From: Petropleomorpha daqingensis | Lineage (GTDB): Bacteria > Actinomycetota > Actinomycetes > Mycobacteriales > Geodermatophilaceae | DNA: 64,000 nucleotides | Assembly (NCBI RefSeq): GCF_013408985.1 | Contig: NZ_JACBZT010000001.1 | Coordinates: 4,667,197 to 4,731,196 of the forward strand | Direction: 5' to 3' | In this document: piece by piece, positions 1-64,000 of the stretch | Layout of the letters: every line of letters starts with the position of its first letter | Numbering within the stretch: position 1 is the first letter of the stretch | Translations under genes and position numbers: made by a program | Notes under the pieces: generated by a model | What the model was told of the DNA's origin: nothing | Database searches by the model: none | The model's input: the letters and a program-made list of their open reading frames with translations, nothing else

Positions 1-4510
<4,510 letters not shown>

Positions 4511-4697
4511 CCCGCGCCCCTCCCTGTCGCTGCCCCGCGACGTCGACGACGTGTGCCCCAGATCTTGCCGGGAACCACCTCTGCCTGGCGCGGCGGCCGT
4601 CCAACCCGCCGAGGTTGTGCACACCTGCCAATCAAATCGACACGGTTCAGCACACGAAATGCCGCGTTCACCCGGCCGTCTTGCCGATTGTTGGCAC

Positions 4698-6329
4698 ATG
4701 TCGGCACGGGTGTTCCCCGCACGGCGCGCTACGGCAGCGCACCGTCCTGCAGCGCAGTCCGCCGAGTGGTGGCGGACCGCGGTGGTCTACCAGGTCTACC
4801 TGCGCTCTTTCGCCGACGGCAACGGCGACGGGATCGGTGATCTGGCCGGCCTGCGCTCGCGGCTGCCGTACCTGTCGTGGCTCGGCGTCGACGCGCTGTG
4901 GATCAACCCGCACTACCCCTCCGGCGGCGCCGACGGCGGCTACGACGTCATCGACTACCGCGCCGTCGACCCCGACTACGGCGACGTCGGCGACCTCGAG
5001 GCGCTGGTGGACGACGCCCGCCGGCTGGGCCTGCGCGTCGTGCTCGACGTCGTCCCCAACCACTCCTCCGACCAGCACCCCTGGTTCCGGAAGGCGCTGG
5101 CCGACCCCGACTCCCCCGAGGCGGCCCGATACCACTTCGCGCCGCCGTCGGAGCAGCCGCCGAACAACTGGAAGTCGCTGTTCGGCGGCCCTGCCTGGTC
5201 GCGGACGCCGGACGGCCGCTGGTACCTGCACCTGTTCGCCCCGGAGCAGCCCGACCTCAACTGGCGCGACCCGGCCGTGGCCGCCGACTTCGAGAGGACG
5301 CTGCGGTTCTGGCTCGACCGGGGCGTGAGCGGCTTCCGCGTCGACGTGGCCTACGGCCTGTTCAAGGACCCCGAGCTGCGGGACAACCCGGGGCTGTACT
5401 CGCCCACCCTGTTCGGGCACGGTCCGGAGCAGGCGATGACCTGGAACCAGCCCGAGGTGCACGACGTCTGGCGCAGCTGGCGGGCGATCTGCGACGAGTA
5501 CCCCGGCACGATGCTGGTCGGCGAGGTCTGCCTGGCCGACCTCGAGCAGGTGGCGCTGTACTCGCGGCCCGACGAGCTGCACCAGTCCTTCGCCTTCCGG
5601 CTGCTGAAGTCCCCGTGGTCGGCCGACGCGTTCGAGGACGGCGTGCGCTCCGCGCTCGACGCCTTCTCGACCGTCGGGGCCTCCGTGCCGTGGGTGCTCG
5701 GCAACCACGACAAGGACCGCCTGGTCACCCGCTTCGGCGGCGGCGCCGTCGGCACCGCCCGGGCCCGCGCGGCCGCGCTGCTGCTGCTCTCGCTGCCGGG
5801 GTCGGCGTACCTGTATGCCGGCGACGAGCTGGGCCTGCCGCAGGTCCCGGTGCCCGACGAGGCCAAACGCGACCCGATCTTCTTCCGCAGCGGCGGCGCC
5901 CGCGCCGGCCGTGACGGCTGCCGCGTGCCGCTGCCGTGGAACACCGCGCCCGGGGTCGGCTTCTCCCCCGACGGCGCCGCCGCGCCGTGGCTGCCGCTGC
6001 CCGAGGGCTGGGACTCCCTCGCCGTGTCGCGGCAGTCCCGGGACGGCGCCTCGATGCTGACCCTCTACCGGCGCGCGCTCGCGCTGCGGGAGGCCTCCCC
6101 GGCGCTGGGCTCGGGCACGGCCGAGGTCTCCCGGGCCGGCGACGTCCTCACGATCCGCTGCACCGGGCCGGACGGCTCGGTCGTCCGCGTCGTGGTCAAC
6201 ATGGGCGCCGAGACGACGCTCGTGCGCACCCGCGGCACCGTGCTGCTGGCCTCGACGACCACGGTCAAGCGCTCGGCGCACAGCGTGGCGCTGCCCGCCG
6301 ACAGCGCCGTCTGGCTCTCGGAGGACTGA
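4698..6329 (+). CDS. GH13 alpha-glucosidase (oligo-1,6-glucosidase type)
   Basis: A cytosolic glycoside hydrolase of family 13, 543 residues with no signal peptide, expected to release glucose from short alpha-glucans or isomalto-oligosaccharides. It opens with WWRTAVVYQVYLRSFAD. The four GH13 regions are visible: DVVPNHSS, GFRVDVAYG (nucleophile Asp216), LVGEVC (acid/base Glu276) and LGNHDKDR (Asp338), followed by a C-terminal beta domain. The QPDLNWR motif is typical of the alpha-glucosidase/oligo-1,6-glucosidase branch. ATG 4698 was chosen because upstream codons overlap the divergent carboxylase leader; GTG 4710 is also possible. It stands alone, with no sugar transporter next to it. Trehalose synthase or sucrose hydrolase activity is less likely but not excluded. 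Confidence 0.88.
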   Translation: MSARVFPARRATAAHRPAAQSAEWWRTAVVYQVYLRSFADGNGDGIGDLAGLRSRLPYLSWLGVDALWINPHYPSGGADGGYDVIDYRAVDPDYGDVGDLEALVDDARRLGLRVVLDVVPNHSSDQHPWFRKALADPDSPEAARYHFAPPSEQPPNNWKSLFGGPAWSRTPDGRWYLHLFAPEQPDLNWRDPAVAADFERTLRFWLDRGVSGFRVDVAYGLFKDPELRDNPGLYSPTLFGHGPEQAMTWNQPEVHDVWRSWRAICDEYPGTMLVGEVCLADLEQVALYSRPDELHQSFAFRLLKSPWSADAFEDGVRSALDAFSTVGASVPWVLGNHDKDRLVTRFGGGAVGTARARAAALLLLSLPGSAYLYAGDELGLPQVPVPDEAKRDPIFFRSGGARAGRDGCRVPLPWNTAPGVGFSPDGAAAPWLPLPEGWDSLAVSRQSRDGASMLTLYRRALALREASPALGSGTAEVSRAGDVLTIRCTGPDGSVVRVVVNMGAETTLVRTRGTVLLASTTTVKRSAHSVALPADSAVWLSED

Positions 6330-6343
6330 CTCGCGCTTCTGGT

Positions 6344-6411
6344 CGAGTGAGCACCTGCGGTCGCCCGTGCCGGCGCGTCGGGGCGTGTCGGCGACCGCAA
6401 CTGCTCACTCG
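6344..6411. repeat. 22-bp inverted repeat with 24-nt loop between GH13 and ychJ-like genes
   Basis: Arms 6344-6365 and 6390-6411 are reverse complements at 20 of 22 positions, with a CC/GT mismatch in the middle. The hairpin begins 14 nt after the GH13 stop, so it could end that transcript. It lacks a U-tract and is longer than a usual terminator. The right arm lies just upstream of the next gene's start. It may belong to a dispersed palindromic family. Confidence 0.6.
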
Positions 6412-6426
6412 GGCACAGTGGACCGC

Positions 6427-6798
6427 GTGAGCCCGAAGCGCTGCCCCTGCGGGACCGGCCTGCCCTACGCCGACTGCTGCGGCCGGCTGCACGACGGGCT
6501 GGCGGCCGCGGCCACCGCCGAGCAGCTCATGCGCTCGCGCTACAGCGCCTTCGCCGTCGGCGACCCCGCGTACCTGCTCGAGACCTGGCACCCCCGCACC
6601 CGGCCGCGGACCCTGGAGCTCGATCCGGACGTGCGCTGGACCGGGCTGGAGATCGTGGCGACCTCCGGCGGCTCCATGCTCGACGACGAGGGCACGGTGG
6701 AGTTCCGTGCCCACCGGGTGGACGGCGTCCAGGCCGAGCGCAGCCGGTTCGTGCGCGAGGGCGGCCGGTGGCTCTACCTCGATGGGGTGCTCGCCTGA
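6427..6798 (+). CDS. YchJ-like SEC-C motif protein (UPF0225)
   Basis: A small protein of 123 residues from GTG 6427. The N-terminus has the Cys-rich zinc-binding signature CPCGTGLPYADCCG, as in SEC-C motifs, followed by the diagnostic MRSRYSAFAVGD of the YchJ/UPF0225 family and an NTF2-like fold (TWHPRTRP, then VEFRAHR). The family is widespread with no firmly established reaction. The start was placed immediately before the Cys motif, as in relatives; GTG 6418 would add three residues. It follows the large inverted repeat and is probably transcribed by itself. Confidence 0.85.
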   Translation: MSPKRCPCGTGLPYADCCGRLHDGLAAAATAEQLMRSRYSAFAVGDPAYLLETWHPRTRPRTLELDPDVRWTGLEIVATSGGSMLDDEGTVEFRAHRVDGVQAERSRFVREGGRWLYLDGVLA

Positions 6799-6976
6799 GT
6801 CCGATGTGCCGGTCTGCCACGTACAGTGGCTCGCGATCGCTGCTGTGCCACTGCATTCGTTCTCGGACGTGGCAGTCGTCTCTGCCTGACGTTCCTCTCG
6901 GTTTCGCCGGTCGGTGCGGCGATCCCGGCCCGGCGATCCGCCGGCCGGCACACCTCCAGCACGGAACGAGAACGAC
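6799..6976 (+). promoter_or_regulatory. Long leader region of the cold-shock gene
   Basis: This 178-bp interval between the YchJ stop and the csp ATG has no coding potential that I trust. Cold-shock mRNAs often carry long structured leaders, and the inverted GTACAGTGGC/GCCACTG-like stretches near 6818-6850 could fold. I see no clean -35/-10 pair, so its function is inferred from position only. Confidence 0.3.
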
Positions 6977-7180
6977 ATGACCCAGGGCACTGTGAAGTGG
7001 TTCAACGCCGAGAAGGGCTTCGGCTTCATCGAGCAGGACGGCGGCGGCCCCGACGTCTTCTGCCACTTCTCCGCGATCAGCGGCACCGGCTACCGCTCGC
7101 TGGACGAGGCGCAGCGCGTCGAGTTCGACATCACGCAGGGCCAGAAGGGCCCGCAGGCGGAGAACGTCCGCGCGATCTGA
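6977..7180 (+). CDS. cspA: Cold-shock protein, CspA family
   Basis: A 67-residue single-domain OB-fold protein that binds single-stranded RNA/DNA and acts as an RNA chaperone. It begins [18 protein letters not shown], containing RNP1 (KGFGFI). RNP2 reads DVFCHFSAI, with Cys in place of the usual Val. Length and ending ([11 protein letters not shown]) match the family. A 178-bp leader precedes the ATG, as is common for csp genes. It is monocistronic and convergent with the MFS gene, the two stops being only 3 bp apart. Confidence 0.96.
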
Positions 7181-7183
7181 CGC

Positions 7184-8218
7184 TCACGGTTCCCGCCGGG
7201 CGAGCAGCAGCACCGCGAGCCCGGCGGGCACCAGCGGCAGGGCGGCCAGCAGCAGCGCCGGGTCCGCCAGGCCGAACAACCACGCCCCCGCCACCGGCGC
7301 GAGCAGCCCGGCGGCGCCCCAGCCGGTGAAGACCCGGCCGTACGCCGCCGGGAACGCCGCGGCCCCGACGCGGTCCGCGGTCAGCGCCGGCACCAGCGCG
7401 GAGACCGCGCCGTACGCCAGCCCGCTGCCCAGGAAGCCGGCCAGGACCACCGCGGCCGGGCCGAGCAGGCAGCCGATCGCAACCGCCCCGATCGCCAGCG
7501 CCGTTCCCAGAGCGGCCAGCCTGCCGACCCGGTCGGACCACCAGCCCGCGACGAGCCGCCCGACCAGGTTGCCGGCGCCGAGCGCCGCGACGGCCAGTGC
7601 CGCAGCCTGCGTTCCCCGGTCCGCCGCCAGCGGCGCGGCCTGCGCGAACAGCGCCAGCCCGGGCGCGCAGCCACCGGCGAAGACCAGCCACAGCAGCACG
7701 ACCGGCCGGCGCGGGGCCGGCGTCGTCCGGGGACGGCCGGTCCCGGCCGGTTCGCCGGGCGCCAGCACGGCGGCCAGCGCGAGCAGCGCCGTCACGGGGA
7801 GCGCGAGGACGGCGAGGCAGGTCCGCCACCCGGCCACCGAGATCGCGGCGGGCGCCACGAGCCCCAGCAGCACCGGGCCGGCCGCGTAGGCGGCGACCAC
7901 GATCCCGGTCGCCGTGCCGCGGCGGTGCGCGACCCGGGCGGGCAGTCCCACCGCGACCCCGTAGCCGAGCCCGTTCGCCGCCCCGAACAGCCCGGCGAAG
8001 CCCACCCACAGCACCGCCGGCGACGCAGCCGACGCGGCGAGCAGCAGCCCCGCCGCCGCGAGCGCGGCCGCGGCGACGAGCAGGCGGCGCGGCCCGGCGC
8101 GGCGCTGCAGCGGGCCCAGCCCGAGCAGCACCGCGCTGAACACCACGATCGCCGTCGCGAACACCCCCGCGGCCCCGCCCGCGGACAGCCCGACGTCGGC
8201 GGCCGCGTCCTGCGCCAC
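7184..8218 (-). CDS. MFS transporter, N-terminus uncertain
   Basis: A hydrophobic protein with about 11 recognisable membrane segments, resembling the OFA/CynX-like branch of the major facilitator superfamily. The substrate is unknown. The GTG start at 8218 gives 344 residues, but the same frame stays open upstream to about 8290 and encodes a convincing first membrane helix (LVAAGAAANLAVGTLFAWSL) without any ATG, GTG or TTG. Either translation starts at a CTG (for example at 8284), or the first helix has been lost or frameshifted. The gene directly follows the monooxygenase on the minus strand, so the two are probably co-transcribed and coupled. Confidence 0.75.
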   Translation of the reverse strand: MAQDAAADVGLSAGGAAGVFATAIVVFSAVLLGLGPLQRRAGPRRLLVAAAALAAAGLLLAASAASPAVLWVGFAGLFGAANGLGYGVAVGLPARVAHRRGTATGIVVAAYAAGPVLLGLVAPAAISVAGWRTCLAVLALPVTALLALAAVLAPGEPAGTGRPRTTPAPRRPVVLLWLVFAGGCAPGLALFAQAAPLAADRGTQAAALAVAALGAGNLVGRLVAGWWSDRVGRLAALGTALAIGAVAIGCLLGPAAVVLAGFLGSGLAYGAVSALVPALTADRVGAAAFPAAYGRVFTGWGAAGLLAPVAGAWLFGLADPALLLAALPLVPAGLAVLLLARREP

Positions 8219-8291
8219 CAGGCTCCAGGCGAACAGCGTCCCGACCGCCAGGTTGGCCGCGGCGCCGGCGGCGACCAGCCGGGCCGGCGGC

Positions 8292-10115
8292 TCAGGAGAG
8301 GTGGTGCACCTCCTGCAGTCCGTGCACCGGCGTCGGGATCCCCTCGTAGCGGGCCTTGAGCTGCAGCGCGAGGTAGAGCGAGTAGTGCCGCGACTGGTGC
8401 AGGTTGCCGCCGTGGAACCACAGCGCCTCCTGCTGGGTGGGCTTCCACATGTTGCGCTGCTCGCCCTCCCACGGCCCGGGGTCCTTCGTCGTCCCCGAGC
8501 CCAGGCCCCACACCTTGCCGACCTTGTCCGCGACGTCCTGGCCGATGAGGTCGGCGGCCCAGCCGTTCATCGACCCGTAGCCGGTGGCGTAGACGACGAG
8601 GTCCGCCGGCAGCTCGGTGCCGTCGTCCAGGACGACGGCGTCCTCGGTGAGCCGGACCACCTGCCCGTGCGCCAGCTTCACCTCACCGTCGGCCACCAGG
8701 TCGGCGGCCCCGACGTCGATGTAGTAGCCGGAGCCGCGCCGCAGGTACTTCATGAACAGGCCCGAGCCGTCGTCGCCCCAGTCGTGCCGGAACCCGGAGG
8801 CCTCCAGCCGCTCGTAGAAGTCGGCGTCGCGCTCGGCCATCTGCTGGTACAGCGGGATCTGGAACTCGTGCATGATCCGGTACGGCAGCGAGGCGAAGAT
8901 CATGTCCGCCTTCTCCGTCGTCACGCCGGCCGCCACCGCCTCCTCGCTGTAGAGCGCGCCGAGGCCGATGTCCATGAGCGTGGCGCTGCGGACGATGTGC
9001 GTCGACGAGCGCTGGACCATCGTGACGTCGGCGCCGTGCTCCCACAGCGCGCCGCAGATGTCGAAGGCCGAGTTGTTGCTGCCGATGACCACGCACCGCT
9101 TGCCCGCGTAGGCGTCCGGGCCCGGGTGCGCCGAGGAGTGGTGCTGGTCGCCGCGGAAGACGTCCTGGCCGGGCAGGTCCGGGATGTTCGGCTTGCCCGA
9201 CATGCCGGTGGCCAGAACGAGCTGCTGGGGCCGCAGGGTCAGCGGGTCGCCGTCCCGCTCGAGCTCGACCGTCCACTCCCCCCGCTCGGGCGAGTACTCG
9301 GCCGAGGTGACCGTCGTGCCGGTCCAGTACGGGACCTCCATGGCCTCGACGTAGGACTCGAGCCAGTCGCCGATCTTGTCCTTCGGGGAGAACACCGGCC
9401 AGGTGTCGGGGAACTTCAGGTAGGGCAGGTGGTCGTACCAGACCGGGTCGTGCAGGCACAGCGACTTGTACCGGCCGCGCCACTGGTCGCCCGGTCGCGC
9501 GTGCTTGTCGACGACGAGGCTCGGGACGCCGAGCTGCCGCAGCCGCGCGCCGATCGCGATGCCGCCCTGGCCGCCGCCGACCACCAGCACGTACGGCTGG
9601 ACCGTGGTGCCGAGCTCGGCCTGCTCCTTCTCCCGGCGCTCCAGCCAGGTCAGCCGCTCCTTGTTCACGCCGTGCTCGGCGCCCATCGGCCGGCGCGGGC
9701 CCTTCGGCTCCTCGAAGCCCTTGAGCTCGTAGAGGGTGGTGAGCAACGTCCAGGCCTTCGGGACGCCGTCCTCCTCCACCAGCCGGACCAGCCCGCGACC
9801 GCGCCCGACCGCCGTCTCGAAGGTGAACCAGGCGGTGGTGACGCCGTCGGCCTCGTCCGGCGGCTCCTCGACGGCGAACCCGCTCGGGTCGGTGGACTCC
9901 AGCGTCGCGGTCAGCAGGTCGGTGACGCCGTCCGGGTTCTCGACGGTCGTGAGGTTCCAGGAGAAGGCGACCAGGTCGCGCCAGAAGCTGGTGGCGGCGA
10001 ACATGCCGGCGGCGCGGGCGACGTCCCGCTCCCGCAGCGCCTGCTCGAAGCCGGACAGCCAGCTCTCCGCCCGCTGCTGCGGGGACAGCGGGGGCGAGTC
10101 GAGGGTCTGCGTCAT
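8292..10115 (-). CDS. Flavin-containing monooxygenase with N-terminal NTF2/SnoaL-like domain
   Basis: A 607-residue NAD(P)H/FAD monooxygenase. Residues about 15-135 look like an NTF2/SnoaL domain. The rest is FMO/Baeyer-Villiger-like, with FAD motif VVGGGQGG near residue 180, NADPH motif VIGSNNSA near 350, and the late DLVVYATGYGSM motif. ATG 10115 (MTQTLDSPPLS) was chosen over the longer frame since relatives begin near here. The substrate is unknown; relatives oxidise ketones, amines or sulfides. It is followed by the MFS gene and preceded by an LLM flavoenzyme on the same strand, a plausible oxidative catabolic unit. Confidence 0.87.
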   Translation of the reverse strand: MTQTLDSPPLSPQQRAESWLSGFEQALRERDVARAAGMFAATSFWRDLVAFSWNLTTVENPDGVTDLLTATLESTDPSGFAVEEPPDEADGVTTAWFTFETAVGRGRGLVRLVEEDGVPKAWTLLTTLYELKGFEEPKGPRRPMGAEHGVNKERLTWLERREKEQAELGTTVQPYVLVVGGGQGGIAIGARLRQLGVPSLVVDKHARPGDQWRGRYKSLCLHDPVWYDHLPYLKFPDTWPVFSPKDKIGDWLESYVEAMEVPYWTGTTVTSAEYSPERGEWTVELERDGDPLTLRPQQLVLATGMSGKPNIPDLPGQDVFRGDQHHSSAHPGPDAYAGKRCVVIGSNNSAFDICGALWEHGADVTMVQRSSTHIVRSATLMDIGLGALYSEEAVAAGVTTEKADMIFASLPYRIMHEFQIPLYQQMAERDADFYERLEASGFRHDWGDDGSGLFMKYLRRGSGYYIDVGAADLVADGEVKLAHGQVVRLTEDAVVLDDGTELPADLVVYATGYGSMNGWAADLIGQDVADKVGKVWGLGSGTTKDPGPWEGEQRNMWKPTQQEALWFHGGNLHQSRHYSLYLALQLKARYEGIPTPVHGLQEVHHLS

Positions 10116-10140
10116 GGCGGTGTCCTCCCCGGGTGCGCGA

Positions 10141-10160
10141 GCTGTGCCTTGCAGCACAGC
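10141..10160. promoter_or_regulatory. 7-bp inverted repeat upstream of the FMO gene (possible operator)
   Basis: GCTGTGC (10141-10147) and GCACAGC (10154-10160) are perfect inverted arms around a 6-nt spacer, 26 bp upstream of the monooxygenase ATG. Flanking GTGCG/CGCAC extends the symmetry loosely. Position and symmetry suit a repressor site, but the regulator is not identifiable. Confidence 0.4.
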
Positions 10161-10192
10161 GCACCGGAGGCGCCGAGGGAAGAGACGGCGCG

Positions 10193-11236
10193 CTAGACCT
10201 CCGCGGCCACCCGGGGAGCGACCTCGGTGCCCAGCAGTTCGATGCCGCGCAGCAGGTCGGCGTGAGCCAGCCGCGGGTTGGTCATCTGCAGCGAGACGCG
10301 GTGCACCCCCCCGAGCTGGGCGGAGATGCGCACGAGCTTCTCGGCGACCGTCTCGGGGTCGCCCATGAAGAAGGCGCCGTCCGGGCCGCTGGTCGCGTCG
10401 AACTGCGCCCGGCTGGGCGGGGCGAAGCCGCGCTCGCGGGAGACCTTGGCGAACATCTCGTGCCAGCCCGGGTAGACCGTGTCGGCCGCGGCCTGCGTGC
10501 TCTCCGCGACGAAGCCGAACACGTGCAGGCCGACCTTCAGCGCCTGCGGGTCGTGCCCGGCGTGCGCGCCGGCGCGGCGGTAGAGGTCGATGAGCGGCCC
10601 GAACTGCCGCGGCTCGCCGCCGATGATCGCCACCATGAGCGGCAGGCCCAGGAGGCCCGCCCGCGCGAACGACTCCGGCGTGCCGCCGACCCCGACCCAG
10701 ATCGGCAGCGGGTCCTGCAGTGCCCGCGGGTACACGCCCTGGCCGGTCAGCGCGGGCCGGTGCCGGCCCGACCAGGTGACGTGCTCGGACTCCCGGATGC
10801 GCAGCAGCAGGTCGAGCTTCTCCTCGAACAACTCGTCGTAGTCGGCCAGGCTCAGCCCGAACAGCGGGAACGCCTCGGTGAACGAGCCGCGGCCGACCAC
10901 CAGGTCGATCCGGCCGCCGGAGATCAGGTCGAGCGTCGCGAACTGCTGGTAGACCCGGACCGGGTCGGCGGCGCTGAGCACGGACACCGCGCTGTTCAGC
11001 CGGATCCGGGAGGTGCGGGCGGCGGCCGCGCCGAGGATCACCGGCGGAGCGGAGTCGTAGTACTCGCTGCGGTGGTGCTCACCGATGCCGAAGGAGTACA
11101 GCCCGGCCTCGTCGGCCAGCGCGATCTCCTCGAGCAGGTGCGCCATCCGTTCCTCGGGGCCGATCCGCCGACCGGTGGTGGGATCGGTGACCGCCGCGAC
11201 GAAGCTGTCCACGCCCAGGTGCACGGGCCGAGTCAA
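10193..11236 (-). CDS. LLM-class flavin-dependent oxidoreductase (luciferase-like)
   Basis: A 347-residue TIM-barrel luciferase-like monooxygenase that would use FMNH2 or F420. It shows GIGEHHRSEYYDSAPP, the typical substrate/flavin-pocket motif of LLM proteins, then LDLISGGRIDLVVGRGS and WVGVGGTPES. The start is TTG 11236, overlapping the stop of the hydrolase remnant upstream (TTGA); GTG 11224 is an alternative. Its stop is TAG. It sits 77 bp upstream of the FMO gene on the same strand. The substrate is unknown. Confidence 0.85.
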   Translation of the reverse strand: MTRPVHLGVDSFVAAVTDPTTGRRIGPEERMAHLLEEIALADEAGLYSFGIGEHHRSEYYDSAPPVILGAAAARTSRIRLNSAVSVLSAADPVRVYQQFATLDLISGGRIDLVVGRGSFTEAFPLFGLSLADYDELFEEKLDLLLRIRESEHVTWSGRHRPALTGQGVYPRALQDPLPIWVGVGGTPESFARAGLLGLPLMVAIIGGEPRQFGPLIDLYRRAGAHAGHDPQALKVGLHVFGFVAESTQAAADTVYPGWHEMFAKVSRERGFAPPSRAQFDATSGPDGAFFMGDPETVAEKLVRISAQLGGVHRVSLQMTNPRLAHADLLRGIELLGTEVAPRVAAEV

Positions 11237-11331
11237 CCAGCCGAGGGGGCGAGCACCTCCGAGAGGTGGCGGACGACGACCGCCGCGCCCCGGCGGGTCA
11301 TGATGCGGGCCGCCCGGTCGATGACGCCCTC
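11233..11331 (-). pseudogene. C-terminal remnant of an alpha/beta hydrolase
   Basis: Reading the minus strand from 11331 gives EGVIDRAARIMTRRGAAVVV then RHLSEVLAPSAG and a stop. This closely matches the last 23 residues of the intact hydrolase at 14365-15192 (EGVDHAASIMTRRGAAVVAE then HLRTL). No hydrolase core lies upstream: the DNA passes into non-homologous sequence and then the TetR gene. It is best read as the tail of a deleted or recombined paralogue. The stop overlaps the TTG start of the LLM gene. An alternative is a short leader peptide of about 24 codons from the internal ATG. Confidence 0.65.
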
Positions 11332-11455
11332 AGGCGAATCTCGACCGCGGCGGGAACGTCCGCCGGGCCGAACAGCGTGCGCTGACTGTCAGGTCGAGGG
11401 GCACGAACTGGCACTCTGCGCACACTCTTGCCCCGCGGACTGCCCAACGGCAGTA

Positions 11456-12064
11456 CTAGCTCGCGGGGGCGCGCAGGAGGGCGCTGCCGGGGACGACGAG
11501 CCGCCGGACGTGCTCGTCCACCTGCGCGGCGCCCGGGGCCGGCTCGCCGAAGTCGAGCGCCCCGATCGCGTAGAAGTCGGTGGTGGCGGTGACGCACTGC
11601 CAGCGCCAGGTCAGCTCCCGCTCGTCGAGGTGGGGCAGCAGCGGGGCGACCGCAGCGCAGTAGCGCAGCGCGAGCTCGCGGGTCGCCGCGGCCCCGTTGG
11701 CCGCCCACCGCTCGGGCGGCGCCTCGAAGATGCGGGCGAACACCCGGGCCGCGTAGCGCCCGCGCCCGGCACAGCGCAGCTCCACGATCGGCCGCACCCA
11801 CCCGTCGACCAGACCGTCGACGTCGGGCGCTCGGGACAGCGTCGCCAGCGACGTCTCGCGCTCGGCCAGGACGCCGTCCACCACGCGGCGCTCGACGGCT
11901 GCGACCAGCGCGTCCTTGCCGCCGAAGTAGTACCCGACGGCGGCGGCGTTGCCGACGCCGGCCAGCCGCAGCACGTCGCGCACCGAGGTGCCGGCCGGCC
12001 CGTACCGGGCCAGCAGCTCCTCGGCCGCGTCCAGCAGCCGCGCGGGGGTTGCGCCGGGCGTCAT
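11456..12064 (-). CDS. TetR-family transcriptional regulator
   Basis: A 202-residue repressor-type protein. The N-terminal helix-turn-helix (about residues 10-55: LLDAAEELLARYGPAGTSVR, then VGNAAAVGYYFGGKDAL) is followed by a ligand-binding domain. Start ATG 12064, stop TAG. It is divergent from the DHA2-type exporter, with 60 bp between the starts that contain two tandem palindromes, so it very probably represses that exporter and itself, with an exported compound as inducer. The ligand cannot be inferred. Confidence 0.9.
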   Translation of the reverse strand: MTPGATPARLLDAAEELLARYGPAGTSVRDVLRLAGVGNAAAVGYYFGGKDALVAAVERRVVDGVLAERETSLATLSRAPDVDGLVDGWVRPIVELRCAGRGRYAARVFARIFEAPPERWAANGAAATRELALRYCAAVAPLLPHLDERELTWRWQCVTATTDFYAIGALDFGEPAPGAAQVDEHVRRLVVPGSALLRAPAS

Positions 12065-12090
12065 GCCACCTCCATGCTGGCTCTCGCCTA

Positions 12091-12115
12091 ATACGGACGT
12101 ATGAGACGACCGTCT
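12091..12115. promoter_or_regulatory. Double palindromic operator between tetR and MFS exporter
   Basis: Two inverted repeats lie 1 bp apart: ATACG-GA-CGTAT (12091-12102) and AGACG-AC-CGTCT (12104-12115). Both have 5-bp arms with a 2-bp spacer and a shared NNACGNNCGTNN core, so their centres are 13 bp apart. This is what two TetR dimers would occupy. The site lies 10-34 bp before the exporter ATG and 27-51 bp before the tetR ATG. Confidence 0.65.
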
Positions 12116-12124
12116 GGAGTCAGC

Positions 12125-14356
12125 ATGACTCACCAGCGGGTCCGTGTGCGCAGCCTGGGTGCGCTGCTGGCCGTCATGTGCGCCGCGCTCGCCCTCGTCA
12201 TCGGCGCCGGCTCCTCCCTCGCGCTCGCCCTGCCCGACCTGGCCCGTGACACCGGAGCCTCGCAGACCGAGCTGACCTGGGCGGTCAACGTCTACGCCCT
12301 CACCTTCGCCGGCCTGCTGCTGCCCCTGGGCATCGCCGCCGACCGCTACGGCCGCAGAGGGGCGCTGCTGCTGGGCCTGGCCGTCTTCGCCGGCGCCAGC
12401 CTCGCCTCGGGCCTGGTCGCCGATCCGGTCGCCCTCGTCGTGCTCCGCGCGCTGGCCGGCGCCGGCGCGGCGGCGGTCATGCCGGCCACCCTGTCGGTGC
12501 TCGTCGGGGCCTTCCCGGCGGAGCGGCGCGGGACGGCGATCGGCATCTGGGCCGCGGTGTCGGGAGCCGGCGCCCTGCTCGGGCTGCTGCTCGCCGGCGT
12601 CCTGCTGGAGTTCGCGTGGTGGGGCAGCGTGCAGCTGGTCTTCGGTGGCCTCTCGGCCGCGGTGCTGCTGCTGTCGGCGCTCGTCGTCCCCGCCTCGTCG
12701 AACCCGGACCTGCACCTGGACCCGCTCGGCGGGCTGCTGGCCCTCCTCGGCCTCGGCGGCCTGGTCTACGGCATCGTCGAGGGCCCCGAGCGCGGGTGGA
12801 CCGACCCGGCCGCCGTCACCGCGCTGGCCCTCGGCGGGCTCACCCTGGTCGCCTTCGTCGGCCACGAGCTGCGCAGCCGGCACCCCCTGCTCGACGTCCG
12901 CCTGTTCCGCTCCCCTGCGCTCTCCGCCGGCAGCGTGGTGGTGTTCCTGCAGTTCTTCGCCGCGTTCGGCGTCTTCTTCCTCGCCCCGCAGTGGCTGCAG
13001 TACGTGCACGGGCTCACCCCGCTGCAGGCGGCACTCGCGCTGGCGCCGATGGCGCTCGGCATCGGCCCCACGGCGCAGGCCGGGCCGGTGCTGGTCCGCC
13101 GCCTCGGTGCCGGGCCCGTCGCCGCCTGGGGCATGGCGCAGATGGCCGGCGCGCTCGGCCTCTTCGCCGTCCAGGCCGCCGGGAGCGCACCGCTGTGGCA
13201 GTTCGAGGTCGTGCTGCTGGCCTTCGGCGTCGGCTTCGGCCTGGCGCTGACCCCCGGGACCCAGCTGATCATCGACGGGCTGCCGGCCGACCGGCGCACC
13301 GTCGCAGCCGCGGTCAACGACGTCACCCGCGAGGTGGGCGGCGCGCTCGGCGGCGCCGTCGCGGCCAGCGTGCTGCTCGCCGTCTACGGCGACGACGTGC
13401 TGCGCGTGACCCGCGGGCTGCCCGAGCACGTCGCCGCCCGTGCCGAGGCCGGCGTCGCCCAGGCGTTCGGCGTGGCCACCGGTCTGGGTCCGCGCGGCGC
13501 CGACCTCGCCTCCGGCGCGCGCTCGGCCTTCGCCGACGGCTTCGGCAGCGCCATGCTCGTCGGCGCCGGAGTGCTGCTCTTCGGTGCGCTGGTGGCTGCC
13601 CTGTTCGCGCCCCGGCCGGCGCGCGTACGGCCCCCGGTCCGCCACGCGGCGGTCGTCACCGTCGTCCCGGCGGAGGTCGAGCGCACGCCGTCCCGCCGGA
13701 AGCAGCGGCTGCTGGCCGGCGCGGTCGCGCTCGGCATCTTCCTCACCGTGGGCGGGGTGGCCCAGAGCCTGCAGACGGCCGGCGACGACCAGCCCACGGC
13801 GCTCGAGGAGGACTCCCCCACCTCGACGACACCCGTTCCCCGCGACGACGCCGCGCCGCAGGCCACCATCCCCGTGGAGCTGCCGCCGGGGACCGCCGTG
13901 GAGGACCCGTCGCTGTCGGCCATGATCGAGGACTTCGCCGCCACCGCGGCCGCCGACGGGATGCTCGGCGAGGTGCCCGTCGGCGTGCCCCTGGTGACCG
14001 TCGACCCGCTCCCGTCGATCGACGCGGCCGCGGAACCGACGGACGGCACGACCCCGGCGGAGGTCAGCGGCCCGACGGAGGTCACCACCCCGGTGGACAC
14101 GACGACGCCCCCTGGGACCACCACCCCGGCGGAGACGACGACGCCTCCCGAGACCACCACCCCGCCGGAAACCACCACCCCGCCGGAAACCACCACCCCG
14201 CCGGAGACGACGACGCCCCCCGAGACCACCACGCCCCCGGAAACCACGACGCCCCCGGAGACCACCACCCCGCCGGAGACGACGACGCCGACCGACACCA
14301 CACCGACCGACACCACACCGACCGACACCACCACGGAGACCACCCCCGCTCCGTGA
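12125..14356 (+). CDS. DHA2-type MFS drug exporter with extra membrane helix and Thr/Pro-rich repeat tail
   Basis: A 743-residue proton-coupled exporter. Residues 1-about 500 have the 14-helix DHA2 layout, with motif A-like GIAADRYGRRGALL and motif C-like PATLSVLVGAFPAERRG. After a basic loop (RTPSRRKQR, about 525) comes an additional hydrophobic segment (LLAGAVALGIFLTVGGVAQS), then an acidic stretch and about 85 residues of TTPPET hexapeptide repeats ending in TDTTP units. If the extra segment spans the membrane, the tail lies outside the cell, reaching into or through the wall. Start ATG 12125. Probably controlled by the divergent TetR. The exported compound is unknown. Confidence 0.88.
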   Translation: MTHQRVRVRSLGALLAVMCAALALVIGAGSSLALALPDLARDTGASQTELTWAVNVYALTFAGLLLPLGIAADRYGRRGALLLGLAVFAGASLASGLVADPVALVVLRALAGAGAAAVMPATLSVLVGAFPAERRGTAIGIWAAVSGAGALLGLLLAGVLLEFAWWGSVQLVFGGLSAAVLLLSALVVPASSNPDLHLDPLGGLLALLGLGGLVYGIVEGPERGWTDPAAVTALALGGLTLVAFVGHELRSRHPLLDVRLFRSPALSAGSVVVFLQFFAAFGVFFLAPQWLQYVHGLTPLQAALALAPMALGIGPTAQAGPVLVRRLGAGPVAAWGMAQMAGALGLFAVQAAGSAPLWQFEVVLLAFGVGFGLALTPGTQLIIDGLPADRRTVAAAVNDVTREVGGALGGAVAASVLLAVYGDDVLRVTRGLPEHVAARAEAGVAQAFGVATGLGPRGADLASGARSAFADGFGSAMLVGAGVLLFGALVAALFAPRPARVRPPVRHAAVVTVVPAEVERTPSRRKQRLLAGAVALGIFLTVGGVAQSLQTAGDDQPTALEEDSPTSTTPVPRDDAAPQATIPVELPPGTAVEDPSLSAMIEDFAATAAADGMLGEVPVGVPLVTVDPLPSIDAAAEPTDGTTPAEVSGPTEVTTPVDTTTPPGTTTPAETTTPPETTTPPETTTPPETTTPPETTTPPETTTPPETTTPPETTTPPETTTPTDTTPTDTTPTDTTTETTPAP
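14101..14338 (+). repeat. In-frame 18-bp tandem repeats encoding TTPPET
   Basis: About ten 18-bp units (eight encoding PPET, plus PPGT and PAET variants) are followed by three TDTTP units. Units differ at synonymous positions (GAA/GAG, ACC/ACG), so protein-level selection rather than very recent DNA slippage seems to maintain them. Copy number may vary between strains. Confidence 0.9.
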
Positions 14357-14364
14357 GGCCGGCC

Positions 14365-15192
14365 TCAGAGAGTGCGGAGGTGCTCCGCCACCACCGCAGC
14401 GCCGCGGCGGGTCATGATGCTGGCCGCGTGGTCGACGCCCTCGACCAGCTCGGTGGCCTGCAAAGCCGGGAGCTCGGCGGCGAGCTGGGCGACCCGGTCC
14501 GGCGGATAGGCCGGTGCTGAGCCCTCGCCGGTGCTCCACTCGGCGTAGACGAGACGCGTCGGGCGGTCCAGCTGCCGCCAGGACGACGGGCCGAGGATGG
14601 TGTCGGTCGCGTCGGCGACGAGGATGCCAGGGTCCAGCCGCACCCGGCCGTCGGCCAGATCGTGGACGAGGTAGTCCCGCAGCAACGGGTCGTCGCGGTC
14701 CAGCAGCGGCATGCCGGGCAGCACGAAGTCGGCGTACTCGTCGACGTCGGTGAAGGTCCGGCCGACCCGTGAGGCCTGGGCGGTGAAGGCCGCGCGCACG
14801 CCGTCCTCGGTGACCCCCTCGTGCACCGACATCGGGAAGCCGCCGTCCACCAGGACGAGGTCGCGCACGCGGTCGGGGTGCGCGGTGGCCAGCGCCACCG
14901 CGACGAACCCGCCCATCGACATGCCGCAGACGCTCACGCTCTCCAGGTCGAGCGCGTCGAGGACGGCGACCATGTCCTCGGCGTGCCGGGCGACCGACGA
15001 CGGGCCGCCGACCCCGACGCTGCCGCCCCGCCCCCGCAGGTCCGGCGCGATCAAGGAGAGCTCCGGCGCCTCGGCCCGCAGCCAGTTCCACAGCCGCCGG
15101 TTGCTGCTCACGCCGTGGATGGCGAGCACGGGCTCGGTGCGGCCGGCGACCACCTCGACCTCGAGGCCACCCAGGCTGCGGACGTCGCTCAC
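14365..15192 (-). CDS. Alpha/beta hydrolase
   Basis: A 275-residue alpha/beta-hydrolase-fold enzyme. The nucleophile elbow is GMSMGG. The oxyanion region is AIHGVSSNRRLW, an RGRGGS segment follows strand 4, and the catalytic His lies in EGVDHAASIM near the C-terminus. GTG 15192 overlaps the stop of the upstream oxidase gene by 4 bp (GTGA), so the two are translationally coupled. It could be an esterase, lactonase or C-C hydrolase. Its C-terminal segment has a truncated copy at 11233-11331. Confidence 0.86.
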   Translation of the reverse strand: MSDVRSLGGLEVEVVAGRTEPVLAIHGVSSNRRLWNWLRAEAPELSLIAPDLRGRGGSVGVGGPSSVARHAEDMVAVLDALDLESVSVCGMSMGGFVAVALATAHPDRVRDLVLVDGGFPMSVHEGVTEDGVRAAFTAQASRVGRTFTDVDEYADFVLPGMPLLDRDDPLLRDYLVHDLADGRVRLDPGILVADATDTILGPSSWRQLDRPTRLVYAEWSTGEGSAPAYPPDRVAQLAAELPALQATELVEGVDHAASIMTRRGAAVVAEHLRTL

Positions 15193-16598
15193 GGCTCGCC
15201 GACCACCTTGCCCGGGTTGAACAGGTCCAGCGGGTCGAGTGCCTGCTTGATCGCGCGCTGCATCGCCTGCGCGCCGGGGTCGAGCTCGGCGCGCATGCCG
15301 GCGCGCTTGAGCAGGCCGACGCCGTGCTCGCCGGTGACCGTCCCGCGGCGGGCGATCGCCGCCTCGAGGATGTCGTCGAACGCCGCGATCGCCGCGGCCC
15401 GGGCGGCCTCGTCGTCCGGCGGCGAGATCATGCACGGGTGCAGGTTGCCGTCGCCGGCGTGCGCGATCGACCCGATCTGCACCCCGTGGCGCAGGGAGAT
15501 CGCCTCGATGTCGGCGAGCATCCCGGGCACCTGCGAACGCGGCACGCAGATGTCCTCGGTGAGCACCGGGCCGAGCCGCTCCATCGCCGGGTAGGCCAGC
15601 CGCCGGGCGGCGAACAGCGCCTCGGCCTCGGCGTCGTCGCTGGACTGCTCGGCCCACAGCGCGCCGGCCTCGCGGAAGGCGGCGGCCATCGCCGTCGCCT
15701 CCTCCTCGCCGGACGCGCCGGGGGTGTCGATCTTGGCCAGCAGCAGCGCGGCGGCGTCGGCCTCGATGCCCAGGTGCTTCCACTCCTCGACCACCCGCAG
15801 CGTCGGCCCGTCGAGCAGTTCCAGCGCGAGCGGGGTGAGCTTGCGGCGGGTGGCCAGCGCGACCGCCTCGCCGGCGGCGACGAGCGAGCCGAACGCACCG
15901 ACGACGGTGCGGGGCGCCGCGGCCGGCGCCGGGCGCAGCCGCAGGGTCACCTCGGTGACGACACCCAGGGTGCCCTCGGAGCCGACCACGAGGCCGGTCA
16001 GGTCGTAACCGGCCACGCCCTTGGTGGTGCGCCGGCCCATCCGGACGGCGGTGCCGTACTCCCCCGCCGGGCCGCCGACCACCGCCTGCAGACCGAGCAC
16101 GTAGTCGCGGGTGACGCCGTACTTCAGGCAGCACAGCCCACCGGCGTTGGTGGCCACGTTGCCGCCGATCGTCGACCAGGGCGAGCTGGCCGGGTCCGGC
16201 GGGTACCACAGGCCGTGCTCGGCGACGGCGGCCTTGAGGTCGTCGTTGACGACGCCGGGCTCGACGACGGCGACCAGGTCGTCCTCGTCGATCTCCAGCA
16301 CCCGGTCCATCTTCGACAGGTCGAGCACCAGCCCGCCCTCGACGGCGTTGGCCCCGCCGGACAGACCGGTGCCGGCGCCGCGGGTCACCACCGGCACGCG
16401 CAGCTCGGCGCACACGGCGACGACCTGCTGCACCTCGGCGGTGCTGCGGGCGCGGACGGCGGCGACCGCCCGGCCGACCTCAGCCCACTCCGCCTCGTCG
16501 GAGCTGACGCTCGCCAGGACGTCGTCGTCGGTGATCAGGGTGCTGTCCGGCAGCCGCCGGGTGAGCGCCTCGAGCGTGCCCGGGGAGGTCGTCGTCAC
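15189..16598 (-). CDS. FAD-linked oxidase, GlcD/D-lactate dehydrogenase family
   Basis: A 469-residue flavoprotein of the VAO/PCMH superfamily that would oxidise a 2-hydroxy acid (glycolate, D-lactate or D-2-hydroxyglutarate). FAD-binding motifs are VTRGAGTGLSGG, GGNVATNAGG and GLVVGSEGTLGVVTEVTL. The C-terminal FAD-oxidase domain ends with HAGDGNLHP, TGEHGVGLLK and FNPGKV, all classic for the family. GTG 16598 start. Upstream is YggT (14 bp), downstream the coupled hydrolase. No Fe-S partner subunit is adjacent, unlike glcDEF, so it may be a stand-alone D-lactate dehydrogenase type. Confidence 0.9.
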   Translation of the reverse strand: MTTTSPGTLEALTRRLPDSTLITDDDVLASVSSDEAEWAEVGRAVAAVRARSTAEVQQVVAVCAELRVPVVTRGAGTGLSGGANAVEGGLVLDLSKMDRVLEIDEDDLVAVVEPGVVNDDLKAAVAEHGLWYPPDPASSPWSTIGGNVATNAGGLCCLKYGVTRDYVLGLQAVVGGPAGEYGTAVRMGRRTTKGVAGYDLTGLVVGSEGTLGVVTEVTLRLRPAPAAAPRTVVGAFGSLVAAGEAVALATRRKLTPLALELLDGPTLRVVEEWKHLGIEADAAALLLAKIDTPGASGEEEATAMAAAFREAGALWAEQSSDDAEAEALFAARRLAYPAMERLGPVLTEDICVPRSQVPGMLADIEAISLRHGVQIGSIAHAGDGNLHPCMISPPDDEAARAAAIAAFDDILEAAIARRGTVTGEHGVGLLKRAGMRAELDPGAQAMQRAIKQALDPLDLFNPGKVVGEP

Positions 16599-16612
16599 CC
16601 CACCGACGCTAC

Positions 16613-16891
16613 CTAGAACCGGACGACGATTGCCCGTAGCACGAGCACGCCGATGAACACGATCGTGAACGCGAGGTCGATCGACAGCCCGCCGATCCGC
16701 AGCGGCGGGACGACCCGGCGCACCGGCGCGATCACCGGCTCGGTGATCCGGTAGACGATCGCCCGGGCACGGCTGAGGCCCGGCCCGGCGCTCGGGGCGA
16801 GCACGCCGACCCAGTCGAGGACGACGCGGGCGAGCAGGACCAGCATCGCCAGCAGCAGGATCGTGCCGAGCAGGGCACCGATGGGACTCAT
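16613..16891 (-). CDS. YggT-family membrane protein
   Basis: A 92-residue integral membrane protein with two hydrophobic segments flanking the conserved loop YRITEPVIAPVRRVVPP, diagnostic of YggT. Relatives are linked to cell division or osmotic tolerance, and in actinobacteria usually lie beside sepF and divIVA; here the neighbour is an oxidase gene instead. ATG 16891 has GGAGAGGAG upstream. Stop TAG. Confidence 0.9.
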   Translation of the reverse strand: MSPIGALLGTILLLAMLVLLARVVLDWVGVLAPSAGPGLSRARAIVYRITEPVIAPVRRVVPPLRIGGLSIDLAFTIVFIGVLVLRAIVVRF

Positions 16892-16977
16892 TGGGGACTC
16901 CTCTCCGGCGTCCACCGTCGGCGCCGCACCTGTCCAACGCCCGAGGGCCGGATGTGGCTCCCGGCACCCCGCTCGGC

Positions 16978-17006
16978 TTGTCACCCTCTCCGGGCGCGCC
17001 TACGTT
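16978..17006 (+). promoter_or_regulatory. Sigma70-type promoter for the riboswitch/NlpC-P60 transcript
   Basis: TTGTCA (16978-16983) and TACGTT (17001-17006) are separated by 17 bp, a good housekeeping-sigma promoter. The predicted start near 17013 gives a leader of about 225 nt that contains the whole riboswitch. Confidence 0.6.
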
Positions 17007-17049
17007 GATCCGGTCCGGACGGACCGCTCCGTCACCTTCCCGGCGACGA

Positions 17050-17215
17050 CCGCCCGGACGCCGCCGAACCGCTCGCCGTGCGCCGCACGGAGGGTGGACC
17101 GGGGACCCACCGCAGCACTGGGGTGAAGCGCCCCGACGACTCCCCGCGAGCCGTCGAGGGGCCGGGCGTCCTTCCCGCCCGAACCCGTCAGCTAACTCGG
17201 TAGGCGGTCGCGGAA
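17050..17215 (+). ncRNA. Cyclic di-AMP riboswitch (ydaO-yuaA class)
   Basis: The leader holds the conserved blocks of this class in order: GCCGCCGAACC near 17060-17070, GGGGTGAAG near 17120, and the highly diagnostic 3' block GAACCCGTCAGCTAAC followed by TCGGTAGGCGG (17181-17206), ending about 23 nt before the ATG of the cell-wall hydrolase. In actinobacteria this class controls wall hydrolases such as Rpf and NlpC/P60 proteins and usually turns expression off when c-di-AMP is bound. Boundaries are approximate. RBS AAGAAAGGA lies just 3' of it. Confidence 0.88.
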
Positions 17216-17237
17216 GAAAGGAACAACCCGCCGCACC

Positions 17238-18341
17238 ATGGCGAGTTCACGCATCTCTGCCCACCCCCGGATCCTCCTCACCGTCGCCGCCGCCTGCGGC
17301 GTGGCGCTGATCCCCTCCCCCGGCTACGCCGCTCCGTCCGACCCCTCCACCTCCGCCGAGGCGGCACAACTCGTCGCCGGCCGCGCGCACGACCTGGAAG
17401 TGGTCTCCGAACAGGTCAACGAGGCCCGCGAGCAGCTCGCGCTCCGGCAGACCGCCGCAGCGCAGGCGGCCCAGCAGGTGGTGTCCGCCGACGCCGCCGT
17501 CACCGGTGCCCGTCAGCAGGTCGCCCGCCTGGCGCGCGACGCCTACACCGGCGGCCGGCTCAGCGCCGCCGAGGCGTTGCTGTCGAGCCACTCGGTCGGC
17601 CAGGTGGTCGACCGGCTGGTCATGCTGAACACCATCGGCGGCCAGCGGGCGGACGTGCTGGACACCGCCCGCCAGGCCACCGACGACGCCCACCAGGCGC
17701 AGGCAGCCGCCGACCACGCGGCCGCCGCGGCGCAGGCGCAGGTCGAACGGGTGGCCGCCCAGCAGAAGGCGCTCAACGACCAGATCGCCGTCTACCAGGC
17801 CGCGTACGACCGGCTGACCGCCGAGGAGCAGCGCGCCTCCCGCGCGGCCGCCGAACGGGCCGCGCAGCAGACCGCGGCCGCCAGCGCGCCGGCACCGGCC
17901 TCCCGGACGGCCCGGGCCAACCCCGCGCCCGCACCCTCCCCGGCACCGGCACCCGCTGCCGCCCCCGCCCCCGTCGCGGCCGGCAGCTCCGCCGCCCAGA
18001 CCGCGGTGAACACGGCGCTGGCACAGGTGGGCAAGCCGTACGTCTGGGGCGCCGCCGGGCCCGGGTCCTTCGACTGCTCGGGGCTGACCCAGTACGCCTA
18101 CAAGGCCGCCGGCGTCAGCCTGCCGCACTCCAGCAGCATGCAGTCCGGGATGGGGACGCCGGTGTCGAAGTCGGCCCTGCAGCCGGGTGACCTGGTGTTC
18201 TTCTACTCCCCGGTCAGCCACGTCGGGATGTACATCGGCAACGGCCAGATGGTGCACGCCTCCACCGCCGGTGAGCCGGTCAAGGTCGTCCCGCTCGACT
18301 CGATGCCCTCCTACAACAGCGCCCGCCGGATCGTGGGCTGA
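17238..18341 (+). CDS. Secreted NlpC/P60 (C40) peptidoglycan endopeptidase, RipA-like
   Basis: A 367-residue exported wall hydrolase. Signal peptide at residues 1-31 (ending near SPGYAAPS). An Ala/Gln-rich coiled coil covers about 35-205, followed by an Ala/Pro linker (about 210-255) and the NlpC/P60 domain. The catalytic Cys280 is in FDCSGLT; His is in [10 protein letters not shown] and the third polar residue in MVHAST. It should cleave D-Glu-mDAP bonds in stem peptides, as RipA does. The coiled coil probably keeps the enzyme inhibited or docks it to FtsEX-like partners. Controlled by the c-di-AMP riboswitch in its leader; a strong hairpin follows the stop. Confidence 0.93.
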
Positions 18342-18347
18342 CGCCGG

Positions 18348-18381
18348 CCGCCGTCCTCACCCTTCCCGGTGAGGACGGCGG
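18348..18381 (+). terminator. Transcription terminator hairpin after the NlpC/P60 gene
   Basis: A perfect 14-bp stem (18348-18361 with 18368-18381) around a 6-nt loop starts 7 nt after the stop codon. It has no U-tract, as is common for terminators in high-GC actinobacteria. Confidence 0.7.
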
Positions 18382-18425
18382 ACCGCCCACAGGCCGCCGC
18401 CAGGCCGCCGGGGGATCATCGCGGC

Positions 18426-19172
18426 ATGGCCGAAGGCAGCAGGAGGAGGCGTTCCTCCGAGCCGGCGGACAGCGCGCGACGGACCCGCCGGGACCGCGAG
18501 GGCGAGCACCGCTGGCCGGCAGCGCTCGCCGTCCTGGTAGCCATCGCCCTGTACGCGCTGCTGCCGGAGAGCCTGCTCTTCGCGCCGCGGCTGCTGATCC
18601 CCGGCCTCGAGCTGGTCCTGCTCGTCACGCTGGTGGTCCACAGCCCGCGCCGGCTCACGAAGCAGACCCGCTGGTCGCGGACGGTGTCACTGGCCCTGGC
18701 GGCGCTGGTCACGCTGACCAACCTGGTCGCGCTGGGCCTGCTGGTGCACGACCTGGTGAAGTCCTCCCCCGGCGGCCGCGAGCTGCTGCTGGCCGCGCTG
18801 CAGGTCTGGACCACCAACGTGATCGCGTTCGCGCTGCTCTACTGGGAGCTCGACCGCGGCGGTCCGGTCGCCCGCATCACCCTGCCCCGCGAGCGGATCC
18901 CGCTCGCCGACTTCCGGTTCACCCAGGACGAGACCAAGGACACCGTGGTCGAGGTCGCGGCCGGGTCGAGCCAGCGGGCCGACTGGATCCCGCTGTTCGT
19001 CGACTACCTCTACCTGTCGACGACGAACTCGAGCGCCTTCAGCCCGACCGACACCATGCCGCTCTCGTCGCGGGCCAAGATCCTCATGGGCGTGGAGGCG
19101 ACCGCGGCGCTGTTCACCTCGCTGCTGGTGATCGCCCGCGCGGTCGGCGCCCTCGGCGGGAGCGGCGGCTGA
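18426..19172 (+). CDS. Conserved actinobacterial membrane protein (possibly DUF1345-like)
   Basis: A 248-residue protein with a very basic N-terminus (about 40 residues), four to five hydrophobic segments, a soluble stretch (about 145-195) and a final helix. The segment YLYLSTTNSSAFSPTDTMPL just before the last helix recalls the conserved end of DUF1345 and some channel-like families, but I do not recognise a function. Its stop abuts the stop of the convergent methyltransferase frame with 1 bp between them. ATG 18426 was preferred because it follows the terminator hairpin. Confidence 0.75.
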   Translation: MAEGSRRRRSSEPADSARRTRRDREGEHRWPAALAVLVAIALYALLPESLLFAPRLLIPGLELVLLVTLVVHSPRRLTKQTRWSRTVSLALAALVTLTNLVALGLLVHDLVKSSPGGRELLLAALQVWTTNVIAFALLYWELDRGGPVARITLPRERIPLADFRFTQDETKDTVVEVAAGSSQRADWIPLFVDYLYLSTTNSSAFSPTDTMPLSSRAKILMGVEATAALFTSLLVIARAVGALGGSGG

Positions 19173-19173
19173 G

Positions 19174-19959
19174 CTACCCGCCCGGCCGGCGGGCCAGGAA
19201 CGGGTAGCCGAAGACGTCGAAGGTCCGGGCGTTGCGCTCGCCGTCGGCGCCACCGAAGGTGTCGACCGGGTCGCCGACGGCGACGTCGGTGAAGCCGGTC
19301 TCGGCCAGGATCATCTGCCAGCCCGCACGGGGCAGCCCCCCGGCTATCTAGCCGGTCCAGAGGTCGATGTCCCGCAGCGCCCCCTCGGGCACCGGGCGGC
19401 CGTTGGCGATGTCGGCGAACTGCAGCCACCCGCCGGGCCGCAGCACGCGGCGGATCTCGGACAGGACGGCACCCTTGTCGGCGCAGAGGTTGAGCACGCC
19501 GTTGGAGATCACGACGTCGGCCCAGCCGTCCTCGACGGGGAGGTCCTCGGCCAGTCCGAGGCGGAACTCGACCTGCGCCAGGCCGAGCTCGGCGGCGGTC
19601 GCCGTCGCCTTGTCCACCATCTCCGGAGTCATGTCCACGCCGACGACCCGGCCCTGCGGCCCGACCTGCCGGGCCGCGAGGAAGGAGTCGAAGCCGGCGC
19701 CGGACCCCACGTCGACCACCCGCTCGCCGGCGGACAGCGCCCGCAGCGCACACGGGTCAGCGACGCCGGCGAACGACTCGACCGCCCGGTCCGGCAGTGC
19801 CGCCACCACGTCGTCGGCGTAGCCGAGCCGTCGGGCCAGATCCCGCCCCGTGGAGAAGTGGAACCGCCGCGACGGGTCAGCCGCCACCTGCCGGTACGTG
19901 TCGCGCACCTGCTCCCGCAGGACGACGGGGTCGACGAGGAGATCGGGCGCGGTCGCCAT
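19174..19959 (-). CDS. ArsM-like SAM-dependent methyltransferase with in-frame UAG, probable UAG-encoded selenoprotein
   Basis: A class I methyltransferase of 261 residues if codon 204 (UAG, 19348-19350) is read through. Motif I is VVDVGSGAGFDSF, then GRVVGVDMTPEMVDKA and a DVVISNGVLNLC segment, as in arsenite methyltransferases. The UAG falls in LWTG-*-IAGGLPRAGW, where ArsM proteins have their catalytic Cys (CmArsM-type WGEC-ISGAL). After the UAG the same frame stays open for 57 codons of family-like sequence (ETGFTDVAV, NARTFDVFGYPFLARR) and stops 1 bp before the neighbour's stop. Downstream RNA can form a SECIS-like hairpin. UAG-directed selenocysteine is reported in Geodermatophilus and Blastococcus. 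The alternatives are a nonsense mutation or sequencing error. ATG 19959 has a GGTGGGAGG site. Confidence 0.82.
19317..19344 (-). promoter_or_regulatory. Putative bacterial SECIS element in the methyltransferase mRNA
   Basis: Counting from the base after UAG, nucleotides 15-18 (GCCC) pair with 24-27 (GGGC) around the 5-nt loop CGUGC. Nucleotides 4-7 pair with 28-31 (one G-U) as a lower stem, leaving a 5' bulge with a U at its top. The loop lies about 19-23 nt after the codon with a G at loop position 2, which fits the published bacterial SECIS model. An alternative GGGG/CCCC pairing competes, so the exact fold is uncertain. Confidence 0.55.
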
Positions 19960-20035
19960 GCCTCCCACCACGAACGGGTGGCCGGAGCGGTTCACCGGCG
20001 GCGGGAACGTCGGTGCGACCTGCGACGATGCGCTG

Positions 20036-21571
20036 GTGCTGCTCGCCGAGGTCGTCGCCGCGTCCGCCGCGGTCGCGGCCACCCGCGCCCGGACGGCGAA
20101 GGCCGCGGCGATCGCCGAGCTGCTCCGACGGGCCGACCCGGACGAGGTCCCGGCGGTCACCGCCTGGCTGGCCGGCGACCCGCTGCAGAGCCGGCTCGGG
20201 GTCGGCTGGCGGACGCTGACCCGGCTCGAGCACGAACCCGCCGGGGAGCCGGCGCTGACCGTGCACGCCGTCGACGCCGTCCTGGCCGAGCTGGCGGCGA
20301 CCTCCGGCGCCGGGTCGGCCGCCCGCCGCGAAACGCTCCTGGCCGGGCTGTTCTCGGCGGCCACCGGCGAGGAGCAGCGCTTCCTGGTCCGGCTGCTCAC
20401 CGGCGAGCTGCGCCAGGGGGCGCTGGAGGGCGTCGTCCTCGACGCCGTCGCCGCGGCGGCCGACGTCCCGGCGGCGGCCGTGCGGCGCGCGTTCATGCTG
20501 TCCGGCAGCCTGCCCGGCACGGCCGCGACCGCGCTGACCGGCGGGGTGGCCGCCCTGGAGGCGGTGCGGCTGGAGGTCGGCCGGCCGGTGCACCCGATGC
20601 TGGCCAGCCCCGGCAGCTCGCTCGACGACGCGCTCGCCGACCTCGGCGCCGACGTGACCGTGGAGTTCAAGCTCGACGGCGCCCGCGTCCAGGTGCACCG
20701 CGACGGCGACGACGTCCGGGTGTGGACCCGCACCCTGCGCGAGATCACCGAGGCGGTGCCCGAGCTGGTCGAGCGGGTCCGCGCGCTGCCCTGCCGCAGC
20801 GCCGTCCTCGACGGCGAGACCCTCGCGCTGGACGACGACGGCCGGCCCCGCGCCTTCCAGGACACGATGAGCCGCTTCGGCGCCGCGACCGCCGACGAGA
20901 GCGTGCTGCTCTCCCCGTTCTTCTTCGACCTGCTGCACCTCGACGGCCGCGACCTGCTCGACGAGCCGCTGGCCGCCCGGCTCGACGCGCTCGCCGGGCT
21001 GCTCGCCGCCGACGAGCACGCCGTGCTCCGCATGCCGGGCGTCCGCCGTCCCGACCCGGCGCAGGCCGCGGGGGTGCTGGCCGACGCGCTCGCCGCCGGG
21101 CACGAGGGCGTCGTCGTCAAGGACCTCGGCGCGCCCTACGCCGCCGGGCGGCGCGGCCGGGCGTGGCAGAAGGTCAAGCCGGTGCACACCCTCGACCTGG
21201 TGGTGATCGGCGCGGAGTGGGGCTACGGCCGCCGCTCCGGGAAGCTGTCCAACATCCACCTCGGCGCCCGCGACCCCGACGGCGGCGAGCCGGTCATGGT
21301 GGGCAAGACGTTCAAGGGCATGACCGACGAGCTGCTGGCGTGGCAGACGCGCACCTTCCCCGACCTGGCCCGCGAGCAGCACCAGTGGGGTGTGCTGCTG
21401 CGCCCCGAGCTGGTCGTCGAGATCGCCGTCGACGGCGTCCAGCGCAGCCCGCGCTACCCCGGTGGCGTGGCGCTGCGCTTCGCCCGGGTGGTCCGCTACC
21501 GGCCGGACAAGACGCCGGGGCAGGCCGACACGATCGAGGCGGTGCGGGGGCTGCTCGCTAGTCCTCGATGA
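20036..21571 (+). CDS. ligB: ATP-dependent DNA ligase (LigB type)
   Basis: A 511-residue ligase that seals nicks using ATP through a covalent lysyl-AMP. The N-terminal helical DNA-binding domain (about 1-200) is followed by the adenylation domain, with motif I EFKLDGARVQVHRDG (Lys212), motif III FFFDLLHLDG, motif IV EGVVVKDL and motif V WQKVKPVHTLDL, then the OB domain (VEIAVDGVQRSPRYPGG). GTG 20036 was chosen because MLLxDV is the usual N-terminus of mycobacterial LigB. Divergent from the methyltransferase (76 bp). Its 3' end overlaps the convergent arr gene by 14 bp. It probably acts in repair or is dispensable beside an NAD-dependent LigA elsewhere. Confidence 0.94.
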   Translation: MLLAEVVAASAAVAATRARTAKAAAIAELLRRADPDEVPAVTAWLAGDPLQSRLGVGWRTLTRLEHEPAGEPALTVHAVDAVLAELAATSGAGSAARRETLLAGLFSAATGEEQRFLVRLLTGELRQGALEGVVLDAVAAAADVPAAAVRRAFMLSGSLPGTAATALTGGVAALEAVRLEVGRPVHPMLASPGSSLDDALADLGADVTVEFKLDGARVQVHRDGDDVRVWTRTLREITEAVPELVERVRALPCRSAVLDGETLALDDDGRPRAFQDTMSRFGAATADESVLLSPFFFDLLHLDGRDLLDEPLAARLDALAGLLAADEHAVLRMPGVRRPDPAQAAGVLADALAAGHEGVVVKDLGAPYAAGRRGRAWQKVKPVHTLDLVVIGAEWGYGRRSGKLSNIHLGARDPDGGEPVMVGKTFKGMTDELLAWQTRTFPDLAREQHQWGVLLRPELVVEIAVDGVQRSPRYPGGVALRFARVVRYRPDKTPGQADTIEAVRGLLASPR

Positions 21572-22013
21572 CGTCGAGGCCCTGCTCGCGCAGCTGCGCG
21601 AGGGAGTCGAGCATCCCCTTGACGACCTCCGGGTCGTGCCCCTGCCAGTCCGCCACCTCGCCGACGACGCGCAGCGGATGGCGGGTGCGGTAGGACTCGG
21701 TGGGATTGCCGGGGAACCGCTTGTTCGTCACGTTCGGGTCGTCCTCGAAGGGGCCCAGCGGCTCCACGACGTAGATGTGGCCGCGTTCCTCGCTGCCGGC
21801 CAGCGCGGTCGCCAGCTCCGCTCCCCAGGCGGCCGTGCCCTCGAGCGCGGTGAAGTAGATGTGGTTGGACACCCGGCCCTGCTGGAAGTTCGAGCCGTAG
21901 CCGGGCACCAGCTCGTCGCCGACCGCCAGCGCCGACTTCGTCCCGTGGAAGAACGGCCCCTCGACGTGCGCGCAGCTGTCGTAGGTCACCGGGACGTGGT
22001 CGTTCTCGGCCAT
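21558..22013 (-). CDS. arr: NAD+-rifamycin ADP-ribosyltransferase (Arr)
   Basis: A 151-residue enzyme that inactivates rifamycins by transferring ADP-ribose from NAD+ to the ansa-bridge hydroxyl. Family signatures are GPFFHGTKSALAVGDELVPG, RVSNHIYFTA, AWGAELA, VVEPLGPFEDDPNVTNKRF and PGNPTESYRT, covering the whole length. Related Arr genes are common chromosomal genes of soil actinobacteria and may have other physiological targets. The ATG lies 1 nt after the nadK stop, so it is translated with NAD kinase. Stop TAG, overlapping the ligase 3' end. Confidence 0.95.
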   Translation of the reverse strand: MAENDHVPVTYDSCAHVEGPFFHGTKSALAVGDELVPGYGSNFQQGRVSNHIYFTALEGTAAWGAELATALAGSEERGHIYVVEPLGPFEDDPNVTNKRFPGNPTESYRTRHPLRVVGEVADWQGHDPEVVKGMLDSLAQLREQGLDVIED

Positions 22014-22014
22014 C

Positions 22015-23061
22015 TCAGTCGTCCATCGGGCCGGGGTGGGCCAGGTCGTACGGGATCGGGATCCCCGGGTCGTAGACGTCCGGCGCCTGCCCGTCGGCGA
22101 CGGCGGCGCGGGAGTCGGCCAGCCCGAACCGGTCGCGCACGCGGTCGAGGAAGTGCGGGTCGTCCAGGCGGACCAGCTTGGCGCGCTGCCGGGCGCCGTA
22201 GACGTTGAGCCAGTCCCCCGGGTCCAGGACCCCCGACAGCTGCCCGTCGATGCTCACCGCGACCTGCCCGGACCGGGCCAGCACCCGCATGCCGATCCGG
22301 TGCCGGCTGGAGAGCACGAGGCTGCGGTTGAACACCATGTGCGGCGCGACCGGGGTGAACACCAGCGCGTCCATGTCCGGGGAGAGCACCGGTCCCCCGG
22401 CCGCGAAGCTGTAGGCGGTGGAGCCGGTGGCGGTGGAGACGATGAGCGCGTCGGCCGAGTAGGAGGCGAACAGCCGGCTGTCGACGTAGACGGCGATGCT
22501 GGCCTGCCGGTCGCGGGCGAGCTTCTCGAACACGATGTCGTTGAGCGCCCACACGTCCAGCGGCACGCCCCAGCCGTAGGCCTCGGCGTCCCGGCGCGGG
22601 GTGGGTGGCGGCAGCGCGTGCCCGCGGCCGTAGCGCAGCAGTTCGTCGATGCCGTGCGGGATCTCCAGCGGGCGGGACGCGCGCATGGTCAGCGTCATCC
22701 GCTTGTCCAGGACGACGTCGCCGGCCATGACCGCGTCCAGCGCCTCCTCGAGCCGGTCCACGGAGACCTCGGTGAGGAAGCCGACCCGGCCGACGTCGAT
22801 GCCGAGGACCATCGCGCCGGCCGCCGCGGCGACGCGGGCGCCGCGCAGGTAGGTGCCGTCGCCGCCGACGGTGACGATGAGGTCGGGCTCGCCGGCGAGC
22901 TCCGCCTCCTCACCCGCCGTGTGCCGGGTGCCCTCGCCCCACACGTCGACGTCGGTGATGGGCAGGTCGCGGGCGGCGGCCCACGCGCGGACGCGGGCGG
23001 CCGCGTCCCGGGCCACCTCCTTGCCCATGTGCACGACCAGGCCGATCCGGGAGATGCTCAC
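22015..23061 (-). CDS. nadK: NAD kinase
   Basis: A 348-residue ATP/polyphosphate-NAD kinase making NADP+. The signature GGDGTYLRGAR is present with the following GIDVGRVGFLTEV, the NE/ND-equivalent ALNDIVFEK, and the glycine-rich STATGSTAYSFAAGGPVLSP. It is longer than typical (about 300), with a C-terminal extension of about 40 residues (FGLADSRAAVADG then DVYDPGIPIPYD). The GTG start at 23061 is 17 bp downstream of the oxidase stop. It may be a second NADK paralogue, as the usual actinobacterial nadK is beside recN and tlyA. Confidence 0.92.
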   Translation of the reverse strand: MSISRIGLVVHMGKEVARDAAARVRAWAAARDLPITDVDVWGEGTRHTAGEEAELAGEPDLIVTVGGDGTYLRGARVAAAAGAMVLGIDVGRVGFLTEVSVDRLEEALDAVMAGDVVLDKRMTLTMRASRPLEIPHGIDELLRYGRGHALPPPTPRRDAEAYGWGVPLDVWALNDIVFEKLARDRQASIAVYVDSRLFASYSADALIVSTATGSTAYSFAAGGPVLSPDMDALVFTPVAPHMVFNRSLVLSSRHRIGMRVLARSGQVAVSIDGQLSGVLDPGDWLNVYGARQRAKLVRLDDPHFLDRVRDRFGLADSRAAVADGQAPDVYDPGIPIPYDLAHPGPMDD

Positions 23062-23078
23062 CTGCGCAGTGTGCCCGG

Positions 23079-24488
23079 TCAGTGGCCGGTCAGGCGGGTC
23101 ATCACCCGGTCGAGCAGCGCCGGTTCGCGGCCGGTGCGCCGCTCCCGGCGGTCGATCGCGGCCGCCAGCCGGAAGCCGGCGTTCACCCCGAGCCAGCGCA
23201 GCGGCTCGGGCTCGAAGGGCGGCGAGCGGTGGCCGACCCACGGCAGCCGGGTGAGCTCGGTGTCCGCGCCGGTGATCAGGTCGGCGAGGGTGCGCCCGGC
23301 CAGGTTCGTCATCGCCACGCCGTCGCCGCTGTAGCCGCCCGCCGAGGCCAGCCCGGTCGCCGGGTCGTACCGGACCGACGGCCACCAGTCGCGGGGCACG
23401 CCCAGCGCGCCGCCCCACCGGTGGGTGATCCGGGCACCGGCCGCGGCCGGGAACAGCTCCACCAGGCTGCGCCGCAGCGCGTCGTGCACCCCGCGGGCGT
23501 GCTCGGACGCCGTCGTCAGCCGCGATCCGAGACGGTACGGCGCGCCGCGACCGCCGAAGGCGATCCGCCCGTCTCGGGTGCGCTGCGCGTAGACGATCAG
23601 CCGGCGGGCGTCGTTGAGCGTGACCCGTTGCTGCCAGCCGACCTCGGCCCAGAAGTCGGCGGGCAGCGGCTCGGTGGCCAGCATCAGCGAGTAGACCGGC
23701 AGGAGCGCCCGCCGTTCGCCGGCCAGCGTCCGGGTGTAGCCCTCCAGCGCGCGGACGACGATGCGGGCGCGCACGTCGCCGGCCGTCGTCCGTACGAGGT
23801 GCGGCTCGATCGCGGTGACCGTCGTCCCCTCGTGGACGACGACGCCGCGCCGCTCGACCGCCCGCGCCAGCCCGCGGACCAGCTTCGCCGGGTGCACCGC
23901 CGCGCAGTGGGGGGTGAACGTGGCGCCGCGGAGGCCGTCGGCGGCGACCAGCCGCCGGGCCTCGGCGCGGGAGAGCCACCCGAGGTCGTCGTAGCCCCAC
24001 TCCCGGGCCTCGGCCACCTCGGCGCGCAGCCGCGCGGCCTGCGGCTCGGTGGTGGCCAGCCGCAGGTAGCCGGCCGTGTCCGCGTCGGCGTCGATGCCCT
24101 CGTCCGCCGCCGTCCGGAGCACCTCGTCGACCGTGGCGTCGGCGGCGCGCTGCCACGCCATCGCGGCGTCCCGCGACGACCGGGCGGCCACGGTGTCCCA
24201 CGAGACAGGCAGCAGGCCCGACACCCAGCCGCCGTTGCGCCCGGAGGCGCCGAAGCCGGCGAACTCCCGCTCCAGGACGACGATCCGCAGCCCAGGGTCG
24301 CGGCGCACCAGGTGGTAGGCGGTCCAGAGCCCGGTGAAGCCGCCGCCCACGATCGCGACGTCGGCCTCGGCCGGGCCGCTCAGCGGCGGACGCCGGGTCT
24401 CGAGGTCGCCCGCGGGCAGCGTGTCGTGCCAGAGGGAGCGAGGGACTCCCGCGCCGTCCACCTGCGTGCTTCGCTGCCTCCACGTCAC
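23079..24488 (-). CDS. FAD-dependent amine/amino-acid oxidoreductase (DAO family, PuuB/OrdL-like)
   Basis: A 469-residue flavoprotein of the DAO family. Dinucleotide motif VAIVGGGFTGLWTAYHL is near residue 43, followed by GFGASGRNGGWVSG, typical of gamma-glutamylputrescine oxidase-like enzymes. C-terminal WGGALGVPRDWWPSV and ASAGGYSGDGVAMTNLAG complete the FAD site. The expected reaction is oxidation of an N-substituted amine or amino acid with H2O2 release. GTG 24488 is the longest start; GTG 24461 (VDGAGVPRSLWH) fits relatives about as well. First gene of an oxidase-nadK-arr unit and divergent from the VOC gene with 14 bp between starts. Confidence 0.87.
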   Translation of the reverse strand: MTWRQRSTQVDGAGVPRSLWHDTLPAGDLETRRPPLSGPAEADVAIVGGGFTGLWTAYHLVRRDPGLRIVVLEREFAGFGASGRNGGWVSGLLPVSWDTVAARSSRDAAMAWQRAADATVDEVLRTAADEGIDADADTAGYLRLATTEPQAARLRAEVAEAREWGYDDLGWLSRAEARRLVAADGLRGATFTPHCAAVHPAKLVRGLARAVERRGVVVHEGTTVTAIEPHLVRTTAGDVRARIVVRALEGYTRTLAGERRALLPVYSLMLATEPLPADFWAEVGWQQRVTLNDARRLIVYAQRTRDGRIAFGGRGAPYRLGSRLTTASEHARGVHDALRRSLVELFPAAAGARITHRWGGALGVPRDWWPSVRYDPATGLASAGGYSGDGVAMTNLAGRTLADLITGADTELTRLPWVGHRSPPFEPEPLRWLGVNAGFRLAAAIDRRERRTGREPALLDRVMTRLTGH

Positions 24489-24502
24489 AGAGGGAGCCCA
24501 CC

Positions 24503-24880
24503 ATGGCCGTCCAGCTCAACCACACCATCGTCGCCGCCCACGACCGGCACGCCTCCGCGGCGTTCCTGACCGAGCTGCTCGGGCTCAAGCCGTCCGTGGA
24601 CTTCGGCCCGTTCGCCGTCGTCGAGCTGGACAACGAGGTCTCGCTGGACTTCATCGACGACCCGGAGGTCAAGCCCCGGCACTACGCGTTCCTGGTCTCC
24701 GAGGAGGAGTTCGACGAGATCTTCGGCCGGATCCGGGCGCGCGGGCTGAGCTACTGGGCCGATCCGTTCGAGCAGCACCCCGGCGAGATCAACACCAACG
24801 ACGGGGGCCGCGGCGTCTACTGGAAGGACCCGAACGAGCACATGCTCGAGATCATCACCCGCCCGTACGGCAGCGGGTGA
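24503..24880 (+). CDS. VOC-superfamily protein (glyoxalase/dioxygenase fold)
   Basis: A 125-residue single VOC domain of paired beta-alpha-beta-beta-beta modules. Candidate metal ligands are His in LNHTIVAA, His in KPRHYAFLV, and Glu in NEHMLEIITRP. VYWKDPNEHMLEI is the usual closing motif. Single-domain VOC proteins dimerise and may be lyases, dioxygenases or drug-binding proteins; the reaction cannot be predicted. RBS AGAGGGAG precedes ATG 24503. A 52-bp palindrome follows the stop by 3 bp. Confidence 0.87.
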   Translation: MAVQLNHTIVAAHDRHASAAFLTELLGLKPSVDFGPFAVVELDNEVSLDFIDDPEVKPRHYAFLVSEEEFDEIFGRIRARGLSYWADPFEQHPGEINTNDGGRGVYWKDPNEHMLEIITRPYGSG

Positions 24881-24883
24881 TCA

Positions 24884-24935
24884 CCTGCGCTTTGTCGCGA
24901 TAAAGCACGCGTGCTTTATCGCGATAAAGCGCAGG
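24884..24935. repeat. 52-bp near-perfect palindrome between convergent genes
   Basis: Arms 24884-24909 and 24910-24935 match at 25 of 26 positions with no loop (centre ACGCGT). Each arm contains a smaller palindrome, GCTTTATCGCGATAAAGC or its one-mismatch form. It sits between the VOC and P450 stops, leaving 3 bp on each side, so it can act as a bidirectional terminator. The local AT content is unlike its surroundings. Confidence 0.85.
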
Positions 24936-24938
24936 ACC

Positions 24939-26210
24939 TCAGCCGAGGCGGACGGGGAGCGTGCGCGGGCCACGGATCTGGCCGCTCGACCACTTGACCG
25001 CGTCCGGGTCGGCGAGCGAGAACTCGGGGAACCGCGAGAGCCACACCTCCAGCGCCACGCGCAGCTCCATGCGGGCCAGGTGCGACCCCACGCAGCGGTG
25101 GATCCCCAGCCCGAACGCGGCGTGCCGGTTGACCTTGCGGTCGAGCACGACCTCGTCGGCCCGCTCGAACTGCTCCGGGTCGCGGTTGGCGGCCGGGAAG
25201 GGCAGCAGCACCCAGTCCTCGGCCTTCATGTCCACGCCGTGCCAGCTCATGTCCTGCTTGACCAGCCGCGCCATGGTCACCGGCGCGTAGGCGCGCAGGA
25301 ACTCCTCCAGCGCGAACGGCATCAGCTCCGGCTCGGCGACCAGCCGGCGGCGGTCCTCCGGGTGCCCGGCCAGGTGCCACAGCGACGCCCCGATCGCGCT
25401 CCAGGTGGTGTCGATGCCGGCGATGAGCAGCAGGACGATCGTGCCCGCCACGTGCGAGGGGTCGAGCTTGCTGCCGTAGAGCTCCACGTCGAGCAGGTAG
25501 GACGTGAGGTCGTCCCGCGGCTCCGCGATGTGCTCGCGGATGCGCGCGAAGATGTACTCGAACAGCTCCCCCATCCGCTCGATGCGCTCCTCGGGCGGCA
25601 GGTTGACCCCCTCGAGGGTGTTCTCGACGAAGCGGGCGAACTGCTCGCCGTCCTCCTGCGGGAAGCCGAGCATGTGCGCGATCACCCGCATCGGGATGTG
25701 CTGGGAGTACTCGGCGGCGGCGTCGACGACGTCGCGCCCGGCGAACCCGTCGAGCAGCGACTCGCAGAACTCCCGGGTCGCCGGCTCCAGCTTGCTGACG
25801 GCGGTCTTCGTGAACGCCGGCAGCAGCAGCTTGCGGGCGTCGTGGTGGAACGGCGGGTCCGACGAGATCGGCGGCGCCCCTCCGATCGGCGCGATGTCCA
25901 CCGGCGGGCGGAAGTTGCTCATGATGATCGCCCGCGAGGAGAACGCGTCGGTGTCGTAGGCGATCGCCGCGACGTCCTCGTACCGGGTGGGCAGCCACCC
26001 GCCGCCGAAGCGGTCGGTGTGCGCGATCGGGCAGCGCGAGCGCAGGTCGTCCCACACCTCCGGCGCGTGCTGGGCGTACTCGGGCTCCAGGTGGGAGAAG
26101 TCCGTCGTCCAGTCCGACACCGGCCCGATCACCGGGTCGACCCGGGTGCCCAGCGACGGATCCTGCGGGACGGGGTGGAAGTCGTCGACGGAGCGGTCCT
26201 CGACGGTCAT
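24939..26210 (-). CDS. Cytochrome P450
   Basis: A 423-residue soluble bacterial P450. Heme-binding motif FGLGIHRCVGSHLARME (axial Cys in HRCVG), I-helix oxygen-activation motif LLIAGIDTTWSAIG, K-helix EEFLRAY (ExxR-like) and PAANRDPEQF all align. The substrate is unknown; family resemblance is to terpene- or steroid-type CYPs of actinobacteria. ATG 26210 lies 1 nt after the ferredoxin stop, so electron donor and P450 are made together. It is last in the tetR-fdx-P450 operon, and the downstream palindrome probably ends transcription. Confidence 0.95.
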   Translation of the reverse strand: MTVEDRSVDDFHPVPQDPSLGTRVDPVIGPVSDWTTDFSHLEPEYAQHAPEVWDDLRSRCPIAHTDRFGGGWLPTRYEDVAAIAYDTDAFSSRAIIMSNFRPPVDIAPIGGAPPISSDPPFHHDARKLLLPAFTKTAVSKLEPATREFCESLLDGFAGRDVVDAAAEYSQHIPMRVIAHMLGFPQEDGEQFARFVENTLEGVNLPPEERIERMGELFEYIFARIREHIAEPRDDLTSYLLDVELYGSKLDPSHVAGTIVLLLIAGIDTTWSAIGASLWHLAGHPEDRRRLVAEPELMPFALEEFLRAYAPVTMARLVKQDMSWHGVDMKAEDWVLLPFPAANRDPEQFERADEVVLDRKVNRHAAFGLGIHRCVGSHLARMELRVALEVWLSRFPEFSLADPDAVKWSSGQIRGPRTLPVRLG

Positions 26211-26211
26211 G

Positions 26212-26412
26212 TCAGTCCTCCTCGACCAGCTCGACGGCGGCCTCGGGGCAGTTGGCCTCGGCCAGGCGGGCGTCCTCTTCCCGTCCGGGCGGCACCCGCC
26301 CGTCGCCGAGGACCTGGCCGTAGCCGTCCTCGTCCTCGCCGAACAGGTCCGGCGCCAGGTCGTAGCAGCGGCCGTGGCCCTGGCAGCGGTCGTGATCGAT
26401 CAGCAGTTTCAT
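26212..26412 (-). CDS. 3Fe-4S ferredoxin, P450 electron donor
   Basis: A 66-residue ferredoxin with CQGHGRC and a distal NCPEAAV. The first motif reads CxxHxxC, so His replaces the central Cys of a 4Fe-4S cluster. This is the pattern of 3Fe-4S P450 ferredoxins in mycobacteria and relatives, where this residue varies. It would pass electrons from an NAD(P)H ferredoxin reductase, not encoded nearby, to the adjacent P450. The ATG overlaps the tetR stop (ATGA). The middle is strongly acidic (FGEDEDGYG). Confidence 0.93.
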   Translation of the reverse strand: MKLLIDHDRCQGHGRCYDLAPDLFGEDEDGYGQVLGDGRVPPGREEDARLAEANCPEAAVELVEED

Positions 26413-27011
26413 CGGGCGGCTCCGAGAGGTGGGGCGAGGGCGGGCACGAGGCGGGCCAGGAAGGCGGCCCACTCCCCCTCGTCGACGTCGTCGAGGTCGG
26501 GTCCGACCAGGGCGGTGCCGACGGCGAGGGACAGGCAGAAGTGCGCGACGGCGGACGGCGGGAGCGCCGGGTCGAGCTCGCCGGAGGCCTGGGCCTGCCG
26601 GACGAGGTCGGCCAGCCACTCGATGCGCTCGGCGACGTAGCCGCGCATCGCGTCGGCGACGTCGGCGTCGCGGCGGGCGGCCACCAGGGCCTCGATGACC
26701 AGCCAGCCGTCGGCGTCCCGGCGACGGCGCAGCCGGCGGCCGCTGACCTGCAGCAGCTCGGTGATCGACCGGTCGGGCTCGGCGGCGACCAGGTGCGACA
26801 GCAGCCGCCGGCCGTGCGCGCGCACCGCGCCGACGAGCAGCTCGGCCTTGGAGCCGAAGTAGGCGTACATCGCGCCGTTGGACAGGCCCGCCGCCTCGGC
26901 GATGTCGGACACCCGCGCGGCGTCGTAGCCGCGAGCGGCGAAGACGTCGGCGGCGGCGCGCAGCAGCCGCTCGGTGGTGCCGGCCGCCGTGGCGCCCGCG
27001 GTGCGAGCCAT
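26409..27011 (-). CDS. TetR-family regulator of the ferredoxin-P450 operon
   Basis: A 200-residue TetR protein. Helix-turn-helix at about 15-60 (LLRAAADVFAARGYDAARVS, then LSNGAMYAYFGSKAEL), with an all-helical ligand domain after it. ATG 27011 (MARTAGAT) was chosen over the upstream in-frame ATG because the latter would lie inside the operator. It is the first gene of a coupled operon with the ferredoxin and P450 and divergent from the esterase, so it likely controls both units through the palindrome at 27017-27038. The ligand is unknown, perhaps an ester-bearing or acyl compound. Confidence 0.93.
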   Translation of the reverse strand: MARTAGATAAGTTERLLRAAADVFAARGYDAARVSDIAEAAGLSNGAMYAYFGSKAELLVGAVRAHGRRLLSHLVAAEPDRSITELLQVSGRRLRRRRDADGWLVIEALVAARRDADVADAMRGYVAERIEWLADLVRQAQASGELDPALPPSAVAHFCLSLAVGTALVGPDLDDVDEGEWAAFLARLVPALAPPLGAAR

Positions 27012-27016
27012 GCCAC

Positions 27017-27038
27017 GAATTGAAGGGTGATTCAATTC
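27017..27038. promoter_or_regulatory. TetR operator between P450 operon and esterase gene
   Basis: GAATTGAA (27017-27024) and TTCAATTC (27031-27038) are perfect 8-bp inverted arms around GGGTGA. This AT-rich patch lies 6 bp upstream of the tetR ATG and 39 bp upstream of the esterase GTG. Location and symmetry make it the likely shared operator. Confidence 0.8.
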
Positions 27039-27076
27039 ACAGGTCAAGCCCCCTCCCCGACGTCAGGAGAACTTCC

Positions 27077-28012
27077 GTGCCGGTCGACCCGCAGATCGCC
27101 GCCGTCCTCGCCCTGCTCGACTCCTCCGGCCTGCCGCCGATGTACGAGGGCAGCCCCGAGGAGGGCCGCGCCGCGTTCCTCGCGCTCACCGCGGATGCCC
27201 GGACGCCCGAGCAGGTCGTGCCGGTCGGTGCAGTCGAGGACCGCACCGTCCCGGGTGCCGACGGCGAGCTGCGCGCGCGGGTGTACCGGCCGGAGGGCGA
27301 GGGTCCGTTCCCGACCGTCGTCTTCTTCCACGGCGGTGGCTGGGTGATCGGCGACCTCGAGACCCACGACAACCAGGCCCGGTCGGTGGCCCGGCACGGC
27401 CGCGCCGTCGTCGTCTCGGTCGACTACCGGCTGGCGCCGGAGCACCCGTTCCCGGCGGCGGTCGACGACGCCGTCGCCGCGGCCCGCTGGGCGGCCGCGC
27501 ACCTGGGCGAGCTCGGCGGCGACGACCGGCTGGCGGTGGCCGGGGACAGCGCCGGCGGCAACCTGGCCGCCGTCGTCGCCCAGCAGCTGCACGCCGACGG
27601 CACGCCGGTGACCGCGCAGTTCCTCATCTACCCCGCCGTCGACTCGGCCGGTGAGTACCCGTCGCGGGTGGAGAACGCCAAGGGCTACTTCCTCGAGCAG
27701 CCGACCATGGACTGGTTCTACGGCCACTACGCCGGCGGCTTCGACGACCCCGCCGACCCGCGGCTGTCACCGCTGCGCGCGGCCGACCTCTCCGGTCTCG
27801 CGCCCGCGCTCGTGGTCACCGCCGAGTTCGACCCGCTGCGCGACGAGGGCGAGGCCTACGCCGAGGCGCTGCGCGCCGCCGGCGTGCCGGTGCAGCAGCA
27901 GCGCTACGACGGGATGATCCACGGCTTCTTCGACATGGGGCCGATCTCACCGGCCGCCCAGGCCGCGATCGACGAGAGCTGCGCGCGCTTCGGGGAGCTG
28001 CTGCACCGCTGA
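27077..28012 (+). CDS. HSL-family alpha/beta-hydrolase esterase
   Basis: A 311-residue hormone-sensitive-lipase-type esterase for short- to medium-chain esters. Oxyanion motif HGGGWVIGD, nucleophile GDSAGGN, Asp in EFDPLRDEG and His in MIHGFFDM form the family's catalytic machinery. YRLAPEHPFPAAVDD is another hallmark. GTG 27077 has CAGGAGAAC at good spacing. Divergent from the TetR-P450 operon, so the two products may act on the same ester-containing substrate. The stop is followed 2 bp later by the convergent DUF6221 gene. Confidence 0.93.
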   Translation: MPVDPQIAAVLALLDSSGLPPMYEGSPEEGRAAFLALTADARTPEQVVPVGAVEDRTVPGADGELRARVYRPEGEGPFPTVVFFHGGGWVIGDLETHDNQARSVARHGRAVVVSVDYRLAPEHPFPAAVDDAVAAARWAAAHLGELGGDDRLAVAGDSAGGNLAAVVAQQLHADGTPVTAQFLIYPAVDSAGEYPSRVENAKGYFLEQPTMDWFYGHYAGGFDDPADPRLSPLRAADLSGLAPALVVTAEFDPLRDEGEAYAEALRAAGVPVQQQRYDGMIHGFFDMGPISPAAQAAIDESCARFGELLHR

Positions 28013-28014
28013 TC

Positions 28015-28413
28015 TCAGGGGCGCCACTCCGGGCGGTAGTCGTGGTGCTCGGCGTAGGGCAGCGCGAGCAGGGCGAGGGTGAGCGCGGCGAGCTGGTGCT
28101 GGTCGGTGGGCGTGAGCGGGAAGTCGGCCATGCCGTTCGGCCGGGCGCCGAGGAAGTGCAGGTCGGGACGGGAGTCGCGGCAGGCCAGCACCAGCCGCCG
28201 CTTCGCGGCGCACTCGGCGAGCACCCGAGCGGGGTCGTGCCGGGCGACGTGCTCGGCGGCGAGCGGCGCACCGTCGTCCTCGGGCTCCCACTGCTCGCGC
28301 CCGCTGTCGGCGGCGGCGTCGGCGGCGATCCGCTTGTCCTCGGCGATGCGGGCCAGCACGAACTGGTCGAGATCGGGTTGCTGGTCGGGCACGAGGCCGG
28401 ACTCGACGTCCAT
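28015..28413 (-). CDS. DUF6221 family protein
   Basis: A 132-residue soluble protein of a family common in actinobacteria with no known function. It shows the family's typical parts: acidic N-terminus (LARIAEDKRIAADA), HVARHDPARVLAECAAKRRL, and ending LLALPYAEHHDYRPEWRP. ATG 28413 was preferred because AGGA lies 8 nt upstream; ATG 28422 is possible. It follows sigE by 20 bp and may be co-transcribed with it, the place where an anti-sigma gene is often found. Confidence 0.85.
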   Translation of the reverse strand: MDVESGLVPDQQPDLDQFVLARIAEDKRIAADAAADSGREQWEPEDDGAPLAAEHVARHDPARVLAECAAKRRLVLACRDSRPDLHFLGARPNGMADFPLTPTDQHQLAALTLALLALPYAEHHDYRPEWRP

Positions 28414-28433
28414 GCCGGTCATCCTGCCCCGGC

Positions 28434-29030
28434 TCAGGCGACCGACTCTTCCGTGGTCGGCCGCAGCCGCGGGTCGAGGTGGGCCAGCGCCTCGCGCAGC
28501 TGCACGCGGCCCCGGTGGATCCGCGAGCGGACCGTGCCGAGCTTGATGCCGAGGGTCGCCGCGATCTCCTCGTAGGTCAGGCCCTCGATGTCGCACAGCA
28601 CCACGGCGACGCGGAACTCCGGCGACAGCGCGTCGAGTGCCGCCTGGATCTGCGGGTCGAGGTGGGTGTCGGCGTACACCTGCTCGGGGCTGGGGGCGGT
28701 GCCGGGCAGCCGCTCGGTGTCCTCGGGCAGCGCGTCGAACCGGATCCGCTGCCGGCGCCGGACCATGTCCAGGAACAGGTTCGTGGTGATCCGGTGCAGC
28801 CAGCCCTCGAACGTGCCCGGCGCGAAGTTGGCCAGCGACCGGAAGACCCGGATGAACGTCTCCTGGGTCAGGTCCTCGGCGTCCTGGGCGTTGCCGGACA
28901 GGCGGTAGGCGAGCCGGTAGACCCGCGCCGAGTGCTCCCGGACGACCTGGTCCCACGTCGGGGTGACCCAACCCTCGGCGGCGCCGTCGGTGGCGACGGC
29001 GGACGTCGTGGCGGCAATAGCGGTAGTCAT
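28434..29030 (-). CDS. sigE: ECF RNA polymerase sigma factor, SigE-like
   Basis: A 198-residue sigma-70 family ECF factor. Region 2 contains [24 protein letters not shown] and [22 protein letters not shown]; region 4 contains [20 protein letters not shown] and [15 protein letters not shown]. Close resemblance to mycobacterial SigE suggests envelope or heat stress control. In SigE loci the anti-sigma RseA normally follows; here the downstream gene is DUF6221 instead. ATG 29030 follows a GGAGGTCT sequence. Stop TGA at 28434. Confidence 0.93.
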
Positions 29031-29244
29031 GACAGAGACCTCCAACGCAACGGTCGGCAGGTCTCCCCCGCCCGGCGGTCTGCCGGACCGGTCGCGCCGG
29101 GCCTGGATGACCAGGCCGTATTGACGACGCTCCGCGGAGGGGTACTCCCCTACGTGATCAATCATGCAGGGCCGAGAGGCAGTTGTCCACTCAGCTACCC
29201 GGACTCACAGCCAACCCGCAGGTGCGGGCGGCCGAGGAGGCTGA

Positions 29245-29306
29245 CCCTCGCGGTGTTGCCGTCACCCTCGCGTCGTGCGGCGAGGGTCGCGACCACACCG
29301 CGAGGG
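29245..29306. repeat. Imperfect intergenic palindrome
   Basis: Arms 29245-29271 and 29280-29306 pair over 12 outer bp (CCCTCGCGGTGT) and 8 inner bp (ACCCTCGC) with a 7-nt symmetric internal loop and an 8-nt apical loop. It lies between sigE and the lpdA terminator. Its design resembles the other long palindromes in this window but not their sequence. Confidence 0.6.
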
Positions 29307-29328
29307 CGAACGGCCGCAGACGCCGACC

Positions 29329-29357
29329 GGCCCCCGTCTCGCGCGGAGACGGGGGCC
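29329..29357 (-). terminator. Terminator hairpin of lpdA
   Basis: A perfect 12-bp GC-rich stem (29329-29340 with 29346-29357) with a 5-nt loop lies 19 bp beyond the lpdA stop. No U-tract follows. Confidence 0.75.
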
Positions 29358-29375
29358 GATGAGCCGGGACGGCGG

Positions 29376-30779
29376 CTACAGGTTGATCATGTGGCCGGCA
29401 AGGCCGTGGAACGCCTCCTGCAGCGCCTCGGACAGCGTCGGGTGCGCGTGCACGTTGCGGGCCAGCTCCAGCGCGGTGAGGTCCCACTTCTGCGCGAGGG
29501 TCAGCTCGGGCAGCAGCTCGGTGACCTCGGGGCCGACGAGGTGGCCGCCGAGCAGCTCGCCGTAGGTCTCGTCGGCGACGAGCTTGACGAAGCCGCCGGG
29601 CTCCCCCAGCCCCTGGGCCTTGCCGTTGGCCGTGAACGGGAACTGGACGACCTTGACCTTCCAGCCCTTCTCGTCGGCCAGCTCGCGGGCCTGCGCCTCG
29701 GTGTAGCCGAAGCTGGCCACCTGCGGCGAGCAGAACGTCGCCCGTGGCATCATCGGGTACTCGAGGGTCATCGTCTCGGCGCCGGCGATGGCCTCGGCGG
29801 CCACGACGCCCTGCGCCTCGGCCACGTGGGCGAGCATCAGCTTCGCCGTCACGTCACCGATCGCGAACACGTGCGGCACGTTGGTGCGCATGTAGTCGTC
29901 GATCGCGATGGCACCGCGGTCGGTGAGCTGCACGCCGAGCTTGTCCAGGCCGTAGCCCTCGACGCGCGGCGCGAAGCCGATCGCCTGGATGACCTTGTCC
30001 GCCGTCAGCTCGCGGCTGCCCTTGGCGTCGGAGACCGTGACGACGACGGAGTCCCCGGAGTCGTCGATCTTCTCGACCTTGGTCGACGTGAGGACCTCCA
30101 CACCGAGCTTGCGGTAGGCCTTGGCGAGCTCCTTGGAGACCGCCTCGTCCTCCAGCGGCAGCATCCGGTCGAGGAACTCGACGATGGTGACCTTGACGCC
30201 GTAGTTGTGGAGCACGAAGGCGAACTCGACGCCGATCGCACCGGCGCCGGCGATGATCACGCTGCCCGGCAGGTCGCGGGTGGTGATCTGCTCCTCGTAG
30301 GTCACCACGCGCTCGGACAGCGAGGTCCCGGGCAGCAGCCGGGTGTTCGTGCCGGTCGCGATGATCACGTGGTCGAAGGTGACGGTCTCCTCGCCGCCCC
30401 CGTTGAGCGCGACGCGCAGCGTGTGCGGGTCGGTGAACTCGCCCCAGCCGTCGAACTCCTGGATCTTGTTCTTCTTCATCAGGAAGTGGACGCCCTTGAC
30501 CCGGCCGTCGGCGACCGTGCGGCTGCGGTCGAACGCCACGCCGTAGTCGAAGGAGACGTCGCCGCTGATGCCGAAGGTCTTGGCCTCGTCGCGCACCAGG
30601 TGGGCCAGCTCGGCGTTGCGCAGCAGCGCCTTCGACGGGATGCAGCCGACGTTCAGGCAGACCCCGCCCCAGTACTTGCTCTCGACGACGGCCACGCTCT
30701 TGCCGAGCTGAGCGGCACGGATGGCGGCCACGTACCCACCGGGTCCGGCACCGAGGACGACGACGTCGAAGTGAGGCAT
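29376..30779 (-). CDS. lpdA: Dihydrolipoyl dehydrogenase (E3)
   Basis: A 467-residue flavoprotein disulfide reductase that reoxidises dihydrolipoamide in pyruvate and 2-oxoglutarate dehydrogenase complexes using NAD+. FAD motif [14 protein letters not shown]; redox disulfide Cys41-Cys46 in [16 protein letters not shown] motif [12 protein letters not shown]; second FAD contact [19 protein letters not shown]; interface His-Glu pair in [10 protein letters not shown]. Full length for the family. Start ATG 30779, stop TAG. It stands alone, with no E1 or E2 gene adjacent, as is usual for actinobacterial lpd. Confidence 0.97.
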
Positions 30780-30887
30780 ACCGCAAGCGTAGGGCGGCGC
30801 ACCGGCTCGCCGCTGAAGGAGGCAGTGACGTCGCGCACGCTGAGCGGGTTGTAGACACCGTCCGCGCGGTGCGGCCAGGCTGGCGCC

Positions 30888-32276
30888 GTGATCGCCGTCG
30901 ACGAACTGCGCCCGCTGGGGCTGTTCGCCGGCACCGAGAGCGAGCGGCTGGACCAGCTGGCCGGCCTCGGCGACGTGGTGCCGTTCCGCCCCGGCGACGA
31001 GCCGTTCCGGGAGGGGCAACCGGCCGAGTACTGGTGGGTCCTGCTGGAGGGCAGCCTCGACCTCGTGCGCCACGTCGGGCGGGAGGAGACCCGACTGGGT
31101 GCGCTCGACGTGCCCGGCCGGTGGGCCGGCGGGTTCCGCGCGTGGGACGAGCACGGCGTGTACCTGGCGACGGCGCGGGCGACGACGGCCGGGCGGTTCT
31201 TCCGGGTTCCCGCGCCCGAGCTGCGCACGTGGGCGACGGCGTCGTTCCCGCTCGGCGTCCACCTCATCGAGGGGCTGTTCCGGACCGCGCGCGGCTTCGA
31301 GTCGACGACGCGGCAGAAGGAGTCGCTGGTCGCCCTGGGCACCCTGGCCGCCGGCCTGGCGCACGAGATCAACAACCCGGCCGCCGCGGCGACCCGGGCA
31401 GTGGACGTCCTCGCCGAGGCGCACGAGGCCACGCTCGGCGCACTCCGGCGGCTGGCCGAGGAAGGGATCGACGCCGCGGGCTTCCTCCGCATCGACTCGC
31501 TGCGCCAGGAGCTCGCCGCAGCCCCGGAGAGCGCGCTGGAGGTGGCCGACCGCGAGGACGAACTGGCCGACTGGCTCTCCCGCCAGGGCGTCGCCGGCGC
31601 CTGGGAGGTCGCACCGCCGCTCGCCGCGGCGGGCGCGGACGTCGCCTGGTGCGAGCGCGTGGCGGCCCTGCTCGGCCCCCGGGCACTGGGACCGGCCGTG
31701 GAGTGGGTGGCCGGCACGCTGTCGACGGTGGCCGTGCTGGACGAGGTGAAGACGTCCACGCGCCACATCTCCGACCTGGTGGCGGTGGTGAAGTCCTACT
31801 CGCAGATGGACCGGGCCTCCGTCCAGTGGACCGATGTCCGCGAAGGGCTGGACAGCACGCTCGCGGTGCTGGCCGCGCGGATCCCGGCCGGCGTGGACGT
31901 CGTCCGGGACTACTCGCCCGAGCTGCCGCGGATCGAGGCCGCCGCCGGCGAGCTGAACCAGGTGTGGACCAACCTCGTCGGCAACGCCCTCGACGCGATG
32001 GCCGGGCACGGCGCCCTGCAGGTCTCCGCCCGGCCCGATCCCCACGGGAACGTGCTCGTCGAGATCGCCGACACCGGCCCCGGCATGACCGAGGACGTGC
32101 AGCGGCACGCGTTCGACCCCTTCTTCACGACCAAGCCGGTGGGTGAGGGGGTGGGTCTCGGGCTGGACGTCGCCCGTCAGGTGGTCGAGCGCCACCACGG
32201 CGAGATCACGATCGAGAGCCGGCCGGGCCGCACGGTGCTGCGCGTCTGGCTCCCCCGGGGACGGCGGGGCGGCTGA
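30888..32276 (+). CDS. Cytosolic sensor histidine kinase with N-terminal cyclic-nucleotide-binding-like domain
   Basis: A 462-residue kinase without membrane segments. Residues about 8-125 look like a cNMP-binding/CRP-type domain ([35 protein letters not shown]). Phosphoacceptor His159 is in [15 protein letters not shown]. The ATPase domain has the N box ([15 protein letters not shown]), G1 box ([12 protein letters not shown]), F box ([11 protein letters not shown]) and G2 (GVGLGLDV). No response regulator is adjacent, so it is an orphan kinase. Related proteins often accompany a thioredoxin-reductase-like partner, absent here. GTG 30888. It would sense a small ligand in the cytoplasm. Confidence 0.9.
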
Positions 32277-32277
32277 C

Positions 32278-32520
32278 TCACATGCCCGGGGCGCACTCGG
32301 GCTGGCGCGCGAGGTAGCTGTCGTAGGCGTCGGAGACCAGGGTCACCGTGCCGTGCGACGTGGCGATCGTGCCGGGCCACTGGTGCACCCGGGCCAGCGT
32401 GTGCGCACAGCTGGGCGGGTCGATGCCGGGCGGGTCCGCCCAGGCCGCGACGGCCGGGACGGCGACCAGGCCCCCCGCGACGCCGGCGACGAGGAGAGCA
32501 CGGGACAGACGGGAGCTCAC
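32278..32520 (-). CDS. Small secreted protein with two cysteines
   Basis: An 80-residue protein with a clear signal peptide ([20 protein letters not shown], cleavage after VAAWA) and a mature part of about 50 residues containing two Cys (PPSCAHTL and PECAPGM) that could form one disulfide. I do not recognise the family. GTG 32520 has an excellent GGAGGAGG site upstream. It is convergent with the histidine kinase, stops 1 bp apart. Confidence 0.75.
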
Positions 32521-32616
32521 GGGGAGGACCTCCTCCGGGGAAGGGAGCTGGATGCCCGGGAGGAGGGGGCGCCGCGACCAGGAATACATCGACGTCGGTC
32601 CGCAGCTGACGACGGC

Positions 32617-33630
32617 GTGCCCGAACCCTCGGTCCCGCTGGAGAAGCTGGGCTTCCTGACCATCGGCCTGTTCGACGGCGACGACCCGGCGCCCGGCCAC
32701 GAGACGACGCTGCAGGTGATCGAGCTCGGCGAGCAGCTGGGCTTCGACAGCGCGTGGGTGCGCCACCGGCACCTGCAGTACGGCATCTCCTCGCCGGTCG
32801 CCGTCCTGGCCGCGGCCACCCAGCGCACCCGCCGGATCGAGCTGGGCACCGCCGTCATCCCGCTGGGCTGGGAGAACCCGCTGCGGCTGGCCGAGGACCT
32901 CGCCACGGTCGACGTCCTGTCCGGCGGGCGGCTCAACCCCGGTGTGAGCGTCGGCCCGCCGATGCACTGGGACGACGTGCGGACGGCGCTGTACCCCGAC
33001 ACCGCCGACGTCGAGGACTTCTCCTACGAGCGGGTGGCCCGGCTGATGCGGTTCGTCCGCGGCGAGCGGGCGGCCTCCTACGCCGGCAAGGAGGGCGTGG
33101 TCGAGGAGTGGTCGGACCGGGTGCAGCCGCAGTCGCCCGGCCTGGCCTCCCGCATGTGGTACGGCGGCGGCAGCGTCTCGTCGGCCCGCTGGGCCGGTGA
33201 GAACGGGATGAACTTCCTGACCAGCAGCGTGGTCAGGGCCGAGGACTCCACCGACTTCGCCGCGATCCAGCACGGGCTGATCCGGGCTTTCCGCGAGGCG
33301 CAACCCGGCGGCCGCGTGTCGCAGGGGCTCGTCGTGATCCCGACCGACAGCGCCACGGCCGAGCAGCGCGCCAAGTACCGGGCCTACGTCGAGGCCCGCA
33401 CGCCCCGGACGTCGACCCCGCAGGGCCCGGGCAGGCTGCTGTTCGCCCGCGACCTGATCGGCAGCTCCGACGAGATCGCCGAGCAGCTGTACGCCCACGC
33501 CGCGTTCCGGGAGGTCACCGAGGTCGCCTTCGCCCTACCGTTCAGCTTCGCGGCCGAGGACTACGTCCAGATCCTCACCGACATCGCCACCGGGCTCGGC
33601 CCGGCGCTCGGCTGGGCGCCCCGTTCCTGA
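32617..33630 (+). CDS. LLM-class flavin-dependent oxidoreductase
   Basis: A 337-residue luciferase-like TIM-barrel enzyme. Features are LGFLTIGLFDGDDP near the N-terminus, SAWVRHRHLQYGISSPVAVLAAA, LATVDVLSGGRLNPGVSVG, and MWYGGGSVSSARWA. It could use FMN or F420. The start GTG 32617 has no obvious ribosome site; translation may begin from a nearby promoter. It is not closely similar in motif detail to the LLM gene at 10193. Its last 96 bp overlap the antisense 3' end of the membrane protein gene. Confidence 0.84.
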   Translation: MPEPSVPLEKLGFLTIGLFDGDDPAPGHETTLQVIELGEQLGFDSAWVRHRHLQYGISSPVAVLAAATQRTRRIELGTAVIPLGWENPLRLAEDLATVDVLSGGRLNPGVSVGPPMHWDDVRTALYPDTADVEDFSYERVARLMRFVRGERAASYAGKEGVVEEWSDRVQPQSPGLASRMWYGGGSVSSARWAGENGMNFLTSSVVRAEDSTDFAAIQHGLIRAFREAQPGGRVSQGLVVIPTDSATAEQRAKYRAYVEARTPRTSTPQGPGRLLFARDLIGSSDEIAEQLYAHAAFREVTEVAFALPFSFAAEDYVQILTDIATGLGPALGWAPRS

Positions 33631-34479
33631 GGCGGCCCACCATCCGTACCCGCCGGTCCCGACGGCGGCGACCAGCACCGCCACGTAGACCCACAGCCAC
33701 GGGTCGTCGGCCCTGACCGACGCCCGGGAGCGGAGCAGCACCAGCAGCTCCAGGACGCCGAACACCGTGTAGGCGATCGCCGGGATCCGCAGCCGGGCGA
33801 GGTCGCGCTCCCGGATCGACAGGCCGGCGGCCACCCCGAACGCGATGAGCCAGGCGCCGACCACCTGGCCGCTGAGCGGGGTCAGGTCCCACGGCCAGAA
33901 GCGGGTGATCGCCCTCGCCTCGTGGTGGACGTCGAGGCACCCCAGGAACAGCACGATCCCGGCGGTGGCCAGGACGACCCCCTGGACGGCGAGCAGGGCG
34001 CGCAGCCAGCCCGGCAGCGGCCGCCGCACCTCCTGCTGCCGGTCCCGGCCGCTCTCCTGCCGCGCGAGCACGAGGACGCAGGCGATCGGGACGACGAGGT
34101 AGACCGTCAGCCACACCCACGCGGCCGACCGGGCCAGCGCACCGCCGTCGGCCAGGTGCAGCCGGTGGTGGTGGACGAGCGTGGCCGTGCTGGTGATCAC
34201 CGTGAAGACCGCGACCGTCGCGACCGGCACGCGGATGCGCGTCCACCGCCGCTGGCGCAGGGAGAGCAGCGACAGCACGCAGCCGGCGGCGAACGCGGCA
34301 CCGAGGAACGCCGCCGTGATCTCGACCCGGATGGTCCAGGCGAACGCCTCGTCGGCGCGCCCGCTGAACACCAGCAGCGCGAGGACGGCGAGCAGCGTGA
34401 GGCCGACGAAGGTGCTCAGCAGCACCCGCGTGCCGGCCTGCACCTCGTCCGCCGCGAGAGCCGCCCCGGGTGCCGCCAC
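33535..34479 (-). CDS. Integral membrane protein of unknown function
   Basis: A 314-residue protein with about eight hydrophobic segments, arranged as TM1 (VLLSTFVGLTLLAVLALLVF), TM2-4, a basic cytoplasmic loop (RQESGRDRQQEVRRP), then TM5-8, and a hydrophilic tail of about 30 residues. The tail is encoded antisense to the end of the LLM gene, so the annotated C-terminus may be non-functional extension. Conserved-looking FWPWDLTPLSGQVVGAW suggests a defined family that I cannot name. GTG 34479 start, TAG stop. Confidence 0.7.
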   Translation of the reverse strand: MAAPGAALAADEVQAGTRVLLSTFVGLTLLAVLALLVFSGRADEAFAWTIRVEITAAFLGAAFAAGCVLSLLSLRQRRWTRIRVPVATVAVFTVITSTATLVHHHRLHLADGGALARSAAWVWLTVYLVVPIACVLVLARQESGRDRQQEVRRPLPGWLRALLAVQGVVLATAGIVLFLGCLDVHHEARAITRFWPWDLTPLSGQVVGAWLIAFGVAAGLSIRERDLARLRIPAIAYTVFGVLELLVLLRSRASVRADDPWLWVYVAVLVAAVGTGGYGWWAASGTGRPAERRAEPGGDVGEDLDVVLGREAER

Positions 34480-34498
34480 GTCCCAGGAGCGTCGTCCT

Positions 34499-35416
34499 CT
34501 AACGAGCCGCCGGGGAGGGACCTACGGCACCGGTCGCGGAATCGGCGGCGTACTGGTCGATCGGCGGGGTGTCGGGGTAGCGGACCGTGTAGCGCCCCCG
34601 CGGCCGGTCGGAGCCGACGTACCCGCGGTACTGCCGTCCCGGCCCGATCGGCCGTCCCTCCGGCAGGATCGTGCGGTGGGTGAGGTAGTTGAAGACGGCG
34701 AGCGGTGCCGGGCTGATCTCCCAGCCGCGGAGCTGTCGGCCCACCGGGTGCTCGCCCAGCCGGAGCGTGCCCGAGGCGGGTCCGAGCCGGATCTGCCGGT
34801 AGCCCGACATGGGCACGGTGGTCTCCAGCAGGACGCCGTCCTTGACGGTGTGGACGACGTGCGGGTGGCGGTCGGCCAGCGCCGGGCCGCTCGGCCGCAG
34901 GATCAGGTCGAGGATCTCCTGCCCGTCCTCGGACAGGACCACCCGCCGCCGGTCGGGCTCCTCCTCGAAGTCGAGATCGGCCACGAACTTCGGGAAGCCC
35001 CACAGCGCGCCGACGTCCCGGGCCTCGAGGGTGGTGACCGGGAGGTGGAGCACGAACACCCGCAGCCGCGGGCTGAGGATCGGCAGCACCCGCCGCGCCG
35101 GGCCGACGGTGACGACGACGGCCACCGAGACCTCGGCGTACGGGGTCAGCACCTCCGTACCGCCGTCGGCGCCCACGCAGGTGGTCTCCCGGTAGCGGAA
35201 CACCCCCAGCGACAGCAGCGCCCGCCCGTCGATCCACCGCGCCGGGCGGAGCTGGTCGCACGGCAGCGCGGCGGCGACGGCGTCGTACGAGGCCGTGTGC
35301 AGCGATGCCATGAACTCGTCGTCGTGGTAGTAGACCGGCAACCGGAAGCGCCGATCGGCCGCGGTCACCAGGTCCCGCGGGCCCTCCCACCGGTAGAACT
35401 CGCCGCGTCGCGCCAC
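34499..35416 (-). CDS. Acetoacetate decarboxylase-like protein
   Basis: A 305-residue protein of the acetoacetate decarboxylase superfamily. The core YRETTCVGADG, then TPYAEVSVAV, and especially GALWGFPKFVADLDFEEE resemble the strand and lysine region of ADC-fold enzymes, where a Schiff-base Lys acts. Length exceeds classic ADC (about 250), so a different reaction (aldolase/dehydratase-like ADC homologue) is possible. GTG 35416 has GGAGGGCGG upstream. Divergent from the hotdog thioesterase by 80 bp. Stop TAG. Confidence 0.75.
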   Translation of the reverse strand: MARRGEFYRWEGPRDLVTAADRRFRLPVYYHDDEFMASLHTASYDAVAAALPCDQLRPARWIDGRALLSLGVFRYRETTCVGADGGTEVLTPYAEVSVAVVVTVGPARRVLPILSPRLRVFVLHLPVTTLEARDVGALWGFPKFVADLDFEEEPDRRRVVLSEDGQEILDLILRPSGPALADRHPHVVHTVKDGVLLETTVPMSGYRQIRLGPASGTLRLGEHPVGRQLRGWEISPAPLAVFNYLTHRTILPEGRPIGPGRQYRGYVGSDRPRGRYTVRYPDTPPIDQYAADSATGAVGPSPAAR

Positions 35417-35496
35417 CGCACCGCCCTCCTCGTCGAGGCGGGAGGAGCATGTCGGCCCGGACCCGTCAGGGAAAGCCCTCCTGGCAGCCTGGGTGC

Positions 35497-35958
35497 GTGG
35501 CACCGACCGAGCAGAGCGTCCAGGACCGCTTCTTCCCGAGCTTCACCTGCTTCGGCTGCGGCCCCGCGAACGAGGCCGGGCTTCGGCTGAAGAGCTACGC
35601 CGAGGGCGACCTGGTCACCGCGACGTTCGTGCCGTGGCCGGAGCACGGCAACGGGTTCGGCACCGTCAACGGCGGGATCATCAGCACGGTGCTGGACTGC
35701 CACAGCGCGGCCGCGGTGTTCACCGAGGCCGACCGGCGCGGCTGGGTCGGGGACGACGGCCGGCCGCTGCCCTGGGTCACCGCCGGCCTCGACGTCCGCT
35801 TCCTGCGCCCGACCCCGCTGGCCGGGCCGCTGCTGCTGACCGGCTCGGTCACCGACGCCGCTGAGGCCGAGATGACAGCGGCCGTGGAGCTCGTGGCCGA
35901 CGGCAAGGTGCGCGCCACCGGCGTCGCGGTGTGGAAGCGGTTCCGCCCGCGTCGCTAG
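35497..35958 (+). CDS. PaaI-type hotdog-fold thioesterase
   Basis: A 153-residue single hotdog domain expected to hydrolyse acyl-CoA thioesters. FCFGCGP-like N-terminus (FTCFGCGPANEAGLRL), then NGFGTVNGGIISTVLDCHSA, where the active-site region of PaaI/YbgC-like proteins lies, and LDVRFLRPTPLAGPLLLTG. GTG 35497 was chosen; ATG 35449 would add 16 residues overlapping the promoter interval. The TAG stop interleaves with the TAG stop of the convergent flavoprotein gene within one CTAG. Confidence 0.87.
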   Translation: MAPTEQSVQDRFFPSFTCFGCGPANEAGLRLKSYAEGDLVTATFVPWPEHGNGFGTVNGGIISTVLDCHSAAAVFTEADRRGWVGDDGRPLPWVTAGLDVRFLRPTPLAGPLLLTGSVTDAAEAEMTAAVELVADGKVRATGVAVWKRFRPRR

Positions 35959-37292
35959 CCGTGCAGTCCCCGCGCCCCGGCGAGGATGCGGTGCGGGTCG
36001 TAGTGCGCCGCCAGCCCGGCCAGGCGGCGCAGCGTGGCCGGGTCGTAGACGCGGGCCAGCGCGCCCGGGTGCTCCTCCCGCCCGAAGGTGGCCAGCCCGC
36101 GGCCGGACGACCACGGCGCCAGGGCGGCGAGCAGCCCGGCGGCGTGCTCGGCGGCCCCGTCGTCGGCCGGCCCCACGGCCACGAGGCTGAACGCGCCGTC
36201 CCGGTGGGAGAAGGCGCTCGCCCGCTCCGGGAACCGGGCGATCGCGCCGCCGAGCTGCCGCAGCTCCACGAGGAGCTGGGGCGAGGCAGCGGCCGGGCCG
36301 GCCACGGCGAGCAGCACCTCGATCGTCGCCGGGGGCAGCGCGTCGAGCAGCAGCTGCGCCTCGGAGACCGGTCCCGGCGGCGCGGACACGCGGTGGATCT
36401 GCCCCATGTCGGCGTACGGCCGCACGCGCACGCCGTCGTGCAGCGGGACGGCGCACTCGCGCAGCGGGGCCAGGACGGCCGCGCCGGCGTCGGCGTCCCC
36501 GACCCAGGCGAAGCGGACGGCGACCACCCGCTCCCCTGCCGAGCGCAGCAGCGCGATCGACGTCGTGGCCTGCCGCGGGAGCCCGGCGGACCAGCTCGCC
36601 CACCGGTGCAGCACGGTCGCCGCGTCGGCGCCGTCGAACTCCAGGGCCCCCGCGTACAGCTCGTCGACGGCGAGCAGGTCGAACTCGACGGCGGTGACCA
36701 CCCCGAGCGCGCCCCGGCCGCCGCGCAGCCCCCAGAACAGGTCCGGGTGCTCGGTGGGCGTGACCCGGCGCAGCACGCCGTCGCCGGTGACGACCTCGAA
36801 GGCGCGGACGCGATCGGAGGCGAGGCCGTAGGTGCGGGCGACCGGGCCGAGGCCGCCGCCGAGGGTCTGCCCGACCACCCCGGCCGCCGGGGAGGAGCCG
36901 GCGAGCGCGGCCAGGCCGTGCGCGCCCGCCTCGTCGAGCACCCGCTGCCACCGGACGCCCGCGCCGACGCGGGCCCAGCCCTCCTCGTGCACCGTGCACT
37001 CGTCGAGGCCCGCCGTGGCGACCAGCAGCGTCGACTCCGAGCAGGGAGTCGCACCGAGCCCGGTCGCCTGCACCGCGAGCTCCAGCCCGTGGCGGCCGGC
37101 GAAGCGGACGGCGGCGACGACGTCCTCGGCCGTCGCGGCCTCGACGACGGCGAGCGGCGGCAGGGGCAGGGCCGCCGTGCGCGTGGTGAACCGGTCGCCG
37201 CCGGGCAGCAGCAGCCGACCGCGGAGCCGGGCCGCGAGATCGAGCAGGGGCGGTCGGGTCGCGGGCAGTGCGCGCTCGGGTGCGGTGGTCAC
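35955..37292 (-). CDS. FAD-binding oxidoreductase, BBE/6-hydroxynicotine oxidase-like
   Basis: A 445-residue VAO-fold flavoprotein. The FAD-domain motifs are LELAVQATGLGATPCSESTL, RVGAGVRWQRVLDEAG, LGGGLGPVARTYGLASDRV and FWGLRGGRGALGVVTAVEF. The C-terminal berberine-bridge segment ends YDPHRILAGARGLHG. The His that normally binds FAD covalently (GGH or TGH) reads TGL here, so FAD is probably non-covalent. The reaction is unknown; relatives oxidise alcohols, amines or sugars. GTG 37292 start; divergent from the large BTAD regulator. Confidence 0.88.
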   Translation of the reverse strand: MTTAPERALPATRPPLLDLAARLRGRLLLPGGDRFTTRTAALPLPPLAVVEAATAEDVVAAVRFAGRHGLELAVQATGLGATPCSESTLLVATAGLDECTVHEEGWARVGAGVRWQRVLDEAGAHGLAALAGSSPAAGVVGQTLGGGLGPVARTYGLASDRVRAFEVVTGDGVLRRVTPTEHPDLFWGLRGGRGALGVVTAVEFDLLAVDELYAGALEFDGADAATVLHRWASWSAGLPRQATTSIALLRSAGERVVAVRFAWVGDADAGAAVLAPLRECAVPLHDGVRVRPYADMGQIHRVSAPPGPVSEAQLLLDALPPATIEVLLAVAGPAAASPQLLVELRQLGGAIARFPERASAFSHRDGAFSLVAVGPADDGAAEHAAGLLAALAPWSSGRGLATFGREEHPGALARVYDPATLRRLAGLAAHYDPHRILAGARGLHG

Positions 37293-37400
37293 GGCGTCAG
37301 GCTGTCCGAGCGCGCTTGGCGCACCCTTGGGCCCGCCTTGCCGTCCCGCTGACCGGGGGAAACTCGCTGGAGTCACACCAATTCCGGCACGGTTCCTGTC

Positions 37401-37406
37401 TATAGT
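37401..37406 (+). promoter_or_regulatory. -10 element TATAGT, probable leaderless start
   Basis: TATAGT ends 6 nt before the GTG of the first BTAD regulator, placing the transcription start on or next to the start codon. No ribosome-binding site can fit, so the mRNA is probably leaderless. The -35 region (near 37378-37383) is weak. Confidence 0.55.
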
Positions 37407-37412
37407 CCCGGG

Positions 37413-40289
37413 GTGACCGCCCGCTCCTTCCGCGTCCTCGGGCCGGTGGAGGTCTGGAACGACGGCCGCCCCGTGCCTCGGCAGACCCCGCGCCACCGCG
37501 CCGTCCTGGCCGCCCTGCTCGTCGACGCCGGCACCACCGTGCCGCTCGACGTCCTCGTCGACCGCGTGTGGAACGGGCAGCCGCCCACCGCCGTGCTCGG
37601 CACCCTGCAGGCGGTCATCTCCAAGCTGCGCCGCGAGCTGGAGCCCGACGCCGTCGGCGGCCGGTGGGAGGTGCTGGTCACCCGCGACCCCGGCTACCGG
37701 CTGGAGGTCACCCCCGAGGACGTCGACGCCCTGTGCTTCACCTCGCTGCTGCGCGCCGCCCGCGGGCACGCCGAGCGCGGCGAGGTCGAGGCCGCCCGCA
37801 CGGCGGTCGGCGAGGCGCTGGAGCTCTGGCGCGGCCCGGCCTACGCCGACGTCGCCGAGACCTTCGCCGTCGAGGAGGCCGCCCGGCTCGAGCAGCTGCG
37901 GCTCGACGCCCGCGAGCTGGCCGCCGACCTCGACCTGCGGCTGGGCCGGCACGGCGAGCTGGTCGAGGACCTGCGCGCGCTGGTCCGGGCCGAGCCGCTG
38001 CGCGAGGGGCTGCGCCGCTCGCTGATGCTCGCCCTGTACCGCGCGGGGCGGCAGGCCGAGGCGCTGACCGTCTACGACGAGGGTCGCCGGCTGCTGGCCG
38101 AGGAGCTCGGGGTCGACCCGGGCCGCGACCTGCAGACCCTGCACGAGCGGATCCTGCGGCAGGACGCCGAGCTGGCCGGCCCCCCGGCCGAGGTGCGGCT
38201 GCCCGAGCCGCGGCCGGAGGTCGCGCCGGTGCGCGCCGCCGATCCGCTGCCGGCTCCGCTGACGACGTTCATCGGCCGCACCCGCGAGCTCGACACCCTC
38301 GCCGCGACCCTGGCCGACCGGCGCCTGGTGACCCTCGTCGGTCCCGGCGGGAGCGGCAAGACCCGGCTGGCCCTGGAGGCCGCCCGCCGCGCCGCCCCGG
38401 AGGGGTTCACGCCGGCCCTGGTCGAGCTGGCCGGGGTGGGCGACCCCGCGCTGGTCGACACCGAGATCGCCACCGCGCTCGGGGTGACCCTCGCCGCCGG
38501 CGACGCGCTCGGCCTGCTGGTACCCGCCCTGCAGGGCCGGCCGACGCTGCTCGTGCTCGACAACTGCGAGCACGTGGTCGACGCCGCCGCGGCGGTCACC
38601 GCGACCCTGCTGGCCCGCTGCCCGGAGTTGCGCGTGCTGGCCACCTCCCGCCAGCCGCTCGGGCTGCCCGGCGAGGCGGTGCTGCCCTGCGGCCCGATGC
38701 CGGCCGGCGACGTCAACAGCGACGCCGTCCGGCTGTTCCTCGACCGCGCCCGGCTCGCCGCGCCGCACCTGGCCGAGCCCACCGACGAGGAGCTGGCCCT
38801 CATCGCCGGGGTGTGCGCCGAGCTCGACGGGCTGCCGCTGGCCGTGGAGCTCGCCGCGGCCTGCCTGACCACCCTGCCGCTGCCCGAGGTGGCCGCCCGC
38901 GTCGACGACCGGTTCGGGCTGCTCGCCGGCGGCTGGCGCACCGCGCACCCCCACCAGCGCACGCTCGCCGCGACCGTGCAGTGGAGCGTCGACCTGCTCG
39001 ACCCGCGCCAGCTGGCGGTCTTCCGCGCGGTGTCGGTGTTCGCCGGCAGCTTCGCCGCCGACGGGGTCGAGGCGGTCGCCGGGCCCGACGGCGAGGGCGG
39101 CACGCTCGAGCTGCTGCGCGCGCTGGCCGGGCAGTCCCTCGTCGAGGTCGACCACCGCAGCGCCCGTTACCGCATGCTCGAGACCCTGCGGCAGTACGCC
39201 GACCAGCTCATGGACGACGACGAGCGCCGGGTGCTGCGCGACCGGCACGCCGCCTTCCTGGCCGATCTCGCCGAGCGGCTGGAAGGGAAGCTGCGCCGTC
39301 GCGACGGCGGCCCGGCGTGGCACCGGCTCGACGCCGAGCAGCCCAACCTGCGCGCGGCGATGGCGCACGCCCTGGCCACCGGGCAGGGTGTCACTGCGCT
39401 GCGGATCGCCGGCTCGCTCGGCTGGTACTGGTACCGCCGCGGCTACGTCGCCGAGGGCCGGCAGTGGCTGGCCGAGGCGCTGACCGCCGCGCCGGACGCG
39501 CCGGTGCCCGTGCGGGCGCAGGCGCTGCTGTCCGACGCGCTGCTGGCCTACCTCACCGGCGACGTCCCCTCGATCTGGGAGCGGACCAACGAGCTGATCA
39601 CGATCTCGCCCGGCGAGGACGAGGGCAACCTGGCGCTCGCGCTGGTGCTGCGCGGCTTCGTCCGGGCGCTGCTCGGGCACGTCGACAAGGAGAACGAGAC
39701 CGCCCAGGACGTCGCCCGCGGCATGGCCGTCGCCGAGCGCTGCGGCATCGACTGGGTGCGCTCGGAGATCGCGATGACCCTCGGCCAGTTCTCCCGCGCC
39801 GACGGCAACCCCGACGCCGCGCTGCAACACCTCGACCGCGCCGAGGAGCTGGCCCGCCAGTTCGGCCACACCTGGGCCGAGTGCTCGGCGCAGTGGGTGC
39901 GGGCCAAGGTGCACATCGAGCTCGGGCACGGCCCGGAGGCGCTCACGGCGATCGCCCGGACGACGCTGCTGGCGCACGACGACGGCGACCGGACGTCGAT
40001 GCTGGCCGGCCTGCTCACCGCCGCCGGCGCGGCCACCGCCGCAGGGCTCCCGCGGGTGGGCGCCGTCCTGCTCGGCGCGATCGAGACGCTGTCCCGGCTG
40101 GTCGGCTACGACCCGCTGCGGATGGACCCGGTCGACGGGCAGGGCTACGTGGCGAGCACGCAGGCGGCGCTGGACCCCCAGGAGTACGAGGCGGCGCGCG
40201 CCGAGGGGCGGGCGATGGACATGGACGCGGCGATCGCGCTGGTGCAGCGCCTCGCCGGCCGGCCGGAGCCGGCGGTCCCCGCGCGCTGA
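37413..40289 (+). CDS. AfsR-like BTAD/SARP regulator with NTPase and TPR region
   Basis: A 958-residue multidomain transcription factor. Residues 1-95 form an OmpR-type winged helix (FRVLGPVEVWNDGRPVP, then TLQAVISKLRRELEP). Residues 100-245 form the bacterial transcriptional activation domain (ELGVDPGRDLQTLHERILRQ). An AAA/NB-ARC-like ATPase follows, with P-loop LVGPGGSGKTRLAL near 310, Walker B-like LLVLDNCEHVVD and GLPLAVELAA, then TPR-like repeats from about 640 onward. Such proteins activate secondary-metabolite or stress genes. GTG start, apparently leaderless. It precedes a second BTAD-ATPase gene by 61 bp. Confidence 0.92.
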   Translation: MTARSFRVLGPVEVWNDGRPVPRQTPRHRAVLAALLVDAGTTVPLDVLVDRVWNGQPPTAVLGTLQAVISKLRRELEPDAVGGRWEVLVTRDPGYRLEVTPEDVDALCFTSLLRAARGHAERGEVEAARTAVGEALELWRGPAYADVAETFAVEEAARLEQLRLDARELAADLDLRLGRHGELVEDLRALVRAEPLREGLRRSLMLALYRAGRQAEALTVYDEGRRLLAEELGVDPGRDLQTLHERILRQDAELAGPPAEVRLPEPRPEVAPVRAADPLPAPLTTFIGRTRELDTLAATLADRRLVTLVGPGGSGKTRLALEAARRAAPEGFTPALVELAGVGDPALVDTEIATALGVTLAAGDALGLLVPALQGRPTLLVLDNCEHVVDAAAAVTATLLARCPELRVLATSRQPLGLPGEAVLPCGPMPAGDVNSDAVRLFLDRARLAAPHLAEPTDEELALIAGVCAELDGLPLAVELAAACLTTLPLPEVAARVDDRFGLLAGGWRTAHPHQRTLAATVQWSVDLLDPRQLAVFRAVSVFAGSFAADGVEAVAGPDGEGGTLELLRALAGQSLVEVDHRSARYRMLETLRQYADQLMDDDERRVLRDRHAAFLADLAERLEGKLRRRDGGPAWHRLDAEQPNLRAAMAHALATGQGVTALRIAGSLGWYWYRRGYVAEGRQWLAEALTAAPDAPVPVRAQALLSDALLAYLTGDVPSIWERTNELITISPGEDEGNLALALVLRGFVRALLGHVDKENETAQDVARGMAVAERCGIDWVRSEIAMTLGQFSRADGNPDAALQHLDRAEELARQFGHTWAECSAQWVRAKVHIELGHGPEALTAIARTTLLAHDDGDRTSMLAGLLTAAGAATAAGLPRVGAVLLGAIETLSRLVGYDPLRMDPVDGQGYVASTQAALDPQEYEAARAEGRAMDMDAAIALVQRLAGRPEPAVPAR

Positions 40290-40350
40290 CCCGGCCGCGC
40301 GGGGCGGGCCGGGAGTAGCGTGCCCGCACCCGCACCCTGGGGACGGCGAC

Positions 40351-43300
40351 GTGGCGATCGAGGTCCGGCTGCTCGGGCACTTCGAGGTGCGCCGCGACGG
40401 CGCGCCCGTGCCCGCGTTCCCACGGCGCGACGCCGCCGCGCTGGTCAAGGTCCTGGCGCTCGCCCCGGGCCACCGGCTGTCCTGCGAGCGGGTCGCCGAC
40501 GCCCTGTGGCCCGGTCTGCTGCTGGACGAGGCCCGGCCGCGGCTGCACAAGGCGGCGCACTTCGCCCGCCGCGGCCCCGGCGCGCCGGACGCGGTCGTGC
40601 TCCGGGACGACGCGGTCGCCCTCTTCCCCGGCGCCGGGATCGCGGTCGACGTCGAGCGGTTCGAGCACAGCGCCGCGGCCGCCCTCACCGACGGCGACCC
40701 CGCCGCGTGCGCCGCGGCGGCCGCGCTCTGCCCGGGCGACCTGCTGCCCGGCGAGGAGTTCGAGCAGTGGACGCAGGAGCCGCGGGACCGGGTGCGGCGG
40801 CACCGGCTGGCCGTCCTGCGCGCGGCCGGGCGGTGGGACGACGTCCTCGAGCTGGAACCGGCCGACGAGCAGGCCCACCTCGCCCTGCTGCGCGCCGCCG
40901 TCGCCGCCGGCGACCGCACCGGGGCGCTGCGCCGCTACGACCGCATGGCGCAGGTGCTGGCGGCCGAGCTCGGCGTCCAACCCGGCGAGGAGGCCCGCGC
41001 GCTCCGAGAGCGGGTGCTCGGCGCGCGGCAGGACCCGGCACCGCCGACGACCCGGCTGCTCGAGCGCGGCGAGGAGCTGCGCCGGCTGACCGACGTCGTC
41101 GACGGCACGCTGCGCTCCGGCCGGGGCGTCGTCGTCCTGGTCGGCGGGGAGGCCGGCAGCGGCAAGACCGCGCTGCTGGCCGCGCTGCTCGACCGCGTGC
41201 GCGACCGGATCGGTGTGCTGCGCGGCGGCTGCGACGACCTGCTCGCGCCGCGCTCGCTGGGGCCGTTCCGCGACGTCGCCCACGCCGCGCCGGGCGGCGC
41301 GCTCGCCGCCGCGCTGGCCGCGGGCGGATCGGCCGACACCGTCTTCCCCGCCCTGCTCGACCTGGTCGGCGAGCGGCCGACGCTGCTCGCGCTGGAGGAC
41401 GTGCACTGGGCCGACGACGCCACCGTCGACGCCGTCCGCTTCCTGGCCCGCCGGGTCGACGAGCTGCCGCTGGTCCTGCTGCTCAGCTGCCGCGAGGACG
41501 AGCTGGGCCGCACCCACCCGCTGCGCCGGGTGCTCGGGTCGGTGCCGGGGGCGGCGCTGCAGCGGGTGCCGGTGCGGCCCCTGTCGGTGCGCGCGGTCGC
41601 GGCGCTGTCCGACGGCCGGGCGGACCCCGAGCGGCTGCACCGGGTCACCCGCGGCAACGCCTTCTACGTCACCGAGGTGCTGGCCGCCGGCGGCAGCGGG
41701 GTGCCGGCGACGGTGCGCGACGCCGTCCTGGCCCGGCTGGCCGCGCTGTCCGCCGACGCCCAGGACCTCGTCGCCCGGCTGGCCGTCGTCCCCTCCCGGG
41801 TGTCGCGCACGCTCGCCGAGCAGCTGGCCGCGGGGCGGCTCGACCCGATGGTGGAGGCCGAACGCGCCGGTGTGCTCGGCGGGGACGCCGGCGCGGTGTG
41901 GTTCCGGCACGAGATCGCGCGGGCGGCGGTGCTGTCCACCCTCACGCCCGCCGAGCTGGTGGCCGCCCACCGCACCGTGCTCGACGCGCTGCTCGCCGAG
42001 CCCTCCCCCGACCCGGCCCGGGTCGTGCACCACGCCTCGGCCGGGCGCCGCGCCGACGTGCTGCTGGAGTACGGGCCGCTCGCGGCCGGCGACGCCGTCC
42101 GGGCCGGGGCGTACCGGCAGGCCGCCGAGACGCTGCGGCTGACCATCCCCGTCTCCGGCGGGCGTCCCCCGGCTCTGCAGGCCCGGCTGCTCGCCGACCA
42201 CGCCGCGTCGCTGTACTACCTGAACCGGTTCGAGGAGGCGTTCGGCAGCGCCGGCCGTGCCGTCGGGCTCGCCGAGGGCGCCGGCGACGACAGCCTGCTC
42301 GCCGACGCGCTGATCGTCCTGTCCAAAGCGGCGTTCTGGGCCCGGGGACCGCTGCGGGCCCGGGACGCCGCCACGCGGGCGGTGGGGCTGCTCGCCGAGT
42401 CCGGCGACGACGTGCGCCGGGCGTCCGCGCTGGCCTGCCTGGCCCGCTCGCACAGCAACCTGGGCACGCTGGGGATCGTCGCCGAGCCGGGCGCGGTCTG
42501 CCTCGGCTACGCCGAGCAGGCACTGGAGCTGGCCGAGAAGGCCGGCAGCGACGAGATCCGGTGCCAGGCGCTGTTCTACGTGGGCAGCGGCCGGCTCGCG
42601 GACGGCGACGAGCGCGGTGCGGCCGACCTGGAGGAGTCCATCGCGGTGGCCTCCGGCGATCCGCACCTCGAGCTGCGGCTGCGCGCCTGCGTGAACGCGG
42701 CGGGCAGCGCCTACCGGTTCGGCCGGTTCTCCGACGCCGACCGCTACGTCGACCTGGGGCTCCGGCTGGCCGAGCAGTGCGAGTTCTTCGCCGGTGAGTA
42801 CAAGCTGAAGCTGACCCGCGCCGCGCTCCGGGCCAGCGAGGGCCGGTGGGACGACGCCGTCGGTGAGCTGCGCGCCCTGCTCGCCGCACCGGGCGACCCG
42901 GCCGCGATGGGCCTGCAGGCGCGCAGCCTGCTCGCCCGGCTGCTCGCCCGCCGCGGCGCGCACGCGGAGGCGGCCGTCGTGCTCGCGCCGGCGCTGGAGA
43001 CGCCGGAGGCCCGCGCGGAGATCTTCGTGGCCGGGCCGGTGGCCGCGGCCGCGGTGGAGCTGGCCTGGCTCAGCGGGGACGACGACGCCGCGCCCGGCCT
43101 GGCCGAGGCGGCCCTGCGCCGGGCGGCGGAGGTCGGGCACCGGGGCAGCCGGTCGGAGCTGCTGCGCTACCTCCAGCGCGCCGGCCACGACGTAGCCGCC
43201 CCGGCCGACGCGCTCGGGCCGTGGGCGCCGGCCCTGGCCGGCCGGCCGCTGGAGTCGGCGGCGGCGTGGACGGCGCTCGGCGAGCGGTACGAGGCGGCGG

Positions 43301-43389
43301 TGGAGCGGGCGCTCTCCGGCGCCGAGCGCGACCGCGGTCGAACGGCTCTGGCGGAAATGGGGGCGATCGGGACCCTCTCCCGCCTCTAG
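40351..43389 (+). CDS. BTAD regulator with AAA ATPase and TPR domains
   Basis: A 1,012-residue regulator. N-terminal BTAD module (about 1-230: VRLLGHFEVRRDGAPVPAFP, LHKAAHFARR, ELGVQPGEEARALRERV), ATPase domain with VGGEAGSGKTALL near 265 and LLALEDVHWADDATVDAVRF, then TPR-like helices to the end. The LHKAAHFARR-VDVERFEHSA layout closely matches the fusion protein at 58342, so the two modules are paralogues distinct from the regulator just upstream. TAG stop 12 bp before the MMPL gene, implying regulator and exporter are linked. Confidence 0.9.
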   Translation: MAIEVRLLGHFEVRRDGAPVPAFPRRDAAALVKVLALAPGHRLSCERVADALWPGLLLDEARPRLHKAAHFARRGPGAPDAVVLRDDAVALFPGAGIAVDVERFEHSAAAALTDGDPAACAAAAALCPGDLLPGEEFEQWTQEPRDRVRRHRLAVLRAAGRWDDVLELEPADEQAHLALLRAAVAAGDRTGALRRYDRMAQVLAAELGVQPGEEARALRERVLGARQDPAPPTTRLLERGEELRRLTDVVDGTLRSGRGVVVLVGGEAGSGKTALLAALLDRVRDRIGVLRGGCDDLLAPRSLGPFRDVAHAAPGGALAAALAAGGSADTVFPALLDLVGERPTLLALEDVHWADDATVDAVRFLARRVDELPLVLLLSCREDELGRTHPLRRVLGSVPGAALQRVPVRPLSVRAVAALSDGRADPERLHRVTRGNAFYVTEVLAAGGSGVPATVRDAVLARLAALSADAQDLVARLAVVPSRVSRTLAEQLAAGRLDPMVEAERAGVLGGDAGAVWFRHEIARAAVLSTLTPAELVAAHRTVLDALLAEPSPDPARVVHHASAGRRADVLLEYGPLAAGDAVRAGAYRQAAETLRLTIPVSGGRPPALQARLLADHAASLYYLNRFEEAFGSAGRAVGLAEGAGDDSLLADALIVLSKAAFWARGPLRARDAATRAVGLLAESGDDVRRASALACLARSHSNLGTLGIVAEPGAVCLGYAEQALELAEKAGSDEIRCQALFYVGSGRLADGDERGAADLEESIAVASGDPHLELRLRACVNAAGSAYRFGRFSDADRYVDLGLRLAEQCEFFAGEYKLKLTRAALRASEGRWDDAVGELRALLAAPGDPAAMGLQARSLLARLLARRGAHAEAAVVLAPALETPEARAEIFVAGPVAAAAVELAWLSGDDDAAPGLAEAALRRAAEVGHRGSRSELLRYLQRAGHDVAAPADALGPWAPALAGRPLESAAAWTALGERYEAAVERALSGAERDRGRTALAEMGAIGTLSRL

Positions 43390-43400
43390 GGTTCTGCGCC

Positions 43401-45632
43401 ATGGACCGCGTCGCCGAGTCCGAGCCCGCCACCGGTGCGCCCCCTCCCCCGGCCCGGCGCGGCCTGACCCGGGGTGCCCTGGGCATCGCCGTCGTCGGCC
43501 TGCTGGTCTTCCTGGTCGGTGCCCTCGGCGGCTCCTACCAGGGCCGGCTCGGCGAGGTGCAGAAGAACGACAACGCCGCCTACCTGCCGGCCACCGCGGA
43601 GTCGACCGAGGTCGGCGACGAGGCGCGGCGGTTCAGCGACGTGGAGACGGTGCCGGGCTTCGTCGTCTACCACCGCGACGGCGGCCTGACCGACGCCGAC
43701 GAGGCGGCGATCAGCGCCGACCTGGCCGACTTCAAGGGCATCGACGGGGTCGCCGCCGACCAGGTGGCCGGACCGCAGTTCTCCACCGACGGGCAGACGG
43801 CGAGCACCGCCGTCCCGCTGATCGGGCGCACGGGGTCGACGACGGTGAACGGCGAGCGGCTGGTGGCGGTGGAGCAGGAGGTGCTCAAGGCCGCCCGGGC
43901 GGGCGCGCCGGACGGGCTGGCCGTGCACAGCGCGGGCGTCGGCGGCCTGCTGGTCGCGTTCATCGACGCGTTCGGCGGCCTGGACAGCACGCTGCTGCTG
44001 GTCGCCGGCATCGTCGTCGTGGTCATCCTGCTGGTCGTCTACCGCAGCCCGGTGCTGTGGTTCTTCCCGCTGTTCAGCGCGGTGCTGGCCCTGGGCGCGG
44101 CGTCGCTGGCCATCTACTTCCTGGCCAAGAACGACGTGCTCACCCTCAACGGGCAGAGCCAGGGCATCCTGTTCGTCCTGGTCATCGGGGCCGGTACCGA
44201 CTACGCGCTGCTGCTGATCAGCCGCTACCGCGAGGAGCTGCACACCCACGAGAGCCGGGTCGCGGCGATGACGCAGGCCTGGCGCGGTGCCGCACCGGCG
44301 ATCGGGGCGTCGGCCGCGACGGTGATCCTCGGCCTGCTGTGCCTGGGCTTCGGCGAGCTGAACTCCGACCGCAGCCTCGGCCCGGTCTGCGCGATCGGCA
44401 TCGCCTGCACCGTCGTCGTGATGCTGACCTTCCTGCCCGCCTTCCTGGCGCTGTTCGGCCGGTGGGTGTTCTGGCCGCGGACGCCGCACGTCGACTCCGC
44501 CTCCGACATCGCCACCCACGGCGTCTGGTGGCGCTTCGCCCAGGGACTCGGCCGGCGCGCACGGCCGGCGTGGATCGGCGCGACGGTGGTGCTGCTGGCC
44601 TTCCTGGCCTTCCTGCCGACGCTGTCGTCGAGCGGGCTGGCGATCACCGACAGCTTCACCGACGAGCCGGACGCCGTCGTCGGGCAGCGGCTCTACGACG
44701 CGTCGTTCCCGCAGGGCGCCGGCGCCCCGGCGGTGATCGCGACCGACGCCGACGCCGTCGACGACGTGATCACCGCGGTCTCGAGGGTGAAGGGCGTGTC
44801 CACCGACCCCGGGTCGGTGTGCGTCGCCCCGGACTTCGCCAAGTTGGCGCAGTTGGCGGCCGGCGGCGGCTTCCCGGCCGGGACGCCGGCGCCGAACGGC
44901 TGCCTGCCCGAGCAGGTGCAGGTGCAGCCGCACGACGGGCGGATCCTGGTCGACGCGCTGCTGGTCGACCGGTTCGACACCGCCGCGGCGCAGCAGGCCG
45001 TGCAGCGGATCCGCGACGCGGTGCACGCGATCCCCGGCGCGAACGCGCGGGTCGGCGGCCAGGCCGCGGTGCAGTACGACACGCTGCAGGCCTCCCGCCA
45101 CGACCGGAACCTGATCATCCCGATCGTGCTCGCGGTGATCCTCGTCGTCCTCGCGGTGCTGCTGCGGGCGCTGGTCGCGCCGGTGCTGCTGATCCTCACC
45201 GTGCTGCTGTCGTTCGGCGCCACGCTCGGGGTCAGCGCGCTGGTGTTCGACCACCTGTTCCACTTCGCCGGCGCCGATCCGGGGTTCCCGCTGTTCGCGT
45301 TCGTGTTCCTGGTCGCGCTGGGCATCGACTACAACATCTTCCTGATGACCCGGGTGCGGGAGGAGACCGTGCGGCACGGCACCCGCGCGGGCATCCTGCG
45401 CGGGCTGGCGGTCACCGGCGGGGTCATCACGTCGGCCGGCATCGTGCTGGCCGCGACGTTCGCCGTCCTCACCGTGCTGCCGCTGGTGTTCGCCGCCCAG
45501 ATCGGGTTCACGGTCGCCTTCGGCGTGCTGCTGGACACCTTCCTGGTGCGCTCGGTGCTGGTGCCGGCGCTGTGCACGGACGTCGGCCGGCGGATCTGGC
45601 TGCCCTCGCGGCTGGCGCGCGCAGCCCCCTGA
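43401..45632 (+). CDS. MMPL/RND-family transporter
   Basis: A 743-residue RND-type membrane transporter with twelve helices in two halves. TM1 is near residue 22-45, followed by an extracellular domain (about 50-195), TM2-6 with the proton-relay region VIGAGTDYALLLISRYREEL, a second TM set beginning near 400, a second extracellular domain, and FVFLVALGIDYNIFLMTRVREE. These paired GxxxDY motifs are the MmpL proton-relay signature. Substrates of actinobacterial MmpL include lipids and drugs; none can be assigned. ATG 43401 follows the BTAD regulator closely, and it overlaps no other gene. Confidence 0.95.
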   Translation: MDRVAESEPATGAPPPPARRGLTRGALGIAVVGLLVFLVGALGGSYQGRLGEVQKNDNAAYLPATAESTEVGDEARRFSDVETVPGFVVYHRDGGLTDADEAAISADLADFKGIDGVAADQVAGPQFSTDGQTASTAVPLIGRTGSTTVNGERLVAVEQEVLKAARAGAPDGLAVHSAGVGGLLVAFIDAFGGLDSTLLLVAGIVVVVILLVVYRSPVLWFFPLFSAVLALGAASLAIYFLAKNDVLTLNGQSQGILFVLVIGAGTDYALLLISRYREELHTHESRVAAMTQAWRGAAPAIGASAATVILGLLCLGFGELNSDRSLGPVCAIGIACTVVVMLTFLPAFLALFGRWVFWPRTPHVDSASDIATHGVWWRFAQGLGRRARPAWIGATVVLLAFLAFLPTLSSSGLAITDSFTDEPDAVVGQRLYDASFPQGAGAPAVIATDADAVDDVITAVSRVKGVSTDPGSVCVAPDFAKLAQLAAGGGFPAGTPAPNGCLPEQVQVQPHDGRILVDALLVDRFDTAAAQQAVQRIRDAVHAIPGANARVGGQAAVQYDTLQASRHDRNLIIPIVLAVILVVLAVLLRALVAPVLLILTVLLSFGATLGVSALVFDHLFHFAGADPGFPLFAFVFLVALGIDYNIFLMTRVREETVRHGTRAGILRGLAVTGGVITSAGIVLAATFAVLTVLPLVFAAQIGFTVAFGVLLDTFLVRSVLVPALCTDVGRRIWLPSRLARAAP

Positions 45633-45640
45633 CCGCCACG

Positions 45641-46783
45641 ATGCTGCCCGTGGACGCAGACGTGCTGGTCGTGGGCGCAGGTCCGGCCGGGCTGGCGGTC
45701 GCCGCCTGCCTGCGCCGCCGAGGGATCGAGCCGCTGGTGGTCGACCGCGGGGGCGCGGTCGGCGACTCCTGGCGGGCCCGGTACGACCGGCTGCACCTGC
45801 ACACGCCGCGCGTGCAGTCGGCGCTGCCGGGGCTGCGCATCCCGCGGCGCTTCGGCCGCTGGGTCGCCAAGGACGACATGGCCGCCTACCTCCGGCTCTA
45901 CGCCGAGCACCACGGCATCCGGCCGCGGTTCGGCGTCGAGGTCACCCGGCTGGAGCGGGACGGCGACGGGTGGAAGGCCGAGACCGGCGGCGAGCCGCTG
46001 TCGGCCCGCCAGGTGGTGCTGGCCAGCGGCTACAACCGCGAGCCGGTGCTGCCGGACTGGCCGGGGCAGGACACCTTCCGCGGCGAGCTGCTGCACGCGT
46101 CGGCCTACGCCGGCCCGGAGCGCTTCCGCGGCCGCGACGTGCTCGTGGTGGGGGCCGGCAACACCGGTGCCGAGATCGCCGCGGACCTCGCCGAGAGCGG
46201 TGCGGGCCGGGTGCGCATCGCCGTCCGGACGCCGCCCAACATCGTGCCGCGCCAGCTCGGGCCGGTTCCGATCACGCTGCTGGCCATGACCCAGGACTCC
46301 GCGCCGGCCTGGCTGGTCGACCCGATCAACCGGTTCCTCCAGCGGGTCTTCGTCGGGGACCTCACCCGGCACGGGCTGCCGGCCGCGCGGGCCGGTGTCG
46401 TCGCGCAGGCGCGGGCGACCGGGGTGACGCCGACCATCGACGTCGGGCTGATCAAGGAGCTGCGCGCCGGCCGGGTGACCCCGGTCGCCGCGGTCGAGGC
46501 GCTGGACGGCGACGACGTCGTCCTCGCCGACGGCACCCGGCTCACCCCCGACGCGGTGATCGCCGCGACCGGCTACTCGACGGCGCTGGAGCCGGTGGTC
46601 GGCCACCTCGGCGTCCTCGGTCCCCGCGGCGCGCCGCTGGTCCACGGCGGGCACAGCGCGCCGTCCGCGCCCGGGCTGCGGTTCGTCGGCATCGCCAACC
46701 CGCTCAAGGGGCTGCTGTTCCAGATCTCGCTGGACGCCCGGGCCGCCGCCCGCGCGATCGCCGGGGAGCTGGGGCGCTCCTGA
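45641..46783 (+). CDS. Flavin-containing monooxygenase / NAD(P)-binding oxidoreductase
   Basis: A 380-residue two-dinucleotide-domain flavoprotein. FAD motif VLVVGAGPAGLAVAACL near the N-terminus, followed by GDSWRARYDRLHLHTPR, which is typical of YUCCA/CzcO-like FMOs. NADPH motif VLVVGAGNTGAEIA is near 165, and DAVIAATGYSTALEP near 305. Relatives oxidise indole-pyruvate, amines or act in metal resistance. ATG 45641 starts 9 bp after the MMPL stop, so co-transcription with the exporter is likely. No clear ribosome site. Confidence 0.9.
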   Translation: MLPVDADVLVVGAGPAGLAVAACLRRRGIEPLVVDRGGAVGDSWRARYDRLHLHTPRVQSALPGLRIPRRFGRWVAKDDMAAYLRLYAEHHGIRPRFGVEVTRLERDGDGWKAETGGEPLSARQVVLASGYNREPVLPDWPGQDTFRGELLHASAYAGPERFRGRDVLVVGAGNTGAEIAADLAESGAGRVRIAVRTPPNIVPRQLGPVPITLLAMTQDSAPAWLVDPINRFLQRVFVGDLTRHGLPAARAGVVAQARATGVTPTIDVGLIKELRAGRVTPVAAVEALDGDDVVLADGTRLTPDAVIAATGYSTALEPVVGHLGVLGPRGAPLVHGGHSAPSAPGLRFVGIANPLKGLLFQISLDARAAARAIAGELGRS

Positions 46784-46806
46784 GGTCCAGGGCCCTAGGT
46801 CTCTGT

Positions 46807-46833
46807 CCGGAACCGGACGGTTCCGGGACGGTT
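46807..46833 (+). promoter_or_regulatory. Palindrome and ECF-like promoter before the small STAS-like gene
   Basis: CCGGAACC (46807-46814) and GGTTCCGG (46819-46826) are perfect inverted arms around GGAC. The first arm includes GGAAC and is followed 17 bp later by GTT (46831-46833), the spacing of an ECF sigma promoter. The GTT lies only 7 bp before the ATG, so any transcript would be almost leaderless. Confidence 0.45.
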
Positions 46834-46840
46834 ATGCGGT

Positions 46841-47137
46841 ATGAGCCGAGAAGCGGCGCAGCAGCCGACCGTCGTCCGCGATGCCGATCAGCAGCCGCTC
46901 CCGCCCCTCCTCGTCGTCCGTCCCGACGCGCTGACCGGGACGCTGGACGTCCGCGGCCGGCTGGACCGGGTGGGCGCCGATCTCGTGGCCGGCAGCGCCG
47001 AGGCGCTGTGCCGTCAGGGCCACCGGCACCTGCACCTGCGGCTCGAGCCGCCGACGGCCGACCCCGACGAGATGGCGCTGCTCGCTGCTCTGGTCGAGCG
47101 GTTCGCCGCCTGCGGCGTCCGGATCGTCGTCGACTGA
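46841..47137 (+). CDS. Small STAS-like protein
   Basis: A 98-residue protein. The region LTGTLDVRGRLDRVGADLVAG, then RHLHLRLEPPTADPDEMALL and CGVRIVVD, has the beta-alpha alternation of STAS/anti-anti-sigma domains and the hydrophobic strand pattern of MlaB or SpoIIAA-like proteins. The DSxGL phosphorylation loop is not obvious, so a regulatory phospho-switch is not supported. No RsbW-like kinase is nearby. ATG 46841 is preceded by the palindrome/ECF-like element. It is convergent with the membrane protein gene. Confidence 0.6.
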   Translation: MSREAAQQPTVVRDADQQPLPPLLVVRPDALTGTLDVRGRLDRVGADLVAGSAEALCRQGHRHLHLRLEPPTADPDEMALLAALVERFAACGVRIVVD

Positions 47138-47144
47138 TCGGCGC

Positions 47145-47813
47145 CTATGCCGGCGGGAGCTCCTGGCGGCCGCTGGCCTCGAGCTCGGAGGCGATGACCC
47201 GCAGGTCGTCCAGACTGCTCGACACCCCGGCGAGGGCCTCGGCGTCCCCCGCGGCGACATCCCCGGTGCCGAGCGTGCTGGTGGCCAGGGTCGCGTTGGT
47301 CTCGACCAGGTTGCCGTAGACGTCGAGCAGCTGGTCGGAGGTCGACGAGAGCCGCTGGACGAGCGCGTCGCGGCGACGGCGCAGCCGGCCGGCGGCGCCC
47401 TGGTCGCCGTCCCCGTGCCGGCCGACCTCGGTCAGCTGCCGGGCGGCCTCGTCGAGCTGGTCGGCCGCCCGCGCGACGGTCCGCGCGGTGGCCAGGGCCG
47501 ACGTGGCCACCGTGGTGGCCTCCTCCGCCTGCGGCCGGACGGCGGGCACCAGGTCGCCGGCGCAGAACTGCTGCAGCCGGGTCACCGTCGACTCGATCGC
47601 GACGAGCAGCTGGTCCTGCCGCGAGTCCACCGCGGGGCGCGCGGTCAGCGCCGCGCGACCGCGATCGGGCAGCGCGCTGATCGCCGCCCCGGCGACGAGG
47701 GTGCCGAGGAAGACGAGCACGCCCACCGCCACGGACAAGCTCAGCCCGACCGTGGCCAGCACGCCGAGGAACACGGCGAGCAGGACGACCGGGTAGTCGA
47801 GGTAGCGGCGCAC
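47145..47813 (-). CDS. Membrane-anchored coiled-coil protein of unknown function
   Basis: A 222-residue protein with two adjacent hydrophobic segments at the N-terminus (YPVVLLAVFLGVLATVGLSL and VAVGVLVFLGTLVAGAAI) and a long helical, Ala-rich soluble part with heptad-like pattern (about 65-215). Its GTG is 10 bp downstream of the VWA protein's stop, so the two form an operon and may cooperate at the membrane. Pattern and context resemble actinobacterial TelA-like or stress-linked units only loosely. I do not recognise the family. Stop TAG. Confidence 0.7.
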   Translation of the reverse strand: MRRYLDYPVVLLAVFLGVLATVGLSLSVAVGVLVFLGTLVAGAAISALPDRGRAALTARPAVDSRQDQLLVAIESTVTRLQQFCAGDLVPAVRPQAEEATTVATSALATARTVARAADQLDEAARQLTEVGRHGDGDQGAAGRLRRRRDALVQRLSSTSDQLLDVYGNLVETNATLATSTLGTGDVAAGDAEALAGVSSSLDDLRVIASELEASGRQELPPA

Positions 47814-47823
47814 GCGTGGCCCC

Positions 47824-49647
47824 TCAGAAGTTGCTCAGGATCGCGGTGAACACCCGGCCGATGTTCGTCGCATCCGTCGCGTCGTAGGCCTTGGCGCGCG
47901 TCGCCGCGGCGATCCCGGACAGCGTGTCGACGTCGGCGGACTGGCCGTAGGCGACCGTGAAGACGCGGACGTGGCTCTCGTTGGCGCGGCCCTCGAGGTG
48001 GTCGACGAGGTCGCGCTCGGAGATCCCGCCGTCGTACTCGTTGCGGCCGTCGGTCAGCAGCACCACGCCGGTGATGTGCTGGGCGTCGGCGAGCTGCCCC
48101 ATCTCGTCGAACCCGGTCCGGGTCGCCTCGTAGAGCGGCGTGCCGTTCATCGGCTGCAGCCCGGCGATCGCGGTGTCGAGCTGCTGCCGGTTCGTGCCCA
48201 GCGGCCCGACGGGGATCAGCTCCTGCGTCGTCCCGTTGCCCGGCAGCCCGGTGGTGAAGATGGTCAGGCCGACCTCGTCGGTGTCGGTGAGCCGCGCGAG
48301 GCTCTGCCGGGCGGCCCGCTTGGCCAGCTCCATCTTGCTCTCGCCGGCCGCGCCGTTGGCGGCCTCGTCCATGCTCCCGGAGACGTCGATGAGCAGCATG
48401 ACCCGCGCCCGCTTGCGCTGGTCGTCCCAGACCGCGCGGACCTCGCTGAGCACCTGACCCGAAGGGACGGCGAGCGCTCGCTGGTCCGCGCTCGGCGCGG
48501 TGGTCGTGTGCGCATCGAGCAGCGCCGCCGGCGGCTGGTTGTCCAGCGACCGGAAGCCGGCCTTGCCGAAGTCGGCCTGCTGGGCGGGCTCGCGCAGCCA
48601 GTCGGCGAAGTCGGCCGCGCCCGCGCGCTGCTGGTCGGTGACCCAGTCGGCGTCCAGCACCGCGAACGGGTTGTCGCTGTAGAGCGTGCCCTCCCGCGGG
48701 TAGACGGCGACCAGCGGCACCTCGGGCGGCTGCGCCTTGCCCAGCGTCGCCGGGTCGCCGCTGGGGTTGCCGGCGTTGTAGTCGGCGACCGACTTCTCCT
48801 CCACCGCGACGGCGGAGATGTAGGACAGGCCCCTCCCCCGGCGGTCGGCGTCCTGCAGGTTGGCCAGGAAGGTCAGCGTGGTGTCGCCGTAGTGGACGAC
48901 GGCCTGCTCCAGCGCGCCGAGCTGGGCCTGCACGGCGGGGTCGGCGACGTCGGCCGAGGTCAGGTCGGAGGACTTGCCGGTGGCCGCGACCAGCTGCCCG
49001 ACCGTCGCCGACAGGCCCGAGGTGGAGATGTACGGGTTGGTCTTGCCGAGGGTGAACCGGCCCCACTCCGGGTGCCCGGCCGCGGCCCAGCCGTTCGGGT
49101 CGTTGACCAGCGCGAGCACGTCGGTCCAGCCGATGGGCTTGTCCGGCCACCCGAGGGCCTCCGCCATGGGCTGCGGCATGGCCAGCACCAGCGGCGTCGA
49201 GGTGATCTGGGTCGGGTCGTCGGGCACGGTCGGGGTGGCGTCGGCGGTCGCCTGGTCGTAGCGCAGCAGGTTCAGCCACACCGACGAGGCGGGGGTCCAG
49301 ACGTCGGGCCGCTCGATGCCGTCGGCGACCTTCGAGTCGTCCCAGCCCTTGACCAGCGCGGCCTCCATGTCGCCGGAGGCTGCGGTCTCCACCCGGACGG
49401 TGACGCAGGTCGAGTCGTCGCCGCGGCCGAGCCGGTTGTACTCGTCGGCGAACGTGGTGAGCAGCGGCCCCTTCTCGGAGGAGGCGGCCACGGTCAGCAG
49501 CTCGCAGCCCTCGCGAGCGGTGACCGGTGCGCTGGTCGGCGCGGCGGACGGGTCGTCGTCGCCCCCACCGGTGAGCAGCCGCGCCCCCACGATGATCGCC
49601 ACGCCCACGACCGCCGCGACGGTCAGTGCCACGCCTCTGCGCGCCAC
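47824..49647 (-). CDS. Secreted/anchored solute-binding protein fused to a VWA domain
   Basis: A 607-residue extracytoplasmic protein. A single N-terminal hydrophobic segment (VALTVAAVVGVAIIVGARLL) acts as signal anchor; there is no lipobox Cys directly after it, though a Cys lies at EGCELL. Residues about 50-390 resemble a periplasmic binding protein of the extracellular solute-binding class (TVAASSEKGPLLTTFADEYN, LVLAMPQPMAEALGWPDKPIGW, VAVYPREGTLYSDNPFAVL). The C-terminal VWA domain (about 410-600) has an intact MIDAS: LLIDVSGSMDEA, then MNGTPLYEA and LLTDGRNEYDG. GTG 49647 start. It likely binds a ligand or wall component metal-dependently, with the membrane partner downstream. Confidence 0.88.
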   Translation of the reverse strand: MARRGVALTVAAVVGVAIIVGARLLTGGGDDDPSAAPTSAPVTAREGCELLTVAASSEKGPLLTTFADEYNRLGRGDDSTCVTVRVETAASGDMEAALVKGWDDSKVADGIERPDVWTPASSVWLNLLRYDQATADATPTVPDDPTQITSTPLVLAMPQPMAEALGWPDKPIGWTDVLALVNDPNGWAAAGHPEWGRFTLGKTNPYISTSGLSATVGQLVAATGKSSDLTSADVADPAVQAQLGALEQAVVHYGDTTLTFLANLQDADRRGRGLSYISAVAVEEKSVADYNAGNPSGDPATLGKAQPPEVPLVAVYPREGTLYSDNPFAVLDADWVTDQQRAGAADFADWLREPAQQADFGKAGFRSLDNQPPAALLDAHTTTAPSADQRALAVPSGQVLSEVRAVWDDQRKRARVMLLIDVSGSMDEAANGAAGESKMELAKRAARQSLARLTDTDEVGLTIFTTGLPGNGTTQELIPVGPLGTNRQQLDTAIAGLQPMNGTPLYEATRTGFDEMGQLADAQHITGVVLLTDGRNEYDGGISERDLVDHLEGRANESHVRVFTVAYGQSADVDTLSGIAAATRAKAYDATDATNIGRVFTAILSNF

Positions 49648-49726
49648 GTGCCCTCCGTTCCGAAGCCGTTCCGCATTCGCTCAGCGGTCGGTGGAGTATG
49701 AACGGCGGAACGGCTGGACAGGTGCC

Positions 49727-50236
49727 TCAACCGCCGGACGGGCGCACCTGGGCGTAGAGCCGCGCCAGGTCGGGCAGCTGGTGATGGGCGTTGAGGCCGC
49801 TCGGGTTGGGCAGCACCCAGGTCACCGCGCCGCCCACCCGCTCGGGCTGCAGGCCGAGGACCGCCTTCGGACGGCGGAACGCCGCCCGCCACGCGGTGAC
49901 GCCGAGGATCGCCACCGCGCGCGGCCGGTACCGCTCGACCAGCGCCGCGAGCGCCTCGCCGCCGGCCAGCAGCTCCTCGGGCGTGAGCTCGGCCGCCGTC
50001 CGGGTCGGCCGGTCGACGACGTTGGTGATGCCGAGGCCGTAGCGCGGCAGCTCGGCGTCCTCGTCGGGGGTCAGGCGGCGCGGGGTGAGCCCGCCTAGGT
50101 GCAGCGCCGGCCAGAACCGGTTGCCCGGCCGGGCGAAGTGGTGCCCGCGGGCGGCCGACAGCAGCGACGGGTTGATCCCGACGAACAGGACGTCGAGACC
50201 GGGGGCGATCACGTCGCGCAGCGGCTTGTCCCCCAC
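49727..50236 (-). CDS. mug: G/U mismatch-specific DNA glycosylase (Mug/TDG)
   Basis: A 169-residue uracil-DNA glycosylase superfamily 2 enzyme that removes U or T from mismatches with G. Motif 1 is LFVGINPSLLSAARGHHFA, with Asn of GINPS activating water; motif 2 is VLPNPSGLNAHH, inserting into the DNA helix. GLGITNVVDRPTRTAAEL is the typical middle segment. GTG 50236 start. Single gene, divergent from the ABC locus. Useful in a GC-rich genome exposed to deamination, though this is inference. Confidence 0.95.
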   Translation of the reverse strand: MGDKPLRDVIAPGLDVLFVGINPSLLSAARGHHFARPGNRFWPALHLGGLTPRRLTPDEDAELPRYGLGITNVVDRPTRTAAELTPEELLAGGEALAALVERYRPRAVAILGVTAWRAAFRRPKAVLGLQPERVGGAVTWVLPNPSGLNAHHQLPDLARLYAQVRPSGG

Positions 50237-50358
50237 GCCGCCGACCCTGCCATGCGGCCTTCCCGGCGCCTTCCCGCGCCCCGGGCGTATCCGGAAGGCC
50301 CGCGGAAGCCTCCGTCCCTAGCGTCCGGTCATCACGGATCCCGACCCGGAGGATCGTC

Positions 50359-50541
50359 ATGAGCAACACCTTCTACGTCGCCCGCACCGACGGCCTGGAC
50401 GTCGTCACCGGCGGAGCGCACTCCGACCGTTGGCGGACGGAGGACGCGGCGGCCACCTACGAGCGGCGCGCGGCCGCCCGCAAGCGGCACGGCTACCGTG
50501 GCCGTCGATGGCAGCGGAAGGCAGCGCGTCCGGACTTCTGA
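50359..50541 (+). CDS. Small basic hypothetical protein
   Basis: A 60-residue protein with an excellent ribosome site (CGGAGGATCGTC) before ATG 50359. The first half is MSNTFYVARTDGLDVVTGG, the last half is very basic and Arg-rich (RRAAARKRHGYRGRRWQRK), suiting nucleic-acid or ribosome binding. Its 3' end overlaps the ABC ATPase start by 34 bp in another frame, which suggests translational coupling. I do not recognise the family. Confidence 0.6.
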   Translation: MSNTFYVARTDGLDVVTGGAHSDRWRTEDAAATYERRAAARKRHGYRGRRWQRKAARPDF

Positions 50542-51206
50542 GCGCCGCCGGGCTGCTGGTCGGCTACGGCGGGACGCCGGTCTGCGCCGCCGTCGACCTG
50601 ACCCTGGGCGCCGGGCGGGCGCTGGCCGTCGTCGGGCCCAACGGCGCCGGCAAGTCGACGCTGCTGCGCACCCTGGCGGGGCTGCTCCCGCCGCTGGCCG
50701 GCGAGGTCGCGTTCGAGGGCAGACCGGTCGACGAGCGGGAGGCCGGCTTCCGCCGCGACGTCGTCGCCGTCCTGGACGACGACGCGTTCTTCGCCGCGCT
50801 GACCGGCCGCGAGCACCTGCTGCTCACCGCCCGCGGGCACGGGGTGGCCGAGCCGGACGACGTCGTCACCGGGGAGGTGACCGCGTTCGGGCTGGCCGAC
50901 CGGATCGACGCGCTGCCCTCGGCGCTCTCCTCCGGTCAGCGCCGCCGGCTGGCACTGGCCGCGGCGTTCGTCCGGCCGGCGCGGCTGCTGCTGCTCGACG
51001 AGCCGGAGCGCCGCCTCGACACGGGCATGCGGACCCGGCTCGGCGCGCGGCTGGCCGCCCGCCGCGACGCCGGCGCCGCCGTCCTGTTCGCCAGCCACGA
51101 CCCCGCTCTGGTCGACGCGCTCGCCGACGAGGTGCTCGTGGTCGGCGAGGACGCCTGCCGGCTGCTCGACCCGGCCGGCGCGGTCGCCTACCTCGGCGGG
51201 CTGTGA
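50508..51206 (+). CDS. ABC transporter ATP-binding protein
   Basis: A 232-residue nucleotide-binding subunit. Walker A VVGPNGAGKSTLL, signature LSSGQRRRLALA (a degenerate LSGGQ), Walker B LLLLDEPERRL (with E after D) and switch-His ASHDPALV are all present. ATG 50508 was chosen as the start nearest the first strand. The stop overlaps the permease start by 4 bp (GTGA). Together they form a two-gene exporter-type ABC system; the substrate is unknown. Confidence 0.92.
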   Translation: MAAEGSASGLLSAAGLLVGYGGTPVCAAVDLTLGAGRALAVVGPNGAGKSTLLRTLAGLLPPLAGEVAFEGRPVDEREAGFRRDVVAVLDDDAFFAALTGREHLLLTARGHGVAEPDDVVTGEVTAFGLADRIDALPSALSSGQRRRLALAAAFVRPARLLLLDEPERRLDTGMRTRLGARLAARRDAGAAVLFASHDPALVDALADEVLVVGEDACRLLDPAGAVAYLGGL

Positions 51207-52765
51207 CCACCGCCGTCCCGGCCGCCCGGCCGGAGCTGGAGCTCGGCGGCGCCGCGGTCCGCCGGGTCACCCGGCGCGCAGCGGCAGCCCGCGCCGAGAC
51301 GACGCTGTGGACCCGCCTCGGCGACACGGTCGGCACGATCACCTCCATCGGCGTCGGCATCGCGGTGGTCGGCGGCGCGCTGGCCTCACTGCGCAAGAAG
51401 ATCGTCCTCGGCCCGCTGCCCGTCACCGGGTCGCCGCTGCCCGCGCCGTACGCGGCCGCGGTCGCCGGGGTGCTCGCCGTCGCCGGGCTGCTGCTGCTCC
51501 TCGACCGGCTGGGCCCGGTGAGCGCCACACCCGCCGCCGCGGCCTGGTGGCTGCCGCTGCCGGCCGACCGGCGCGGTCTGCTGGCCGGCGACCTGGCCCG
51601 TACCACCGGCGCGGTGGTCGCCGGGGCGCTGGTGCTCGTGCTGCCGCCGGCGCTCGCGCTGCCGTCATCGCCGTCAGTCGGAGAGGTGCTGGCGGCGCTC
51701 GGGCTGGCGGCCGCGCTGGGGGCGCTGGCGGTCGGCGGGACGGCGCTGCTGCAGACCCGTGGCCTCGGCGGCCGGCTGGGCCCGGCCGCGGGCGCGGTCG
51801 CCGTGCTCGCCGCCGTCGCCGCTGCGGTGGCCGGGACGGCGGGGGCGCTGGGCGTGCGGCTGCCCGCTCCCCCGTCCCTGCCGTCGCTCCCGCTCTGGAC
51901 GGCGGCCGCGGTGGCCGCCGTCGCCGCGCTGCTGCTGGCCGCCGCCGTCCTCGGGCTGGACCGAGTCGATGCCGGCCGGCTGCGGGCCTCCGGGGTCACC
52001 GCGCAGTTCGCCACCGCGTCCTTCCTGTCGCTGGACACCCGCGACCTGGGCCGGGCGCTGTCCTCGCAGCCCCGCCGGCCGCGGCGGAGCAGGCGCTTCC
52101 GGCGGGTCCGCGGGCCCGTGGCGGCGCTGGTGGCCGCCGACCTCGTCGCGCTGGCGCGGGGACGGTGGCAGCTCGGGCAGCTGGCCGCGGCGGTGGCGGT
52201 GCCCGTGCTCGTCGCCCGGACCACCGGGCTGGGCGGCGTGCCGGTCGCGGTGTGGCTCGGCTGCGTCGTGGGCTGGGCGCTGGCCGCGGTCGCCGCCGGG
52301 CACCCGGGCCGCGAGGCGCAGGCGGCCCCCGAGCTGGACCGGCTGCTGCCGCTGGCCGCGCCGCAGGTGCTGCGCGCCCGGGTGCTCGTGCCGTTCGCCC
52401 TGACCGCGGTCGTGTGCACGGCGACCGGCCTGCTGATCGGGCTGGGCACTGGCGCCGTGGGGTGGTGGGTGCTGCTCGGCCTCGCCGCCGCGCCGGGCTG
52501 GGCCGCGGCCTCGCTGCGCGGGGCCTACCGGCCCGAACCCGACTGGGGCGGGCAGGTGATGGCCACCCCGTTCGGCCCCGCGCCGGTCGGCGTCGGCCGC
52601 ACCCTCGTGCAGGGCCTCGACCTGGGGATCCTCGCCAGCCTGCCGCTGCTGCTCGTGCTGCTGCGCGGTGCGCCCACGCCCGAGCTGGTCATGGGCCAGC
52701 TGATCTGGTCAGTCGCGCTCGGGGCGGGTGCGATCGCCCTGCTCACGCGGCGGGCGGGGCCATGA
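51203..52765 (+). CDS. Large ABC permease-like membrane protein (DUF6297-like)
   Basis: A 520-residue polytopic protein with about 12 hydrophobic segments and a soluble basic stretch in the middle (QPRRPRRSRRFRRVRG) following FATASFLSLDTRDLGRAL. That segment and its place directly after an ATPase match the actinobacterial DUF6297 permeases. The C-terminal half (LVARTTGLGGVPVAVWLGCV onward) continues with several more helices. GTG start coupled to the ATPase gene. The substrate is unknown. Confidence 0.8.
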   Translation: MTTAVPAARPELELGGAAVRRVTRRAAAARAETTLWTRLGDTVGTITSIGVGIAVVGGALASLRKKIVLGPLPVTGSPLPAPYAAAVAGVLAVAGLLLLLDRLGPVSATPAAAAWWLPLPADRRGLLAGDLARTTGAVVAGALVLVLPPALALPSSPSVGEVLAALGLAAALGALAVGGTALLQTRGLGGRLGPAAGAVAVLAAVAAAVAGTAGALGVRLPAPPSLPSLPLWTAAAVAAVAALLLAAAVLGLDRVDAGRLRASGVTAQFATASFLSLDTRDLGRALSSQPRRPRRSRRFRRVRGPVAALVAADLVALARGRWQLGQLAAAVAVPVLVARTTGLGGVPVAVWLGCVVGWALAAVAAGHPGREAQAAPELDRLLPLAAPQVLRARVLVPFALTAVVCTATGLLIGLGTGAVGWWVLLGLAAAPGWAAASLRGAYRPEPDWGGQVMATPFGPAPVGVGRTLVQGLDLGILASLPLLLVLLRGAPTPELVMGQLIWSVALGAGAIALLTRRAGP

Positions 52766-52772
52766 TGCCCGG

Positions 52773-53924
52773 ATGGATCTGCGCGTCACCGTCGTCGGCG
52801 CCGGCATCGGCGGCATGGCCACCTCGCTGCTGCTGGCACGGGCCGGCGCGAGCGTCGTCCTGCTGGAGCGGGTCGGCGAGGTAGCCGCGGTCGGCGCCGG
52901 ACTGCTGCTGCAGGCCAACGGGCTCGCGGTGCTCTCCGGACTCGGCCTCGACGAGGAGCTGCGCGCAGGCGGGTTCCTCTCCGCCGGTGTCCCGGTCCGC
53001 GCCGCCGACGGGACGGTGATCAGCTCGCTGCCGGTGCCGGACTTCGGCGAGGGGCTCGACCGGGTGCTCGCCGTCCGGCGCAGCGCGGTGCACGAGGCGC
53101 TGCTCGCCGCGGTCCAGGCATCCCCGGGGGTCGAGCTGCGGCTGGGCGTCGAGGTGGGCGGCCGCGAGTCGTTCGACACCGACGTGGTCGTCGGGGCGGA
53201 CGGCGTCGCCTCCGCCGTGCGCAGCGGCGGGGACTTCGGCGCCCGCGTGCGCCCGACCGGCGCGGTCTACCTGCGCGGGCTGGTGCCCCTGGCCGGAGAC
53301 GGGTTCGCCGGCGAGTACTGGACACCGAGCGGCCTGTTCGGCGGCGCCCCGGTCGACGCCACGACCCAGTACTTCTACGCCTCGGCCACGGCTCCCGCGG
53401 TGCGCGCGGCGGTGACCGCCCGCGACCTGTCGGCGCTGGGGCGGGCGTGGGCCGCCGCGCTCCCGGCCGCGGCCACCGCCTTCGACGCCGTCGGGTCGTT
53501 CGACGACCTGCTGGTCAACGAGGTCGTGCGGGTCGACTGCGCACGCTGGGCCGACGGGCGGCGGGTGCTGCTCGGCGACGCGGCGCACGCGATGGCCCCG
53601 AACGCCGGGCAGGGCGCCAACAGCGCTCTGGTCGACGCCGCCGTCCTCGCGTACGTCCTGGAGCGGGCGGCGACCGTCGAGGCGGCGCTGGCCGCCTACA
53701 CCGCGCGTCGGCGTCCCCGGGTGCGGCGGGTGCAGGACGCCGCCGACCGGCTGGCGCAGCTCGCCCACTGGCACGGCCGGACGACGACCCGCGTGCGCGA
53801 CGGTCTGCTGCGCTTCGTCGACCGCCGCGCCGGGCTCGCCGACCGCCTGGTCCGCTCCACCCTGCAGGAGGACCCCGCCGCCCTGCGCGGGCTGGTGCGG
53901 GGCCTGGATCTGCGCTCTGCGTGA
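52773..53924 (+). CDS. FAD-dependent aromatic monooxygenase-like protein (UbiH/PHBH family)
   Basis: A 383-residue class A flavoprotein hydroxylase. N-terminal GxGxxG motif VTVVGAGIGGMATSLLLARAG, DG motif DVVVGADGVASAVR, and GD motif RRVLLGDAAHAMAPNAGQGAN are all intact. These enzymes hydroxylate phenolic or quinone compounds with NAD(P)H. ATG 52773 begins 7 bp after the ABC permease stop; whether they share a transcript is unclear. The substrate is unknown. Confidence 0.93.
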   Translation: MDLRVTVVGAGIGGMATSLLLARAGASVVLLERVGEVAAVGAGLLLQANGLAVLSGLGLDEELRAGGFLSAGVPVRAADGTVISSLPVPDFGEGLDRVLAVRRSAVHEALLAAVQASPGVELRLGVEVGGRESFDTDVVVGADGVASAVRSGGDFGARVRPTGAVYLRGLVPLAGDGFAGEYWTPSGLFGGAPVDATTQYFYASATAPAVRAAVTARDLSALGRAWAAALPAAATAFDAVGSFDDLLVNEVVRVDCARWADGRRVLLGDAAHAMAPNAGQGANSALVDAAVLAYVLERAATVEAALAAYTARRRPRVRRVQDAADRLAQLAHWHGRTTTRVRDGLLRFVDRRAGLADRLVRSTLQEDPAALRGLVRGLDLRSA

Positions 53925-54012
53925 CGGAGGACCACGGCCACCGGTGACCGAAGTCCCTCGGGGACCAGGGTCCGTGGCACGACGATGGGCCTCTCCTCGC
54001 CGGAGGTGCGCC

Positions 54013-55059
54013 GTGAGACTGACCCGGTCGTCCGTGATCCTCGGCCTGCTCGGGGTGCTGCTGATCGTCGCGGCGGCGCTGGTGCGCTTCGTGTACCTGC
54101 CGTCGGCCAGCAGGCTGCCCGACGACTTCGACAGCACCCAGTCGTACGCGGGCACCTACTCCGGCGTGAACCCGGACGCCTTCGCCGGCGGCCCGGTCGA
54201 TCAGGTGCTGGTCCGGGACGTGCCGGCGGAGATCAGCCGCCGCTACGCCACGGCGTCGGTCGACGGCGACACCGCCGTCGTCACCCGCACGCTGCAGACC
54301 CCCGCCGGCGAGGAGGTGGTCGGCGCCGCCGCCGTCCGCTACGCCGTCGACCGCACCACCCTCGAGTCGGTGCCGTCCGACGCCAAGGACGTCGTCGCCA
54401 GCAAGGGCCTGATCTTCAGCCTGCCGCTGCACCCGCAGACCGACGCGAAGTACCAGCTCTGGGACGAGGCCACCGCGAAGGCCTTCCCGCTGACGTACAA
54501 GGGCACCGGCACCGTCCAGGGACGCGAGGTCTACCGCTTCGAGTCGACCGCCGAGGGCCCGGTCGCCGACCCGGCCGCGCTCGGCCTGCCCACGTCGATC
54601 ACCCGCGGGCAGCTCACCGACCTGGGACCGCGCCTGGCGAGCCTGCTGCCTCCCGCCGTGCAGGCGCAGCTCCCGGCGCTGCTGGCCGCGCTGCCCAGCG
54701 ACATCCCGCTGACGTGGACGTCGAAGACCACGAGCACGGTCTGGGCCGACCAGACCGTCGGGGCGCCGATCCGGGCGAATAGCAGCCAGGAGATCTCCGC
54801 GTCGATCGTCGGGATCTCGCTGCCCTTCGCGACCATGGACCTGACCAGCACCCAGGCCTCGGACACGGCGATCGCGAGCGACGCGTCCGACATCGCCGCG
54901 AAGCTGACCTGGATCGGCACGATCATCCCGATCGCCGCGCTGGTCCTGGGCGTCCTGCTCCTCGCGCTCGCGGTGTTCCTCGCGATCCGGGCCGGCCGTC
55001 GGCCGGGCGGCCCGACGCCCGCGGAGCCGCCCGGGGTCAGCGAGCCCGTGCCGGCGTGA
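54013..55059 (+). CDS. DUF3068 (PorA-family-like) membrane-anchored protein
   Basis: A 348-residue protein with one N-terminal hydrophobic helix (SSVILGLLGVLLIVAAALVR), a large extracellular domain (about 35-310) and a C-terminal helix (LTWIGTIIPIAALVLGVLLL). The layout and segments such as KDVVASKGLIFSLPLHPQTD and GREVYRFESTA fit DUF3068, which is common in mycolic and related actinobacteria and of unknown role. GTG 54013 has GGAGGTGC upstream. A Pro-rich tail lies inside the cell. It converges with the serine hydrolase. Confidence 0.85.
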   Translation: MRLTRSSVILGLLGVLLIVAAALVRFVYLPSASRLPDDFDSTQSYAGTYSGVNPDAFAGGPVDQVLVRDVPAEISRRYATASVDGDTAVVTRTLQTPAGEEVVGAAAVRYAVDRTTLESVPSDAKDVVASKGLIFSLPLHPQTDAKYQLWDEATAKAFPLTYKGTGTVQGREVYRFESTAEGPVADPAALGLPTSITRGQLTDLGPRLASLLPPAVQAQLPALLAALPSDIPLTWTSKTTSTVWADQTVGAPIRANSSQEISASIVGISLPFATMDLTSTQASDTAIASDASDIAAKLTWIGTIIPIAALVLGVLLLALAVFLAIRAGRRPGGPTPAEPPGVSEPVPA

Positions 55060-55062
55060 CCG

Positions 55063-56067
55063 TCACGGCGTGAGCCGCTCGGCGAGGTAGCGGGCCAGGG
55101 GCCAGGCGCCGTCGGTCCAGTTGGCCAGGACGGTGTGCGTGACGCCGGCGTCCGGGTCGCAGACGCTGCGGAACGAGACCCCGGCGTCGTAGCCCTCGAG
55201 CACCACAGCGGCCGTGCGCGGGTGCAGCCAGAAGCCGAGCCCGTACCGCGCCTTCTCCGAGGGCACGTCGCTGCGCGGCCGGACCAGCTCGGCCACGAGG
55301 GCGGGTGACACGAGACGGCCGGCGAACAGCGCCCGCCACAGCGCGGCGACGTCGGCCGCGGTCGTGAACACCCCGCCGTCCCCGCTGCCGCGCACCGGCA
55401 GGTGCAGGACGTTCGTGCGGAGCCCCTCCGCCTCCAGATAGCCGAGCGCCATGCGCCCGGCCGGCTCGTCGAGCCGGTGGAACGCGGTGTCGGCCATCCC
55501 GGCCGGTCCGCAGACCCGCTCGGCGACCAGCCGCCGGAACGAGGCGCCCGACGCCCGCTCGGCCAGCAGCGCCAGGACGACGAACCCGCCGTTGTTGTAG
55601 GCGAACCGCTCCCCCGGCGCGAACACCTGCGCACACCCGTCGAGCACCGCGAGGTAGTCCTCGGTGTCCACCAGCCGGTGCACCGGCACGGGCAGCACGT
55701 GGTCGGTCGCCGAACCGCCCGCGGACTCGTCGACGTAGTCGCCGATCCCGGACCGGTGCGCCATCAGGTGCTCCACGGTCACCCGCTCGTCGATCAGCGG
55801 CAGGTCGGGCCCCAGCAGCGACCGCGCCGTCGTCGTCAAGGACAGGACGCCGTCCTCCACGAGGCTCGCCACGACCAGCGCGGTCAGCCCCTTGGTCGCG
55901 CTCGCGACCCCGAACCGGGTGTCGACGGCGTTCGGCACCCGCAGCCCGCGGTGCGCCAGCCCGTACGCGCGCACCAGCGGCTCGGACCCCCGCCGGTCGA
56001 CCCGCACCACGCCCGAGAACCGGGACGACGCGGCCACCCGGTCGATCGAGGCGGCGAGGTCGTCCAC
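55063..56067 (-). CDS. Serine hydrolase, class C beta-lactamase family
   Basis: A 334-residue penicillin-binding-protein-like hydrolase. SxxK motif in VASATKGLTAL (Ser near 56), YxN motif YNNGGFVVLALL (about 158), and an HSG-like region near the end. There is no signal peptide, so it probably acts in the cytoplasm as an esterase or peptidase. The start GTG 56067 leaves 32 bp to the divergent UPF0303 gene. True beta-lactam resistance is not implied. Confidence 0.88.
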   Translation of the reverse strand: MDDLAASIDRVAASSRFSGVVRVDRRGSEPLVRAYGLAHRGLRVPNAVDTRFGVASATKGLTALVVASLVEDGVLSLTTTARSLLGPDLPLIDERVTVEHLMAHRSGIGDYVDESAGGSATDHVLPVPVHRLVDTEDYLAVLDGCAQVFAPGERFAYNNGGFVVLALLAERASGASFRRLVAERVCGPAGMADTAFHRLDEPAGRMALGYLEAEGLRTNVLHLPVRGSGDGGVFTTAADVAALWRALFAGRLVSPALVAELVRPRSDVPSEKARYGLGFWLHPRTAAVVLEGYDAGVSFRSVCDPDAGVTHTVLANWTDGAWPLARYLAERLTP

Positions 56068-56099
56068 GCGCCGCAGACTAGAACCGGTAGGAAGGCGCC

Positions 56100-56564
56100 A
56101 TGGACTTCCCGACCGTCGCCGAGCTCGCCGCGGAGGAGCAGGAACTGCAGTTCCGCTCCTTCACCAACGACGACGCCTTGGCCCTCGGCTCCGCCCTGGT
56201 CGCGGCCGCCCGCGAGCGCGGCGCGCCCGTGATCGTCGACATCACCCGCAACGGCCACCAGCTCTTCCGCGCCGCGCTGACCGGCTCGGCGCCGGACAAC
56301 GACACCTGGATCGCCCGCAAGCAGCGCGTCGTGCACCGGTTCGGGCACAGCAGCCTGCACGTGCGGCAGGCCAGCATCGAGCGCGGCACGACCTTCGAGG
56401 AGGAGTTCGCCCTCGACCCCGAGCGGTACGCGGCGCACGGCGGCGCCGTCCCGGTCCTGGTCCGCGACGTCGGACCGATCGGCGTCGTCACCGTCTCGGG
56501 GCTCCCCCAGGTCGAGGACCACCGGATGGTGGTCGCCGCGATCCGCGCGCACCTCGCGCGCTAG
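56100..56564 (+). CDS. UPF0303 / heme-degrading-domain protein (HbpS-like fold)
   Basis: A 154-residue protein of the GlcG/HbpS (DUF336) superfamily. ELQFRSFTNDDALALGSALV and ARERGAPVIVDITRNGHQLF are family hallmarks; WIARKQRVVHRFGHSSLHVR holds candidate metal or heme ligands. GTVSGLPQ-like VVTVSGLPQVEDH ends the domain. Function is uncertain. ATG 56100 follows AGGAAGG. Its TAG stop shares a CTAG with the convergent GNAT stop. Confidence 0.9.
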   Translation: MDFPTVAELAAEEQELQFRSFTNDDALALGSALVAAARERGAPVIVDITRNGHQLFRAALTGSAPDNDTWIARKQRVVHRFGHSSLHVRQASIERGTTFEEEFALDPERYAAHGGAVPVLVRDVGPIGVVTVSGLPQVEDHRMVVAAIRAHLAR

Positions 56565-57172
56565 GCGGCGCGGCGCCGGGCCGCGGCCCGGCGGGCGATC
56601 CGCGCGCAGCGGATGACCCGGCAGGCCTCCACGGTGGGCAGCACCGGCAGCGGCGTGCGGCCCTCCAGCACGTCCTCGTCCATCTCGAACCGCCCACCCA
56701 GCGGCAGCGCGAGCTGGCGGATGCGCAGGTTGTGCGGGTCCATCGTCCACAGCAGGCCGCCGACGCCGACGTCGCAGGCGGTGGTGCCGACGACGTCGAC
56801 CATCAGCCGGCCGAGACCCAGCCCCTGCGCCCGGTCCACGACCTCGAAGGCGACCTCGGCCAGCGTCGGATCGTCCTTGTCCACGATGTAGCGGCCGATG
56901 CCCAGCGGCTCGCCGTCCAGCTCGGCCACCCAGCAGCCGTGCCGGTGGTGGTCGATGTCGGCCAGCGTGCGCGCCACGGCGGGCAGCAGCCGCGGCACGG
57001 GCGCGAGGAAGCGCATCCGCCGCGAGTGCGCCGACAGGCCGTCGAACACCGTCTGCAGCGGCTCGGTCTCGCCGGGCACCAGCGGCCGCACCACGACCCG
57101 CGGCAGCGACAACCCCGGCCGGTTCTCGACCTGCAGGGCCGGTGCGCCGTGCGCGGTCGTCAGGGTGATCAT
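56561..57172 (-). CDS. GNAT-family N-acetyltransferase
   Basis: A 203-residue acetyltransferase. The acetyl-CoA loop is in VVDRAQGLGLGRLMVDVV (motif A Q/RxxGxG/A), with GIGRYIVDKDDPTLAEVAFE leading to it. The C-terminus is basic (CARIARRAAARRR). The acceptor is unknown. ATG 57172. TAG stop within the shared CTAG. It is divergent from azlC with 148 bp between. Confidence 0.88.
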   Translation of the reverse strand: MITLTTAHGAPALQVENRPGLSLPRVVVRPLVPGETEPLQTVFDGLSAHSRRMRFLAPVPRLLPAVARTLADIDHHRHGCWVAELDGEPLGIGRYIVDKDDPTLAEVAFEVVDRAQGLGLGRLMVDVVGTTACDVGVGGLLWTMDPHNLRIRQLALPLGGRFEMDEDVLEGRTPLPVLPTVEACRVIRCARIARRAAARRRAA

Positions 57173-57320
57173 CGTCGTTCTCCCCCACCCGGCGGATCGG
57201 CAGGGAGCCGGGCTCGCGCACAGGGTGCGGGCGCGTTCTTCTCCGGACCTTCCGCTCCGTGTGCGCGGCGAGCACCGCCGCGGAAGGACTGCGGAAGGCG
57301 CGCCCGCGACCCTCTCCGGC

Positions 57321-58031
57321 ATGACATCGACGACGGCGCGGCCCGCGGCCCCGACCAGGGCCGGGGCCGACTGGAGAGCGGGCGTGCGCGCGGCCACCCC
57401 GTTCGTGATCGGCCTGGCGCCCTTCGGCGTGACCGTCGGCGCGGCGGTCGCCGCCAGCGCCGACCCGTTCGCCGCGTGGACCGGCTCGTTCCTGCTCTAC
57501 GGGGGCAGCGCCCAGCTCGCCGTGCTCCAGGTGCTCGGCACCGACGGCCCGGTGTGGACGGCGATCCTCGTCGGCATCCTGATCCAGGCCCGGCTGCTGG
57601 TCTACAGCGGCGGCATGGCCCCGCTGTGGAAGGGCGCGCGGCCCTGGGCGACGGCTCTCGGCGCCGCCACGATCGTCGAGCCGACCTGGGCGATGGCCGA
57701 GCACCGGCTGCGCACCGCCGGACCGGACGGCGCCCGGGCGCACTACGCCGGCGCCGCCGCCATGCTGACCGTCGGCTGGATCGGCGCGATCACCGTCGGC
57801 GCGCTGGTCGGCCGGGTCCCCGGGTTGGCCACCCACCTCGCCGTCGCCGTTCCGCTGTGCCTCGTCGTCATGGTCGCGCCGCACCTGCGGGTACCGGGCG
57901 GGATCGCCGCGGTGGCGGCCGCCGTCGGCACCGCCGTGGTGGCGCGCTCCGTCGTCCCCGGGTTCGAGCTGCTGCCGGCCATGGCCGCCGCGGCGGCCGC
58001 GGGCCTGCTGGCCGAGCGGCGGCGGCCGTGA
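57321..58031 (+). CDS. azlC: AzlC-family branched-chain amino-acid exporter subunit
   Basis: A 236-residue membrane protein with about seven helices. Conserved PFVIGLAPFGVTVGAA, GGSAQLAVLQ and ARLLVYSGGMAP are AzlC/LIV-E hallmarks. With AzlD it exports branched-chain amino acids or analogues. ATG 57321; the stop overlaps the azlD start (GTGA). Confidence 0.95.
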   Translation: MTSTTARPAAPTRAGADWRAGVRAATPFVIGLAPFGVTVGAAVAASADPFAAWTGSFLLYGGSAQLAVLQVLGTDGPVWTAILVGILIQARLLVYSGGMAPLWKGARPWATALGAATIVEPTWAMAEHRLRTAGPDGARAHYAGAAAMLTVGWIGAITVGALVGRVPGLATHLAVAVPLCLVVMVAPHLRVPGGIAAVAAAVGTAVVARSVVPGFELLPAMAAAAAAGLLAERRRP

Positions 58032-58345
58032 GCGCCGTCTGGATCGTGATGCTGGTGGTCGGCGCGGCCAGCCTCGCGTTCCGGCTGCTGCCGATCGTCG
58101 CCGTCGAGCGGATCGGCCTGTCCCCGCGGACGGCCAACGGTCTCCGGCACGCCGGCAGCGGCGCGGTGGCCGCGCTCGCCGCCCTCGCGATCCTGGGCCC
58201 CGGCTCGCTGCGGCCGAACCCCGCGGTGCTGGTCGCCGTCGCCGTCGGCGGGTTCCTCGCCTGGCGCGGCTGGTCGATGACCCGCGTCGTCCTGGCCGGA
58301 GGCGCCGCCTACGCGCTCGTCGCCGTCGCCACGGCGCTGCTGTGA
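58028..58345 (+). CDS. azlD: AzlD-family protein, AzlC partner
   Basis: A 105-residue membrane protein of four helices, with SLAFRLLPIV near the start and GFLAWRGWSMTRVVLAGG near the end, typical of AzlD. GTG 58028 overlaps azlC and its own stop overlaps the next GTG (58342), so three genes are chained by 4-bp overlaps. It stabilises or completes the AzlC exporter. Confidence 0.93.
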   Translation: MSAVWIVMLVVGAASLAFRLLPIVAVERIGLSPRTANGLRHAGSGAVAALAALAILGPGSLRPNPAVLVAVAVGGFLAWRGWSMTRVVLAGGAAYALVAVATALL

Positions 58346-59937
58346 CCGCTACGGTCCGCGCCGTGGAGGTGACCGTCCACCTGCTCGGCGAGGTCCGGGT
58401 CGCCGTCGACGGCTCCCCCGCGGCCGGCTTCGACCGCCGCAGCGCCGCCCAGCTCGTCGCGCTGCTGGCGCTGGAGCCCGCGCGCCGGCTGCACCGCGAG
58501 CGGGTGATGGCCGCGCTGTGGCCCGACGCCGCCCCGGAGGACGCCGCCAACGCCCTGCACAAGGCCGCGCACTTCGCGCGCCGCGCCACCGGCGGCGCCG
58601 ACGCGGTCGTGCTGCGCGCGGAGATGGTGTCGCTGTTCCCCGGCACGTCCGTCGAGGTGGACGTCGCCGTCTTCGAGGCGGCCGCGCGCGCCGCCCTGGC
58701 CGAGGACGACGAGGCCGCCGCGGCCGCCGTCCTCGACCGCTGGCCGGCCGAGCTGCTGCCCGACGAGCCGTACGCCGCGTGGGCCGACGCGCCGCGGCAG
58801 CGGATCGACCTGCTGCGCCGCCGGCTGCTGCTGCTCGCCCGCCGCTGGGCCGACCTCGTCGCGCTCGACCCAACCGACGAGCAGGCGGCCCTCGGCCTGG
58901 CCGCCGAGCAGCTGGACCGCGGCGACCGCGCCGGCGCGCTGCGCGTGATCGCCCGGATCGAGCGGGTGCTCCGCGAGGAGCTCGGCATCGGGCTGAGCCC
59001 GGAGGGCGCCGCGCTGCGCGCCCGGGCCCTCGACAGCGCGGCGCCGATGCCCGGCCGGCCGCCCGTCGTCCCGGCCCCGCGGGCGGCCGGCCTGGCCCGT
59101 CAGCGCCTCGGCTTCTGCCGGGCGCCCGACGGCGTCCGGCTGGCCTTCGCGACCAGCGGCACCGGCCCACCGCTGGTCAAGGTCGCGAACTGGCTGTCGC
59201 ACCTGGACCACAACTGGGGCAGCCCCGTGTGGTCGCACTGGTGGCGCGAGCTGTCCCGCGACCACACGCTGGTCCGCTACGACGAGCGCGGCTGCGGGCT
59301 GTCGGACTGGGACGTCGACGCCGACTCGTTCGGCCTCGAGGCGTGGGTGCGCGACCTCGAGACCGTCGTGGACACCCTCGGCCTGGAGCGCTTCCCGCTG
59401 CTCGGCCTGTCGCAGGGCGGCCCGATCGCGGTCACCTATGCCGCCCGGCACCCCGAGCGGGTCTCGCACCTGGTCGTCCACGGCACCTGCGCGCGGGCGT
59501 TGTGGCCGCGGGCGAGCAAAGAGCAGAAGAGCGAGCTGGTCGCGCTCGGCCAGCTGCTGCGGGTCTCGTGGGGGTCCGACGCCCCCGGCTTCCGGCAGGT
59601 GTACGACGCGAAGTTCCTGCCCGACGGCCCCCTGGAGCTGTGGCGGGCGTTCGACCAGCTGCAGCGCCGCTCCAGCTCGCCGGAGAACGCCTACCGGCTG
59701 TGGGGTGCCTTCGGCCGGCTCGACGCGTCGGAGGCCGCCCGGTCCCTCGACGTCCCGACGCTGATCCTGCATCCGCGGGGCGACCTCGTCTGGTCCTTCG
59801 ACGACGCCGCGGAGCTGCACGCGGCCATCCCCGGCAGCCGGCTGGTCGCGCTGGACACCCGCAACCACATCCTGCGCGCCGACGAACCCGCGTTCGCGCA
59901 CTTCCTGCAGGAGGTGCGCGCGTTCCTGGGGACGTGA
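58342..59937 (+). CDS. BTAD regulatory module fused to an alpha/beta hydrolase
   Basis: A 531-residue fusion. Residues 1-about 235 are a SARP-type winged-helix/BTAD module (VTVHLLGEVRVAVDGSP, HRERVMAALWPDAAPEDAAN, LHKAAHFARR, ELGIGLSPEGAALRARAL). After a Pro/Ala linker, residues about 255-531 are an alpha/beta hydrolase with YDERGCGLSDWDVD, nucleophile Ser357 in LGLSQGGPIAV, Asp in HPRGDLVWS and His in TRNHILRADEP. All three catalytic residues are present. It may sense or process a ligand and regulate genes directly. It is coupled to azlD by 4-bp overlap. Confidence 0.88.
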   Translation: MTATVRAVEVTVHLLGEVRVAVDGSPAAGFDRRSAAQLVALLALEPARRLHRERVMAALWPDAAPEDAANALHKAAHFARRATGGADAVVLRAEMVSLFPGTSVEVDVAVFEAAARAALAEDDEAAAAAVLDRWPAELLPDEPYAAWADAPRQRIDLLRRRLLLLARRWADLVALDPTDEQAALGLAAEQLDRGDRAGALRVIARIERVLREELGIGLSPEGAALRARALDSAAPMPGRPPVVPAPRAAGLARQRLGFCRAPDGVRLAFATSGTGPPLVKVANWLSHLDHNWGSPVWSHWWRELSRDHTLVRYDERGCGLSDWDVDADSFGLEAWVRDLETVVDTLGLERFPLLGLSQGGPIAVTYAARHPERVSHLVVHGTCARALWPRASKEQKSELVALGQLLRVSWGSDAPGFRQVYDAKFLPDGPLELWRAFDQLQRRSSSPENAYRLWGAFGRLDASEAARSLDVPTLILHPRGDLVWSFDDAAELHAAIPGSRLVALDTRNHILRADEPAFAHFLQEVRAFLGT

Positions 59938-59994
59938 CGGCGCCCAGTGGACAGCGTCAGCGAGACCGCGCTGTTTCCTGCGACGGTGCACGGC

Positions 59995-60417
59995 ATGACC
60001 GCGATGCCCCGCCCCGACGTCCCCGTCCGCAGCGCCGCCGAGCTCACCGAGCGGTGGGCCGGCCTGCTCGAACCGCCGATCTTCCGGCGCCGCGAGCTGT
60101 GGCTCGCCTGGTTCGACCAGGACGGCCTGATGCTCCCGATGGTCGTGCCCGTGGACGACGTGCCGCTGGTGCCGGACCTCGCGATGCTCGACGGCCTCGA
60201 GCAGGTGAACGCCGGGGTGATCGAGGAGCACCTGGCCGGCCGGGGCGCGCTCGCCATGGCGCTGTGCCGGCCGGGCACGCCGGCGGTGCGCGACGACGAC
60301 CGGGTGTGGGCCGACACCCTGCGCGCCGCGCTCGACGGCCGGTGGAGCCTGCACCTCGCCGCCGGTGGGCGGGTGACGCCACTCGTCGAGCCGCCGGACG
60401 GACCCCCGACCCGGTAG
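59995..60417 (+). CDS. Hypothetical protein
   Basis: A 140-residue soluble acidic protein from ATG 59995 (GTG 59947 would add 16). Segments FRRRELWLAWFDQDGLMLPM and GVIEEHLAGRGALAMALCRPG are well formed, suggesting a real conserved family, but no motif gives a function. It lies 57 bp downstream of the BTAD-hydrolase fusion. Stop TAG, 10 bp before the DUF1801 ATG. Confidence 0.65.
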   Translation: MTAMPRPDVPVRSAAELTERWAGLLEPPIFRRRELWLAWFDQDGLMLPMVVPVDDVPLVPDLAMLDGLEQVNAGVIEEHLAGRGALAMALCRPGTPAVRDDDRVWADTLRAALDGRWSLHLAAGGRVTPLVEPPDGPPTR

Positions 60418-60427
60418 GAAGGGCCGC

Positions 60428-60778
60428 ATGACCGCGGCCACCGTTGACGAGTACCTGACCGGCCTGCCCGAGGACGTCGCCGCGATCGTCGAGCGGCTGC
60501 GCGCCCTGGTGCACGCCGCCGTCCCGGACGCCGGGGAGACGATCAGCTACGGCATGCCCACCTTCACCCTCGACGGCCTGCCCCTGGTGCACCTGGCTGC
60601 GTGGAAGAAGCACATCGCGCTCTACCCCCTACCCGCGATGGACGACGACCTCGCCCGCGACGTCGCACCGTTCCAGGGCACGAAGAGCACCCTGCGCCTC
60701 CCCCTCGGCCGGCCGGTCCCCTACGACCTGGTCGAACGCGTCCTCGCCGCCCTGGTGCGGCAGCGGGGGCGCGGGTAG
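60428..60778 (+). CDS. DUF1801 family protein
   Basis: A 116-residue protein with the YdhG/DUF1801 layout: EYLTGLPEDVAAIVERLRAL, ETISYGMPTFTLDG, AAWKKHIALYPLP, FQGTKSTLRLPLGRPVP. These proteins are structurally frataxin-like; function is poorly known. ATG 60428 with AGGAAGGGC upstream. Stop TAG. Confidence 0.93.
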   Translation: MTAATVDEYLTGLPEDVAAIVERLRALVHAAVPDAGETISYGMPTFTLDGLPLVHLAAWKKHIALYPLPAMDDDLARDVAPFQGTKSTLRLPLGRPVPYDLVERVLAALVRQRGRG

Positions 60779-60900
60779 CCGCGACGCCTGGGGCGCGTGA
60801 GCAACGGCACCGCGCGTTCCGGCGCGGATGGCGGCGACCCGCGAAACCGCGCGGCACAGTGGAGGAGAACCCCCTCCGCGCAGGAAGAGATCTCCCCGTC

Positions 60901-61662
60901 ATGTGCCGTCTCCTGGGCTGGGCGTCGTCGCGCCCGACCTCGCTGCTCGATCTGCTCGGCGAGGAGGACCTCGACGCGTTCACCGAGCTGTCGTGCAAGC
61001 ACGCCGACGGCTGGGGGCTGGCCCGGAGCACCCGCCGGGGGGTCGAGGTCCGCAAGGCCCCGGACGCCGCGCGGTCCAGCGCGGAGTTCGCCCAGCGCGC
61101 CCGCTACGGCAGCGCCGATCTGGGCATGGCGCACCTCCGCTGGGCCACCCTGGGTCTCGACGTGCGCACGGCGAACACCCACCCGTTCGGCACCCGCCGG
61201 ATCGCCTTCGCGCACAACGGCTCGATCAACCCGCCGGAGTCCCTCGACCCGCTGCTGACCCGCCGCGCCCGCCGGCAGCGCACCGGCGACACCGACAGCG
61301 AGCGGTTCTTCCTCGCCGTCCTGTCCCGGATGCAGGAGGGCGCGACGCCCGGCGACGCCCTGGCCGGCACGGTCGCCGAGATCGCCGCCACCCGCTCGTT
61401 CACCAGCCTCAACTGCCTGCTGCTCACCCGCGACGCGCTCTACGCGGTCTCGCGGGTGAACACCGGGGCGGTGCTGGAGTTCCCCGAGGGCCCGGACTAC
61501 TACGACCTGCGCTACCGGGTCACCGACGACGCCGTCGTCGTCGCCTCCAGCGGCTGGGGCCGAGACTGGGCGGAGCTGGCCAACGGCGACCTGCTCGTGG
61601 TGCAGCGCGGCACCCTCGCGGTGTCGGTCAGCTCGATCGAGGACGTCGCCGCCGCGGCCTGA
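60901..61662 (+). CDS. Class II glutamine amidotransferase (YafJ-like)
   Basis: A 253-residue Ntn-hydrolase. After Met removal the Cys2 nucleophile (MCRLLGW) is N-terminal. KHADGWGLA, LGMAHLRWATLG, NTHPFGTRRIAFAHNGSI and DTDSERFFLAVL are typical glutaminase motifs. No synthase domain is fused, so it hydrolyses glutamine or gamma-glutamyl compounds (as EgtC does) for an unknown partner. AGGAAGAG lies upstream of ATG 60901. Its stop abuts the stop of the convergent 41-residue membrane protein. Confidence 0.93.
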   Translation: MCRLLGWASSRPTSLLDLLGEEDLDAFTELSCKHADGWGLARSTRRGVEVRKAPDAARSSAEFAQRARYGSADLGMAHLRWATLGLDVRTANTHPFGTRRIAFAHNGSINPPESLDPLLTRRARRQRTGDTDSERFFLAVLSRMQEGATPGDALAGTVAEIAATRSFTSLNCLLLTRDALYAVSRVNTGAVLEFPEGPDYYDLRYRVTDDAVVVASSGWGRDWAELANGDLLVVQRGTLAVSVSSIEDVAAAA

Positions 61663-61788
61663 TCACTCGTCGCGGCTCGGCGCGTCGGCGTGCTCCCGCT
61701 CCCAGCGGGCGGTCACCGGACGTGCCAGCGCCATGATGAGGCCGGTCATGACGACCAACCCGACGGCGGATCCGACGGCCCAGAACAT
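61663..61788 (-). CDS. 41-residue single-pass membrane protein
   Basis: A tiny protein consisting of one hydrophobic helix (FWAVGSAVGLVVMTGLIMAL) and a charged tail (RWEREHADAPSRDE). ATG 61788 has GGAAGG 9 nt upstream, which supports real translation. Similar small membrane proteins often tune larger membrane complexes. The gene is convergent with the amidotransferase. Confidence 0.6.
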   Translation of the reverse strand: MFWAVGSAVGLVVMTGLIMALARPVTARWEREHADAPSRDE

Positions 61789-61970
61789 CTCGGTCCACCT
61801 TCCGCGCCGGCCGCTGTTGTTCCGGTTCCCCCGCGTCCACGGCGCTGCTCCCAGAGTTGCCGCCGGGGGCGTGATCCACAAGAACCCACGCCGCGGCGGC
61901 GGGCGGGACGGGTCCGTCCCGGCCGTGCCGCTGCGCACCGCACTCCCCCGCTCGCCTACCGTGGCCGACC

Positions 61971-62489
61971 GTGACCGGGATCGTGACCGTCCGTCGGGCC
62001 AGCGAGGACGACGCCGCCGCCCTGGCCGCGCTGGCGCTGGCCAATCGCGCCTTCCTCGCGCCGTGGGAGCCCGTGCGCCCGGACGCGTACTTCACGGAGG
62101 AGCAGCAGCGGGCGACGCTGCGCGGGTTCGCCGCGCAGGACCCGCCGCTCACCGTGCCGTGCGTGATCCTGGTCGACGGCGAGCCCGCCGGCCGGATCAA
62201 CGTGAACAACGTCGTCCGTGGTGCGTTCTGGTCGGCCGACCTCGGCTACTGGGTGGCGCAGGAGCACAACGGCCGCGGCGTCGGCACCGTCGCCGTGGCC
62301 GGGGTGCTGCGGCTGGCGTTCGGCGAGCTCGGGCTGCACCGCGTCCAGGCGGCCACGCTGCTGCACAACACCGGGTCGCAGCGGGTGCTCGAGCGCAACG
62401 GGTTCACCCGCATCGGCGTCGCGCCCCGCTACCTGCGCATCGCCGGCGAGTGGCAGGACCACGTCCTGTTCCAGCGGCTGGCCGACTGA
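61971..62489 (+). CDS. GNAT-family acetyltransferase (RimJ/RimL-like)
   Basis: A 172-residue acetyltransferase. GYWVAQEHNGRGVGTVAVAGVL holds the acetyl-CoA binding motif; HRVQAATLLHNTGSQRVLERNGF is the RimJ-type C-terminal signature. It acetylates a protein N-terminus or small molecule. GTG 61971 is preceded by a -10-like TACCGT at 61957-61962, so the mRNA may have almost no leader. GTG 61983 is an alternative start. Confidence 0.9.
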   Translation: MTGIVTVRRASEDDAAALAALALANRAFLAPWEPVRPDAYFTEEQQRATLRGFAAQDPPLTVPCVILVDGEPAGRINVNNVVRGAFWSADLGYWVAQEHNGRGVGTVAVAGVLRLAFGELGLHRVQAATLLHNTGSQRVLERNGFTRIGVAPRYLRIAGEWQDHVLFQRLAD

Positions 62490-62502
62490 GCCGGCCGAAC
62501 GG

Positions 62503-62943
62503 TCAGGCCGGGTGCCGGCGCTCGACCAGCTTGGCCAGCGCGGTGACCATCGGCCGGCCGCGGACCAGCAGCAGGACCTCCGAGACGGCGCTGTGCAGCC
62601 AGTACGCCGGGCCGCGCAGCGGGTGCTCGTCGATCACGATCACCGTGTCCTCGCCCCACTCGGACAGCTCGATCACGATCCGCGCCGAGCCGAGCATCCC
62701 CGCGTCGGCCTCGAGCCCGAGCAGGTGGCCGGGTTCGACCTGGCGGACCGTCGTCCGGCCGCGCAGCGCGAGCGGCCCCCAGCCGACCGTGTAGTGGATC
62801 GCCGTGCCCAGCGCGGGCCAGCCGTCGTCCACGGCCCGGATCTCCGTCGTGCCGACCACCCAGTCCGAGTACGCGTGCCCGTCGGCCAGCACGTCCCACA
62901 CCTGCTCCGGGCTCCGCTCGACCACCGCGTTGACCACTGCCAC
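62503..62943 (-). CDS. SRPBCC-family (START-like) protein
   Basis: A 146-residue helix-grip protein. VVERSPEQVWDVLADGHAYS and WVVGTTEIRAVDDGWPALGT are the classic polyketide cyclase-type opening; RTTVRQVEPGHLLGLEA follows. It would bind a hydrophobic ligand. GTG 62943 was preferred; GTG 62937 is close. Downstream of the MmcQ gene by 29 bp on the same strand. Confidence 0.9.
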   Translation of the reverse strand: MAVVNAVVERSPEQVWDVLADGHAYSDWVVGTTEIRAVDDGWPALGTAIHYTVGWGPLALRGRTTVRQVEPGHLLGLEADAGMLGSARIVIELSEWGEDTVIVIDEHPLRGPAYWLHSAVSEVLLLVRGRPMVTALAKLVERRHPA

Positions 62944-62972
62944 GGGCCCATCGTGCCCGTCCGCGGCCGGGC

Positions 62973-63407
62973 TCACCCCTCCGGTGCGGCGCCCAGCTCG
63001 CGGGCCGCGAGCCAGGCGTCCCGCCGGCGGGCGGAGGCACGCGACAACCACGCGTCCTGGACGATCTCGGCCAGCTCGCCGCGGGTGATCTCGCCGAGCC
63101 GGCTCGCCTGCACCAGCACCGAGTCGTGCCCGTCGAAGTGCGGTGTGGTGAAGAACGGCGACGACGGGTCCTGGACCAGCGCCTGCTTCTCCGCGTCCGA
63201 CTCGACCCAGAACATGATCACGTCGGGCAGCTTCTCCCCCGTCTCGGGGTCGACGGCGTCCGGCCGCGGGGTGCGGAAGAAGACGAACGACCTGCCGCCC
63301 ACCTGGTAGACGGCGTTGCCGCGCGAGCCCGGCCAGACCGTCACGTGCGGCATGCCGAGCGCGAGCTCGTGCACGTCCGCCACGCACGCCGGCCGCTCGT
63401 CGCTCAC
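62973..63407 (-). CDS. MmcQ/YjbR-family protein
   Basis: A 144-residue protein of the MmcQ/YjbR superfamily. VHELALGMPHVTVWPGSRGN, AVYQVGGRSFVFFRTPRPD and LVQASRLGEITRGELAEIVQDAW correspond to the conserved CyaY-like domain. It is a putative DNA-binding protein of unknown role. GTG 63407 was chosen because upstream residues overlap the promoter repeats of the divergent transporter gene. Confidence 0.92.
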   Translation of the reverse strand: MSDERPACVADVHELALGMPHVTVWPGSRGNAVYQVGGRSFVFFRTPRPDAVDPETGEKLPDVIMFWVESDAEKQALVQDPSSPFFTTPHFDGHDSVLVQASRLGEITRGELAEIVQDAWLSRASARRRDAWLAARELGAAPEG

Positions 63408-63427
63408 GGCGGGCAGCGTAGGTGGCA

Positions 63428-63476
63428 TCAAGAGCACGTCAAGATCGATCCTCCCGGCGTCAGGACCTCGTCAAGG
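63428..63476. promoter_or_regulatory. 11-bp-phased direct repeats upstream of the kimA-like gene
   Basis: TCAAGA (63428), TCAAGA (63439), TCAGGA (63460) and TCAAGG (63471) recur with spacings of 11, 21 and 11 bp, about one or two helix turns, all on one face. This is the architecture bound by OmpR-family winged helices (KdpE, PhoP) or SARPs. It lies 40-88 bp before the transporter start and within the divergent promoter of the MmcQ gene. No ydaO-type riboswitch is present in this 108-bp interval. Confidence 0.65.
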
Positions 63477-63515
63477 AACAGCCACCCGGCACGGACGGCG
63501 GCCGACGGTGGACCC

Positions 63516-64000
63516 GTGCTGGACACCCCGAAGCGGCTGTTCGTCGGCCGTCCCCTGCGCTCCGACCGGATCGGCGAGACGCTGCTGCCCAAGCGGCTGG
63601 CCCTGCCGGTGTTCTGCTCCGACCCGCTGAGCTCCGTCGCCTACGCCACCGAGCAGATCCTGCTGGTGCTCGGCCTCGGCGGGCTCGCGCTGCTGCGATT
63701 CACCCCGTGGGTCGGGCTGGCGGTCGCCGTCCTGCTGGTCGTCGTCGTCGCCTCCTACCGGCAGACCTGCTTCGCCTATCCGAACGGCGGTGGGGCGTAC
63801 ACGGTCAGCCGGGAGAACCTCGGCGTCCGCGCCAGCCTGGTGGCGGCCAGCGCGCTGCTGGTCGACTACGTGCTCACCGTCGCCGTCTCGGTGGTGGCCG
63901 GGGTCGCGGCGATCACCTCCGCGGTGCCCGCCCTGGCGCCGCACGCGGTAGCCCTCTCCGTCGGCCTGGTGGTGCTGCTGACGGTGGTGAACCTGCGCGG
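63516..64000 (+). CDS. kimA: KimA-type potassium importer, APC superfamily (3' end beyond window)
   Basis: The first 161 residues of a KimA (formerly YdaO)-type K+/H+ symporter. The N-terminus runs VGRPLRSDRIGETLLPKR, then SDPLSSVAYATEQILLVLG, ASYRQTCFAYPNGGGAYTVS and ENLGVRASLVAASALLVDYV, closely paralleling Bacillus KimA throughout. In Firmicutes KimA is inhibited by c-di-AMP through a C-terminal domain outside this window. GTG 63516 start. Upstream phased repeats suggest transcriptional control. Related APC permeases of this type exist in actinobacteria with different names. Confidence 0.88.
   Translation, partial: MLDTPKRLFVGRPLRSDRIGETLLPKRLALPVFCSDPLSSVAYATEQILLVLGLGGLALLRFTPWVGLAVAVLLVVVVASYRQTCFAYPNGGGAYTVSRENLGVRASLVAASALLVDYVLTVAVSVVAGVAAITSAVPALAPHAVALSVGLVVLLTVVNLR

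Follow-up and report, generated by a model that had tools for sequence, protein, structure and literature searches.

A methyltransferase gene of the soil actinobacterium Petropleomorpha daqingensis in all likelihood encodes a selenoprotein, in which an in-frame UAG at codon 204 would be read as selenocysteine (Sec) by way of SelB, a hairpin downstream of the codon and a tRNA-Sec with anticodon CUA. The evidence lies in sequence: the pattern of codons at this position across relatives, the presence of the selenocysteine machinery in the genome, a hairpin that covaries among related genes, and agreement between Sec codon and tRNA anticodon. As we picture it, hairpin-bound SelB would bring selenocysteyl-tRNA-Sec (anticodon CUA) to the ribosome at UAG 204, which would thereby be read as selenocysteine instead of stop, and the terminal UAG would end translation because the hairpin signal is missing there. 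What the lineage inherited was probably a selenoprotein gene coded with UGA; a joint change of codon and tRNA anticodon would then have followed in most of the family Geodermatophilaceae.

Results

A methyltransferase frame with one internal UAG

The gene lies in the stretch of 64,000 nucleotides analysed here (the window), and its features are collected in Table 1. The frame begins with an ATG at 19957-19959 on the minus strand and has UAG 204 as its sole internal stop, within the motif LWTG-*-IAGGLPRAGW (* marks the UAG); 57 family-like codons follow before the terminal UAG, which is 1 base from a convergent ORF ending at 19172, all as in the original prediction for this DNA. The divergent upstream neighbour is an ATP-dependent DNA ligase (790 bits), and the convergent neighbour matched zero Pfam families at E <= 0.001. 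UAG is an ordinary stop in this genome too: by a crude gene call, 12 of the 34 long coding ORFs in the window end in UAG and the other 22 in UGA, which bears out the ordinary use of UAG that had been claimed but not the accompanying count of at least 15 other genes ending in it. The rare isoleucine codon AUA, which accounts for 3 of 296 Ile codons over the genes called in the window, stands directly after the UAG (window 19345-19347) in all six UAG-bearing methyltransferase genes and directly before the UAG in this genome's formate dehydrogenase (L244 1915-1917).

Table 1. Features of the methyltransferase gene, in window coordinates
Feature	Position	Strand	Remark
ArsM-like SAM-dependent methyltransferase gene	19174..19959	-	261 codons + stop, with predicted readthrough at codon 204
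Val66 codon	19762..19764	-	place of ArsM Cys72
Gly154 codon	19498..19500	-	place of ArsM Cys174
Cys159 codon (NLC motif)	19483..19485	-	
UAG codon 204, probably read as selenocysteine	19348..19350	-	from codon comparison in relatives
SECIS-like hairpin	19317..19336	-	nt 15-34 counted from U of UAG
Apical loop CGUGC of hairpin	19325-19329	-	nt 22-26
Terminal UAG	19174..19176	-	presumed stop of same mRNA

Codon 204 is UGA, UAG or Cys across relatives

Pooled over 83 genes (window gene included; duplicates, the copy in genome G071 and seven distant family genes left out), codon 204 is UGA in 72, UAG in six and a Cys codon (TGC) in five. For named genomes, the best 80 of 147 relatives were kept for codon reading, and these comprise 72 UGA, 3 UAG and 5 TGC, the 3 UAG genes being those of the three named family genomes given below. 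Every UAG gene among the 83 belongs to Geodermatophilaceae, where 14 of 112 genomes have a match to the methyltransferase at E <= 1e-40 and six carry a gene that is open except for UAG at codon 204: the window's own genome, three further named genomes (Modestobacter sp. DSM 44400, G105; Blastococcus sp. CT_GayMR16, G031; B. saxobsidens DSM 44509, G008), G024 and G059. The five orthologues are 73-81% identical to the window gene, and the terminal stop of the six is UAG in four and UGA in two. This patchiness, with 6 of the 112 family genomes having a UAG copy, counts against the Sec reading. In G071 a partial copy stands at the end of a contig, with UGA at codon 204 and an apparent assembly frameshift upstream; the seven remaining family matches are more distant, stop-free genes, with a Cys codon at the site in five and Cys visible in the translations of L047 and L048. 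The comparison of homologues proposed with the original prediction thus finds UAG in close relatives and UGA or Cys in wider ones. In Pseudonocardia asaccharolytica the gene occurs twice with UGA, once on each of two contigs (L052 and L056).

In a tree of 52 rows (51 chosen ones plus G071, a selection of relatives for which the bootstrap had not fully settled), the six UAG genes form one clade (support 100/96) nested within UGA genes, and three changes explain the UGA, UAG and Cys states at codon 204. The partial UGA gene of G071 sits in a different clade, so the UAG gene need not derive from the family's UGA copy.

The coding pattern expected beyond the UAG persists in the six UAG genes: third positions take 57% of the nucleotide differences in codons +12 to +54, as against 63% before the UAG, and the synonymous share of differing codons is 0.47 after versus 0.60 before, amino-acid changes being somewhat commoner after. 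Identity among these genes reaches 91% in codons +1 to +11, over the hairpin, compared with 53% before the UAG and 56% after the hairpin.

Fold, cysteine sites and gene neighbours

An AlphaFold2 model (51 sequences, Cys replacing Sec) has a mean pLDDT of 93.9, and among solved structures it is closest to three ArsM chains (Z 25.9, 25.6 and 24.4; rmsd 2.3-2.7 over 214-220 residues); the next match has Z 21.4, and further ArsM chains, at Z 20.1-20.4, are level with other methyltransferases. ArsM binds arsenite through Cys72, Cys174 and Cys224. By a hand count along the alignment with 5eg5, the counterparts of Cys224, Cys174 and position 72 are Sec204, Gly154 and Val66, respectively; the protein has the ArsM fold, and of the tri-cysteine site it keeps the third position alone, as Sec204. 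Gly154 is conserved in 83 of 83 genes. ArsM is a fold label only for this methyltransferase, and the arsenite tri-cysteine site appears to be absent. The UAG had been assigned to the catalytic Cys of arsenite methyltransferases, which holds for the position, aligned with C224, but not for an arsenite substrate, since the two partner cysteines are missing.

Residue 159 is Cys in 67 of the 72 UGA forms and in all six UAG forms; the five Cys204 forms all have Val at 159 and a Cys at 196. Sec204 and Cys159, we infer, act together at the methyl-transfer site. In the Cys204 forms (L100, L102, L112, L114 and L118) it looks as if the redox or ligand pair had moved.

Neighbouring genes were searched by tblastn with ten picked neighbour proteins (hits at E <= 1e-6) in 83 distinct loci other than the window (flanks of <= 3 kb, many shorter; the five Cys forms and G071 included) and in 40 control loci, most with flanks of ~1.5 kb (L008 is a 20-kb stretch, and L017, the window's own gene, was left out). 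An ArsR-rhodanese regulator occurs in 18 of the 83 loci, MBL or MBL-rhodanese in 9, DsrE in 10, MFS in 7 and SBP56 in 2, and none of these five in the 40 controls; L098 was left out of the ArsR-rhodanese and MBL-rhodanese counts because both probes match one stretch there. The UAG loci have the ArsR-rhodanese gene in four of six cases (G024, G105, G031 and G008) and SBP56 in two (G024 and G059), and the window gene has none of the five kinds within 5 kb. Two probes were set aside: the methyltransferase probe matched the genes themselves in 83 of 83 loci, and OsmC, found in 3 of 83 loci but also in 4 controls, counts for nothing as a neighbour signal. OsmC-like genes adjoin Cys-type methyltransferase paralogues of Geodermatophilaceae in four of four loci (L042, L043, L044 and L045).

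Bacterial SBP56 is a methanethiol oxidase according to the available excerpt of PMC5739008. A sulfur or selenium substrate is plausible because a minority of relatives adjoin ArsR-rhodanese, MBL-rhodanese, DsrE or SBP56 genes, and a reduced sulfur or selenium compound plausibly fits these neighbours and the loss of cysteines better than arsenite does. We tentatively propose a distinct single-Sec methyltransferase subfamily, with Sec204 and Cys159 as its active pair (Cys196 and Cys204 in the Cys forms) and, as its substrate, a reduced sulfur or selenium compound of a persulfide or methanethiol pathway; the subfamily would have come through a switch of codon and anticodon across the lineage, from UGA/UCA to UAG/CUA; taken as a whole, this combination is possible but stops short of probable. 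With regard to function only, the protein might instead be a true arsenite methyltransferase with Sec replacing Cys224, as the ArsM chains among its best structural matches, its 209.6 bits to the general NCBIfam ArsM subfamily (PRK11873, under the cut-off of 263) and the ArsM selenoproteins listed in the available excerpt of a 2026 review (PMC13188914) might suggest; we consider this unlikely, given that the equivalents of C72 and C174 are V66 and the invariant G154, and that some related loci adjoin rhodanese, DsrE and SBP56 genes.

A covarying hairpin downstream of the UAG

The SECIS-like stem-loop originally placed just after the UAG is supported by covariation over 78 genes and not by the folding energy of this single sequence. 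A gap-free alignment of 48 nt from codon 204 was made from 78 Sec genes (6 UAG, 72 UGA), leaving out the Cys genes and G071. Across its 75 distinct sequences, 94.5% of cells are paired between stem columns 13-19 and 25-31, and 30 cells are changed on both sides, while none of 500 shuffles reaches this number or the 94.5% pairing and slid stem controls attain at most 46.7% pairing and 13 both-side changes. Two of five covariation measures are weak, namely pairs changed on both sides (matched by 16 of 500 shuffles) and further pair types (483 of 500).

The six UAG genes and nine actinobacterial UGA genes share a variant in which residue 211 is R and not C. Because the homologous stem of this actinobacterial variant contains a G-G mismatch, its loop is placed 2 nt further on, giving a fold with CGUGC (in one case CGUGU) as loop nt 22-26 and a bulged U, a fold that is preferred for nt 15-34 as well as for nt 13-36; the shifted register is almost invariant in the actinobacterial set, without covariation of its own. 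In longer stretches of the methyltransferase mRNA the predicted minimum-energy fold differs. The hairpin's energy is ordinary against dinucleotide shuffles (z 0.06) and is matched by 121 of 500 mononucleotide shuffles. The hairpins of the same genome's formate dehydrogenase (loop GGUCU) and UGSC gene (AGUGU), as well as which none of 500 mononucleotide shuffles folds, occupy the same nt 15-34, both with G23 and U24. In the E. coli hairpin loop, G23 and U24 contact SelB.

Were the UAG mostly to terminate translation, the working product would be a 203-residue protein and readthrough would be incidental or a selenium-dependent regulatory output, a situation compatible with the normal use of UAG as a stop in this genome and with the unremarkable energy of the hairpin; coding conservation past codon 204 and the conserved Sec/Cys position make it very unlikely.

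Selenocysteine machinery and other UAG-containing genes

The 5.38-Mb genome, a single contig (C1), has a tRNA-Sec with anticodon CUA at C1:3440656-3440747 (66.9 bits; Rfam cut-off 47). It is followed by selA (413 bits; cut-off 267.9) and then selB (294.8 bits; cut-off 242.25, with the model match spanning only residues 8-344 of 586), and selD adjoins on the opposite strand (C1:3439057-3439965; 387.6 bits, cut-off 125), so that all four genes whose search had been proposed are present. A second Rfam tRNA-Sec match, at 47.9 bits barely above the cut-off, is a tRNA-Ser by ARAGORN. The same program names the CUA tRNA-Sec (L001 1501-1596) "tRNA-Pyl", a trap for automatic annotation. Two other genes have one in-frame UAG each: a formate dehydrogenase (C1:2140157), at ARI-*-HSS, which we take to be its Sec site, and a UGSC-family gene (C1:2972211-2972639), at *-GSC, the Sec site known from the name of the family.

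That ARAGORN label is what speaks for insertion of pyrrolysine, or of another amino acid, at the UAG by a suppressor tRNA, which is scarcely credible: the tRNA exceeds the Rfam tRNA-Sec cut-off and precedes selA-selB, the pyrrolysyl-tRNA synthetase model scores 24.2 bits, far below its cut-off of 178.15 (matches occur too in 13 of 14 control genomes, one of them above the cut-off), and the site is Cys or UGA in relatives. A dying gene, stopped by a nonsense mutation or sequencing error and with its tail as a remnant, would account for the in-frame stop and the patchy occurrence and is just as hard to credit, with UAG at the same codon in five further genomes, UGA there in 72 relatives and a third-position bias that persists past the UAG. 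The tRNA-Sec(CUA) with selA, selB and selD, the UGA, UAG and Cys codons at position 204 and the coding tail all argue for the selenoprotein read through at UAG that was originally predicted.

Codon and anticodon across Geodermatophilaceae

We found tRNA-Sec in 108 of 112 family genomes (110 genes); the four in which it was not found are 72-82% complete. The anticodon is CUA in 102 of these genes (101 genomes) and UCA in eight. Seven genomes have UCA only (G067, G069, G070, G071, G073, G074 and G075; genus groups g6, g7 and g8), and the eighth UCA gene is a second copy in the CUA genome G059. This second copy is very different and lies near the end of contig C17 (L129, L238, L270-L273), in a stretch of lower GC that is transposase-rich by eye; inspection of C17 for UGA- or UAG-read genes recognised none.

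In nine of 12 chosen genomes, formate dehydrogenase is represented by at least one row with an in-frame stop. This is UAG in seven rows from five CUA genomes (two each in G024 and G008, one each in G031, G059 and G105) and UGA in four rows from four UCA genomes (G071, G073, G074 and G075); of the other UCA genomes, G067 and G069 have stop-free rows, and G070 has no row. The place of the stop was checked in three rows (UAG in G105, UGA in G074 and G075), all with the motif R-x-*-H, the two UGA enzymes being of a different type from the UAG one. By hand count, the UGSC family has 95 matches in the 112 genomes, 72 with exactly one UAG, 23 stop-free and none with UGA, and the matches of the two UCA genomes that have one are stop-free. 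In the genomes looked at, putative Sec codon and tRNA-Sec anticodon agree.

The CUA tRNA-Sec pattern was present in 75 of 75 sampled family genomes versus one of 322 other sampled genomes of the order. The lone case outside the family (L269; G230:C194) is on a 4.8-kb contig of a genome that is 82% complete, and its partial selA is 80% identical to that of the window genome, as against 62-67% for three UCA loci; because the contig is short, the genome incomplete and the selA similar to the window genome's, L269 may be a stray contig.

Related genes elsewhere carry UGA at the same place, which suggests that the family swapped its Sec codon; in most of its members, a joint change of codon and tRNA anticodon would have replaced UGA/UCA by UAG/CUA. 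In the genes compared, UGA goes with UCA genomes and UAG with CUA genomes, so that the sequence of events and the competition with release factors become testable.

Discussion

With high probability for the Sec codon, the protein is a UAG-coded addition to a known kind of selenoprotein, and with it the few UAG-coded selenoproteins known from nature gain a further protein class. UAG-Sec genes set a trap for annotation, in that they resemble truncated genes and their tRNA may be given the label tRNA-Pyl. In a literature search from which subscription papers were mostly absent, no UAG-coded Sec methyltransferase was found among the matches listed.

MddM1, MddM2 and MddH, as presented in the available excerpt of PMC12904073, are sulfide and methanethiol S-methyltransferases, of which MddM1 and MddM2 come from Actinomycetota; MddM1 belongs to the UbiG family, MddM2 and MddH to the UbiE family. 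They too are SAM-dependent methyltransferases and, compared by description, offer a possible functional parallel only; words starting with arsm or selen are absent from the main text of that paper.

Arsenite methyltransferase with the motif UxxG is listed as a selenoprotein in the excerpt of PMC13188914, where UAG comes up three times, for engineering, for ordinary stops and in a reference, and an ArsM selenoprotein is listed without this motif in that of PMC9312934. Like these ArsM selenoproteins (NCBIfam PRK11873), the window protein would have Sec in an ArsM-like protein, its U-I-A-G fitting UxxG; it falls below the model cut-off and, perhaps unlike them, is UAG-coded and lacks equivalents of C72 and C174. 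Its methyltransferase part also aligns over ~216 residues (184.7-215.6 bits) with the NCBIfam double selenoproteins ArsM_AhpD_UU, ArsM_DUF2284_UU and MTase_UXPK_star, but it has neither their second domain nor a second Sec and is far below their cut-offs (510, 575 and 460, respectively).

UAG-directed selenocysteine was reportedly described in Geodermatophilaceae by Mukai et al. in 2016. That it is known in this family, as the original prediction stated for Geodermatophilus and Blastococcus, is documented in the available excerpt of the Secmarker paper (PMC5330540), which gives CUA tRNA-Sec in three genomes of the family and, with reference to earlier work, selenoproteins of the formate dehydrogenase and UGSC kinds as well as an AhpC whose Sec codon is UAG. 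The system described here resembles the published one in its CUA tRNA-Sec, in the UAG of formate dehydrogenase and UGSC genes and in the hairpin after the codon. It differs in that the methyltransferase is not among the proteins named in that excerpt, and in that the boundary between UCA and CUA within the family, where the excerpt covers three genomes, is mapped here over 112, turning a finding from few genomes into a mapped codon switch within one family.
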